Source: Amyelois transitella
Lineage: Eukaryota > Arthropoda > Insecta > Lepidoptera > Pyralidae
DNA length: 64,000 nt
NCBI RefSeq assembly: GCF_032362555.1
Contig: NC_083507.1
Location: 8,745,001-8,809,000, forward strand
Reading direction: 5' to 3'
Both the position numbers and the translations under genes were made by a program. The notes under the pieces were generated by a model. The model saw only the letters and a list, made by a program, of their open reading frames with translations. It did not search any database and had not been told where the DNA came from. Shown one piece after another: positions 1-64,000 of the stretch. Numbering within the stretch: position 1 is the stretch's first letter; each line of letters starts with the position of its first letter.

Positions 1-3000
1 ACTTTCGAAATCAGAGGATATATTATTTTCATCTACAGAAAATTCTTCAAAACATTGGTTTAATAAAGTGTCTGGCTCATCTTGCTTATTTTTAACTTTT
101 TTCTTTGACTGGTAACTGAGGCAATCCTTGTCGAAGTCTAAAGGAACAATACCGAGGTCTCCGCTATATCGATTTTTTGCAACTTGTAAATACTTTTTCC
201 CCCTCACAGCTGTCAAACGTTTGTCCTGTAACAATATTTATAAATATATAAAGAGGCTATTGCAGGTATCATTGAAATTTACTTAAGGTGTCGTGAAAGC
301 CAACTAGGGTCACTTATAAAGGATGTCTGGTAAATCGCGTTGCATTTTAAAATTCTCAAAACTCAGGCGTGATGATCTCGTTTTAAATCATTAGAAAAAA
401 TAGGGGCTAATTAAAATGTTACTTAAGTTTCCAACAGAAACAAGTAGTGTGGGAATCTACGCAGGGGGCGCGAATTTAGACTACGACAGCGCGGCGGTAC
501 CGGCAGCGAGCAGTCTCGCGGGATGCGCTTAGCAAGAGCACGGTGTCCAAATATTCAAATTTTTATTTATTACTACATATTATTTTGTTGGTTTTATATT
601 TTATAAAGAAAAGCGTGTTCATGATTGTACTATGTCCTTTAATATGAAGCGTAATTTATTACACACCCTGTGAATTTACCTGATCTTCCGACTACTGCCT
701 CGGAGCCATAGCCTGACCTCAGTGAGGACTTTAACGGTAAAACGCCAAGATAATTCCTTCGTTGTTGGAACATTTTTATCAAGGTTTAGATGAATATTTT
801 ATACCTGAACTATAAGTACGTTATCAGCTTCCTGAGACGCCTTGGCGCTGCCAAAAATTGAACTCGTCGATAGATCTTCCGATTCCCGTTCCTGTTATAG
901 ATGAAGCAAAATAGATCTGTATTTTTATTAAATTTTTATGTATCTCGCAGACAGACATACAAATAAAAATGTTTACTCTATTACACATTTAAAAGGAAGG
1001 AAGGGAGGCTAGTGTAGTTATTAGCAATGAGAATTGATCAGAGTTGGGGAGTACTTATTCACTTGTGAATTAGAACACTTATTCACTTGCGAATTAGTAC
1101 ATTTAAAAAAAATACAATTCGTATTTTAAAAACTTGATACTGAGATATTTTGTAGTTAGTATTTCAATTATCAAATATGCTTAAGTATTGTATTTTCTTT
1201 TTTAAATACATAACTTAATGACAATTAGTATATCGTATTGTAATTACTTGAGATATGGTATTTTTTTTAATCAAAGCAAATTATGTATATATGTATCATC
1301 ATTTTAAGGGTTGTCCACCCTTAAAATGATGAGATACAATAGTGCTGGAAGACACGGAAATCGGAATAATATTAGTCCATATACATATATAATTCTGATT
1401 TCTTTTGACCATAATCCGATGCGTGTTAGGATCCCCTGCAAAAGTTACAGAGGTCATATCTCCAGAGATGTAACCAAGTCTAACGCCAGGGGGAAGAAGA
1501 TATTATTCCGATGGTTAAGGCTGACCTTTCTAGGGTGCATGACGAGCGTGACGTGGCAGTGGCGGGCCGTGGCGAAGGTCCTGAAGGCCGCGATGACGGC
1601 GTCCTGGCGGTGGTAGCGGTCGCCGTCGCGGTCCTCGCCCAGCCCCAACATGAATTGCACGTTGTCTATCACCACGTGAGCGATATCATGCATGTACCGC
1701 GCGTGTTCTACTGCCTTAAAGGAATTTAAAAAAAAAGGTTCACATAGAACAGTCAAGAAAACAAATACGGAGGCTATGGGATACCTATGGAGGGCTGTGT
1801 GAATGTGTATCGAGCAGTTTAGTTCGCGAATTCATCCGCTATAATGGAGTTCTACTCGTAACTAAAGCTGTGCTAGGCAGATGAATAAAACAATATTTTT
1901 TCTCTGAATTTAAGGTTGGCTTAAAAAATTTATTTATTTATTTATTTATTTATTTCATCAAAACTTATCCTATCATTACAGTCATAAAAACCAATGCGAT
2001 AGACAAAGCAACTTATACATTAAATTCTTACACAATATTAACAATTATAACATAGAACAAATACCGTAGTTCTTGTAAACTCGTTCAGAGAACAATGAAA
2101 AATATCTATTCTCCCAGCTATTTCGTTGAGAGTGGCCAGTGCCCGAGTCAGCGGGGCGCTCCGCAGCAGTCCCGTACGAGACGCCGGTAACAACAACAAC
2201 GGCGGCCGGCGCCGACGTCCCACATACCTATCAGGGACATTTAGCTTGATTAAGTCTAGCACATCCGAGTTGTAACTAATTCCGCGAATCAATTTAAATA
2301 CATATAGTAACAAAACTAAGTCTCTCCGTACACTCAACTGTGTGTAACCCACCATACCGAGCACAAATAGCGTAGGATATCTTAATGGATAAAAAGGGTA
2401 CACTCCATAAAGCCTCAGGTATAAATATCTTAAAAATTTATTTTGAATTCGCTCTAGCATTTGTTTATATTTATCTTCATATGGAGCCCAAATGACTGCA
2501 TTACACTCAAGATGGCTCCTTACTATAGCATTATATAAAGTTTTTATAGCTTGAGTACTTTTAAAGCCATGTGTCCTACGTAGTACTAATCCTAAGTTTC
2601 TATACGCCTTTCTGACCACAATATTGATATGTTTTACAAATGATAGTTCGCTTGTAAAATGGACACCCAAATCTTTCGCCTCTGTAACCCTTTTTATTTC
2701 TACATCTTGTATCACATACTCGTGTTGAATTGGTTTAACCCTTTTTGTAAAACTTAAAGTTACACACTTTGATATATTAAAATCAAGTCGATTTTTTAAT
2801 GCCCATTCCGCCACTCGGCTAATATCCTCCTGCAGACGGTCGCAGTCCGCCGCGTCGCCTATCGCTAGCGATAACTTTAGGTCGTCTGCGAACAACAAAC
2901 AACGCGAGTGACTGACGACTTTAGGCAAATCATTAACTATAATGACGAATTCAAGGGGGCCAAAATTACTACCTTGACTTACCCCTGATCGAACAAAATA

Positions 3001-6000
3001 ACACAAAGAGCGATGTCCAGCATACTCAACAAATTGCTGCCTATCCGACATGTAGCTAGCCAGAAATTCAAGCAAATGTGGAGTGCATCCGACCTCTGCT
3101 AGCTTCTCCAATAGTATGTCATTATCGACAACATCAAAAGCTTTGCGGAAGTCAAAATATGCAACATCTACTTGTCCCCCGCCGTCAACGACCGGCACAA
3201 TGTGACCCATGTGGCTTAATAGGTTAGTCATGGTGCTACGACCCGGCCGAAACCCGTGCTGCGCTTCGCAAAGTTGAGGACTAACTTGCTCAAAAATACT
3301 CTTTTGTATCGCTGAGTCAAACACTTTAGCTGGTGCAGATAATACTGCAACCGGTCTAAAATTGTCTACATTTCGACTTGAGCCTCCCTTTGGCACCGGT
3401 ACGACACGGGTTAATTTCCAAAAATCAGGAAATTTTTCTAATTTTAGAGCCATATTAAATATATATAGCAACGGTTGAGCTAAAACAAGCCTACAATCTC
3501 TGAACAGGAAGGTGGGGATCCCATCAGGCCCGGCCGACCTCTTTGGTTTGAGTCTAGATAAAGACTGCATTACATCGCTCAACTGGAGCTGGTCTACACT
3601 GATACGCGCAGCGGCGTTTGCGTCACCTGCCGTTTTGATTGCAGCACATACATTCAATTCCGGTTGGTTCGGGCTATAAACTGATTGAAAGTACCTAGCA
3701 AACTCTTCGCAACATTCGTCTTCTTTTAACTCAGAACCATCTTTAAAAATAGTTTGCGAAGTCCTAGAACCCCTTTTGGATTTAATATAATTCCAAAAAG
3801 ATTTCGGATCCTCTATTAAATGACTTTCAATCTTTTCCCGATGCCGTTCTTCCGCTATTTTTATCATATATTTAATTCTAGCCCTACACTGAGCGAATGC
3901 ATTATAATCTACTTGAGACCTACTCTTTTTATATCTTTTGTGAAGAATAGCCTTACATTTAATTTCCCGAATTAATTCAGCTGTGTACCACTCTGGGTAA
4001 CTCCTTGAATTTACATTTCTTCGCTTTTTGATGGGGACGCAATCATTAAAGACTTTATGCAATGTATTATAAAAATAGGTTATAATTAAATTTATGTCAT
4101 TTAGGTTATAAATGGAGCTCCAATCTATTGTAGTCATACGCTCATACAACAACGGAAAGTTAGCTTTACTAAAGTTCCACTGTACCTGAGACTGATGCGG
4201 TTCCGCCTCGCTACTCCTGCTTGGTTGAGGAATCTCAACCTGAGCCGCGCTCCGCCCCGGCACGGTGACAGTAATATCCAGAGGGGGGTGTTGCACATCT
4301 ACTGGCACCATCTCCTCTTTCGCGACACAAACATTCACTTTCTCTAACGTTGTCAACACTAAGTCCAACTGCCGCCCGATACAGTTAGGTACACTATTTC
4401 TCTGGGCGAGTTCACAATATGTACAAAAGTATTCATAGTAATTAACAATTGAATCAGAACACGAATATAAATTAAAATCCCCTAACATTATTACATTACT
4501 AAACTTTTTACTGATTTGTTCCAATATTTTAAACATTAACATGTATTCTTTCTCATTTCCATGAGGGGGAATGTACACGACACAACATAAAAATAAGTAT
4601 CTTCCTCGTAAATAGACACGCGCACAAACTATTTCGAACGTATGGGCATCGATGTTTACATTGTCGGGTAACGGTACCCGCTGCAACTCAAAGCGCGGTG
4701 TGGCCACTAAAAGCGCGCCGCCTTGTTTTCGCCCGTCCATTCTATCGCACCGTATCACTGTGTAATTCGGAGGGACAAGTTCGGCATCGTGAATCGAGTT
4801 ATGACAACCAGTCTCAGTTATCGCTAAAAAATCAGCATTTGAAGATTCTACTCCTGCAAAGAATGTTTCCAGCTTAGTTCTGAGTCCTCGCACATTTTGA
4901 TAATAAATTTCAATGGTCATACGATAGCTATTTTGAATTATAGGTTGGTCTACGAAAAAAAATCCATTCGCAGAACTCAACATTCACTGGCCAGATGTCT
5001 GGCTGACACAGCTGTTCGTATACTTTTTCCGGTACCCCAATCATGAACGAAGCATAGTCTCTTTCCGTTTTTGGTACAACTTTTTCAACTTTAATATCTT
5101 CTAGGCCACAAATTTTTTTCACATAAGCTGCCATATCTTCTTTTGATGTTTCTTTTTGTAGACGCCATACGTGCAGGTATTTCTTTTTTTCTGTTCCTTT
5201 AATTTCAACCTCCCTTACACATCCACCTTTTCTGACCTCATTTTTGGAATATCTGCTTTTTTTCTTTGTTACTTGTATCCAGTTCTCTTCATTTTTGGAT
5301 TCTAAACTAACTTCAGTCGGTTTTTCTGAGACAGGGTTTCTTAATTCTATTATCTCAGGTTCTTTTTTCTTAGGTTTTGTTACTTGCTTATCCTTCGCTG
5401 GTTTCGTGGCCACACTCTTAGCTACTTCTACCCTCGGCTGGCTTTGTGACAAAACTCCTGCGAATGATATTGGCACTACTTTCTCCTTTAAAGATGAGTC
5501 CTTTCCTTTTATTTTATCAGCTAGGCATCCTTCCAAATATTCATTTCTGTTCTGCAATGATTTTACGACACCTTCCAGATGTTCGATTTTGCTACATTTT
5601 TCTAATGCTACCGTCATTTGCTTTCGCAATTCTTGTAGTTCTATTTCTGATTTAATAAACTGATCATATAGTTTTATATAGGCTTCCTTCTGCATGTTAA
5701 ATCCAGAGGTCATCTCAGATCTAAGGCTTCGTAACTCCTCCAGGACTTTATTCTCATTGCATGATATCGAAATGTCGTCGGCCGGCATCCTTCTGCTCCC
5801 ACGTTCGTTGTTTACATAATTTGGAGTAAACGTTTTATTCATAACAGAAGTACTTCCTCTCACCGGTGTATCCGGGTTACCGCGCTTCGGGTTGCTGCAG
5901 ACGCATTCTGGACATATCCAATTGTCTTTGTCCTCTTGAGTTAGTTTCTCGAATGAGTCCTTCGACATTCCCAAACAGTTCAGATGGTAACGTTTTTCAC

Positions 6001-9000
6001 ATATCTTCTTTGAGCATTCCATGTAGGAAATACCAAAAATAATGGCATTACACCCGTTACACTTCGTTTCCATAATTTAAATTATTATAAAACTTACGGC
6101 GCACGGTTCGCACGTCAAGCGCTCACGACAGCAGCGACAGTCAGAAATAATTTAATAAGATACTTTTACAGTAATTTAGTTGTACTTTAAGAAACAATAT
6201 TAATTTATTTGCCTATATAGAGCATAATTTATGTTAAACTAGAACTTATCCTTGTTTAATTGTTGTGTGTAAATACTATCCAATTTGTGCAAAATAGATA
6301 AAGTGCCGTGTGGCTCCCGGCACCAATACAAAAAAGAATAGGACCACTCCATATCTTTCCCATGGATGTCGTAAAATGCGACTAAAGGATAGGCTTACAA
6401 ACTTGGGATTCTGTTTTAGGCGATGGGCTAGCAACCTGTCACTAGTTGAATCTCAATTCTATTGTTGAGCCAAATAGCTGTGCGGTGCCATTCAGTCTTT
6501 TCAAGACTGTTGGCTCTGTCTACCCCGCAGGGGATATAGACGTGACGATATGTATGTATGTAGATATTAGGCAATTAAAATGTAATTGAGATAATGATTA
6601 TTTATTGTGATTATTCAAAGAACCACCCTATAAATAAATTATTCGGGCAAAGTCCATTAGATAGCTATGAGGAATCTATAAGCTATTAAGATGTACTTAT
6701 AAACGAGATGTCACAAAATTATCGACCGTTTTTGCGCATAACCTGTTGTTTATATCTAAAGACTAAATGTGTGATAAATTGGTTCTCAGTCATATTCTAT
6801 AATGAAATAATAGTAGGTTTTTTATTTGAATTAATTTCTTAAGGTAAATAGCAAATGCTGAATGTAGGGTACCTATATTATAAGCTCAACCCTAGACCCT
6901 CTCATTCGGAGTGCCCCGTGACTTCCACTTTCCATATTTCTTACGTAATGCATTGCTTTATCGATATTTATCAACATGCGCGCAAAATTTGATTATATGT
7001 AAGTAGATAGTCACCCACAGTAGTAGTTGAGAATAATGCAGTCCAAAAATGCAGTACTGTAAAGAGCTAATTTGGTTATCATTTATAATGCGGAGTAGGT
7101 CAATTTGTTTTGCTATCTTATTAACCTAGATAATAATTAGATAAAGTATGCAATTTATCAACAACATTTTGATCAACACTCCTAGAATTAAAAACAATTT
7201 AAGTACTAAGTGGGCATCTGTTTTTAAATTATGAATTGTAAGCTATTTTAAATCTTTGTGTAAATAAATTTAATTAAATCCACATTATAAATCGAACACT
7301 TCATTACACCTTTACGGTTGGATACATTTTTATTTTTTCATTAAACAAATAAAGAAAATAAGAATATTATACTATGAAAATTAAGCAGAGCATGTAACAG
7401 TTACAACAAAAAATAATAAAACGGTCCATACCTCCATAACCACTTTGATAGGCTGTTGGCCGTGGAAGGCGAGGTAGTATATCGGCAGCTTCTGAAAGTC
7501 ATCAGCGTATTTTGCAAAGTCCTGGAGGTTTGTCTCCAGCGGGACCCCCGCGAACTGCTGCAGCATGGTGCGCGCCAGCCGCGAGTTCCGGATCTCGAAA
7601 CTGCCCCAGAGAGTGTTAACCTGCGATAATAATGTATATTTAAAGGGAAATAAACAATTTTGATCGACCCTGCTCAGTGCTCTCCCTGGAGACAAACAAG
7701 CGTAGGTTCAAGTTTCAGTGTGGGGTGTTTGTCTTATTAAGGCCACTTAAAGCTTAGCATAGAATATGTTATAGGTAAGTTATATTAAAGGTAGCTTTAC
7801 GAATTGCACAGAGGAAGGTACATAACTAAAATGTGCCTTGTGCTTGTGCTCACAGCACATCTTCTGTCCCAACTTCTCAAGTAACATAGCAACACATTAT
7901 AAATAAGAAGTTAGTTTATGCTTTATCTTATTAAAATTTTGTACATTAACTATACAAATTTAGCGGGTGCAATGATTCGGCTCGACCGCCACCAAAGGGA
8001 AAATCTTCCGCCAGGCTGGGTGTTATGCCTGGGGAGCTGCGGCTCCGACCGATGTGACCGTCGGTACTTACCCCTTGTTGAGCAAGGTCCAAAGACATCT
8101 CAGCACAGAGGGTGGTCTTCCCGCAGCCGGTGGGTCCCGTGAGGACGGTCAGCTCGCCCCGACGATGCCCGCCCAGCAATCGGGTAAGAGCTGGGAACCT
8201 TCGCCATTTTAGTCCGCGCACCTTTAAATGTATCACTTCACTTTACACATCTTCAGTGGAAAACGTAATTCAACGAACTTGATGACCTTGCTTACTTATC
8301 GTGTAGAATTCAGATTAGTTGGGCAAAACAAATTGGATGTATTGCAAAGAATATTTGTATTTTTTAACCCCGTTTTGGATGGCTGAACTACTGGGATTTT
8401 TCTTGTAATAAATTAATCTAGTAAGAACACTGGGAATTTGGATGCCACTAGACTTGCCAGTGAAACAAATTTGTCAACAACCCTACTATTTCGTAACGTA
8501 CTTTCGCCAAAGATAGTTTAGTTTAACCAAATGGACATCTGTGTTTACAAATAATGCTCTTTGGGTTTTGAAAATACAAGGATGGGGTGGGAAATGGGCT
8601 GAAGGTTGAAAAATTCTTAAGAACAAGTAAACTCTTTACAAGTAACACTTTGCTGACCTTGTCAATATTAGTGAGTTCAGCATACACGTCATCTCTAAGG
8701 GCAGCGAATGTAGTGATTGAGCGGTGAGCCGCGGGCTTCGCCTCCGATACCAATGTTTTCAAAGAGAGGTCTGCCATGGCAGCCTCTGTCGCGGTTACTA
8801 GTCCATCTGTGGGCCTAAATTTACAACACTTTCAACTGTAAATAATATAATAAACATAATAATTAATTCTGTTGAAATGTATGTTTCAAATCTAATCGAA
8901 CAAATTGAATATATAAAAAAAAGTTATGACCAAAAAAATTGGTTATACTCACTACATAAATGTAATACTTAGTATAACAGTTTGCTAGCTTATTTCTTAT

Positions 9001-11128
9001 TAAGGATACCCAAGAAAGTAGGATAGAAGAAAGTCTATAGGACCTTAAGCTAACTATGACTGGGAAGAATAAGAGAGACAAGACTTAAGTACAAGTAGAA
9101 GTCACTGACCTTACAAATCGACACCTATTAACACTTAATTTGTCAGCAACAGAGCACATATTGTTCCAGTCACCCCAAAGACATAACTTGTTGTAATTTT
9201 CCAAAACAGGTAAAACAACCGGAGGTAAACTACAGTTGCTCAACCAAACCAATGTGCCTAAAAAGTAGCAAGAAAATAAGATTATGACATTTTTTTATGA
9301 ACTTATATATTATTACAGTTAAAAAATTAATTGTTTTGCGTACCAGGGACTTTGTGAGAAGCCAAATGCAATACATCTTGTATACTTGGCACTAAAATAG
9401 CCTGGTCACTGCGCCCCACTTTGGGTGCCTTACATGAGAATAAACCAGCTGTGTGGAGGCCGTGGCATTCAGCCTCCTCTTCCTTTCCTGCCTGGAGTTT
9501 GCGGTATCCTACCACACTGTCTATTGAGTTTTTTAGAGGAAAATATAAAACTGTTTTATCAGTTGACACCCTTACTTCTGACAGAGTTTTACTTATGTCT
9601 TGAGAATACTGAAAAAAAGTCAGTAACAGGTATTTTGATAAACTTGTTTTGTAGTCAATAACTACCAACAATTAAGAAAATCAATACTTACCGGAAATTC
9701 AAACAGTCTAAAAAGATCTGATAGTTCAGATTCATTCAGTTTTGATAATGATGTGGTGTCATCTACAACCTTCTGCCAATTATTTTGAAACTCCTCACTA
9801 TCTTTACGGCAATTCTCTTTGAAATCCTTTATTGATGCTTCTACCCTAGTCTTCTTTATAAGTTTCTCTAATATATTCCAATCCCCATGGACATTACATT
9901 TTGGACATGAAAAGTAGCCTGTAAAAAGAAGACTACAAGTGTATTTTTCTGCTGAATAGTTAAAATAATCAAAAGCACTTCATTGGTTGTGGGTGTTTTT
10001 CATAACATAAAAGTCAATGGATTTGTTAAGCAAATTTGATTGCCTCTATGGGGCAGTGTAAGTATGCTTGTCTGTGACATCAGAGGTCCCAAGTTTGAAT
10101 CCTGGCCAGGGCATGATGAGAAATGAACTTTTTATGATTGACCTGGGTTTGAGATGTTTAGCTATTTAAGTATTTATTGTAAAATATAGTAACACTGAGT
10201 AAGTATCTTGTAACACAAGTTTCGAACTTACTTCAAGGCTAACTCAATCTGTGTAATTTGTCCCGTAGGTACATATGTTGATTTATTTAATGATCATAGC
10301 TTTAGTAAGCTCTTTCAAACTCTTTTTATTCCAATTAATTTCATTAACATACATGCAATCATTTCTTTATTCCTTACAGGGTAACTACTTTGAGAGTTTC
10401 AATGAGACTGAAAGGCTACATTCAGCTTAATGGTGGAATTACGATTCATATAGAGACAGATTAGCTTTCCATGATTAATGCTAGCACATTGACTAAAAGA
10501 ATAATCCCAAGTTAGTTATAAGCCTTAACCTTTCATAAAATATGTGTTTTATAATGGACTTGGTTGGATTTAATTAAAATTATTAAGATTCGTTTCAGTA
10601 AACTACTCCTATATCCATCTTTATCCTTTGTACCATCTATATCTGCTTTGTGTTGTTTTGTATGTTTTCTCTTATGGTGCAATAAAGAGTTTTATCTATC
10701 TATCTATCTATCTAGATTCTATTAACATATTGTAACCATAAGCCATGTGGTTTTCGGCACTTAAAAATATAGAACCACTCCATATCTTTCCTATAGATAT
10801 CGTAAAATGCAACTTTTGGCATCATGACATTCTAGGTTGATTTTCAGTTTTGTGGTACCGTCTTACCCGTGGTTTTGTTGACATACAATTTGTTCTCAGT
10901 TGGTTTATCTTCAGCGGTACATAAAGAACACTTGGTAGTAAGTGATGTAAAACCGTCTTGTACAGCTAATCCTTTCTGTCTTAACACTTTACGAATATCT
11001 GTTGCTGTAATTTTTGGAATATCATTAAGGCCTACGTCGTGTATATTTCTATGAGCTGATTCGCATCCATAAACTTTTAAAAAAGCTTTAAGTGGACGAT
11101 ACTTAATTGTTCTTAAGGAATGCCACAT
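1..11128 (-). CDS. TWNK: Twinkle mitochondrial DNA helicase, ten exons, 3' end outside the window
   Basis: Replicative 5'-3' helicase of the mitochondrial matrix that unwinds mtDNA ahead of the gamma polymerase. Exons, all in phase: 10867-11128, 9692-9918, 9344-9608, 9110-9257, 8658-8814, 8072-8221, 7432-7620, 1526-1714, 805-891, 1-225, giving 633 residues without a stop (family about 650-700). The start at 11128 is an ATG followed by a basic, targeting-like N-terminus. Two CxxC pairs (KCSLC in exon 1, CPKC in exon 2) form the primase-like metal site. Walker A, GPTGCGKT, lies near residues 381-388. Walker B is HVVIDNVQF in the 1526-1714 exon, followed by HPRK and the [14 protein letters not shown] motif in the 805-891 exon. 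The last exon has [15 protein letters not shown], then an acidic-lysine tail. The 5.7-kb intron 7431-1715 hosts a retrotransposon. Family assignment is secure; the Drosophila counterpart is mtDNA-helicase. Confidence 0.95.
226..804 (-). other. Twinkle last visible intron
   Basis: AT-rich intron between the [10 protein letters not shown] exon and the C-terminal exon. It has a GT donor at 804-803 and an AG acceptor at 227-226. I see no other gene or recognisable repeat in it. Confidence 0.8.
892..1525 (-). other. Twinkle intron with an inverted repeat and a repeat fragment
   Basis: Mostly AT-rich sequence. A 15-bp perfect inverted repeat with a 7-nt loop sits at 1296-1332. The stretch 1385-1500, ending in a taacgccaggg motif, resembles a dispersed sequence also present near 56600-56650. 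Confidence 0.5.
2038..4983 (-). CDS. Retrotransposon ORF2: endonuclease and reverse transcriptase
   Basis: 981 residues. An apurinic-type endonuclease occupies roughly residues 20-230 ([11 protein letters not shown] start, ITETG, and GDFNL near residue 165). It is followed by a linker and then the reverse transcriptase, about 480-760, with the [31 protein letters not shown] and [10 protein letters not shown] blocks and the catalytic FADD at about 697-700. A typical non-LTR C-terminal region with RIQNKFLRY ends the protein. The protein nicks target DNA and primes reverse transcription there. No stops or frameshifts, and all catalytic blocks are present, so it could be active. The domain calls come from motifs directly visible in the translation. 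Confidence 0.92.
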   Translation of the reverse strand: MLSSANGFFFVDQPIIQNSYRMTIEIYYQNVRGLRTKLETFFAGVESSNADFLAITETGCHNSIHDAELVPPNYTVIRCDRMDGRKQGGALLVATPRFELQRVPLPDNVNIDAHTFEIVCARVYLRGRYLFLCCVVYIPPHGNEKEYMLMFKILEQISKKFSNVIMLGDFNLYSCSDSIVNYYEYFCTYCELAQRNSVPNCIGRQLDLVLTTLEKVNVCVAKEEMVPVDVQHPPLDITVTVPGRSAAQVEIPQPSRSSEAEPHQSQVQWNFSKANFPLLYERMTTIDWSSIYNLNDINLIITYFYNTLHKVFNDCVPIKKRRNVNSRSYPEWYTAELIREIKCKAILHKRYKKSRSQVDYNAFAQCRARIKYMIKIAEERHREKIESHLIEDPKSFWNYIKSKRGSRTSQTIFKDGSELKEDECCEEFARYFQSVYSPNQPELNVCAAIKTAGDANAAARISVDQLQLSDVMQSLSRLKPKRSAGPDGIPTFLFRDCRLVLAQPLLYIFNMALKLEKFPDFWKLTRVVPVPKGGSSRNVDNFRPVAVLSAPAKVFDSAIQKSIFEQVSPQLCEAQHGFRPGRSTMTNLLSHMGHIVPVVDGGGQVDVAYFDFRKAFDVVDNDILLEKLAEVGCTPHLLEFLASYMSDRQQFVEYAGHRSLCYFVRSGVSQGSNFGPLEFVIIVNDLPKVVSHSRCLLFADDLKLSLAIGDAADCDRLQEDISRVAEWALKNRLDFNISKCVTLSFTKRVKPIQHEYVIQDVEIKRVTEAKDLGVHFTSELSFVKHINIVVRKAYRNLGLVLRRTHGFKSTQAIKTLYNAIVRSHLECNAVIWAPYEDKYKQMLERIQNKFLRYLYLRLYGVYPFYPLRYPTLFVLGMVGYTQLSVRRDLVLLLYVFKLIRGISYNSDVLDLIKLNVPDRYVGRRRRPPLLLLPASRTGLLRSAPLTRALATLNEIAGRIDIFHCSLNEFTRTTVFVLCYNC
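4928..6073 (-). CDS. Retrotransposon ORF1 protein with PHD-type zinc finger
   Basis: 381 residues, real ATG at 6073. Residues 1-60 hold a Cys/His cluster ([22 protein letters not shown]) with the spacing of a PHD finger. The middle, about residues 110-190, is rich in heptad Leu/Lys/Glu and probably coiled coil. A basic linker rich in Lys and Pro follows. The C-terminal 90 residues ([14 protein letters not shown] onward) look like a small RNA-binding fold of the RRM-like kind seen in some LINE ORF1s. Its role would be binding element RNA in the particle; this is inferred from position and composition. The frame ends inside ORF2, so ORF2 is probably translated by reinitiation or frameshift. Confidence 0.8.
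   Translation of the reverse strand: METKCNGCNAIIFGISYMECSKKICEKRYHLNCLGMSKDSFEKLTQEDKDNWICPECVCSNPKRGNPDTPVRGSTSVMNKTFTPNYVNNERGSRRMPADDISISCNENKVLEELRSLRSEMTSGFNMQKEAYIKLYDQFIKSEIELQELRKQMTVALEKCSKIEHLEGVVKSLQNRNEYLEGCLADKIKGKDSSLKEKVVPISFAGVLSQSQPRVEVAKSVATKPAKDKQVTKPKKKEPEIIELRNPVSEKPTEVSLESKNEENWIQVTKKKSRYSKNEVRKGGCVREVEIKGTEKKKYLHVWRLQKETSKEDMAAYVKKICGLEDIKVEKVVPKTERDYASFMIGVPEKVYEQLCQPDIWPVNVEFCEWIFFRRPTYNSK
6301..6562 (+). repeat. SINE-like repeat, family A, near full length
   Basis: A 260-bp dispersed unit that starts gtgccgtgtggctcccggca, has the core gcgatgggctagcaacctgt and ends in a tgtatgta tail. The same unit recurs at 28557-28760, 30272-30545 and 37655-37900 and as fragments elsewhere in the window. 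Confidence 0.8.
7962..8068 (-). repeat. Diverged LTR fragment of the miniature LTR element
   Basis: About 100 bp matching the outer LTR part of the elements at 20569-21556 and 42996-43980 (shared gattcggctcgaccgccacc and ggctccgac blocks). It lies a few bases from the donor of the Twinkle exon that carries Walker A. Confidence 0.75.
10040..10290 (+). repeat. tRNA-derived SINE, family B
   Basis: It has a B-box-like stretch (aggtcccaagtttgaatcct near 10084) followed by a conserved body with gagatgtttagctatttaag and ending in tgtgtaatttgtcccgtagg. The same body is at 26080-26335, with a better B box, and 33770-33885. It is intronic in Twinkle. Confidence 0.75.
10692..10715 (+). repeat. TCTA microsatellite
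   Basis: About six tandem tcta units between two SINE fragments. Confidence 0.9.
10740..10830 (+). repeat. SINE family A fragment
   Basis: Matches the first third of the unit at 6301-6562 (accactccatatctttcc, then atatcgtaaaatgcaact). Confidence 0.65.
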
Positions 11129-12439
11129 TTTTACTTCTCTTATAATAAGGTAATAAACTAATTAATAATATAATTACAAAATTCATTCACAAAAACATAA
11201 CCTCATTTATATATCAAAACCAAATCAAAACAAAGTAGGTACCTACTTTGCTTTAAATGTCAACTTACGAGAAGAAATTGAAACTGACATCTGACAGCAC
11301 TGTTGTTGTCCGACGAAAAGGCGCCACATTTGGTCTTTTTCCCAAAATAAGCCCTAAAAACCAGCTTATTAACGTTCCCAAATTAACACTAAAAGTATCT
11401 GTACATAACGTTTTTTCCAAAAAATTATATCTGACACTGTGAAAGGCGTGATATCGCTAAAGTAATGTTATAACTTTATATAACGTATGAAATAACGTTA
11501 TCTCTTAACGTTGATAATAGCGATACCAATTAATTTTATAAGTAACGTTACCAATGAGCGTTATAAATATCGTTATCGATATGTGAAATTAAAATATGTT
11601 CTGTTTTATAAAATATACTAACTGCACAATACGCGACGCAGTTAGTATTGTTCACGGCGAATCCGGCATTAAATAAATCAATATAATAATAATTAAATCA
11701 ATCAGTAACGTTCCATAAATTTACCGGTAAATATAAAAAAATAACGTTTAACGTCTTAACGATACCTCTTACCTTAACGGTATATGAATAGTTATAGAAA
11801 AGTAGTAAAGATTACCAGTTTTTTAATGGTAATTGCTGTCTGCCCTGCTAAAAACCTTTAAAGCAGTTTTTTGTACAAAACTCATTTTTATTATTTTGTT
11901 AATCTTTGAAAATAAAAAATCTTTCGATCTTGGATCGGGTTCCCTCGTAAACGGTTTGCAATTTGTACCAATCTGTACAATTTGTACTGAGGTCTGTCCA
12001 GTGGGCAGCCTGTTGCGGTGCGAGCCGGCGGAAGGCGCGAGGAAATATTGTTCAATAGGATTACATAAAATCTCCGCTTCGCAATCCTTTTTGTCAATAT
12101 ATCGCTCGTCGGTTGGTTAAAAGAAACGAAAGAATTTTTCATAATTTGTATATTTTTATATAAACAGTATTTACAGATATTTCTATTGATACTTGTTATA
12201 GTTCTATAATATTGTAAAAAAAAGCAAGGTACATAATTTACCATTTACTATCATTATATTGTTATGGTCAATTTACCTTAAATAATACAAATTAAAATAT
12301 TTAAATTAGTCTTTACCCTTACAATTGAAAATGATTGAGATAAAAAATACAATATCTAAAATAAACATAATTTCACTAAATTCCTGAGATAAATTTTCTA
12401 TAAAATTATACACAAACTATGTAGCGTGTCAAAAGTTTT
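11129..12439. other. Spacer between Twinkle and MED12
   Basis: Holds the Twinkle promoter side (from 11129) and sequence beyond the MED12 3' end. No coding feature can be supported. A cluster of AACGTTA-like motifs in both orientations lies at 11461-11780. No TATA box or initiator stands out for Twinkle. Confidence 0.6.
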
Positions 12440-12445
12440 TTTATT
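12440..12445 (-). terminator. Candidate MED12 polyadenylation signal
   Basis: AATAAA on the minus strand about 430 nt after the MED12 stop codon. It would give a short 3' UTR. Other AT-rich signals nearby are possible. Confidence 0.4.
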
Positions 12446-12873
12446 CACTATCATTAACTTCATCGCCTTGTGTGAGATCTTAAACTTACCTTGTTTTGGA
12501 ATTTTGTAAGTAAGTCAAATATATACCCATCAAGATAATATTTATATAAATCAATTGTCTCTTGTTGCATATCGTACGTACTTTGGACCTCCTAGAGTTT
12601 TTCAATCGAGTGATGGTTAAATCATAACATCCTACAAACATCATAAACAAACATGTTTCAACTGCATTTACAACTGAAGTGCCTAAAATAAAAACCCAAA
12701 GTGATTTTAGGTCCCAAATCTGTACAAAATGAAAGAATCGCATAGTAATCAATATGGAAAATAATTGAAATTTTGGTTCGCGCTCATGGTCCTTTTACGT
12801 TTACATTAAGCCATAAGTGAGTGTTTCATCCATTGTTATACAGCCATGGTCGCGCCTAAAAGTACTCGTAGTC

Positions 12874-15800
12874 TCAGTACGGCGGCTGTTGATACTGTTG
12901 TCGCTGTAGATGTTGCACCAACGGTCCCTGTTGTTGTTGTTGTTGTTGTTGCATGGCCAGTATCTGTTGTCGCATGCGTTGTTGCGTCATCTGTTGCTGA
13001 TACTGCGCGCTTTGTTGCGGTTGCATCCCCCGAGGGTAAGGCGGGGTCGGGCCGCCCATACCGCCCATTGTCACGTTGGGTGCCTGCTGAAAGAATATGA
13101 AAAAAATATATTTTAAAGGTAATGTAAATATGCCTTGCATGAAAGGAGTATTAATATGGATGAAGCGAAAGAAGTATGCAAGGAATGTGACAAGTGGAAA
13201 GATTGTAGTTCCTATGAATCGGTCCAGGGACGGGGCGTAATTTTATGTTTTATGAAAAAAAGAAGGTTAGGTAACAGTCAAAAGTAAAAAAAAATCAAAA
13301 TTTTTATTTATTATTATAGGATACTTCATATCGCTTAATAATTGTCAAAACGTATGGTTTAACAACATTGGTTGACGTCAAATAAATTACTTAAAACTAA
13401 GTTTACTGCCACTTCCAAGGCGTCAGTGCAGAAGAAGCGGTAACAAACTGCAGTCTGTAAAACTTGCCATTTTTTACATGTAAGGTTTAGCCACATTACG
13501 TCTATACTTATCTGTTGAGTAAAAACATGTTTTAAAGTAAGAATACTAACCTGCATGTACTGCGGTCTGGCATTTTGTCTTTGTTGAGCTAAATACGCTT
13601 CTTGTGTCGCTCGTCCACCCATCATATTCTGCAATAAAATTACTTTTTTAAGACTCGGTACTTCATTTGAAAAAAAAATATACTGTTATTCAATTATACA
13701 AAAGAAAAAGAGTTATCTCAAAAATATTCTACAATAGGCCTATTTATGTTACTTTTCAAAAATACAATGTTCTGCTTTTCAAAAAAAAAAAAGTAAGATC
13801 AGTGTTTGAATTACCTGTTGGAATGTTTGTTGTCCGGGAAAGCCTCCCATCGAGTTACCCCCTTGTGGTCCCATTCCTCCGCCTTGATTGTTCATTGCAC
13901 CCATACCTCCGCCTTGACTCATCTGCCCCATTTGTCCCATCGGTTGTCCCATTTGGCCCATGCTTTGACCCATTTGCCCCATACCCTGTGGTATTTGTCC
14001 CGATTGTCCCATTCCTTGGTTCATCTGGCCAACGTTTTGACTGATCGAACTGACACCTTGTCCCATGGAGCTTACTTGTTGGCCCATTTGGTTTCCACCT
14101 TGACTCATACTCTAAATAAACAAATGTAGCGTAAATATACTTCATTCGAAATAATCAAAATTTTTGTTTTTATATTTAACAGCTAAGGACTAGAAGAGAA
14201 TCACTGAAAATGTATTGAATGAGGCTGCAACACATTTACATAAAACAAATAGTTCGACACTAGGAAATGGTTTTATTATTCTGTTTTAAAAATTTTTTTT
14301 TTATTATACATACAGAGTTAATATATTCATGAAATTGATATGTGTATAAATAAATTCCCTTGTAGCTTCATCATGATAATTACCTGGTTCATCATCTGCT
14401 GCTGTCCTCCCTGCATCATCTGCTGCCCGAACCCGTACCCTTGCTGCATGCCGCCGTACTGGTTGCCGAACATCTGCCCGCCCATGCCGCCGATCTGCCC
14501 GGCGCCCATCTGGTTGCCCCCCATTTGGGCGGCGCCCATCTGCCCCGCGCCCATTTGCCCTCCCATTTGTACGCCGCCCATTTGACTCATTGGACCCATG
14601 CCACCCATCCCCCCCATCGGTGCCATTTGACTGTAAAAATGAATATACTTTTACGCACCACTGTTAATAAGTATTGTATTTATGAAAAAAATATCGGATA
14701 TTATAAACAAAGTTTATTTTTAACATTTTATCCTTTATCTTAACCATGCTATTTCTACTAGCACTGGCACATTTTTTGAGTTATAATAAAAATCCGTGTA
14801 TTGCTAAATTATAGTTTATATAGTATAGCATTGAATCGGTATTATGTAATGGCGGTGTCAAACACAGATTGAGTCTTACTTGGTCTGCATTTGCCCCACT
14901 CCCATCTGGTTTGGTTGCATCTGCCGCATGCCTTGTCGCGGGTACGGTGCGCGGGCGTGCGGCGCGCCCGGGTAACCGCTTCCCTATAACACAACATAAA
15001 TACGACATCTGATTAGGTTAGGAATAAGAAAAAAAAAATTTTTGTTTCACACCTAACCGTCTTCCTAAACTGACCCGACGTATCGTTAGGGCGTATAATA
15101 TCAGATAAATTTTATCTGATTAATCGCGATACGGTGAAAATATATCTTTTATATGCCTATTCAAAAATAAGCATAAAGAAAAATTACATTTATCATATAC
15201 TACACACACATACACAACTCGGCTTTCACTAGGGATGTCCGCAATTAAAATAAATGCTAAGAGAATGAATGATATTTATATTTCTTCTTGTAATTGTTTC
15301 GCTTCTTAAAGAAGGTTGATGACCATCATGGCTATCCTAACTCTGGTTTACGTTTACCCTGGATCTTTCCTTGCATTACGAGATGTAGATTAATAACTTT
15401 TTTTTTTTCCCATGTGTTTCTTACTTATAGGAACGAGGACAAATGATGACGAGCTTTAAACAGAAGTCTTGAAAGATGTTTTAGTAACATTACCTGCATC
15501 TGTGCCATCTGGTTGAACGGTAGCCGCTGTCTCAGCATATTGCTAAGCGCCTGCTTCGACTGTGTGTTGGACGGTGGCGCCACGCCACGTGGGTTTACGC
15601 CAGCTGTAAACAGCATCAACAAATATTAAATGAGGCCAATTTCTATTGATGAAATATAATCATTATTCTCCGGGTTGCGTCTTCCCTTGGAGTGACCGGG
15701 GTCCATCTACGTCCCAGGAGTCAGGGTATGGATTTGATTAGATTATGTTGTAAATCCTTGTATAATCCTTAAAAAATATTTATATTTAAAGGTGTTGGCC

Positions 15801-16380
15801 TCAAAGTTGCAAATACAGAATATTTCAAGAAAACATTCGCCAAATTTTTATCTGTCTTCTGGAAATCTGAATGTTTTAGATATTTTCGATCTCTATGTTA
15901 ACAACAGATCTTTGTTTCGGCCTTAGGAAAAATGACACTACAAGAGGACTAATGCCAAGAGTATGAACCGACGGGCTTTTTAAAGAAATGCAGTATGCCT
16001 AGCAAGCGGAAAGATTTAATCACTATCTACTTCTCCGGAAAGAAGCGTGCTTATATATCTCTCAATATCTCTCGTGTTTGCGTGTTCCAAGTTGAACCCT
16101 CCACGACTATGCTTCGCTTATTATGCTTCTCTACACAGAAGTGAACACGCAACTTTAACACCAGGGGATGATGGCAGTTCTGATGAGGAGTATGATGATG
16201 ACAATGATTAAATTTTTTTTAAAATAAAATACCTGGCGGGTTGTAATAGTTCTGCCCCGGCTGCGGTTGCGGCGTGGGGAACCACTGCTGCGGCTGCTGC
16301 ATGAACTGCGGCTGCTGATTGGCCGCCGGCGCCATGCCGGGCTGCCCCGCGTTGGGGTTCGGCACGCCGTTGCCGTTCGT
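12874..16380 (-). other. MED12: MED12 exons 41-47, Gln/Gly/Met-rich C-terminal tail
   Basis: Exons 16233-16380, 15494-15603, 14880-14983, 14384-14630, 13815-14111, 13551-13628, 12874-13086, in phase to the stop at 12874. Exon 44 repeats QMG and GGMG, and exon 45 repeats GQMGQP/GQMGQS-type units. Exon 47 has eight consecutive Gln and ends [10 protein letters not shown]. This corresponds to the opa/PQL tail of MED12, which binds partners such as beta-catenin in other animals. The repeats are imperfect and codon-diverse, so they look old, unlike the exon-18 array. Confidence 0.88.
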
Positions 16381-19300
16381 CTGCACAGGACGGCAACATA
16401 ACGTCAATAATGATTTTTTGAAGTTTTGTAATCTTTTTTTTTTACATTGCGGTGTAGGTCAAGCTCGTGCTCCAAAGAAATTTACTTGATGTTGATTTTT
16501 TTAATTGCAAACTGCTTAGTTAAACCTTAAGGTATGGTACCAAAATCTGTGTAAATGCCCCTAAAATCTAATAACTTTTCTTCGAGCTGCATGTGTGTTA
16601 ATTAAAAAAAATATTTCTGAAGCTTTGTAGTCAAAACGGATTTGACTTTTTATCGCGCAAGAAACTATCGCTATTCCACTTTTTATTATGACGTGAAACG
16701 GGTCAGCGATAGTTTTCCGCGCCATGCTACGGAGCCGCTCAGCGTTCTTCATTGAAATTGTTTTCATTGTACAGTGCGATTGCAAACTTTCAACTGTTAC
16801 CAACTCACTACTACTGAAAAAGAAAACTAATAACAATCTTACCGGAGTGGCAGCCTTAGCCTTCTTCATCTTCTTCCCGGAAGCGGATCGGGAGCGGCCT
16901 TTCCCTGCTCCCGTGGGACTCGAGTCCAAGCTGCCGTTGTCCTGGTATCGACGGATTGTTAATGCATTAGTGTATATGGGTAAACGTTAAATGTTAAGAG
17001 AAGAATATAAAATGGGAAAGGCTAACAACCCCGTTGTCAACGGCAGGGCAAGGCAATATATAGATAGGTTTGATGTAAAATTTCGAGTTGCAATGGTACC
17101 TGTTTGTTGTCGTTCGCTTCTAAATCTTCCGGTGGTAGTGGCAGCGGTTCCAGGTAGTAGCTTAGCGGTTTGACCAAACTGTGCGTGTGGAACTTGAGTA
17201 GTCTGCGGAAAACAATACACGCTTTAAATTATTACTTGTTTCAGTTTTCACTATTCAAAGTTACAGGTCTCATACAATAAAAAAAAAATTAAAAGACGAT
17301 TGAATTGCATATTCTCCGCGATTTGTTCTGTGTATGTATTAAATTAGAAATTAAATTATATATCATATTAAAACTAATTAGAACGGTGCAACACTTTCCT
17401 ATATAAAAATTATGTCAATTACAGAAACCAAAGCTGTAGTCAAAAGGCAGGTTACAAGTGACGAGCTATAAAGATAATAATTTAAAGATAACATACTTGT
17501 GAGCGTTCTCGTATGTGAGCGGTTTCCTCTCGATCTTGGTGGCCGCGAACCACGCCCACGACAGCGGCGCGGGGTTGCGCCCGCCCTCCACGAGCTCCCA
17601 GCTCGACACCCGCTGCTTGTCTGTGAGCCGGAGACCCTGACCACGCAAAAAGGTTTTTGAATAATGTTAGGGTTTTCGACCAAGCTCCACCACCTCCTAG
17701 TTCGATCAGGTTATCAGGGATTCAGTTTTCGAAGTTTGGACTATTTCTTTCTTTGGTTATCCTAAGTGGTAGGAAGCGGGAGAAGATAAGGTTTACCCGG
17801 TCTTTAATTAGAGAGGATAGGGGTTTTGGGGTTTATAACCACCTTCGACAGACTCTTTGGTATTAGCCGGACTCTGAATCGGGACCTTGCAATGGAGTGG
17901 ATTTTGGTAATTCTCCCGAATGTTTATCATTTGATATAGAAGTTAGAAAGAAATAACGCCATAGGCTAAACAAGGAGTCGCTCCTTCGCGTGTAGCTTAG
18001 TAGTTGATATATAACCCAATTTTCAATTCTTCTATCAAGACCTAGGTCGAGAACAAGAAAACAAATCTGTGCCAAATAAAAATATACCTGTTTTTTTTCG
18101 CTGTCAAATCCAGATATCTTATTTCCTTTTTGGTCCATCAAGCATCCAAGTGGCTCACATGCAATCACCTGCGAGACAAAGAACGTAAATTTTAAAAACC
18201 ATCATTATGTCAGACGATGTAATCTTTACATTTCTTTAGAGGTAACTAAAGTTTCAACTCAAAATATTACCTCTATAATAGTGTTCTTGGACAACGGCAG
18301 TAGCTGCCTTACGGCTTGTACCGACGGCCCGTGCTTATCCCCGACTTCTTTCTTCAGTTTCTTCATGAGATTTTGATAGTGTTTCCTGTTGTTGTCATCC
18401 CCGCCGTCGGCTAGAGTCGAGTGGATCAGTGTTGCCAGCATGTCGATGAGGGTCGTGAAAAGATTGCTTCGGCATAAGCTGTGGGAATTATGGTTTTAAT
18501 GAATAAAGACAGAAGACTTTGTTTAATAAATACATAATTTTACGTGGCTGTTTGCGGTGATGTACTGTGGCGCTAGTATTTATTTATTAATTTAAACTTT
18601 ATGCACAAAAAATTAATCACAGATAAGGCATAATATCATACGAGTAATGTTACGATCATCTACCAAAATAACCAATAGCTTTTAATGAGCGTTGCGTGAG
18701 CAGAGCGCTCAATCAGAGGACCGTCGTATCACGTTAAACATGACGCCGCGAGTCGAAAGCGGTATATTATTAAGACGTGAGTCAAACAATGTTAACGGCT
18801 ATGTATATCTCACCTGTTATTATAGGCATCTATGACTTGATGCGCCACTAGTTGCGTGAGCAGCACTGCCCAATCGGAAGTGAGCTGGTACGAGCGTCGT
18901 ATGGCGTCGAACATGCCCCCCGCGAGTGAGAAGCGAAGTTGCAACGCTTCGGGCGCCGCTTCGTCTTGCCACGTGTCACCACACGCGGCCCGCTCGTGGT
19001 CGCGGGCGTGGGTTAAATAGTGTTGCAGTTGGGCGTGGATGGAGCTTAGTAGGCTTTCCTGCAAGAAGTTATGAAGGTTATACATACATACATACATAAA
19101 ATCACGCCTCTTTCCCGGAGGGGTAGGCAGAGACTACCTCTTTCCACTTGCCACGATCTCTGCATACTTTCTTCGCTTCATCCACAAGGTTATTGCCACG
19201 ATCTCTGCATATGTACTTCCTTCGCTTCATCCACAAGATTATGAGGCTTCATATTCAATGCAATATTTTTTTATGAAAAGTTCTATTATCTGACTGAACT

Positions 19301-22300
19301 AGTTTGATTATAAGAAGGTACTATCGATTTGTGTCACCTTCTGGTCGTCCTGGTGTCGGAGGCAGGTGAGCACGAGCGACAGCAGCGGCTCGTTGGCGAG
19401 GCGGACGGCGCTGCCGCCGCAGCCGCAGCCGCCGCTGCAGTTGCTGCTGACGCCACGTTTGCCGCCTCCGCCGCCGCCGCTGGACCTGGGAATAATACTC
19501 GAATGATGAAACTCAAGCGAAAGCGCAAAGGAAATGTGAGCGTGTCCGTTACTATACGGACCGAGAGTGGTCTCAATCTATGTGAGTAAACACATAAGCG
19601 CAACATTTAGCGTTCGAAAGCCTAACCAGTATATATGACAGTATGAGCAAAAATGACCTGAGTTTTTTTTGTAAAATACTGGCGTATAATTGTACTACGT
19701 GATAAACGTTTGTATGTAGTAGTTTGTAAGTGTATATAATTCAAATAATAATAACCCTTTATAACTGGGACTCTGATGACTCTTGCAGTCTCGATGGGAT
19801 CCGCTGCCGCCGCCGCTGCCGCTCGAGCAGCTGCCGCTACAGCCCGCGCCCCAACCGCTCTCCAATATCTACATTGTCAAAGAAAACAATAGATATGAGA
19901 TATAATAAAAATCATAATTAATATTGGTAGATACATTTGTATGTTATAAATTTTTAAAGTTTACGTAATATATGACAATATTAGTCAATATTAGTACGTG
20001 GCATCGAGTCCGCAGCAAATAAGGGATTTTATATTAGCAAACACACTACAGGGCTTTAAAGCATGTTATATATTCTATACCAATATAAGTAACTTTGTTT
20101 GTTTGAAGGGCAAATTTTCGGAAATAATGGACGATCATGAAAATTCTTTCATCGACGATAAAAAAGTACATTATCTGCAGGTGTTGTGTCTACCATGGGC
20201 GAAGTCGTGGCGGGGCGCTAGTGTGAGAAAAAAAAGGATTAATAATAATATTCTGCCAAACATACTTGTCCAGCTTGTTTCAGAACTCTTCCTTGAACTG
20301 CGGGTGGAAGCTTGGCGACCAGTGGCGCCACCAACCACACCGATTCGGGCCATTTACTTGTGCTCACTACACCGCGATCTGTGCCCATCCTGTAACATAA
20401 ACAGTGCATTATAATTAACAAGTACAGGATGATATTTGGTACATTGGTATCCTTAAATACTATTAAGTATAGTAAGGTATGGTTTTCAAAGTATGTTACT
20501 TTGGCCCACAGAAGATATTGTACTGATAATACATACGTTAACTGATTAGCTAGCGCCACAGTGTGCAGTGTGGCGACATCTCTACGCCACTCGTCACAAC
20601 ATCCAATCTCACAACAACTGTCAATCATCGCGAAGAAATTGACGCGCTCAACCAATAGCAGCGAAGAACCCAAATCGCGATTTCAGAGATTTCATGGATT
20701 GGAGCTATATATACAACCTCCGACACAACATCGTCGGAGCCGCGGTTCCCCAGGCATAACACCTAGCCTGGCGGAAGATCTTCCCTTTGGTGGCGGTCGA
20801 GCCGAATCATCGCTCCCGCTACATTGGTGACCCCGACGTGATTGGAAGCAACCTTCTCCATCATCATCAACTCCAATCCTCAGCATCACTCCTCACTCTG
20901 CAAGCAGTCTCACAGCAAGCCAGCAACTGGGTATCGCAGCAGGTCCTCCATCGCAGCCGACTCACCGAGCTTCCTGGTCCTGTCTCCACCCGCATTCACT
21001 CTCATCGACTTCAGCGACCGACGCATCTACCGCAGCCCACGCCTGGATCTCTTCGACGGCCGCTCTTCTCTCCAGCGTGGCAGCTCTGCACGATTTCTCT
21101 CGGCGCCAACAAGTCGACTTCGCTCTCTACTGTCTCGACTCACCGCAGACTACGAGCAACGCAACGGCTCACTCCTGACTCACTAGGACTTCGAGCAACT
21201 TCCGACTCACTGGAAGACAACTGGCACTTGCAAGCTACAACTGAAGCACAGATTGCACAGCAAGATCAAGACTTCAGACCTCCGGTCTTGGGGGGGAGTA
21301 TTGTGGCGACATCTCTACGCCACTCGTCACAACATCCAATCTCACAACAACTGTCAATCATCGCGAAGAAATTGACGCGCTCAACCAATAGCAGCGAAGA
21401 ACCCAAATCGCGATTTCAGAGATTTCATGGATTGGAGCTATATATACAACCTCCGACACAACATCGTCGGAGCCGCGGTTCCCCAGGCATAACACCTAGC
21501 CTGGCGGAAGATCTTCCCTTTGGTGGCGGTCGAGCCGAATCATCGCTCCCGCTACATGCAGCAAACTCAGTTCTGAAGAGACGTTCGGGAACTGCTTAAA
21601 CATTAGCTGCAAGTCTAACCACTACATTTAGACAAACCATTGTCCTACATTATGTAGACACTCACCTGTCTTTATCGGGTGGCGGCGGGGCAGGCTGCTG
21701 GAACACGTTGATGACTGCTCGCGCCACGGTGTCCAGCCAGCCGCTCAGTTCTGACGAGCCGTTCGGGAATTGTTTGAACATTAGCTGTAAGTCCAACCAT
21801 GACATCCGGAGAGACCATTGCTCCAGATTCTGTAAAAGACGACGAATTATAAAGACTTGTAGAATGTCTAACCATTTATTAATTTAGACTTTATTTTGCA
21901 TCTGAATTATGGTGGAATTTATTTTGATGTTTGATTTTATAATGGCCGAAATGTTAAGACTATGTTACACTGCATAGTCTTACCAATCATGATTACAAAA
22001 GTTACCTCTAATAATCGTGTTATCATAGTCTTCTGGTCCAGATCGGGATGAGTATGGCTCGCTGAGTCAGGATAGCAAATCATATGCAGTAACCTGTAAG
22101 AATATTAACATATTACTAATGAAATGACACTGTATTAACATACATAAAATTTATAAGTATAGTCGGGGCAATCACCTTGCCTTATTTGAACTGGTGAGAA
22201 GAACATATTAACAAATAAAAATAGGGTTCATCTGCTCAAACTAATCACAGATTGGTTGACGCGACGAATCCAGGAGTGAAGTGTGGAATCCAAGACAATG

Positions 22301-25300
22301 ATTTAATTATATGAACGAAGCTCTGATTTCGTTTAATTGTTGCTACTGCTTATCGTTGCTATTTTTTGCTAAAGATAAGCTTACCTTTGAGCCTGTTTTG
22401 GGGTCAGCATCGAGTCAAGCAGCATATCCGGCTGGTACAGTTCATCCGGGTTCTGCAGACATTTCTGCAGCACCCACTCTTCGGAACAGATCTCAGCGAG
22501 CACGCGTCGAGCCAGCGACGACAGTGATTGCGACGAATCCAAGAGAGTTGAGCCGACGCCGCCGTTACCTCTGATTGGTCAATTAGATAGTCATAAGAGT
22601 GGATTATTGGTTTATGAAGCGATAAGATTCACAACTTGAGATATTTTGGTAAATATAGGTTAATTGAAATTAAATTTGTAGCGGACGAGAAATGTCTATT
22701 GCAATCGTATCAATATAAAAAATGGTAATTTCTAGTTTATTTATAAATATAGACATTACCATGTAAAACCTCATATCGGTTTTAGAAAAGAAACCCTACG
22801 AGGAATATTGACTATCTTCAGTAAATGAAACTGCATATTAAAATGGCGTCTTTAGCACACTATTAGTGTTTGGTTTACATTTAAATTTTAATAAGAATTG
22901 TGTTTGAATGAAAGAAGAAAATTATCGTGATTTTGTCATACAAATTGTGAATCTTATTGCTATAATATTACCATGTATGAAATCTTTACGCCCAAGCTTA
23001 TAGACAGTGACGTACACAGACGGTTAAGGCTGACAGAGATGTGGGGAGAGAAGTAAGGTTATACACAAATGATTCCTTCCAACAAACGTGAACATGTAAC
23101 CCGATAAAATTTGAACCAGTTTACCACATCTCAAATACTCGTATGTAACAAATATGCTCTTAATATTTTAAAGAAAGTATACGTTTTAAAATGACTTAAA
23201 AATTTCCGAACATGATCCTCAAGGATTTGCGGATATCCGCATGCCATCTATATTAAACATCAGATCGTAGTAGACACCTATATTAAACTAAGATCTTTTG
23301 AGACGATTTGAGATGTGATAAAACAAAATACCAAGAATGAAAGATTGACTTCCAGATTAGAAATAAACAATGGATGGGGATAATTATGTCCTTATCCCTA
23401 ACACAAAATGGACTATAGCAGTGTTTCAACTAAGAGGATGCGTGCATTGCAGACCTTGTTTATACATTCTTTTATTTAAGTTTATAACCATTCATTTCTA
23501 ATGAATTGTGATAAGGTGAAGTAGGGAAGTAACTTGGTCATTACATAGACAAGAAAAACCTAAACTGTAGTGTGATGTGGGATTTATATGTGTTAAATTT
23601 ACTTAAATAAAAAATAAACATACAAGTAAATGGATGTCTGGCGTAATTTACAAAGTATTATTTGTTTTTTTTTTACAACGTAAGGGATGATATTTGCAAA
23701 CAATATGAAGATGCACGTCTATTGAGAGGTGAAGTTTGCGTGGTGAGCGCGAAAGTTGTAGCTTTTAGGTGAACAATGAATATATATTATAATATGAAGG
23801 TCATATTAAATTTTCCCAATGTGTTGTTATACAGAAATTATTTTAGAACTTATAAGATCGTGAGGCGAAAAGCTTCGAACGTAACAATGATGATCATAAA
23901 CATGGGATTTTTGGTGTAGATAGTACACTGCATTTCTTATGCGGTTAAGCATGTTTTTCACGCAAATTTCAACTCTCAGACGCACAAGCGAAGCGAGTGG
24001 GCCCGAAGCCGGAGCGCCACGTGTGGCGAGGACCGTGAGGTGCAACCGTGAAACTCAATATCAAAACAAACAAACCTAGGCGTTCTATGGCCCCCACTCA
24101 TCTCTGAGTCTACCATCCTAAGAATAAAAAAACATCTGTCAATACATTAAACAAAAACGCCCGGCGCAGAATGAATCGCTATATAAACTCTGCAAACAAA
24201 GTCACCAGCATTTTAATGTGTATGTATACTATTCGACTACAAAATAAAAAAAGAATGATCGTTTAAATAAATTCCACAGCTGTTGGATTACATGCTGTAC
24301 TTTACTGTAAAAGGCTATCAAACTGCAGAGCAAATAAAAATGTTATTTGTTTAATAATAAAAGTAAGTAGTATCTCATGTTAAATAAAAGTATAACTTAC
24401 GACATAAGGTCCAGTTGCGCATCAGTGGGGCCGGTGTCGCTCGTTCCCAGAATGTGTGATAGTTCACACGACTTTTTGTCGCCTGGTTTGTCGCCGTCGC
24501 ATGCACGAGATTCCGCAAGCACTAAGAAAAAAAATCAATAATATTGGAGATTGCACTCTACATTTATCCACCAATTAAAAATGATAAACGTTAGGGTTGT
24601 AGATTTTAGAAATTAGTGCCTTAAAATATACACATTTTTCTCTGTATTTTCTTGGGTTCGTTTATCTGAGCGAAAGCGATAAAATTAGGAATGTGTTGTT
24701 CGGATTTCCTTTTGTTTATATCCAAAATAAGCTGTACAGCTAGCACTGCTGCCTAGAGAAAGCGTATTAACGTTCATCCAATGACTGTTCTAGTACTTAC
24801 TAAGAATAGCCTTTAGTGTAGCAAGAACAGGACCAACTCCTATATTCTTATGCGCAGCGGCGAGCAGATGTCTGTCACATGACAGTCTCACGCCCGCGCC
24901 CCCGCTACCGGGGCCAGGGGAAGTTGAAACTGAATACAGTCCTATAGGAAAAAAATAAAATAAAATTATTGTAATTCGAAAATGTGTGATACTAAGTGTC
25001 ACACACGAACCGGCCTTAACTTGAACGGCATCCTTATGCCAATATCTGGGGCCTTGAATCCTACCAATCGAGATCCAAGATTGAAACAAATTTAGCTGCG
25101 GATTATTCAGAGTAAACAGGCACAAAACGTGTGTCTGACCCTGTTAGCGTCGAGTTCCCTTTGAGATTTCTAATGAGTACATTCTTTTAAATAGACCTAG
25201 TGTTTACAGACCTGGCTTGCCAGCATTTTGAAAAACCTCAACAGGGCATGTGAACCTGGCCTTAGTATTAGAACATGGGAGCCTTGACAATGTTTCCATA

Positions 25301-28300
25301 GTCTTGTAATGACAGCATTCTAGAAAGATCGGGTATTGTTTTTACTGTACCCGCCTGTGCCGTATACAGAGTTTATAATGGCCTTACCCGCAGATAGCAA
25401 GTCAGCCTAGCATTATCAGGGGAAGGTTATCATGTGTTTACAAGTGTGCACAGACCTGGTTGTGGCGTGTCGAGAGTTTTAAACAGTCTCAACAGTAGAT
25501 GACAAGTCAGCCTGGCTCCGGTATCTGGAGACGGGGCATTGGCTGGGTTCCCGTTGAGACCGGCGCCCCCGAACGCTTTCACCAGCGAAGGCAGTGCGGC
25601 GTGTCGCACGAAGTCCTCCAGTGAGAAGCAGTGGCGAGCTGGAATTATATTACCATTAATTGGAAAAAAAAATTATTGTTAAATGTGTTGATAATCACTA
25701 CATAGTATAAAACAAAGTCGCTATTTTAGTCTGTTTGTCTGTATGCTTAAATCTTTAAAATTACGCAACGGATTTTGATGCGGTTTTTTGTAACAGGTAG
25801 AGTGATTCAAGAGGAAGGTTTTTATGTATAATAACATTTATAATTTTGCACCCGTGCGAAGACGGGGCGGGTCGCTAGTTGTTTATATGTTGACGGAAAT
25901 AAATGAATATTATTTTATTTTTAGACCACACTGAAGGAAATTGGGTTACTTCTGCTAACTAATCCTACTTTTTTACTAGAGTGTACATGTGCGAATATTA
26001 CATTCGTTCATATTATAGTAGACGGTATGCTCTAACGGTCGAGAGACCTGCACATTTTCACAACTGAATGAGCAACAGTGATCCCAGCTAGATTTTCTTT
26101 TTTAGCTGTATCACTAAAGTCAGACTGCAGTTGTTCCCTACCATCCGGAGGTCCCGGGTTCGAATCCCGGTCATGGCATGATGAGAAAAAAACTTTTTCT
26201 GATTGGCCTGGGTCTTGGATGTTTATCTATATAAGTATTTATTACAAAAATATAGTTTCGTTGAGTTAGTATCTCCTAACACAAGTCACGAACTTACTTC
26301 GAGGCTAACTCAATCAGTGTAATTTGTCCCGTATATATTTATATATCATCCCATTGCTAGATCCTAGTTATAATGACGACACTTACAAGTATTCAATTAA
26401 AGACGCTGGGCCATCATAAGCTGCAGCGTGGAGTACAAGGTTCACGGCTAGAACTTATTACTTGAAAATTAAAAGAAACAAAAGACACTCACCTACGAGT
26501 ATACAAGTGAAGACCGCGAGCGCGTCATGAGCGGCCGCGTCGTGCAGATCGCGGTGGTGCAGCAGGTCCGGGTAGAAGGGCGGCGGCGCGGCGTGCGGCG
26601 CGGCGGGGTAGTACTGCGCGCCGCACAGCGCCACCAGCGCCCCGAGCCATTCCGCCGCTAAGCCACTACACCACGCGGTCATCTCCGCGCATAGGACGCC
26701 TAGTTCGTTCACCCTGTAGGTATTATGTGTCTTTGAAATGCTGAACGTGGCCTTTCAGTATTTTTCGGGACGAAAAACTTGTCGGCTCTGTATACCCCGT
26801 AAGGGATAAAGACTTGATTTACCTTAAAAAAATTAAGGCACAGGACCGCAAAGTAAAGTAATAAAGGCGTTTCTTACTTAGGCCTTCTGGTGATGGACTA
26901 GACAGTTGTGAATATATAATTCCTTGGCTTTATGGCTAAATAAAGATAGATTTGATTCGTGTAGCACATTTAACTAAATATATGTAACCACTATCAAACT
27001 AAGTTCCCCTCAAAGACGTGAGGCTACAGTGTAATTTCTTGATTATCTCCAGAATCAAAATTAGACCGTAACGTAATATAGATTAACATGAAAGATTGAT
27101 TAGACAACTCACCGATCATTATCGACCTCCCTGCAAACAGCCAGCATGGCCGAGCACACGAAGCTGTACCTGTTCGCCGGCGACTCGGCCACCTGGCGAG
27201 CCCACGCTATTTCAATTTTACCTGCAAGTGACACACGGCTTGTGACGGCTGATACATTGCGCTGTAGCCGGCCTCAAAAAAACTATATCCGGACTAGCTT
27301 GTCACTAGTCTAATCAGATATTTTGACTGTTAAATTGATGGAAAGAGACAAGAGACAGATAAGGCCAAAAAAACATAAGTTTACATAGGTATAACACTGA
27401 CACAACAAACGACACACAAGAAGCGAAATGATAGGCTTACATGTTGTATTGATTCCACTTGGGGTAGGATAAGGTGGGTAATTAAAATGTAACACAAACA
27501 TGCAGAACGGAAAGTGATTTGTTAATTTTGAAGTACAGTCAACATACTGGTCGAAAATAAATAATAATTTGCCAATCCAACTGGACAATAAAAAGACCAA
27601 CAAAACACATTGAAATTGAAGAGAGGGGTGTGTGAATGAAAATCTATGACGTTATGTTACTTGTTAGTTTAATAGTGCGTTCTCAATACGCATGTTTTAG
27701 CAATGGGAAGGAGAAACTCATGTCTGTTTGAGGCCGGCCTTTGCCTCGTTAATACTTTTACATACCCTTGCGCGGGTTCGTAAAGAACTCGCTTAGAAAT
27801 TGTGGATTGTAGACGTAGTTGGAGGGCGTCGGCTGTAGTGACGAGTAGAGAGCTTGTCTGAAAACAACAAAACAAACGCGTTATATTAGTGATTTGCTTT
27901 TGTGTGATATATTAAATTATTTATTATTGTACTCTATTGAACGGGATATTAGGCTTCGGAAAACATAATGTGAAATCGGCAATAAATATTGATTTTTTGA
28001 GGTTGTTTATTTTTCCTACTATGTACTATATATTGTTACTGTGTAAATTTCTTTAGAATAAAGATACTACAAGAAAAGAAATATTTGCACCCAGGCAAAA
28101 TTTCTCTCATCTTTTCGTGTTCCCGTTTACACATTCCGACGATCAGGCCGCCGATCGTGGTTTAACATTACACTACATCAAAAAAATCACATACATACTG
28201 TGGTCATCTGAATCCAGTTACCAGAATATTTAACCTCATCACTCACTTGATTTTCGGGTAAGCATTGGCGAAGGTGTCAGCGTGCGGCGCGTGACAGAGA

Positions 28301-31300
28301 TGCGCGGCCGCCTTGTACAGGTCGTGCAGCTGGGCCAGCACGCAGCGCTCGGCCGAGCCGCAGTCGCCGGGGTTCACCACACACTTCACCAGCCGGCACA
28401 GTTGCTCGAACACTGCTGACGTTTGCTCTACGCACACTGTGGATATTCCAAGGATGTTAAACACATGACTGATTTTAAAACACAGATTAATTGCTTATTA
28501 TTTTGTAGTTAACTTTTTTATTGCTTAAAAATCATTTTCACACACACACACACACACATATGATCACGTCTATATCTCTAGCGGGGTAGACAGAGCCACC
28601 AGTCTTGAAGACTGATAGGCCACGCTTTGGCTTAGTGATTGAATTGAGATTCAAATAGTAGTGACAGGTTGCTAGCCCATCGCCTAAAAGAGGAATCCCA
28701 AGTTTATAAGCCTATCCCTTAGTCGCCTTTTACGACATCCGTGGGAAAGATGTGGAATGAAAATCATTTTCATTACAGCGAATTCTGATAACATTGAGTT
28801 TAAGCTTAATTACATACACACGCAGAGTGAAACGCCTTTTGAAATGTAATTAAACTAATATAATAAAATAGTTTTGTAAAAGAGTGCTATAACTTACACA
28901 AAAGGCAAGAGTGATATCTCCGGAGAGCGCCCACAGTGTAAAGAGCCAAGGCCGAAGTGTAAGCTCGCGGGGCCGCTAACCCACTGCTGGGGGCTCCGCG
29001 CGATGTCAACGCACTCTCCACTTCCGAGAGCTCTTTGAGGATCTGTAAAACAAATAAAATCTTAAATGGAAAATCTTCTACAGTAAGAAATTTCATGTTT
29101 AGAATTAGTTCAAAAAGATTTATTCTTTTGTTCTGAGAATTTTGGAAAACCATCTTTTAGTGCTCACCTACACCGTCTACTCAACGTCTATTTTAAAATT
29201 GCTTGGCATAATTTTTAAACACCTAGTATTAACACAAGTTTCTTCGACATCGGCCGTAGGTATGGTATACTAGCGGCCCGCCCCGGCTTCGCACGGGTGG
29301 ACATATTTTTGTGTTTTATATTTTGAAATAAACAAAGAGTAAAAACAAATTTATGCCTATGTCACTTTTGAAGGTCTATTCTATATCTGTGCCAAATTTT
29401 ATCAAAATCGGACCAGTAGTTTTTAAGTTTATTCCACACAAACATACAAAAATACAAATCTTTCCTCTTTATTATTAGTGTGGATGTGGATAAGTGACCT
29501 GTATACAAGTTTCAATGAGGCCGTGCACGTTGAGCGCTATCTCCATGAGGTCCAGCGCGAAGGCCACGTGCTCGGGCTGCGGCAGGTACGTGATGGCGCC
29601 CGCCGCGTACGCCGCCAGCGACTCGCACACGGCGCCGCCCACCGCCCACGACACGGCGCCTTGCTCGTACATTGACATCGCCTGTATCACAAGTGAAAGG
29701 TTAGACATAGTTCACACCTACCAAAGATTGAAAAAATATGTATAAATATTTAGAAAATAAAAGTACAAGTACAACTGTAACAATCACAACTAGATACATT
29801 TCAATTTGCCCGGTAATATAGCCCGAGAGTGTACACTGTAAACTATTGGAGTTAGTAGTATCGTTATGCATAAATGGTTGAACAAAATCACCCTGACGTT
29901 TGTCTCGGTTGCGGGTCTCTCCTGTTGGTATGAATTGAAACGTTATCATCGAAAGCGATTGAAAGAAGTATTTGTTGGTTTATTTACATTGAGGGAGTTG
30001 GAATAAAATGTTCACCTGAAATGTCTGTGTTGGTATGACCATGATACGACTTGAAACGTTACGTTGACCGAAAACGATTGAAAGAAATATTTGTTGGTTT
30101 ATTTACATTGAAGGAGTAAGAAAAAAAAGTTTACCTGAAATTTCTGCGTTACTGCTTCAAAATTGAATTCACTTCGTGAATGCTTCTTTATTTTACCACC
30201 TTCAGCTACATCGATAGAGAATTTCTTTGAAAATAGCTTGCAGATTTCTGAAAAAGAAATAATTACATACATACATACATACATACCGTCACGTCTATAT
30301 CCCTTGCGGGGTAGACAGAGCCAACAGTCTTGAAAAGACTGAATGGCCACGTTCAGCTATTTGGCTTAACGATAGAATTGAGATTCAACTAGTGACAGGT
30401 TGCTAGCCCATCGCCTAAAAAAGAATCCCAAGTTTGTAAGCCTATCCCTTAGTCGCCTTTTACGACATCCATGGGAAAGAGATGGAGTGGTCCTATTCTT
30501 TTTTGTATTGGTGCCGGGAACCACACGGCACTAGAAATAATTATATTAATACAATCATTTGCCAAAGGTTTAGTTAATGTGGGAAATGAAAAAAAATAGC
30601 CGTACAATGTAACGTATAACGTAGTTACGTTATACGTTACATTGTAGTATAATATTAAGTTAAATATTATAGTAAATTTTTGTGTTTTAATAATGTGATG
30701 ATGAAATGGCCGCGCACGTATTTAGCTCAGTTATAAAGCTGCGAACGCGATTTCTTCGACGGCAGAGCTGAATAGAACTACAAGAAGTTTTCTGATCTTT
30801 ATATAGGTCAAACCTTTAATTTTAAGTCTGTTCGGGCTCGGCGGGCGGCAGCGGGAAGTGCATGGTGTAGTGGTGGTGGCAGTCAGTATACAGACCTTTG
30901 GTCATCTTCTTGACGGCATGCTTGGCGTCGTCCCGCTGGCGGCCCACGCCGTACAGCAGGATGTGCCGCTGGTTGGCGTCGTGCGGCGTGTGCTCGGGCT
31001 CGGCGGGCGGCAGCGGGAAGTGCATGGTGTAGTGGTGGTGGCAGTCAGTATACAGACCTTTGGTCATCTTCTTGACGGCATGCTTGGCGTCGTCCCGCTG
31101 GCGGCCCACGCCGTACAGCAGGATGTGCCGCTGGTTGGCGTCGTGCGGCGTGTGCTCGGGCTCGGCGGGCGGCAGCGGGAAGTGCATGGTGTAGTGGTGG
31201 TGGCAGTCAGTATACAGACCTTTGGTCATCTTCTTGACGGCATGCTTGGCGTCGTCCCGCTGGCGGCCCACGCCGTACAGCAGGATGTGCCGCTGGTTGG

Positions 31301-34300
31301 CGTCGTGCGGCGTGTGCTCGGGCTCGGCGGGCGGCAGCGGGAAGTGCATGGTGTAGTGGTGGTGGCAGTCAGTATACAGACCTTTGGTCATCTTCTTGAC
31401 GGCATGCTTGGCGTCGTCCCGCTGGCGGCCCACGCCGTACAGCAGGATGTGCCGCTGGTTGGCGTCGTGCGGCGTGTGCTCGGGCTCGGCGGGCGGCAGC
31501 GGGAAGTGCATGGTGTAGTGGTGGTGGCAGTCAGTATACAGACCTTTGGTCATCTTCTTGACGGCATGCTTGGCGTCGTCCCGCTGGCGGCCCACGCCGT
31601 ACAGCAGGATGTGCCGCTGGTTGGCGTCGTGCGGCGTGTGCTCGGGCTCGGCGGGCGGCAGCGGGAAGTGCATGGTGTAGTGGTGGTGGCAGTCAGTATA
31701 CAGACCTTTGGTCATCTTCTTGACGGCATGCTTGGCGTCGTCCCGCTGGCGGCCCACGCCGTACAGCAGGATGTGCCGCTGGTTGGCGTCGTGCGGCGTG
31801 TGCTCGGGCTCGGCGGGCGGCAGCGGGAAGTGCATGGTGTAGTGGTGGTGGCAGTCAGTATACAGACCTTTGGTCATCTTCTTGACGGCATGCTTGGCGT
31901 CGTCCCGCTGGCGGCCCACGCCGTACAGCAGGATGTGCCGCTGGTTGGCGTCGTGCGGCGTGTGCTCGGGCTCGGCGGGCGGCAGCGGGAAGTGCATGGT
32001 GTAGTGGTGGTGGCAGTCAGTATACAGACCTTTGGTCATCTTCTTGACGGCATGCTTGGCGTCGTCCCGCTGGCGGCCCACGCCGTACAGCAGGATGTGC
32101 CGCTGGTTGGCGTCGTGCGGCGTGTGCTCGGGCTCGGCGGGCGGCAGCGGGAAGTGCATGGTGTAGTGGTGGTGGCAGTCAGTATACAGACCTTTGGTCA
32201 TCTTCTTGACGGCATGCTTGGCGTCGTCCCGCTGGCGGCCCACGCCGTACAGCAGGATGTGCCGCTGGTTGGCGTCGTGCGGCGTGTGCTCGGGCTCGGC
32301 GGGCGGCAGCGGGAAGTGCATGGTGTAGTGGTGGTGGCAGTCAGTATACAGACCTTTGGTCATCTTCTTGACGGCATGCTTGGCGTCGTCCCGCTGGCGG
32401 CCCACGCCGTACAGCAGGATGTGCCGCTGGTTGGCGTCGTGCGGCGTGTGCTCGGGCTCGGCGGGCGGCAGCGGGAAGTGCATGGTGTAGTGGTGGTGGC
32501 AGTCAGTATACAGACCTTTGGTCATCTTCTTGACGGCATGCTTGGCGTCGTCCCGCTGGCGGCCCACGCCGTACAGCAGGATGTGCCGCTGGTTGGCGTC
32601 GTGCGGCGTGTGCTCGGGCTCGGCGGGCGGCAGCGGGAAGTGCATGGTGTAGTGGTGGTGGCAGTCAGTATACAGACCTTTGGTCATCTTCTTGACGGCA
32701 TGCTTGGCGTCGTCCCGCTGGCGGCCCACGCCGTACAGCAGGATGTGCCGCTGGTTGGCGTCGTGCGGCGTGTGCTCGGGCTCGGCGGGCGGCAGCGGGA
32801 AGTGCATGGTGTAGTGGTAGTGGCGGGACACCGCGCCCCCGCCGGCGGCGCCCGCCACCGCGCCCGCCGCGCCGGCCGCGTGCGGGGCGCCCACGCCGCT
32901 GGCGCTGGATGGGCCCGAACTTGTCGTTCGCATGCCTAGGTTTGTAACGAATCAAATAATATTGGGCCGAAAATAATGTGGAACAAAGATAACGGGGGCT
33001 ATGATGTTTGGATTGCAAATATCTATTAAAACATCGACATTTAAACGATCATAAAATTAAAGCGTTTTGAAATAAATATTTACTTAAATCTTTTTATGAA
33101 TACCTGGAAACTTACCAGTCATTGGTCCCATTCCCATGGACGGCATGCCCGGAATAGACATACCACTTGGTCCCATCATTGGCGAATTAACACTGTGAAA
33201 ATAAAAGAACTGGATTAATTAAACATTACTCCTCGTAATTACTAAAACTTAAGCAATATACAATATACACTCTGAAAGTGACACAAAATTAAAAAAAAAA
33301 TACTAGGTACTAATTTCGATATAAAAAATAAGATAAGATAAATGTGCCAATATGCCCGACATACGAAAATTTGCAAGTATAGTAGTAACTGATAATCTTG
33401 CTGGCAAAAGTTTTGTTCGATAATTTAAAGAACATACCTATGTGAAGGCTCGCCAGGGTCTTTGGGGCTGTCCGGGGCGTCCATGGAATTCTGCTGGTCT
33501 TCCTTGATATGTTGCAGAAGCTTATCTAAGTCGTCGTCGATCTTGGAATCGTCCAAATCCATACGAACATTTTCCTAAACAACAACACAGGTTTAGTAGT
33601 TTTAGACCTTTTATTAAATTATTTCAATTTAGTTCAAGGGCTATTAGTTAGGCTTATAAATATAAGATTCTTCTTGTAGGCGATGGGCTAGCAACCTGTC
33701 ACTATTTGAATCTCAATTCCATCATTAAGTCATACAGCTGAACGTGGCCTTTCAGTCTTTACGAACGAAGAATAAATAAGTATTTATTATTAAATATAGT
33801 ATCGTTGCGTAACTATCTCGTAACACAAATTTCGTACTTACTTCGAGGCTTACTCAATTTTTGTGATTTCTCCCGTAGGAATTTATTTATTTATTTAATT
33901 TATTTGCTATTTAGTTGTTACCTCCATCTTGGGCTTGAGGTCGATGCCCGCGAATATGTCGTCGTCCATGTTGTGGTTGGTGTTGGAGCTGTTGGCAGGT
34001 TGGGACACGCTGTGTGGCCCTCCTGTGGTTGATGTCGGCTCCGTTGGAGAAATCAAGTCACCTTGAAAAAAAAAAGACATTAAAAAACGCATTGTACAAT
34101 GTGCCTCAAAATGAAAAAAAAATTCCTCATCACAGACTAATGTATGTTGTATTGAACAACATATATTAGTGAGTGCTGTGATGCCATATAAGTATCAGGA
34201 GCTAGTGAGCTAACCCTCTGTAGAAAGGGTTATTTACAAATTCTTATTTCCTGTCTCTTTTTATCCTATCGGTTAACTTAGGAGAAAAAGATAGCGGGAA

Positions 34301-37300
34301 AATAAGACGTTAAGTCCCAAAAGCCCCACTGGTTTAATGAGAATTTTAGAAATTCCATCACAGCGAAGCATTAAATTAAATTTGTATAATTATTTGCCAT
34401 ATCTTACCTCTAGAGATGAGCGTGCACATATACGCGTCATGTGAGAACACATCCCTTCGTATTAGCTCCCCAAACAAATGTACCAAGTTGGCGAACTGCT
34501 GCCTGTTGCCGGGCGGCGCGTTTGAACTTTCATCTGAAAGAAATAAATTATTCATATAGAAAGCGTTGCATTGCTTCGGTAGAAGAGCCGTAAACGTGCT
34601 TCAAGCAAAATGTACCTGGGATTTTAATTCACTGCGACTGAAATTTTAACTCAAGAGATATAAAAAGACACGGGTATATACAGTGTTTTTTTTTGTCTCA
34701 TAGTTTGAAATTTCAGGTGATGTAAAATTTGTGAGTTTGTAAATTCAAACATCTGAATATATATGATCAATACTAGGCCAGGCTTTTTTTATTCAAAGTT
34801 CAGAGTGTAGTTGTAGTTGTTCCATCTTATTACCTGACTCTTCAACGTCTGAGTCATTAGTCAACTGCTACAAGCTGTGATATAAAATAAAGGTTAGTGA
34901 TAAAATGTAAGAAAAGAACAAACCTAAAACTGGCGCGTCGTTGTCCAAGAAACGTAACAATAGATTTTGGAATATCGGCGGACCGTTGTACATGCCTGCA
35001 TTTGAGCTGATTGATTCTTTGTCGTCGGAACCTGAAATAAATGTAAAAATACATACATATAATCACGTCCTCATCCCTTACTGGGCAGACATAGTCATGA
35101 AAAGACTAAAAGGCCACGCTCAGCTGTTTGGCTTACAAAAAAAAATATATAAATATATTTACCAACATAATGAACACTAATTTTTTTTTTCAATGGCGGC
35201 CGCTGCCATTTCCGTCTGAATCAGCCCTTAGGCATTGCTTGAGCCCACGCCCATGCGGGTGAATACCACTACATATATAATTATGACATTTCGCCTGCAC
35301 GCCCCATAATTGCTATTTCCATGAAAATAGTGATATACACCCGCGCATGCGTCGCATTCCGCCTCACAGCCGAACTGCGCGAACAGAATAGCAGAACAGA
35401 GCGAACAGAATAACAGAACAGAGAGATAAAACAGTGCAGCAGACGTACCAGCGGCGTGCTCGTGCTGCAGCAGCACGAGCTGGTGCTGGCGGCGGTCCAG
35501 CAGCGCGGCGGCCGCCAGCGCGCGGTGCTCGCCCCAGCGCGCGCTGCACACGGCCCACTCGCACAGCACGCGCACCACGGCGTAAGGGGCCGCCCATTCC
35601 TGTTACCAACACGGTTATGATGAGCTACGCGGGAGATGTAATAAACCAGGGCAATGTTTAAGAATTTGCGGTGGTGAGAAAACATCGTGAGGAAACCTGC
35701 ACTGTCAGGCAACGGGACATGGATGAACCATGATGATCGACCATGGATCGAATACGGGTTAGGATTACCTGCAAAGATTGCGGAGGTAAGATGGAAGTTG
35801 CTTCGTGTAAAAACCTAACTCACTTAATCCACCAGAGAGGTGAGGATGCAACCGGGACAGAGCCAGGAGGAAGAATTTTTAAGACTTTTGTTCATGAGTG
35901 TCCGAGTTATTCAGAATAAAAGTAACTCGGTGATGGCATGGATATTCGAGGCGTAATATGTAACGCGTATTAATTCCGACCAGCTCACGTAGCATGACAC
36001 GCGCGACGCCGTCTTTATCGCTGTCTCGTTTCTCGTCATAATAAAAAGTGAAACAGTGAATGGCGTTGCGCGTGACATACCACGGGGGCTGGCCCTAGCT
36101 GGTGAAATAGACAGTAAATAACAAAACCCCATTAATACAGTTACATGTCATAAAATCCGATTTATCAAGGTTGGAAACCCTTTAATCGTGAGACTTTTAC
36201 AACAGTTCATTCTATTCTAGCTAAAAATAGGAATTAAAACGTACTGGGTCCTTCATATCATTAGCATCTTTGGTGGGCGGCGTGCAGTTGGCAAATACTT
36301 CCTTGTACAGGGTATCCAAATTGTTGTTCGGGTCCACACGGTCAAAGCAATGCCTGTCTAAAGCTTCCAGCACTGCTAGCACTCGGGCTGAAAATTACAA
36401 TTAAGTTATGAGAGTGAGAATGAAAGTTTAGTTAAGTCATATTTTGAGTCTTCTCAGCAACTAATCGTAATATTAGTAGACTTCCGCTGTTCCAAAAGTG
36501 TATCTCAATAGTACAAATGGTTTTCTTGGTTTGTTTGTGGATAATGGCAAGTTGCCAATATCATTGAGATATTTTTTTTTTATTAAACGCCCCGTATGAA
36601 ATAAATATAATAAATACAAACAGCCAAACGAAACTTACCTTGTGAACTAGTTTGCCATTTGTCTGTGCACCATTTGCTTTCAGCTTTTTTACTTCGCGCA
36701 GATATTTCTTGTTCTGCTTCGTACACCTAAAACGAATTGAAGTTAATTATAACCAATGAGTAGTAGTGTGTAGGCCATGTTACTTAGAAATCTTTTATGG
36801 AAAACATAGGATCTCACACAATAAAATTTATCACTTTTTTTTCATTCCAGTTGTAAACATTTCCAAAAGTAGATGATCATACAATTTGACAAATCTTGAG
36901 AACATGCATACACTTCTAGGCTTGTCTTATTGATATATTTATAGATATTTATAAATAATCATGCAATAAAACCACAGGATAGCTTGGACACGAATGCCAT
37001 GTATTTTCAAGATGCGCGCGCATGAAACGCCGCGTCACAGATAAACAAGAACATAACAAGAAAGACTTTGTATAACATTTCAAACTTTGAACATATATAT
37101 CACTTATGATACGCAGATCAATGCGCGGTGTAAAAAAACATTATCAAATGTCTAATTTTGTTTCATATAGTAAATAAAATGTTTTCAGTCTTACCATCCT
37201 GCGATGTTGCTCAGTCATGTGGCAGTCCATGTACGGCATGGGCAGCGCGGAGGGCGGGAGCGGCAGCAGGTCGAGCGGGGAGCCTTGTAGCGACGACCCG

Positions 37301-40300
37301 CAGCCCGACCACACCATCGCCGTTGGGCATTCCACGCAGATTACCTTTAATATGCATCAATATTAATTTTTCTATTTTCCTTCTTTGATTAATGAGACAC
37401 TTTAGGTTAAGTTTAAAGGATGTAGGCAACCTTCTTGGTGTGCGCCATAGCAGCGGTTGCCATGATGTTGTTTGTGAGATTTATGTCAAAATATTTTTTA
37501 TTGTGAAATAGATATTCTTAGTTTTACGTTGAATAATATAGACATTTTAAACTGATTATTTTCTCCTCTTTTCTCCTTCTATCTTCTGTAGGAATAAATA
37601 ACTTTTATAACTATACTTCCTACAAAGCTGAAGTATCTTTTTTTTATTATAGCGGTGCCGTGTGCCCAGCACTTAGAATAGGAGTACTCTTAATATTTCC
37701 CATGGATGTCGTAAAAGGCGACTTTCCAATAGGCTAATAAACTTCGGATTCTTTTTGTAGGCGATGGGCTAGCAACCTGTCACTATTTGAATCCCAATTC
37801 CATAATTAAGTCATACAGCTGAACATGGCCTTTCAGACTTTACAAGACTGTTGGCTTTGCCTTCCCCGCAAGGGATATAGACGTGACTCTATGAATGTAT
37901 AGCAGGAGCGATGATTCGGCTCGACCGCCACCAAAGGGAAGATCTTTAGGTGTTATGACGACGATGTTGAGTCGGAGGATATGTATAGCGGTAATTAAAT
38001 GAACACGAAAAGGTAAAGGTTGGCATGGTTACAGCTAAAAGATTTAACTGAAACTAAAAGAGACAAATTGCAACAGCAAATGGGACCAGTTGTTCTAGCT
38101 CACCTGCAGTATGGTTGCCAACTGAATGATAACATCTCTATGATACGGACAGTTCAAAATCTCCCCGAAGCCAATTTGGACAGGATTTAACGCTGCTGTT
38201 ATAACCGTGTTCACGGTTGGCTTTGTGTCTGTAGGGGGCGCCACATTCTCTTCTTTCACTTGAACGTCCATAGGCTGTTGGGGGTTAGGAGTTCCTAAGG
38301 GATTCGGTGTGCCAAGGTTTGGGTTAGGAGTTCCGAGAGAGTGGTTCGGATTTGGCGTCCCTTGGTTTTGGTCTGCCGGAGTGGCCGACCGCTTAATGTT
38401 AGCTATGTTCGGTTTTACGTCGCCGTTTGCCGTTTCTGGAGCAGGTGATAATGGAGCACCGTTGGTTTCTGCAAATAAGTTCGCTTTAATAGAATTTCTG
38501 GCAGTCACATACAAAAGTAGGTAATAACAATCATTATAAATTATGATCAATGATCAATCTTTGTCAAATTGGTTTTTCACTATTTCATTTTTCTCCATCT
38601 ACAAATGTGTAAACCAAAGTCTTAAACGATAACCACATGCTCTGGTCATACGAGAATGAATGAACTATTTTTTATAAATACATATATCCAAGATGAAACC
38701 AAATATTTTCTAATATTCTTCACAATCATGAAAACATTATAAAAAAGAACAATACCTCTTGTACCGTCAGCAGTTTTAGTGAACACCGCTGGCTGGTTCA
38801 ACGAGCGGAGAATGGTTTCAGAGAGCACAGAGCAAATGGCGGCGGCCTTCTTTGCGCACGTCGTGGCGAGGCGGCGAGACAGGCCCTCGCAGCAGACGAA
38901 CTCGCACATGTGTTGAAGGGCGAGTGGCAGGAACAACCTTGTGGTTTGAAGGACAATACATTTGTGAAAATCAAAAACCACGCAGCACTAGATAACTAAC
39001 ATCACAGACATCATTTGTTTAATAGAATAAATGGTTGGGATGATAAATTCACTAAATAACAGTGAAAAGAAGACTGCATGAAAATCTGATGCTTGGTTTA
39101 AATGAAGAAAGTTTAAGTGTGATATGCCATATGAAGTTGGAGGGATTTTTTATTTTAATAAATAATAAAATAAATTACAAGATTTTCAACGTAATTTAAC
39201 TTTTGTAGTTCGTCTTCGCTTTGATTCAAAGAAGTTACAAAGCGTCTTAAATCATTAACTGCTGATAATGCCTGGGCATGTGACAAAATCGGAGTTGACT
39301 CATCTTCTTGATCATTATCACTTTCAGCCTCTTCTTGTGTGTTATTCACATTCTTAATCAGTTCAGTCAGTCCGCTGGTCGCTGCCACAGAGGTAATATG
39401 TGTTGGCCGTTAGGGCGTATTAAACGGGATGACGAATCGTATTAAGCGTTAAAGAATGTATGAAAACATGTCTCAAGTTGCAGGGATTGATGCAAAATGG
39501 CGTATTATGCGAGAAATCGTATTAAGCGTGATCGTATTAAACGGGTTCTACTGTATGTAATTAGATTGGAATAAAATAATAGAACAACCAAGAAATACCT
39601 GAGAAGTCCATCATCTGGTGCCCTTTTGTCGAGTAACTCAATAATCCAAGTAAGGAAGTCTTGTCTGTCCAACAGTCCTTCGTCTAACATGTACTTTGCG
39701 AGGCGACAGCAGTAATTCCACAGTTTAAGAGCTTGTCTCCAATCAGTGCTTTCCGATTGCCCAGGGGTCGATGATCCCAGTGCTAGAGAATTGGGATTGA
39801 TTAGAAATAAATTATTAATTCACATAATTAATTATCAAATTGTATATCGTTAAATGCAACTAAGGGAGTGGCTAATAAACTTGGGATTCCTCTTGTACAT
39901 GAGATCTGAATTCTATTATTTAACCATACAGATGAATGTGGCCTTTCAGTCTTCAAGACTGTTAGCTCTGTCTACCCCATAAGGGATACAGATCTAAAGG
40001 TCCCTCATTCAGCACAGTTTTTTGAATAAATGTGGATGCACCTAATACTGTCTTCTTCTATTTAAATTAATCACTTGTACAAGTGCAAGTCCATGATAAA
40101 TAAATGTAAAGAAGGAATAAACTCCCGCGACTTTACTCTCACCTACGCAAGTGCCGCCTCAACTCTGCCAGGGTAGCTATGTCCCAAAGCACCCATAACA
40201 GTGGCTTGGGCAAAGTGGTGTGACCCGAGAATGATTGGAATAACTTTTTCCATATACATAGTTTGATTAGGTACCTACTTAAAAAATAAGAAAAGATTTA

Positions 40301-42325
40301 CCACTTGTATTTCCTGGAGAGTGCATGGAATTGGGCACTGATGTGCTGTTAGGTGTGGAGCCACCAGGGGGATTGCCTGATGAGTTATGTCCTGGCGTAG
40401 CTGGGCCTTAAAATTATACAGCTGTTTTATTTACATCCTTTATTTATATAATTGTTTGAATAGGCTTTTACAACGTAAAAAACAAAAAAACAATTATTTG
40501 TTTAGCATATTTGGGTAACAGAGTTGTCATATGATAAATATTTTAATGATATATTTCTAAAGTTCAATTAACATAAGAAATAATAATTACCTGACTGTGA
40601 TGGAGGTGTCTTATCGGAAACACTGCCTGGCACAGCATTTTGATAGTATTCAGATAGTTTTGGTATTTGGTCTTTTAGGAACTTTATCAAAGTTGTCGTC
40701 CATTCTGTAAATCACACATGACTATAGGTAATATATAGGTTTTATGTAGAAAACATTATGTACACATATACTTTTTTAACTAAGTATATAAAAACAAAAC
40801 ATACCAAAGTTGGGTGATTCTATTCAAACAAATAATTAAGTAAAGAGTAAAAAGAATCACCCAAATTTATTATATAATTTGGAAGGGGAAAATCTCATTC
40901 TAATATTTATTATCCTCCAGATATTTTTCCACTATCCATGATGGAGAAAAACAGGGGTGATTAATCTATCTTCAATCATGTTTGGTGCACCAGGTCAAAG
41001 AGCTTATTTCCTTAATAATTTTTCTTATGATATCTATGGAAAGACAAAGTTGTTCTATTTTATAATTAAATAAAAATCTGTTATAATTTTACCTGTTGTA
41101 GGATCTGGTAACTGTCTTTTCTTGATCTTGGCCTCGGAGACAGCCACAGTGTATGCTGAGCTTAACTTTATAAACCAGGCAGCACGAGGCATGGACACTT
41201 GAAACTCAGTCAATGTTATAAATATTTCCTCTTTCTTGTTGAAGTTTGGAGCTTTTTTTGCTAACTGAGAAAGTGGTTTACTTCCTAAAACAATAGGTAT
41301 ATTATAGTAACTGTAGAGTTCCCTTAAAATTTTAAAGTGATCTCTTAATACTTACTTATGTACAAATAATATTATATACTTTGCTAGCTTATACTTACAA
41401 CTTGCAAAATAATCTGCTCCGCTAAACTTACAACCATGCAAGCATAACTGCAGCTTCCTAAGCTCAGTTGTTTTGGCTGTACATTATTCAACAATTACTT
41501 ATTAACAAACATATAGTCATATCTATATCCCTTGCGGGTTAGACAGAACAGTCTTGAAATCAAACAAAACTGAAAGTCTAAGTTCAGCTGTATTATACAA
41601 ATATTCAAGAAATATTTAACTAAAATAAAATTATGACACATGGTACACTAAAAGGAATTATGGCTTAACACAAACTCTTAATTTTTGTAACATAGCTTAC
41701 CAGCTAAATCTTTAAACCAAGCTTCAATTTGAGGTTTAGTGCGAGCAGTTGCAGGCCAAAAATTGTCTTTGGGATTCACTTGTTGTCTCTTCCGCCCACA
41801 GTCTGGTAGAGTGTTCAATTCCTCTTTTTTCAATAATATCCCAGAGAAAAACTGCCCAATCTGAAAATTACAAACATTTTGGAATTGAACTACATATTTA
41901 AAATACAACTTTGTAACCGAAATACTATACTGCTATCATAATAAGTAACTATACTGCTATTAAAATATCATTACTTTAGTATTCAGTCAAAGGCAATAAA
42001 GAAGATTATGGTAAATTAGAATTATCGTATTCGAAATGCGATTAGTAGTCTTATAATGTCAAAATATACATTAAAAATCAATACCTATACTTGCACCCTA
42101 GATTTGTTGAGAGAATGAAAGTGTTATGTAAAGTACCTTTGAAGCAGAGTAGTTGGAGTTCCTAGCAGTCCCGAATTCATCACTGGACGGCGGTGATGTG
42201 GAGAAACCATGTTTTACGTTCGTGGACGTAAGCTCGTCCTCCTTCTGACGAGGCTCTTGTGGATAAACATCAGGCGGTCCCAGTCTAGGCCGTTTTAGCG
42301 GCCGTGTCTCGTACATGATCCCCAT
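12874..42325 (-). CDS. MED12: Mediator complex subunit 12 (kohtalo), about 47 exons
   Basis: Nuclear scaffold of the Mediator CDK8 kinase module; its N-terminus activates Cyclin C-CDK8. The start at 42325 ([20 protein letters not shown]) fits the family; the open frame upstream of it has only a TTG. Landmarks along the gene: the N-terminal activation segment, the LCEWAV block (exon 12), CTLISRGDL (exons 14-15), the [18 protein letters not shown] segment (exon 18), [55 protein letters not shown] and [13 protein letters not shown] long Gln/Gly/Met-rich tail ends in QQPPY at 12874. The CDS is about 7.15 kb (near 2,380 residues) if one copy of the exon-18 repeat is used, and up to about 2,980 residues with twelve. 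Exons are listed in the block entries. Splice phases agree throughout except at one unresolved small exon between 20265 and 19486. Confidence 0.95.
13145..13250 (-). repeat. Diverged repeat, family C
   Basis: Reverse-complement relative of the unit at 19078-19250 (tggatgaagcgaaagaagta, caagtggaaag). It lies in the intron before the last MED12 exon. Confidence 0.6.
18664..18790 (-). pseudogene. Decayed duplicate of MED12 exon 35
   Basis: The intron just 3' of exon 35 contains a diverged copy of that exon. Shared blocks in the same order include gttgcgtgagcag, tcaatc, cgtcgtat, aacatg and ccgcgagt, each also in 18840-18935. The copy has indels and stops, so it is not coding. Confidence 0.7.
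19077..19250 (-). repeat. Dispersed repeat, family C, with an internal duplication
   Basis: A catacata tail, then acgcctctttcccggagggg, then a stretch with gccacgatctctgcata that occurs twice 55 bp apart. A fragment of the same family is at 53850-53895 and a diverged one at 13145-13250. Confidence 0.75.
20541..21650 (-). pseudogene. Decayed duplicate of MED12 exon 31, split by the LTR element
   Basis: Sequence flanking the LTR element (20541-20568 and 21562-21650) together matches exon 31 on the plus strand: acgttaactgatt... gcgccacagtgtgcag joins to caaactcagttctgaagag, acgttcgggaactgcttaaa and cattagctgcaagtctaacc. Exon 31 (21666-21829) has the same blocks in the same order with scattered changes. 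The copy lies in the intron just 3' of exon 31 and was already there when the element inserted. Confidence 0.75.
20569..21556 (+). mobile_element. Miniature LTR retrotransposon (TRIM-like), copy 1
   Basis: Two 255-bp LTRs (20569-20823 and 21302-21556) that appear identical, each TG...CA and each with a TATA motif (gctatatatac). The primer-binding site TGGTGACCCCGACGTGA is at 20825-20841, two bases into the 478-bp internal region. A G-rich polypurine tract (ttgggggggagta) lies before the 3' LTR. A perfect 5-bp target duplication, TGCAG, is at 20564-20568 and 21557-21561. No gag or pol domain is recognisable. A 270-codon open frame from 20787 runs through both LTR edges and is Ser/Gln/Thr-rich; I do not regard it as a gene. 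The primer site fits the 3' end of tRNA-Trp, as used by CsRn1/Kabuki-type Ty3 elements (from general knowledge). Confidence 0.92.
22571..24400 (-). other. Large MED12 intron between exons 28 and 29
   Basis: 1.8 kb, AT-rich. No coding segment is needed: the flanking phases (2 and 1) match directly. The stretch 23950-24040 is GC-richer with short palindromic pieces (gcgccacgtgtggcg) and looks like a repeat remnant. Confidence 0.6.
25195..25440 (-). pseudogene. Decayed duplicates of the 3' end of MED12 exon 26
   Basis: In the intron 3' of exon 26, 25200-25265 reads on the minus strand as ARFTC, then after a one-base shift [11 protein letters not shown], against [19 protein letters not shown] of the exon. 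It even keeps the exon's donor context (ccag|gtctgt). A second partial match (gatagcaagtcagcctagca) is at 25395-25425. Both are frameshifted and non-coding. Confidence 0.7.
25700..25885 (+). repeat. RTE-like LINE 3' end remnant, family D
   Basis: Contains acgcaacggattttgatgcg and ends gcgaagacggggcgggtcgctagttg, the common 3' terminus of lepidopteran RTE-type repeats. A related copy on the other strand is at 29258-29483, and pieces are at 63190-63285 and 63600-63665. Confidence 0.65.
26080..26335 (+). repeat. tRNA-derived SINE, family B
   Basis: A good RNA polymerase III B box (gggttcgaatcccgg near 26156) followed by the same body as 10040-10290 and ending tgtgtaatttgtcccgta. Confidence 0.8.
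26745..26830 (+). repeat. SINE family A fragment
   Basis: The 3' third of the family, with tgaacgtggcctttcagt and ctgtataccccgtaagggat. Confidence 0.65.
28541..28760 (-). repeat. CA microsatellite and SINE family A copy
   Basis: A (CA)n run at 28541-28558 serves as the tail of a family A unit (28559-28760) in reverse orientation (tagcggggtagacagagcca, gacaggttgctagcccatcg). Confidence 0.8.
29258..29483 (-). repeat. RTE-like 3' end, family D
   Basis: Starts ctagcggcccgccccggctt and contains tgccaaattttatcaaaatc, ending tcctctttattattagtgtgga. It lies in a MED12 intron beside exon 20. Confidence 0.7.
29910..30147 (-). repeat. Diverged tandem duplication covering the end of MED12 exon 19 and its donor
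   Basis: The stretch about 30035-30147 (with ttggtttatttacattgaag, then the exon-19 end acctgaaatttctgcgtt) is repeated at about 29920-30035 as ttggtttatttacattgagg, then acctgaaatgtctgtgtt. The second copy is intronic and keeps a donor-like gtgaac. Confidence 0.75.
30272..30545 (-). repeat. SINE family A, near full length
   Basis: (TACA)n tail at 30267-30290, then the full unit in reverse to tgccgggaaccacacggca. It lies in the intron between the exon-18 array and exon 19, so any splice from the array must skip over it. Confidence 0.85.
30603..30646. repeat. 44-bp perfect palindrome with a 2-nt spacer
   Basis: Arms of 21 bp (tacaatgtaacgtataacgta and its exact complement) separated by gt. 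It lies about 190 bp from the end of the exon-18 array. Confidence 0.9.
30833..32822 (-). repeat. 162-bp tandem array, 12 full copies plus a partial copy
   Basis: Units run from 32816 down to 30873 (12 x 162 bp), followed by a partial unit that diverges after GAGCCCGA near 30833. The copies appear identical at base level. The unit contains the 3' part of MED12 exon 18 plus about 20 bp of the following intron (gtctgtatactgactg). The upstream boundary shows where the duplication joined: the native sequence before copy 1 is CGCCACTAC, but the internal junctions read TGCCACCAC. The unit is GC-rich (CGGCGGGCGGCAG), unlike its AT-rich surroundings. Confidence 0.97.
30833..32935 (-). other. MED12: MED12 exon 18 with twelve-copy tandem repeat
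   Basis: The exon starts at 32935 (acceptor CTAG) with a Ser/Ala/Gly-rich stretch, then twelve identical 54-residue units ([16 protein letters not shown] to [13 protein letters not shown]), then a partial 13th unit whose frame stops at 30822. Each unit holds a donor (ACC AAA G|gtctgt). The first is at 32678 and the last at 30896, spaced 162 bp. The next exon begins AA ATC TGC, so any of the twelve donors gives KKMTKEICKLF in phase. In other animals the segment with GVGKQRDDARHAIKKITK is present once. With the first donor the exon is 258 nt and the protein looks normal. Confidence 0.93.
33674..33885 (+). repeat. Composite of SINE family A and family B fragments
   Basis: 33674-33765 matches family A (gcgatgggctagcaacctgt). 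33775-33885 matches the 3' half of family B (cttcgaggcttactcaattt, tctcccgtagg). Confidence 0.7.
35055..35135 (-). repeat. SINE family A fragment
   Basis: tcacgtcctcatcccttact, then gaaaagactaaaaggccacg, diverged from the family A tail end. It lies in a MED12 intron. Confidence 0.6.
35640..35880 (+). repeat. Unnamed dispersed repeat in a MED12 intron
   Basis: Contains cgtgaggaaacctgcactgt and a later ccagagaggtgaggatgcaa. The second half resembles 56560-56650, which suggests an old dispersed family. I do not recognise a name. Confidence 0.45.
37655..37985 (+). repeat. SINE family A copy followed by an LTR fragment
   Basis: A full-length family A unit (37655-37900) abuts a diverged outer LTR piece (37903-37980, gcgatgattcggctcgaccg) of the miniature LTR family. 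Confidence 0.75.
39155..39553 (-). mobile_element. Internally deleted Tigger/pogo-like DNA transposon remnant
   Basis: Lies in the MED12 intron between exons 6 and 7. On the minus strand a terminus CAGTAGAACCCG starts at 39553, next to a TA dinucleotide. An AT-rich stretch with repeated cgtattaa units follows, then an open frame (39388-39155, 77 codons) with an acidic stretch and a [15 protein letters not shown] helix like the C-terminal tail of Tigger transposases. The catalytic DDE region is missing. The superfamily is an inference from the terminus and the tail. Confidence 0.55.
39840..40000 (+). repeat. SINE family A fragment
   Basis: cgttaaatgcaactaaggga through ctgtctaccccataagggat, with an internal deletion. 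Confidence 0.65.
41513..41595 (-). repeat. SINE family A fragment
   Basis: atatctatatcccttgcggg, ttagacagaacagtcttgaa, strongly eroded. Confidence 0.55.
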
Positions 42326-42979
42326 GGTATCGGGATACAATAATTTGTCTGTGTTATTTCCAAAAATATGTTATTGTTACACGAACACAACAGTAAGTAG
42401 CTTCGAGAAGTAACACTTCCACTGCAAAACACCGTTAGTGGTTTACAATTGGTACATCTTACCTTTCATTTAAAATGTATATGAAAGATGCATGATTTTT
42501 CTTAGTGCTAAACTCAAAATACTATTACAAAATAATATTTTATACAAAAATATTTTTATTCCATTACTGAATAAATACAATACATGACATTATTTTTTTT
42601 TAATCAATGTTATGCCCGCCACAGATAATGTTATGTACTTAATTACATATAGACACACTGTGCTGTATTCATGCGTTTTTCGCTTTTTACCGATTCATAT
42701 CGGGCACATACAGATATTTTTTTCAAATGTTGGTACTACCTTAACAGTGACAGCTGTCAGAAGTATTGTCATTGTCACGCTTACGTCATGATTAGCACTC
42801 ACTATGCAGACAGATTTCTGCTTTCAAATTTGAATTAACAAACAAGGCAATAAAGACTAAATTTCAACAATAATTGATGGATGTGAGTGAAAACAATTGC
42901 ACGGCCGGTGCTTATTTTAATGTGAGGTACATTTTTTGGTATCGGAAGATAGCTCAAAATAATAATAATATCATTATAA
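42326..42979. promoter_or_regulatory. Divergent promoter region between MED12 and PIN4
   Basis: 655 bp separate the two start codons, which point away from each other. Both 5' UTRs and both core promoters must lie here. A perfect 12-bp palindrome, tgacagctgtca, is near 42752. No TATA box stands out for either gene. Confidence 0.6.
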
Positions 42980-44508
42980 ATGCCACCAAAGAAACTGTAG
43001 CGGGAGCGATGATTCGGCTCGACCGCCACCAAAGGGAAGATCTTCCGCCAGGCTAGGTGTTATGCCTGGGGAACCGCGGCTCCGACGATGTTGTGTCGGA
43101 GGTTGTATATATAGCTCCAATCCGTGAAATCTCTGAAATCGCGTTCTAGATACTTCGCTGCTATTGGTTGAGCGCGTCAATTTCTTCGAGATGATTGACA
43201 GTAGTTGTTTGATTTGATGTTGCGGCGAGTGGCGTAGAGATGTCGCCACAGTACTCCCCCCCAAGACCGGAGGTCTGAAGTCTTGATCTTGCTGTGCAAT
43301 CTGTGCTTCAGTTGTAGCTTGCAAGTGCCAGTAGTCTTCCAGTGAGTCGGAAGTTGCTCGAAGTCCTAGTGAGTCAGGAGTGAGCTGTTGCGTTGCTCGT
43401 AGTCTGCGGTGAGTCGAGACAGTAGAGAGCGAAGTCGACTTGTTGGCGCCGGTAGATATCGTGCAGAGCTGCCACGCTGGAGAGTAGAGCGGCCGTCGAA
43501 GAGATCCAGGCGTGGGCTGCGGTAGATGCGTCGGTCGCTGAAGTCGATGAGAGTGAGTGCGGGTGGAGACAGGACCAGGAAGCTCGTTGAGTTGGCTGCG
43601 ATGGACCTGCTGCGATACCCAGTTGCTGGCTTGCTGTGAGACTGCTTGCAGAGTGAGGAGTGATGCTGAGGATTGGAGTGGATGATGATGGAGAAGGTTG
43701 CTTCCAATCACGTCGGGGTCACCAATGTAGCGGGAGCGATGATTCGGCTCGACCGCCACCAAAGGGAAGATCTTCCGCCAGGCTAGGTGTTATGCCTGGG
43801 GAACCGCGGCTCCGACGATGTTGTGTCGGAGGTTGTATATATAGCTCCAATCCGTGAAATCTCTGAAATCGCGTTCTAGATACTTCGCTGCTATTGGTTG
43901 AGCGCGTCAATTTCTTCGAGATGATTGACAGTAGTTGTTTGATTTGATGTTGCGGCGAGTGGCGTAGAGATGTCGCCACAAAACAATCAGAAAAGGGAAA
44001 GGCAGGTGGAAGTAGTAAAGGTGGTGGAGGTGGAAAATCAGGAGGAGATTCGAAAGGTTATGTCGCATTTAAATATAATTACAATCATATGACCCTTTTT
44101 AAGTTTTGGAATTGTTTAAAAATGGTACATTTGTACGGTATCTACATAAATGTAATGTGTTTTTCATGAAATATTATTTTGAATTTAGAATCAGCTGGAA
44201 AAGAAAAAAAAGGTGGGACAGCTGTCAAAGTCCGTCACATTTTGTGCGAGAAACAGTCAAAATGTTTGGAGGCGCTGGAAAAACTGAAAGCCGGACAAAA
44301 GTTTCCGGATGTAGCCGCCGCGTATAGCGAGGACAAGGCGAGGCAAGGTGGAGATCTCGGCTGGATGACCCGTGGGTCTATGGTGGGTCCATTCCAGGAT
44401 GCGGCATTCGCCTTGCCCATATCGTCAGTCACGAACCCTGTTTACACAGATCCACCTGTAAAAACTAAGTTTGGTTACCATATTATAATGGTAGAAGGCA
44501 AAAAATGA
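42980..44508 (+). pseudogene. PIN4: PIN4 (parvulin 14), reading frame broken by an LTR element in exon 1
   Basis: Peptidyl-prolyl cis-trans isomerase of the parvulin type. Exon 1 begins at 42980 (ATG CCA CCA AAG AAA C). It is cut after 16 nt by the element at 42996-43980, resumes at 43981 with a duplicated AAAC, and ends at the donor 44056. Exon 2 is 44189-44508. Around the insertion the two sides are in phase: before it MPPKK, after it a Lys/Gly/Ser-rich tail of the family type. Exon 2 gives [30 protein letters not shown], then a typical [10 protein letters not shown] end. With the insertion the frame reads MPPKKL and stops. No other in-frame ATG lies before the catalytic domain, so this haplotype looks null unless the element is removed from the RNA. 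Confidence 0.88.
42996..43980 (-). mobile_element. Miniature LTR retrotransposon (TRIM-like), copy 2, inside PIN4 exon 1
   Basis: Two 255-bp LTRs (42996-43250 and 43726-43980) that look identical, with a 475-bp internal region, the tRNA-Trp-type primer site on the minus strand next to 43725, and the polypurine tract near 43252-43270. It is flanked by a 4-bp duplication, AAAC (42992-42995 and 43981-43984). It is antisense to PIN4 and inverted relative to copy 1 at 20569-21556, to which it is very similar. No gag or pol domain is present; a long open frame spans it (43762-42974), as in copy 1, without recognisable domains. Confidence 0.93.
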
Positions 44509-45229
44509 CAGGCATGGTGTTTGAGTTTGAATATTTCTGGGCGATACTGCTGTTGTTCATTATGGAGCGAATATGTTGCCTGCAAGAACAGTTTGATAAG
44601 GATTTTGTCAAGCTCCCTGACCCACAGAGGTCTAATGATTCGCTCACTTCTAATATAGATGACTTTGCTAATACAGAGTAAGTATATCATTTACATGAAG
44701 GTTTTATAAATGTAAATATTTTTATTCAAACATTTACATTATACATATCCAAGGAATATCTCCCATAAAAGCCTCAGTACATGCAGCACAATACAATAAC
44801 TTACAAATATTCTTTAGTTAAGTTAAACTTTATTACAATTATGCTATAAGAATGACTTGTTCTTATCATTCTACCATTTGTCTTGATTGACAATAGTTGT
44901 CTCACCTCGCTAATCTGTATTATGGTTGTGCCTCTTTCCATAGTCTTCTTCCAATTAATTCATATGAAAGATAATATGATGTGATCCTCTAATAAAATAA
45001 GTCAATATATTGCTGCATTTTTTATTGTTGCTGCATTATTTAGTGACCAGTGCATATTCTTTGTTTCAGCTTTAGCCTCAAGCTGAGTTTCCTGCGTTTG
45101 TGCCGTCTGATGCACGTTACGATGCTGCTGAGCCTCGTATACTTCTTCAACATTTGTCTATGGTTCATCATGACAAAGCGTGCCTCGCCCAGAACTCTAC
45201 GCTACAAGTTCCGACTTGCATTACCTTGA
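44505..45229 (+). CDS. Unidentified 110-residue two-helix membrane protein, overlapping PIN4 stop
   Basis: Exons 44505-44677 and 45070-45229 (donor GA|gtaagt, acceptor cag|C), in phase. The ATG overlaps the PIN4 stop as ATGA. The first helix is about residues 9-24 ([17 protein letters not shown]) and the second about 72-92 ([20 protein letters not shown]). Between them is a polar acidic loop; the C-terminus is basic ([18 protein letters not shown]). There is no gap for a separate promoter, so it is probably the second cistron of the PIN4 mRNA, translated by reinitiation. An AATAAA at 45252-45257, 23 nt after the stop, could serve both. I do not recognise the family. The intact splice sites, phase and helix pattern argue for a real gene. 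Confidence 0.7.
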
Positions 45230-45251
45230 CCTGTCTTATTTTCTGATGTGG

Positions 45252-45257
45252 AATAAA
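45252..45257 (+). terminator. Polyadenylation signal for the PIN4 transcript unit
   Basis: AATAAA just after the stop of the 110-residue frame, followed by a T-rich stretch. It is the first good signal after PIN4. Confidence 0.6.
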
Positions 45258-45541
45258 CTTTTCTAATGTTCTCATTATATTTTTTTCTTCATTTTATACA
45301 GTGTGTTAAGGGTAAACAAACAAGCCTATTAAATGTAGTTTTAGCCACCCACAATCTCCATGTACACATTACGAATCTTGAATTTTCAAAATGCTACCGA
45401 AAAATGATATCTCAGTTCACAATTCACTGCGGTTTCCTTATAGACCAACTGCACAACTAGCTGTGCTCAATAGTTAGTCCATCTATGATGCATTAGCCTT
45501 GGTCTGGTTTACATGACTTATCACTAGTATGCCTGTCTATT

Positions 45542-46540
45542 ATGTGTGTCAGAATGGCGGGTGTACCTCACGGATTTTAATATCTGTTTTGGATTAAAAA
45601 CGTACCTGATGTGTACCTCAGTGTACCTATCCTAAAAATCTGTGTACCTTCTTCTATGTAAAGATTTTTAATAAAATAGGTACACCCGCGGTCCTGACGT
45701 CAGGACCGCGGGTGTACTTCTAGTTAGCTTATGTAGGTAAGTTAACTGTAATGTAGATTTGGTACCTCTTGTGTACCTGCAGAAACAAATATTAAATAAA
45801 TAAAAAATATTAAGGGTGCTGAGAAAATGTAAAAAAACATTTTTTTTCATGTTAAAATTTTCTTTTTCTTTTTTTTGTAACTGGCCAGTTATGATACATT
45901 CTGAACAAAACAGAAAAGTTGCACAATACAAATTATAATTAACATATATCAACAACAATATAGGTAAATGATCTAGTTCTAGTTCATTACTACAGTATAT
46001 ACTTTTATGTAGGTATCCTTCCGAGGCAAGCGATGGGAGTGTTATGACGATCTTCGTAATAATGTAAGAAAAAGCTAAATGTATGATTTCAGAATGTGAC
46101 CTTTATAGATTGAAATATTTTTTTGTAATATACATAAAATATATTTTGTGATTTAGGAATGTTACAATTCTGTACATAAATGTATAATCACATACAGACA
46201 GATACTAGAGTGATCCTATAAGAGTTCCTTTTTTTATTTTTATTTTTTTTTCATTTTCTCAGTACCCTTAATATTTTTTATTTATTTAATATTTGTTTCT
46301 GCAGGTACACAAGAGGTACTAAATCTACATATACAGTTAACTTACTTACATATGCTAACTAGAAGTACACCCGCGGTCCTGACGTCAGGACCGCGGGTGT
46401 ACCTATTTTATTAAAAATCTTTACATAGAAGGAGGTACACAGATTTTTAGGATAGGTACACTGAGGTACACATCAGGTAGGTTTTTAATCCAAAACAGAT
46501 ATTAAAATCCGTGAGGTACACCCGCCATTCTGACACACAT
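45542..46540. mobile_element. MITE with ~290-bp terminal inverted repeats and 8-bp target duplication
   Basis: The left arm (45542 to about 45835) and right arm (about 46248-46540) are near-perfect inverted copies starting ATGTGTGTCAGAATGG. The 8-bp direct repeat TGTCTATT flanks the element (45534-45541 and 46541-46548), which is a hAT-type footprint. There is no transposase. Each arm carries a 38-bp perfect palindrome (45680-45717 and 46365-46402) and several ggtacac motifs. The centre is AT-rich. Confidence 0.88.
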
Positions 46541-46548
46541 TGTCTATT

Positions 46549-47571
46549 GAGGGTGTGGTGAGGAATCAAATACCAATCGGGAAAAACCCATTTTTACATT
46601 GGGGTAGCTATATGGCTTTTTCTCGTTATGTATAACCGTATATTAATTATATGAAAACTAATTATATGATGCTCATCCATTTATTTATAAAATAATACTT
46701 CATTCCCTTGACTGTCTGTTATGGACGTACACGGTCCCAGTACGTAATTAAAAACATGGGCTGCCTTCAAGTGAGTGATTAAAATATTAAGGAAAAAGAT
46801 ATTATCTTTGCATGCAAGCAAAAAAAAAAGGTTTTCCAAAATTGACTGCCATTTTAAACCGGCTATCGAGATAAATAATCGATACCATCGAAAGGGTAAT
46901 TATTGCAATAAGTCAGGAGAGAGAATATGCATTAAAGCAAATTATGCAACACATTACTTATATCACATTTCGTTTATAGGGAAAACACACAGGCCTTATC
47001 TTCAGGAGTGGGGCAAACATGCCAGGTGTGTGGGACGTCGGAGCATCAAAAAGTTTCGAATTAAGCTCTCAGATCATTCAAATAACCGTAACCGTAGATG
47101 ACGGGAAAAATTAATAAGGTGAAAAAATACGAGATTCATATTTAGCAGTCTTTATTGACAGATCTTACAGTTAAAACAATTTCTTGCATGACTACTGCAA
47201 AGAACAATACTGAAATAATAAATATTGGACGCGATGAGGTATACTTAAAGCTAGCACCGTATATTATAATTCTTGAGGCGTAGAAAACAGACTTGGCAGT
47301 GTTTTGGTGTCAGGCAGGCTCTATTCTTGGAATCCAAAATTTTGCGTTTATATTTTAATTGATACCTACTGGCGAAAAGTAAGAGATTCCGGAGTCGAGT
47401 ATATCGAAAGTAATAAATTCGGATTAATAAGCCTCCGATCCTCGCCGTTAATGGTTAGGGCATAGCTATTATTGCTAAGTACGGTCCAGTAACGACAAAT
47501 ATCTTCAAAATTATCGCTGCCTTGCTTTAGAAAATCTTAGTTTATCTACGACTCTTCGATGTATTTTGGTC
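46549..47571. other. Spacer between the MITE and the lectin 3' end
   Basis: AT-rich with no supported gene. The lectin 3' UTR extends leftward from 47571. Short open frames here (for example 46775-47101) have no family resemblance and biased, AT-driven composition. Confidence 0.6.
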
Positions 47572-50500
47572 CTAAACCCGCAAGTTAGGGTTGGTGTATC
47601 GCACGTATTTCAATAGGGCATCGTTTTCTTCGCACACGAAGGGCTTCCTGTGGTGGCAGGCTACGTCGTGCCAGTGGACGCCGTCGTTGTAGAAGTTATT
47701 CAGTATCGCCACGCAGTGTTCCGCTGCGCCACCTTGGATCAGTTCCTGAAAGAAAGATAAGGTAAATATTTTGTAAAGTAAAAGTTGTTTTTGGATTGAA
47801 GTAGGTGCTAGATCTCAATAATTATTACAAAGTCGTAATAGACCTTACTCAAGTAGAAAAGAAAATCATGTTTTAGTGACATGTGTTCACTTATTTGTGA
47901 ATTCATACAGAATGATTTGAACCTCATTAAGTTCATGCGGATATTGCGGCCAGCTACCACGCGACATGCGACACGAACACCACCGCAAAGGGTTACGTTA
48001 ATCTACAATGTGTGTGTATATTTCGCGGTCGCGGCGGCGAAAGTGACGCGACTCAAACACCATTGCGACGCAGGCCGAATAAAGATGAGCTTTTGTTCAG
48101 GTGCGAGCTGTAGAAAGTCGGGCGCGCCGTGTGCATGCGGGTACGCCCTTCGGCGAATATTTCGCCAGCCTCTAAATATTCCGGGTCGCTTTCCTTTTCA
48201 TTACGCGACATCCGATGTATGGATGCACCGACGTTGACGAGTTTTACGATATTACCTAACCGTTCGCGGAATCGGCTTCATTGCGTCATGGTGTATGGCC
48301 GATTTCGTAATGCTCACATACGCTGCACCATTGTTCTGTCAAGTGCCAAAGATATTAAAAAGGGGGAGTGTCTCACCCGGTTGTCTGGTTGCGGCTTGCC
48401 GATGCCTCCGCCTTCCGACCAGTCGTTCTGCTGGCGGTTGGTGGTGGGCGCCAACTTCTGCAGCTCGGCGGTCCAAAACCATCCGTTGATCTCATTTGGT
48501 AGCAAGTCGGGACGATTGCATCCCTTGAAATCGCATAGACGACCTGATGTCCAGATGTATTTGACCTAAAATAAAAGAAAGATGATCATTGATAAAATTG
48601 AAGTGCGAGCTGAGCGGTAGTAAGTACGATCGTTTGTTAAATAAAAAACATACTAATCAATGCAATATGTAAAAAGCTTAGTGCAAAATTATCTTAAAAT
48701 GGCCTTTACATAATTAAGTCTTATCTTAATTGCTCGTTGTAGTGGATGACCGGCTTCGGTTAGGATACAATCTTAACGCTAATGTTCTTTGTTAAATAAA
48801 AAATGCAAGCCCATTAGCTGGCGAACAAGTGGAAACAATCTGTAGATTCCTATACAATAGCCATGAGATACCGTCAATTTGTCACAATTAGCTGAACAAG
48901 CCCTATGTTTTAAAAGGTCTTATATTTGCCTCATTATCATAACAATACGATGCCCATGTAATGGCCAATTTGACCGCAATCGTCTTGGCACAGCCAGTAC
49001 GGGAACGTACGACACCTGTGCCTTATGGAGAAGCCATAATGTGGCTAACAATAAGAGGAAAGTTTGATCGTGCGACGCTGATTCTCGCGTGGGCAGCGAT
49101 TAGCAATTTCTCTCCGTTATACTCGGATTATCATAAATAGAGATGATGATGTAAGGAGATTTGGAACAGCATTGTAAGATACTTATGAGATTATAAAAAT
49201 AACGTTAATAAGGATCGATAATATGGCTGTCTGTCTATAAGCACAAATATGTCAACATATATTTACGATATCATATTTATAATATCTACACCTTTACCTG
49301 CTGCTATATTAATTTAAAAATAAATCGGTCTTCTTATAAATCATTCCACAAAGGTGAAAGAAAGTAGTTTAAAGAAATAACAAAAGATAGAGCGTAATTA
49401 AAATAACATCGAAGACAACAGATGCAACTTTTTGCTGGAATTCACAAGCTTAGGCAATCCGATACAGCAGTAGCAAAACATCGCGTTCCTCAGGAAATAG
49501 TAGTGAAACTGTGGAAAATCATTAGGCATTCTATTCTGGCGTGGAGCACCAGACTGACGAATTTTAATCACATATCAGTTACAGCAATGCCAAAACAATA
49601 GCATTCGTAGTAGGTTACGAAAACAACCGTGTTAAGAATTTGACAAGGGTACCTATCGTTAAAAGAAAACGCTTTCTATTTCAACTAACTAGATTTTTTT
49701 GTTTTCACGTCATGGTCACGATGGTCCTGTATTGTTTGTGGAATTTTTTACTTTACTTAAGCATAGCCGGGTCAAGGCAGTGATGCGATTGACGCTTATT
49801 TGTAAATAGCCTTTAGTGCCTCTATGAACGATTACGAGGTCTAACACGCCGTGTAGAAGAATACCTAGCGGCTAGATGTATACTGCTTAGGTAAATATTT
49901 TGCTATTCATCAGTAGTGAATTATTGCTCACATGCTAAGTAATTAGGCATTCAAATAATATTGGAGATTGCATGTTTTAGGAACTTTAAATTGCAGTAGT
50001 CCAAAGACTTTACGAAAATTATGTCTTACGGTGTAAAGTGATCGATTATGTGATCGACTGACCTTTTTTGGCAAGACAAATAAGGAGACGGGCTATGAAT
50101 CTCATCAATATATTCCTCCCTTATCTGCGTTAACTAATGACTATTCCTTTGAATCTTTTTATCTTTGTAGAATTTTGGTAGATAATTTAAGTTTGAGTGC
50201 CGATTGGGTCCTCACCTTATCCTGAACTATTCTGGCCTTGACCCACTCATTTTCGTCGCTGGTCTCCAAAGACACCAGGTCCATGCAGCGCTGCCGGCAG
50301 TAGTTCCTCGCACTAAGCCAGTCCTCTTCCACACCTCGTAAAGCAGGATCTCGCCATGAGAAGAAGTAGCCTTTGTCTGAATGGAAAACATACCATGTTA
50401 ATTTTTAGATGCGTTAAATTTCTTTATAAGTAATCTCGTAAGTCGAAGTAAACTTCCTCCATTGACGGTATCAATAACAAAAGTTGGCATACGATGGTGA

Positions 50501-53500
50501 TATATGAGATTTTCTTTTTTATTTATGTATTTGCGACATTCTAAATAGTACTAGTTCGTAGTTACCAATTTTTATTAAACACTTAACTCTAGAAATGTAT
50601 TATTACGCGATGCCAACTACCTATGCAAATTCAATTAGCATTCTGTATTCAATTCACTGCTATTTCTGGGAATAGTGCAAAACTTGTAGATGGGTTTACA
50701 AGCTAAAAACCAAAGAGCGGGCCTAATTAATAAGATTTTTCTCAACTTTATTTAAATTCACTGTTATCAACACCTAGTACTTATTTGTCAGCTACGATAG
50801 TTCATGTATCTAAGAGCGGGCAGGTAAGTGAAATCAAAGCATGGGAATGAAATGAAAGCGATGAATAGCTTTCATGATTGTTATTGATAGAACCGTCAAT
50901 GAAATCGTAAAAACGTTGTTGTTGGGAAAACGGTAAATAGCTATTTATATGTTTAAGTTAGAGCAATATTAAACTGTGTATTCAATATTTTAATTATTCT
51001 CCTTCCTGAAAAATCTGGATCTTGGTAGAGTTTTTGTGCAACGTAACCAATTCTTATGAGTATATTACCAGTATGTATTATTACCAGTAATAAATAATAA
51101 AAAAAATTAATCGATACATATACAGGTGATGAATTTTCACGGATCGTCGTTATTTATAATTTGGTCGTAGTTCACATTATTTTATATAATTAGGATACTT
51201 AAATATACTTTAACAAAATGTACGTACGCCCGAACAGGGACTTGAACCCTGGACCCTTGGATTAAAAGTCCAATGCTCTACCGACTGAGCTATCCGGGCC
51301 GTATCGGAGCCGACCAAATTTTTATACTGTTACGATGAGGCAGAATGAATCGCTGTTAGTGAGTCATTCAAGTGAAAATAACTCGCACGGACAAAAAAGT
51401 CTTGAAAAAAAATCTTTTGTCAATTAACTACATTTGGTGTAGAAGTGTGAATAGGGTGATGCATGTTTTGGTAGATTAGACGTATTACTACGTTAAATTG
51501 ATTTAAAATGACTTTGCATATCGTTGTGAATAATCACTTTACAAGTTTCAATGTACTTACCGACTTACTTAATTATAAACTTAAATCCAGAAAAAACGGA
51601 AGTAGGTATTTTTATGTTTTTACATAGTTACAAGTACATCTGTGTTAGGTCGTCAATTAAGTAGGTATTAGTTCCACAAATTTACAAACTAAGGAATGTT
51701 GATTACGTAGGTACCCGATCTTATCAAAGCTATGTTAGGGAACGACCCATTTCCTCTCGGCACAGAACAGGTTAGAATCTTATCGCGAGAGAGACCGCGC
51801 CGATAAGCAAGTTTTTACACTTATTTACATAAATGACTTTATTTGACGTGATATTTGGCGGCAACGTTCACTCTGAGTCTAGTCTTAAGTTAGGAATCAA
51901 ACTTAAGACTAGACTCAGAGTGAACGAGCTTTTGTAATATGTGTTTGTTTTAAAATTGAGTAAGTAACTAGGTAGATTAGATATCGTCAAGTTGAAGCTT
52001 GGCCTTAATTCTTTATAATTTAAAACACACACATTGAATAAATTTTTATTATTAATATTTTAAAGAAAAATCCCATGCCTGTTGACGGTTGAAACTACTA
52101 CCTACGTAGGTACCGTTTTGAAAACCTTGACTTTATGACAATGCAATTTTCGTTTGTTGAATAAAATTGCGTTTAACCATTTAATGTCTGCAACATCTTT
52201 TGAAAATATAACAATAAAATTAAGGAAAATCGTTATTTTAAATAGTTTCTACAGATACGTATTTATTTTAGAGTTTAGTTGCTGGTGCTGAGTTTAAAGG
52301 GTTTAGGTAGAGTCGTATAAGTATTATCTAGAAATCTTAGCAAAACCAGCCTATTTGAACATGGCAAATCGTGCTTACATTTTTGTCTGACATTTTGGTA
52401 GTTTCTTGATTAATTAACTGACATATACCTACTAAGTAGTTGTCAAAAAATCAGTGGGTGTGTAATAGATTTGTAAATAACAAATGACATTCAGCTAAAT
52501 CCGTTGATAATTACCTACAGTTTTCAATCAACTTTGATTGACTAAATTTTGAGAAATTAAGTCAAGAACTCACTGTCAGCATATCTCTCATGGATGACTC
52601 TCTGCACGCATTGCGAAGGTACCGGGGGCTCCAGGATGCGTCCGTTGGGGAACTGCGCTTGCGCCGCTGCGACGCACGCTAACACCACCACTGTGTATAT
52701 ACTGTTCATCTGTAACAATATATTCACTTAAAATATAATATGATCAATTTGGTTTATTGTTAACTTTTGTACAGTTGTAGCATGTTCCTGAATATTTCAA
52801 CACTTAAAACAAGTACTTATAAGTTGTACCTAAGTGCTTTGCAAACAATAATTTCGATGTGATACAAACAATATACACACAAAGTTTCGTAAATTAAACC
52901 TCCCCTTATGCTAATGTAATTTAAAAGATAATGTTAAAGCTTATTTGAAAAGGCATCAGACATTTTTCTTTTATTTTTGCCAATTTTTGAATTTATGGCA
53001 CTGTCACAATGTTGCAGAAGGCTTTATTTAAAAACTTTATTGTGGTTTTCTTCCTTCGAGAATTAAAGAACCTGTTTTAAAAATTGTTAACATAATATAA
53101 CGTTCTCACTGCCGATCCTAAAAGGAAAATATTTCGCGAAAACTACCTACCAGCGCCATAGCGTCAACTGGCAGTTTGCCACACGAAAACAACACCGAAT
53201 CCTAAAGATTACTAAGAAGGTAGGTTTTGACTATTATAGAGAACCTAGCTTTTAGCGATTCCTTTGTATTATAGAGTCATTGCATAGTAAACCACTGCAA
53301 ATATAGATATATTTATACCTAGGTCACCTTATATTTTTGTAGTTAAAATAGTGCGTTGATTTTTAACCCGTATGGAGTGAGAACAAACTTATCGTTTAGG
53401 CACTGTACAAATTTACACTTGGGTAGTATGGAATGGTAGAGTTATTGTTTACAAATAAACTTTCCCTGGAATTATGTTTATGGGACCGGTTGAGGGCTTT

Positions 53501-54370
53501 AGAAAGCGACCTTGCCCTGGGCCGGGGTCATTCCTCTCACGACCTCCGTGACTGGATCCCGCTCTTTCCCTAGTTTGATGAAAAACTTATCATTTTTATG
53601 ATTATGCCGGTCGCCTTTGATATGGCTCTTGAAAGTATCCTTTTAGCATAAAAGTACTTAAGTTGCTTTTATAAAACTTAAGATCTTTCAGCCATTCTTT
53701 TAAATTTCCATTTTCACAATCAATAAGATTATTATTACACTGCTGGTCACATGCATCACCTTTTTGGCTGGCAGTTAAACAAAACAACTTTTACATCGAC
53801 ATTAAAATGTCTTTTAAATAACCATAGTAAACAAATATTAAAAATACATACATACTTAAAACACGCCTTTTTTCCGGAGGGGCAGGCAGAGTATTTGATA
53901 TTAAAAATGTAAAATTTAATAATTAGATTATTATAAAAAGTAAGGTCATCGAATTCCGACTTAACCGGTTATTAATATAAAGTAACGCGTTATGTCTAAA
54001 AGTTTAATAATAAAAAGCCGCTCAATAACGGTTTTCATGTAAATTATTGATTCGTGATAAAACTAGCTAAGCACTGGTTTCTTGTAAGTTTGGAATTTTC
54101 CACAATATGTTTAATTTAATTATTATATTACATTTAATAATTCGGTAAAAATGATTAGGTAGAAACCAAAACGAAACTAAAATTTGGTTTATAGTTTTCG
54201 GAAGCCAAAAAATACTTAAAAATATATTTTCTGAAAAGTAAGCTTATATATATATATATCGTAATAATTAGGTTGATATTAATTTTCAAGAATTTCTTCG
54301 ATGAGGTTGTATTAAAAGATATTGAACTTACCGTTCAGCGTGCTTGTTCTCTCTGATGCCGTCACAAACT
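47572..54370 (-). CDS. Secreted C-type lectin-domain protein, Clect27/Schlaff type
   Basis: A 5' non-coding exon (54332-54370) and four coding exons: 52574-52709, 50216-50376, 48377-48565, 47572-47745. They give 219 residues, all junctions in phase. The coding start is right at the acceptor (cag|ATG). A signal peptide (MNSIYTVVVLACVAAAQA) is followed by FPNGRILEPPVPSQC, then one lectin fold: GYFFSWRDP, WLSARNYCRQRCMDLVSLET, IWTSGRLCDF, NGWFWTAEL, HCVAILNNFYNDGVHWHDVAC, PFVCEE. No EPN or QPD calcium-sugar motif at the usual place (PQPDNR is nearby but offset), so sugar binding is uncertain. The WRDP and RILEPPVP features fit the insect Clect27/Schlaff family, which acts in the cuticle. The symbol is left blank because orthology was judged from memory. 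Confidence 0.85.
48566..50215 (-). other. Lectin intron between coding exons 2 and 3
   Basis: 1.65 kb, AT-rich. I see no repeat family or RNA gene in it. Confidence 0.6.
51227..51299 (-). tRNA. tRNA-Lys (anticodon TTT)
   Basis: On the minus strand a full cloverleaf: acceptor GCCCGGA pairs with TTCGGGC (one G-T pair), D arm with TAGCTCAGTCGG, anticodon loop ACTTTTAAT with anticodon TTT, T arm with GGGTTCAAGTCCC, and discriminator G. There is no intron and CCA is not encoded. Box A (TAGCTCAGTCGG) and box B (GGTTCAAGTCC) are intact. The tRNA lies in a lectin intron on the same strand, and a T run follows downstream. Confidence 0.96.
51865..51926. repeat. 27-bp perfect inverted repeat with an 8-nt loop
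   Basis: Arms 51865-51891 and 51900-51926, exact complements; the loop is aggaatca. It lies in the same lectin intron as the tRNA and would form a 62-nt hairpin in RNA. Confidence 0.9.
52710..54331 (-). other. First intron of the lectin gene
   Basis: 1.6 kb, AT-rich, between the non-coding exon and the signal-peptide exon. It contains a short family C fragment (53850-53895, ttttccggaggggcaggcag) and a TA run (54246-54260). Nothing else is recognised. Confidence 0.65.
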
Positions 54371-54400
54371 GATGCGCGTACGCGCTGCGACCGTTTTATA
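54368..54400 (-). promoter_or_regulatory. TATA box and arthropod initiator of the lectin gene
   Basis: TATAAAA (54394-54400) and TCAGT (54368-54372, start A at 54370) lie 30 bp apart. A 39-nt leader exon and a good donor (aacg|gtaagt) at 54331 follow. Spacing and motifs match insect core promoters. Confidence 0.8.
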
Positions 54401-54419
54401 TGGAGGAAACAAGCCCCTA

Positions 54420-57400
54420 TTATAGATAGCCTACAGCACCCTTGCGGGGTAGCTCCTAGGTTTTACAAATATATCTACCAGGAAATTATAGCAGAAACTA
54501 CTCATTGACAAAACTATGTTTTCAATATTATTGAAAACATAAGATAATATGATTATAAGTAGTTCGTTTCTTGAACTTTGCGTTGAAATAACGACACCCA
54601 CGTCCGGGTTTATCTTATCTACGCTGAAAACTAAACAGAAAGTCACAAAATCTGTATTTCGGCTATACTTTCTCTTGTTATTAAATAAAAACCTTAATTA
54701 TTATTAAATATATTCAATAGGTCCCTAAAGTCTTTTCGAATCCGACTATCTCGTAAAGGGATAAAATTTTCGAAGTCGTGATTAGTTTGTGTAAGTAAGT
54801 ATGTAGTCTTTTTAAATAAAGCAGCCAAAACACTTAGTTACCAAATAAGAAGGAAATAAACACACAGAGCACTATTGAGACAGACGTAAGTAAGTAAATT
54901 AAATTTGAAGAATTTTCAACAAGTAGAAATTATCTTTATGTCGTGTGTGTGGTACTTTAGAATAGGACCACTCCTTATTTGTATTCGGCTTTTCTATGGC
55001 GTGTAAGGTAAAAAGACTTTTCGCATAGCAACAAGCATAATCCCCGCTGCGATATGTTCTCGTGTAACCAGGGTCGCCTTCAGAAAAATCAGAGTCGCGG
55101 AAAAGATCAGACAAATCGAATCGCTTTGTGACTGAACCATAACTGGAGTGTGGTCGTGATGAACCCCGTGCCCCATTTGTAAGACTTTATCGGGAGGATG
55201 ATATCCAGTAGGATGATAAATATGGTGAAATTGTCTAATGCTCCTCGTTTTAATTCCGATTTTCTTTCCCGAGTCGACCATTATTACTTATTATAGTAAT
55301 TTTCTTGTTGTAAGCTAAAAGGCAAGACAGTAACTGGCAGTTACGTTTTTACAGATTTCTCAGAATTTATGTTATAACTGAAAAGGTCAAGAATTCGCTT
55401 ATTTATAGCTTACAGAGATTAAAAGTGACAGGTTGCTAGCCCATCGCCTACAAGAGGAATCCTAAGTTTTTAAGCCTATCCCTTAGTCGTTAAAATGCGT
55501 ACCTAACAGTGATTTTTATAACATATGCATTCTTAAATAGACCATGTACTTACGCCATGGACCCTGGATCCCTAACGATAGCGGCCAAAAATGCAACGGG
55601 TAACAAACATACCCGAAAATTAAACAATTTGTCAGTGTAAATAAAATAAATGTTCTGGTCAGTTTGTCATATTTATGAGATGCGACCTCTTTACGACGAA
55701 ATTTCTCTCGTATGTGTCGCGTGGTATTTGCCGTGTGTTTTACGTCATGTCCGTCCGTACGTAGGTACCTACTAAAGCGTAAAATCAAAATTTAGTAGTA
55801 AGTACATTACATACCGATGACACATTAGTCTATCTCATTATCCGTGCATAAACAAATATTAAATAAAGATTAATATTTACTAAACTAATGACGATGAGAG
55901 CCGACCAAAAATAAAACGGAATAGGGCTAGGCCAAGGGTTAGGCTATGCAAAGAGAATCTTAATGGCTTCCAAGATTACAGACTTAGAAAATCAACTTAA
56001 AATTATTGTTACTAAGGCGGATAAGATCTGAAGATTTAAATGTAAATAAAGTTAATAATTAAGTACATATTGACCTATTGATACGTTCAAATATTAGTCA
56101 TGTTAATCGATGAGCAGGAATAAATATTTATTGATAAGTAGGTATAATTAATCCAATGATTTGCAAATTTAACCTTGAAAAGACTAAGGTCTTCTGCAAT
56201 TGTTTTGAAGTACAAACAGGTACTGTAGTTTCGATGTAAGCTAAACCCAAATGAGGTCAAAGAACATTTATATTTTTTTAATGCCTAACATATCACTAAC
56301 TACACTTTAACAAAGTAGGTACATAATTCAATGCGTCTTCTCTCATATGATATTTCATGTCGTACTCGTACCTAATAACCAACCCAATAAAGATCGCAGG
56401 ACGCTGAGGCGAAGATTTCCTACTGCCACCGTGTATACCTAAATATATTTTTTAATTACATTTATATAATTTTGACAACCAGCCGTCGCTCTAATGAAAA
56501 CGACGAGGGGTAAAAAGTCATGTAATCCTGCACATTTATGAAACTGGATGTGTTTCTCTTGTATGGTTGCTAAGGCAAGAGAGATCATGGTCACAAGTGG
56601 CTCAGGCTCTTTTCCAGAGAGGCGAGGACACAACAAGGACTAACGCCAGGGTTTTAGATGCATTAGAATTATGTAGCAATAACTATGGTCGCCACGGTAC
56701 ATGTATTATGTAGGTATGGCAAAATTACGACGGTACTTAGTGAAATTATATCATAATCATAAAAGCTTCATTTTATTTGGTGAAAATGACCTACGTGCCT
56801 AAACGTAATCGTTACCGCGGTGATGTAATTTATTCGAGATTTTTTTGTTTAAGCTCTCGACTGGTTTTGCCGTACCTACCGACGTTAAACATACATAATG
56901 CTGTACAAATATGAACATAATAATTGGCCGAAACATAAATATACAGCGTATGCCGGTTTTTAATGCAAATCTTTTATAATCTTATACGCTCTATTTATTA
57001 TTTTAAATGTCTTAGCCTTAGTTATATGCATTTGATACTGCGGTGTTATTTATTTACAAATTTTATTATCTCCTATAAAATGTCTGATGGTGTATTCGAA
57101 TGAATTCACATTTGATATTTTAGTTGCAATGTTTCTATACATTCAATATGTATTGTCAGTCTGACATTGTTCATTAAGATAAGTGACAAAATTCCCTTCT
57201 AACTAAAAACATAAGCGCGAATAGGTTCAATTAACATTATCACTCTTTTTAGTAGAAGGTTAAAGTAGTAAAGAGTTTAGAGTTTATCAATGAGTGTAAA
57301 ATTTGGCATCTATCTCTTTCATTTCAATTAAAATTTTGCAACTGTCTTTTTCTATTATTACAAGAGATTTGAATCGGTACATATCGAAAAATTGTTATCG

Positions 57401-57629
57401 ACTTTATTCATTGAGTGTACACTGTGGCATGCCTTTGGCGTCGTCGTTAGAACACAACGTTCCATTGAATTCGACACTTCATAAGTACTACCAACTTTAT
57501 TTTCATTCATGTGTCAATGTCAAACTTTGACTATTATTATATGAATGAAAATAGCAATACTGACGTAAAATTTCACAATAACATCAGATTAGTGATTACA
57601 AATTATTTTACTTTATTGATAAAACAGCC
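54420..57629. other. Spacer between the lectin and SPRYD7
   Basis: 3.2 kb, AT-rich. It contains family A fragments near 54945-54985 and 55427-55500 (gacaggttgctagcccatcg) and an unnamed repeat-like piece at 56470-56650. Short frames such as 54994-55281 show no family resemblance. The SPRYD7 promoter should be just before 57630, but no TATA stands out. Confidence 0.6.
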
Positions 57630-59778
57630 ATGAATAATCTCAATATGTTTTGTTGTTTGAAGGGCTGTATCAATGGATTTAGCCTGACACCTAGTGTACC
57701 TATCCGTATCAAAGAAAATCCAGTGCAGCTGGATACCTTGCATATGGGTAATGTGATTTATTGATTTATTCTTTAAAACAGTTTCCTCATCTCTTTTTTT
57801 GTGTGCCCTGTATTCAAAATGTTATTTTTGAACAAGCAATTAGTTCTGAATAAAAAATTCAACCTAGATATTCTTTTGCACTAAACTATGCATGTTTACA
57901 CATCTGTTGAGCTACATAAACAGAACTTTTCATTATTGTCAAAAAGCGCTAACCTCACATGTGACCTCAAAGCTTTACAAATCAAAACTTCTTTTATAAG
58001 CTTTAAGTTACTGTGATGATTTAAAACAAGTCTCTGAATTTAATTTGAATAGGTCATGAAGTAGTGGTGGTGAAAGGAGGTCAAAGAGTGTGCGGGTCTG
58101 GTTGTGCGCTTGGGAATGCTCCTCTAGTCCAGAACAAATCATACTTTGAAGTGAAGCTACAACAGGGAGGTGTATGGGCCGTGGGGCTAGCTACAAGAGA
58201 CACAGATGTTAGCAAAGTTCATGGTAAGTACTCACCAATATATAAATTTCACACAATTTTACATTAATCATGTTTTCATACTTTCTGGGGTACGCAGAGC
58301 CAATAGACCTAAGACTTGAAAGACATGTTTAGCTTATGATAAAAAAGGAAAGAAGTACTGAACTAAATGTATGTTTCGCATAAAATTTTAATTGACTCAT
58401 GGTTGAAGAAGTTCCAAAATTAATATTCAGTAGCAGTATAGCAAGAATGGGTCATTGCTAGCACCTTAGCCGTGTTGTGTTGTCTGTAGGCCATATGATT
58501 CATAACAAGTGACATAATGTATATCTTTATACAGCTGCTTATTTGCAACACAATCCTTTTAAACCTTCGGGGAAATTGACACAGTCACCATTTGTGTAGA
58601 AGTTTTCCCAACTCAGAATTTAGAAGGTCGAAAATGAAATATTTAAATATCATGCTTATATAACAATCCAATTACAATCAAAGTTCCAAAAAACTCAAAT
58701 AAAAATGTGGATGCCATGGCCCCAAGGATAGCTGTGGAAGGTGCTTCTGAAAAACTCACAGATGAGAAAATGAGAATTTAAATGTTGATTCACTATGAAT
58801 TTGAATGATCATACCAAACAACATGTGCTTTTTTATTTTATATTTCTGTTGAAAATATGGAAAGGTGTAGTCCTATGCATCCCTCTGGGAAAGCTTTAAG
58901 AGTTTATGTATATTTTCTGATTTTAGTAATATCAAAAACTTCAGCTATCAAATATTATACATAATCTCTGGGCCAGTACAGAATAAAATTACTTGGATGC
59001 CTTGATGTTGTTAAGATTACAGGAGTAACTGATTGACACTTATCATCCTTGCAGTTCACTTGCAGTTAACGATGGCACCTTATTAGATAAAAATAAAAAA
59101 CTAAAATAAAACTATCTCAAAGCATTACTAAACCTTCCTAATACTTTTTCAAGGTGGTGTTGACAAAGAGTCATGGTGCTTAAACAGTGACGGTACTGTG
59201 CGACATGCAAATGTTGAGCTTTACCACCTCACACCAGCCCCGAGGGAATCTCCCACTGCAGATCTGTTAGTGTCCACGGGTTCTCCTATCCATGTGGAGA
59301 GTGAGAGGCCAGAGAGTGACAGTGTGAACACAGCAGCCATAATGCCAGTGGAAGGAGACACCATTGGAGTGGCCTATGACCATGTGGAACTGAATTTCTT
59401 TCTTAATGGAAAAAATATGGAGATACCCGTCAGAAATGTAAGGGGCACAGTTTATCCAGCGTTATATGGTAAGATATAAAATAAAATAGAGTCATCTGCC
59501 ATCACATATGTTAAATATCCACTGAAATATTTTCATACAATATTTAATATCTACATAAAAATTTGGGACTATTAATATACATATATTATCTAATTTGGGA
59601 ATACAAGCTGTAATTTAAAGTTGAATATTTTTTTATATGGTATTAATTTGTTTCAAAACCATGACTTTTTTAAATTGCAGTTGACGACGGCGCCATCTTA
59701 GATATAAACTTGGACAATTTCTTGTACCCACCTCCGAGCGGCTATGAGAAGATAATGGTGGAGCAATCTCTTCTCTAA
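57630..59778 (+). CDS. SPRYD7: SPRY domain-containing protein 7
   Basis: Small intracellular protein made almost wholly of one SPRY domain; its molecular role is not established. Exons 57630-57747, 58053-58223, 59154-59468, 59681-59778 give 233 residues, all introns in phase 1. N-terminal features are FCCLKGC and ENPVQLDTLHMGHEVVVVK. The SPRY core is CGSGCALGNAPLVQNKSYFE, GVWAVGLATRD and DTIGVAYDHVELNFFLNGK. The end is RGTVYPALYVDDGAILDI and PPPSGYEKIMVEQSLL. These match the vertebrate protein nearly end to end. Exon 3 carries an insert of about 35 residues (LTPAPRESPTADLLV to SVNTAAIMP) absent from the human protein as I remember it (about 196 residues). The start is the first ATG of the frame. 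Confidence 0.95.
58224..59153 (+). other. SPRYD7 intron 2
   Basis: 930 bp, AT-rich. A weak family A relic (tttctggggtacgcagagcc near 58280). No other feature. Confidence 0.55.
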
Positions 59779-61875
59779 CAGAAACCTAATTTACGCGTTA
59801 GTGTGGATCTGCTCAGTGAGAGACAGTGTGATGGAGCTCTGTGAATTGTAGCATTTGTGAAGAGACTGCTTAAAATAAGTGTATGTAAGTTGAATTTGTA
59901 TTGGAGGTGTTTTTGAAACATGCTAGTAATATGGTCTTTTAAAGCATGATGCTAGTTATAGTAGTTGCTTATATTGTCTTGATTAGTTTCCTCATATCAG
60001 AATAGAAGGCTATCAGATAGCGACTTAGGGAATAAAGCTTTCCTATATTGAACTATGTCAATGTACTATGGACCAGCTGGGTTACGTTCGTACATGGAGC
60101 ATTCCATTCATCACATCTCAGGAAACCTGCTTCCTTGCAGAAGCAGAGCTTCGTGCTGCTGCCAGCCATGGACTTTTTCCCGGGAATTCAAACGACATGT
60201 TATTTGCGCTGTAATACATACATATAATAACGTCTTTATCCCTTACGTGGTAGACAGAGCCAACACGTAAAGGGCCATGTTCAAGGGAATTGAGATTCAA
60301 ATATTGAAAGGCTGCTAAGCCTGTATTACATTTCAATTTTTTTTGTTAGATATATTGTGAACTGAAATTCTTCTTACGACACTTCAAAGAGAGATAGATA
60401 GTTATTGGATATCAAAGTATGTAAATCAAAAGAAAATAATGTTACTAGCATGTTTCCGTGTACGTCAAAGTAATCATATCATCTGCTAGCCATATGGCTC
60501 AATGTCGTGGACTTGTGGCCTATCTTGTGGAATCTATTGCAATGTATTAAAAATTGAGCTAAACGAGCTGTCTTACATGTATAATATAACAGTATTATAT
60601 TTTCTGTAATATATACCAAGTGAATTATAGTTATAAATGATATGACGCGAATGATAGGAAAGCTTTCTTTGCTTTGGTTGGTCTGAGAGTAAAAAATTGT
60701 TTATTTTTTAAAAGGTTTGACAACGTGAGTGTGGCTGATTTAAGAATTTAAAAAGAGAGAGTGTGATATATGTATATGCCTATTTGCCTAAAACTTAATC
60801 GATACTTTGCTTAAAAATTTTGTGTAAGTCAATCGTAGTAGGTATTCGGCGTTTGATTGTGTTTTATTGAAATAACTAATTAACATTATAGTCTTTTTTC
60901 AACAAACTACAGCATCCGACCCGTACATTCAAATTAAAATTACAAAACAATAATTTCTTTGCATATACATAGATACTGCATAAACCAAAACAGGCTAAAT
61001 ATGTCATGACAAAGATTCCCTATTGCAGAATATGCGGACCACCATCTATTTTGTAATAACAAGTAGAACTTAGTAATAAACAAAAAAAATATTGGGTTTT
61101 TTGTTAGTCAAATTTAACATTTCCAAATTCTTACGGCAATTGAGACTGGAATAGGAAGGGTAATTTGTGATCTAAGTTATTATGGGTATATTATGAATAT
61201 TCTTCTATTTATGCATCTTATTACTAGTGAAAGGTACTAAGTACTGCCAATATACTTGACTATACTACGCCTTTGGCTTATATTCACGAAGGGGTCAAGT
61301 CGATGGGGGTTTCTGTACATAAAATGAGATCTCTGATTGTAGTTTTTCGCATTAAGTTATATTATAAATTCTGGTTATGATAAAATGTGTGTACAATTTT
61401 CGCGGAATAAAACTGTCTTTTTTAATGTCTATATTGACTATGTAGGTATTTTAGGTATGTAAAACACTTGTATATTTCTATATATTGTTTGATGGCCGTA
61501 TGCATAGATGTTATGTCTTACTACATGTGTAAGCAACAACCTATAATCTTTTTACTTTACCGACTACAAGAAAGGAGGAGTTCTCAATTCGAACGTATTT
61601 TTTTTTCAAACAAAAAAGGCGGCAATCAGACTATAGTCTAGCTAGTCTTTTTCCGTTAAACATTTTCTACCGATAAAAGTAACTACCTACTAAGAATATT
61701 TTGGTTAAATTTGGCAAACACAGATGTTAATCAAAAGAAGTTTAAAAGATTTTTACTTTTGATTTGTACATACATCACGCTTAAAAATAATTATCTTTAT
61801 TTTTTGTAACATACATTCGTAAGATCTGTAAATTTTTTATTGTATTTATTATCAAATTTTGTTTGTTTAATAAAG
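59779..61875 (+). other. SPRYD7 3' region
   Basis: Holds several candidate polyadenylation signals on the plus strand: 60030 (gaataaagc), 61408 (gaataaaact) and 61869 (taataaagg). The 3' UTR could therefore be 0.25 to 2.1 kb. A family A fragment lies at 60213-60320. No coding frame is supported. Confidence 0.5.
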
Positions 61876-64000
61876 GCGGATATTTTTGTATACTTTAAAA
61901 TCTTATAAATTTCAACTGAAGATGTAGGCAGTCTTTTGATCTAAAAATCTGGTTTAAGTGCATCAAAACTGCTTTTAACAACCTTAGATAGTGTTAATTA
62001 TGAAAAAATAATATCAATGATTTACCTACATACCTTCGCAACAAAACAAAATGTACAATAGTAAGGGTGTTACAGATTTATTACAATATTCAACGTATGT
62101 TTAATATTACTTCTCTAAATGTAGAACAATCAAATCATATTCATGACCACTGTAACATGTTAATAAAATTTATTAATGCCGACTAAAAGTAATAAAATAT
62201 TGTATTAATATGTTGTTTTGTTTGTATACGTATTTTGACTTTACATTTTTTACATAGACAGAGCAGACAAGAACAATTTATTGTACATCTAATCGAACTC
62301 TTGTCTATGTAATCCATACCTACATCTATGTATTAAAATTGTAACTGGCCGACGCCTGTAATTAAAAGATATTACAAAAAAAAATCGATATTGGAGAACA
62401 TTAAAAATATAACCAATAGCGAAGCCGTAAATATAATATGTGATTTTTTAAATTTCACTCTGTCTGTATGTACTCACATCTCGCGAAAATTATTGCTACG
62501 ATTTCAGTCCGGTCCACTGTGACTGACCCGTACCTAGCGCAGCTTTGATATAGTTATGAATGCAGTTGCCCTAATGTGCAGGTTACAGTTAAGCACGATA
62601 GTCTGCGACTCTGTGTATCAAACGGGTTTACTAACGTACCTAAAGGGTGTGGACGTGGTCACCATTCCAACTATTAGGTACATACCTACTGGTTGAAAAT
62701 ATGTTAAAAAATGTTTACTCCAAGAGTAATTTATTCCATTATTTATATTTAATTAATGTAGATACTCTATCAAGGATGTACTAAAACTGAATCGGGAAGT
62801 CGTCAAATCAAATTTTACTTAATTCGGAATATTTTTGTAGGTAGTCTTATAAGACCGAGGGAAAATAAAGAGTTATCTCGATAAACGTAAAACATAATTC
62901 CCGGGCGCTCATTGTCTGCTAGAAAAAGGACTGGGCGAAAACAAAAGAAATTAAATTATTTGAAAGCTTCCATTTAATTAGAACATTAATATAGATCCCT
63001 TTAATATTCTTGGATTCTACCTGGAATGTGAATACCTATTATTTGTTTTTAAAGATGTTTTCGTTTTACGCACGTAGGTATTATCCTACTGGTTTGTTCC
63101 GCCCAATTATGTTCAAGAATTCCTTCCTTTATTATTATTTTTTATATTCCTTCCATTTGTAGCTCAATCAACAATAAAATTTAAAAAATTGGCCAACCCT
63201 CATGGTCTATAGTGTGAAGTATGGCAAAGGTCATATAGGGTACATTTCACGCGGGCGGAGCCGCAGGCGAAAGCTAGTAGATCATTACAAAAATGTAATT
63301 TAAAACAACAACATGCCCGTGATACCTATGGTATCCATTTCGCAATCACTGAGCTGCACTACAGCTGGCGCAGACAAAACCATTCTTATTCCTGTTTCAT
63401 TTCACGGTATTTCTCCATCAGTTGTGGCTACAGTACTGGCTCTACACAATATTTAGGATACAGCCATGTCCATTATGGCGCCCCCCTATTTTGTATTGAA
63501 AATGGGTGAATGTTATTGATCACAAACATACATCCACATTACACTCATGGTCTAGACCATGAGTTTATGTGTGGTCTAGAACTCTAGACCATGAGTTTAT
63601 GTGTGGATGTGTATTTGTTACTCTTTCACCCAAATTTACTGAACGGATTTTGATGAAATTTTGTACCTACAATAGTAGCAATAACTTTTGTTTTTATTAT
63701 GGTAATTCTCACGGAAGGGAAGTATCGGGACGCAGCTATTTCCATGTCACAAGGTGCACTCTGTAACTTGGGGCGTCATCTCAGCCAGCTGCCCGGCTCG
63801 GCGTCAAGTAGGGCCGTCCCTGTCACGCGTGCCCGGGGACAGTGCTCGCGACACGCGGTAAATTGGAAAAGCGCCGGCGGCGGTCAGCTGCAGCCGCGGT
63901 CTTATGGATTGCGCACACTTGTCAAATGCCGTTTCATATGAATGTGACAATTTACTGTTTGTCTTCAACCGATTTCAAAAAAGGAGGTACTAGATACGAG
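61876..64000. other. Right-hand spacer with repeat remnants
   Basis: AT-rich, no supported gene. It contains RTE-like pieces (63190-63285, gcgggcggagccgcaggcga; 63600-63665, aacggattttgatgaaattt) and a palindrome (63543-63564) with a local duplication. A GC-rich stretch (63780-63905) and the edge sequence 63965-64000, which resembles 61565-61590, complete it. Confidence 0.55.
63543..63564. repeat. 22-bp perfect palindrome beside a short duplication
   Basis: actcatggtctagaccatga plus gt reads the same on both strands. The piece tctagaccatgagtttatgt recurs about 40 bp later. Confidence 0.8.

Follow-up and report, generated by a model that had tools for sequence, protein, structure and literature searches.

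Tandem duplications that carry splice signals along with them are already known. In the potato RdRp gene, a segment duplicated over an intron-exon boundary gave rise to a new intron, for which the part of that report drawn on here offers both reads and RNA-Seq; it also cites an ATP2A2 experiment by Hellsten et al. as a case of the same kind (PMC4974935). Competition among neighboring donors for a single acceptor has its own literature. DOK7 intron 4 has two competing donors 11 nt apart; in minigenes where the downstream donor's sequence also took the upstream place, the upstream site was less strongly suppressed, an effect that the authors, in the section cited, put down to the stronger signal, and the same section describes a preference of SRSF1 for the intron-proximal donor and of hnRNP A1 for the distal one (PMC5585400). 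Together with the GYNGYN donors (PMC1779574, likewise cited in part), DOK7 intron 4 illustrates the arrangement of several donors before one acceptor.

We describe here a locus of Amyelois transitella at which these themes meet, found in a 64,000-nucleotide stretch of contig NC_083507.1 (hereafter, the window, meaning the whole stretch that was analysed). A 162-bp unit comprising the end of a MED12 exon and the start of the following intron occurs there in 12 identical head-to-tail copies (Table 1). The likeness to the potato gene lies in a tandem copy that contains splice signals, the potato copy altering what is exon; yet the potato duplication, as described in the part cited, has two copies with ten nucleotide differences and concerns the acceptor side (PMC4974935), whereas the MED12 array has 12 identical units, concerns the donor side, and is known here from DNA alone. 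As in DOK7 intron 4 (PMC5585400) and the GYNGYN donors (PMC1779574) there are several donors for one acceptor, but MED12 differs from what the cited portions describe in having 12 identical donors, spaced by 162 bp and all in frame. The array also resembles coding minisatellites or VNTRs, in that units of minisatellite size follow one another head to tail within a coding region; unlike in those, the MED12 unit includes a 5' splice site, the number of DNA copies need not equal the number of protein copies, and there is one sequence here. A literature search on MED12 duplication, Lepidoptera, exon-boundary repeats, coding minisatellites and duplicated donors, covering few subscription journals, yielded among the matches listed neither the MED12 array nor such a row of identical donors.

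The array and its gene

The host gene is MED12, on the minus strand, spanning about 42.3 to 12.9 kb of the window in a rough gene model. The model comes from a home-made dynamic programme, with several missed exons read by eye and some small exons doubtful. Three spliced pieces were scanned against Pfam: one matched Med12-LCEWAV (PF12145; 164.7 bits against a cut-off of 23, E 4e-48), another matched Med12 (PF09497; 61.8 bits, cut-off 25), and the third gave no Pfam match up to E 1. The peptide of the exon bearing the array matches MED12 chain 8tq2_C, which we take to be human MED12, once, at residues 729-776 (E 6e-12). Splicing in a single unit gives a stop-free 340 aa from seven exons (the last of them ending 12 nt before its modelled donor), and this stretch aligns to the same chain at 589-642 and 729-891 (E 2e-34), crossing the junction behind the unit. 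With one unit spliced in, the protein is colinear with the chain through the array exon (residues 729-891). Since the LCEWAV match stops inside the unit, the unit is placed at the C-terminal edge of that domain. Searches with the 53-aa segment gave 23 pattern matches in viral contigs and 127 in prokaryote contigs, none of which was confirmed in either set, as is expected for an animal gene.

The exact period-162 run extends over 1987 bases, or 12.27 units, and when the 12 full units are cut in register they prove to be one distinct sequence. TRF places the array at 30832-32824 with a score of 3979, the next score being 140 among the 10 TRF rows listed for the window. The head-to-tail order and the unit size are those of a minisatellite or VNTR. 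The unit is rich in G+C (65%, vs 39% for the window and 36% for the intron following the array). Exceptional folding of the unit, whether as its cause or its function, was considered and rejected: 17 of 200 shuffled sequences folded as well for DNA (z -1.38) and 21 of 200 for RNA (z -1.30).

The minus frame is open across the whole array. Because 162 = 3 x 54, a frame without stops in one unit has none in any other, and the plus strand is likewise open, for 710 aa, across the same array; one frame in three is free of stops on each strand. With an open plus strand and a period that is a multiple of three, openness is therefore weak evidence of coding.

On the coding strand, each unit runs through the exon end ...KKMTK, coded ...ATGACCAAAG, continues with GTCTGTATACTGACTGC, and then meets the start of the next copy. 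It carries 17 bases behind the exon's donor, a count uncertain by a few bases because seam and flank are similar at the 5' edge of the array. There the two have GCCAC in common, followed by one mismatch and then exon sequence, which is compatible with a join at short homology. At the other end, a 43-base remainder sits behind the last donor and abuts AT-rich intron, and this partial 13th unit would be intronic. Since the last unit is partial, one simple duplication followed by whole-unit copying would not account for the 3' end, where a second breakpoint or a deletion would be needed.

Much of an initial annotation of this DNA is borne out by these results. It had named the gene MED12 and the segment conserved, as Pfam and the chain alignment confirm; it had counted 12 identical 162-bp copies, free of stops and with the reading frame kept, as the period run, the in-register comparison and the minus frame agree; and it had described the unit as covering the end of the exon and about 20 bp of intron, close to the 17 bases found. 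Its span for the array, 30833..32822, needs its ends moved by between one and a few bases. Its statement that the segment is single-copy in other animal MED12 proteins holds for chain 8tq2_C, the sole comparison made.

Table 1. Features of the array, its host gene and the surrounding window
Feature	Position in window	Strand	Details
Tandem array, 162-bp unit	30832-32818	-	12 full identical units + 43 bases
Twelve identical donors AAAG/GTCTGT (slash at exon end)	30896-32678	-	162 bp apart; last exon bases 32678, 32516, 32354, 32192, 32030, 31868, 31706, 31544, 31382, 31220, 31058, 30896
Stretch behind last donor	30832-30895	-	~17 bases from the start of the intron and ~47 bases of exon copy (partial 13th unit), bordering on unrelated intron
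Preceding MED12 exon	33116-33192	-
MED12 exon if first donor used	32678-32935	-	258 nt, one unit; acceptor ACAAACCTAG, donor AAAG/GTCTGT; in-frame joins on both sides
Same MED12 exon if last donor used	30896-32935	-	2040 nt, 12 units
Next MED12 exon	30135-30247	-	acceptor TTTCTTTTTCAG; joins in phase to AAAG
Inverted repeat in intron behind array	30603-30646		perfect, 21 bp, 2-bp loop
SINE-like dispersed repeat	30272-30532, 6302-6562, 28540-28759, 37675-37900		~220-260 bp, 80-95% alike
Short element, first copy	20569-21557	+	~985 bp
Short element, second copy	42996-43980	-	~985 bp
Inverted pair	45542-45837 / 46244-46540		297 bp, 97% alike
Peptidyl-prolyl isomerase exon, parvulin type	44173-44508	+	Pfam Rotamase_3, 76 bits
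Reading frame with weak SPRY match	59135-59479	+	24.5 bits, under cut-off 26.3
tRNA gene	51227-51299	-	Rfam, 74.4 bits

Twelve donors facing one acceptor

The next exon, behind its acceptor TTTCTTTTTCAG, joins AAAG in phase, and GTCTGT is therefore read as the start of the intron; the same GTCTGT is modelled as a donor also at 25456. Under donor and acceptor matrices taken from general knowledge, with no trained set behind them, the site scores 1.76 bits, the best of the five GTs in the unit (the others reach -2.2 or less) and within about the top 7% of the 1594 GTs in the gene. It is a weak donor by the same matrix, at 1.76 of a maximum of 8.79 bits, ranking approximately ninth lowest among the 44 donors of the rough model. 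All 12 donor choices are in frame and stop-free and give the expected 1 to 12 copies, and if no donor of the array is used, translation stops behind PPAEPEQT.

The initial annotation had the protein segment going from one to 12 copies. This does not follow, because a 5' splice site comes with each unit, and use of the first donor leaves a one-copy MED12. In the reading that we prefer, the end of the MED12 exon and the start of the following intron would have been duplicated in tandem, multiplying the authentic 5' splice site to 12. In the pre-mRNA, 12 equal donors would then compete for the single acceptor that precedes 30247. Splicing at donor 1 would remove units 2-12 as intron and yield normal MED12, and use of donors 2-12 would yield in-frame proteins with 2-12 copies. 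To a real and recent duplication of this kind, covering part of an exon and carrying its donor, with enough donor-1 splicing for normal MED12 and longer in-frame forms that are minor or variable, we give about an even chance; the presence of the array in the animal, the use of donor 1 and the minor share of the longer forms are inferred here. In its favour are the alignment of the one-unit product with human MED12 across the junction and the donor's rank as the best GT of its unit. Precedent is offered by the potato gene, where duplicating a splice boundary changed splicing (PMC4974935), and by the relieved suppression of the upstream donor in the DOK7 minigenes (PMC5585400).

The size of the exon and that of the intron pull in opposite directions. 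With donor 1 the exon would be 258 nt long and the intron 2430 nt; with donor 12 the lengths would be 2040 nt and 648 nt, respectively. In the rough model the remaining 44 exons measure approximately 8-332 nt; the 258-nt exon falls within this range, and 2040 nt would be about six times the longest of them, so exon size favours donor 1. The 44 introns of the model, the 648-nt one included, measure approximately 97-1730 nt; 2430 nt exceeds them all, so intron size favours donor 12. The length of this intron and the weakness of the donor both count against the preferred reading. So does the classic result that, where donors are identical, the proximal one tends to be chosen. The preference of SRSF1 for the intron-proximal donor weighs the same way, though hnRNP A1 prefers the distal one (PMC5585400).

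The array may accordingly be considered real but spliced mainly from its last, intron-proximal donor, in which case most MED12 would have 12 copies and would be 11 x 54 = 594 residues longer, the addition lying at the LCEWAV domain's C-terminal edge. The frame is open through all units, the 648-nt intron is the shortest on offer, the rough gene finder itself placed all 12 copies in one 2-kb exon, and SRSF1, in the section cited above, favours proximal donors (PMC5585400). Weighing against this are an exon that would be by far the largest of the modelled gene, a large insertion adjoining residues common with human MED12, and the weakness of an open frame as evidence when the plus strand is open too. 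We consider predominant use of the last donor unlikely.

We are similarly doubtful that the ladder of 12 equal donors gives a graded MED12 series of 1- to 12-copy forms whose proportions vary between tissues or alleles; if it did, nature would have provided a test of how position by itself sets the spliceosome's ranking of identical donors. Whatever the product, a real array would be a natural experiment on donor choice, its 12 donors, alike in local sequence, differing mainly in how far they stand from the acceptor and from the start of the exon. Repeat counts taken from a genome or from an automatic gene model need not equal protein copies when the unit carries a splice site.

A splice signal within the duplicated segment, AAAG/GTCTGT in 12 of 12 units, is also what intron gain by tandem duplication would call for. 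Such gain would produce internal introns of 162 nt, each from the GT of one unit to the AG of the next. Each unit has AAAG/GT, i.e. AGGT, so placed that the GT-to-AG stretch is 162 nt and keeps the frame; a branch-point-like CTGAC begins at intron base 10; and published cases exist, as in the portion of the potato report cited (PMC4974935). Of the eight AGs between successive donors, however, seven shift the frame and were rejected as acceptors of small internal introns, and the eighth, the frame-keeping AAAG directly before the next donor, is by eye without a pyrimidine tract. Moreover, the mature product would be that of another donor choice, with no new protein. Internal introns of this sort thus seem most improbable.

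Age and authenticity of the array

The preferred reading, of a real duplication with splicing from donor 1, has to be set against an artefact of assembly, polishing or library preparation, the animal itself having one or a few units. In favour of a real array, genuine MED12 exons flank the exact repeat in one contiguous sequence. Short-read assembly would normally collapse such an array and long reads would span it, which would speak against an artefact with either type of read. Pointing the other way, the 12 full units are all identical, the copy number is not an integer, with a partial unit next to unrelated intron, and the segment is one conserved with human MED12; the complete lack of differences between units and the unusual 3' end would fit an artefact too, and so count against a donor-carrying duplication.

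How much the identity of the units should weigh depends on their age. The silkworm mutation rate is given as 0.41e-8 per site per generation in the part of the source used (PMC10048334). At this rate 0.8 changes are expected over the 1987 bases per 100,000 generations, and, on the assumption of neutrality and no homogenisation, finding zero changes bounds the time since the units were last identical, at the 5% level, to at most about 368,000 generations. Zero differences therefore fit a real array up to that age at 4.1e-9 per site per generation. Unit identity is a matter of youth or homogenisation, and by itself no sign of artefact. The initial annotation had held an artefact to be the main alternative on the ground that the copies do not differ; the alternative stands, as a rather unlikely one that still deserves serious weight, and the age arithmetic makes identity a weaker argument for it.

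Other elements of the window

Between the array and the next exon, the intron contains a perfect inverted repeat, a possible site of replication trouble, and also, just behind the array, one copy of a SINE-like repeat that is dispersed elsewhere in the window (Table 1).

A short element occurs in two copies that are 96% alike, one of them inside MED12. In each copy the direct terminal repeats (255-256 bp) match one another at 100%, the ends of the element are TG...CA, and the first copy is flanked by the repeat TGCAG; the open frame tested in that copy gave no Pfam match. We presume this to be a TRIM-type LTR element.

The tRNA gene, far from the array, is the sole Rfam match at the gathering threshold. 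A reading frame toward the end of the window has a weak match to the SPRY domain. The two arms of an inverted pair lie about 400 bp apart. Just upstream of MED12, on the opposite strand, lies an exon of a parvulin-type peptidyl-prolyl isomerase.
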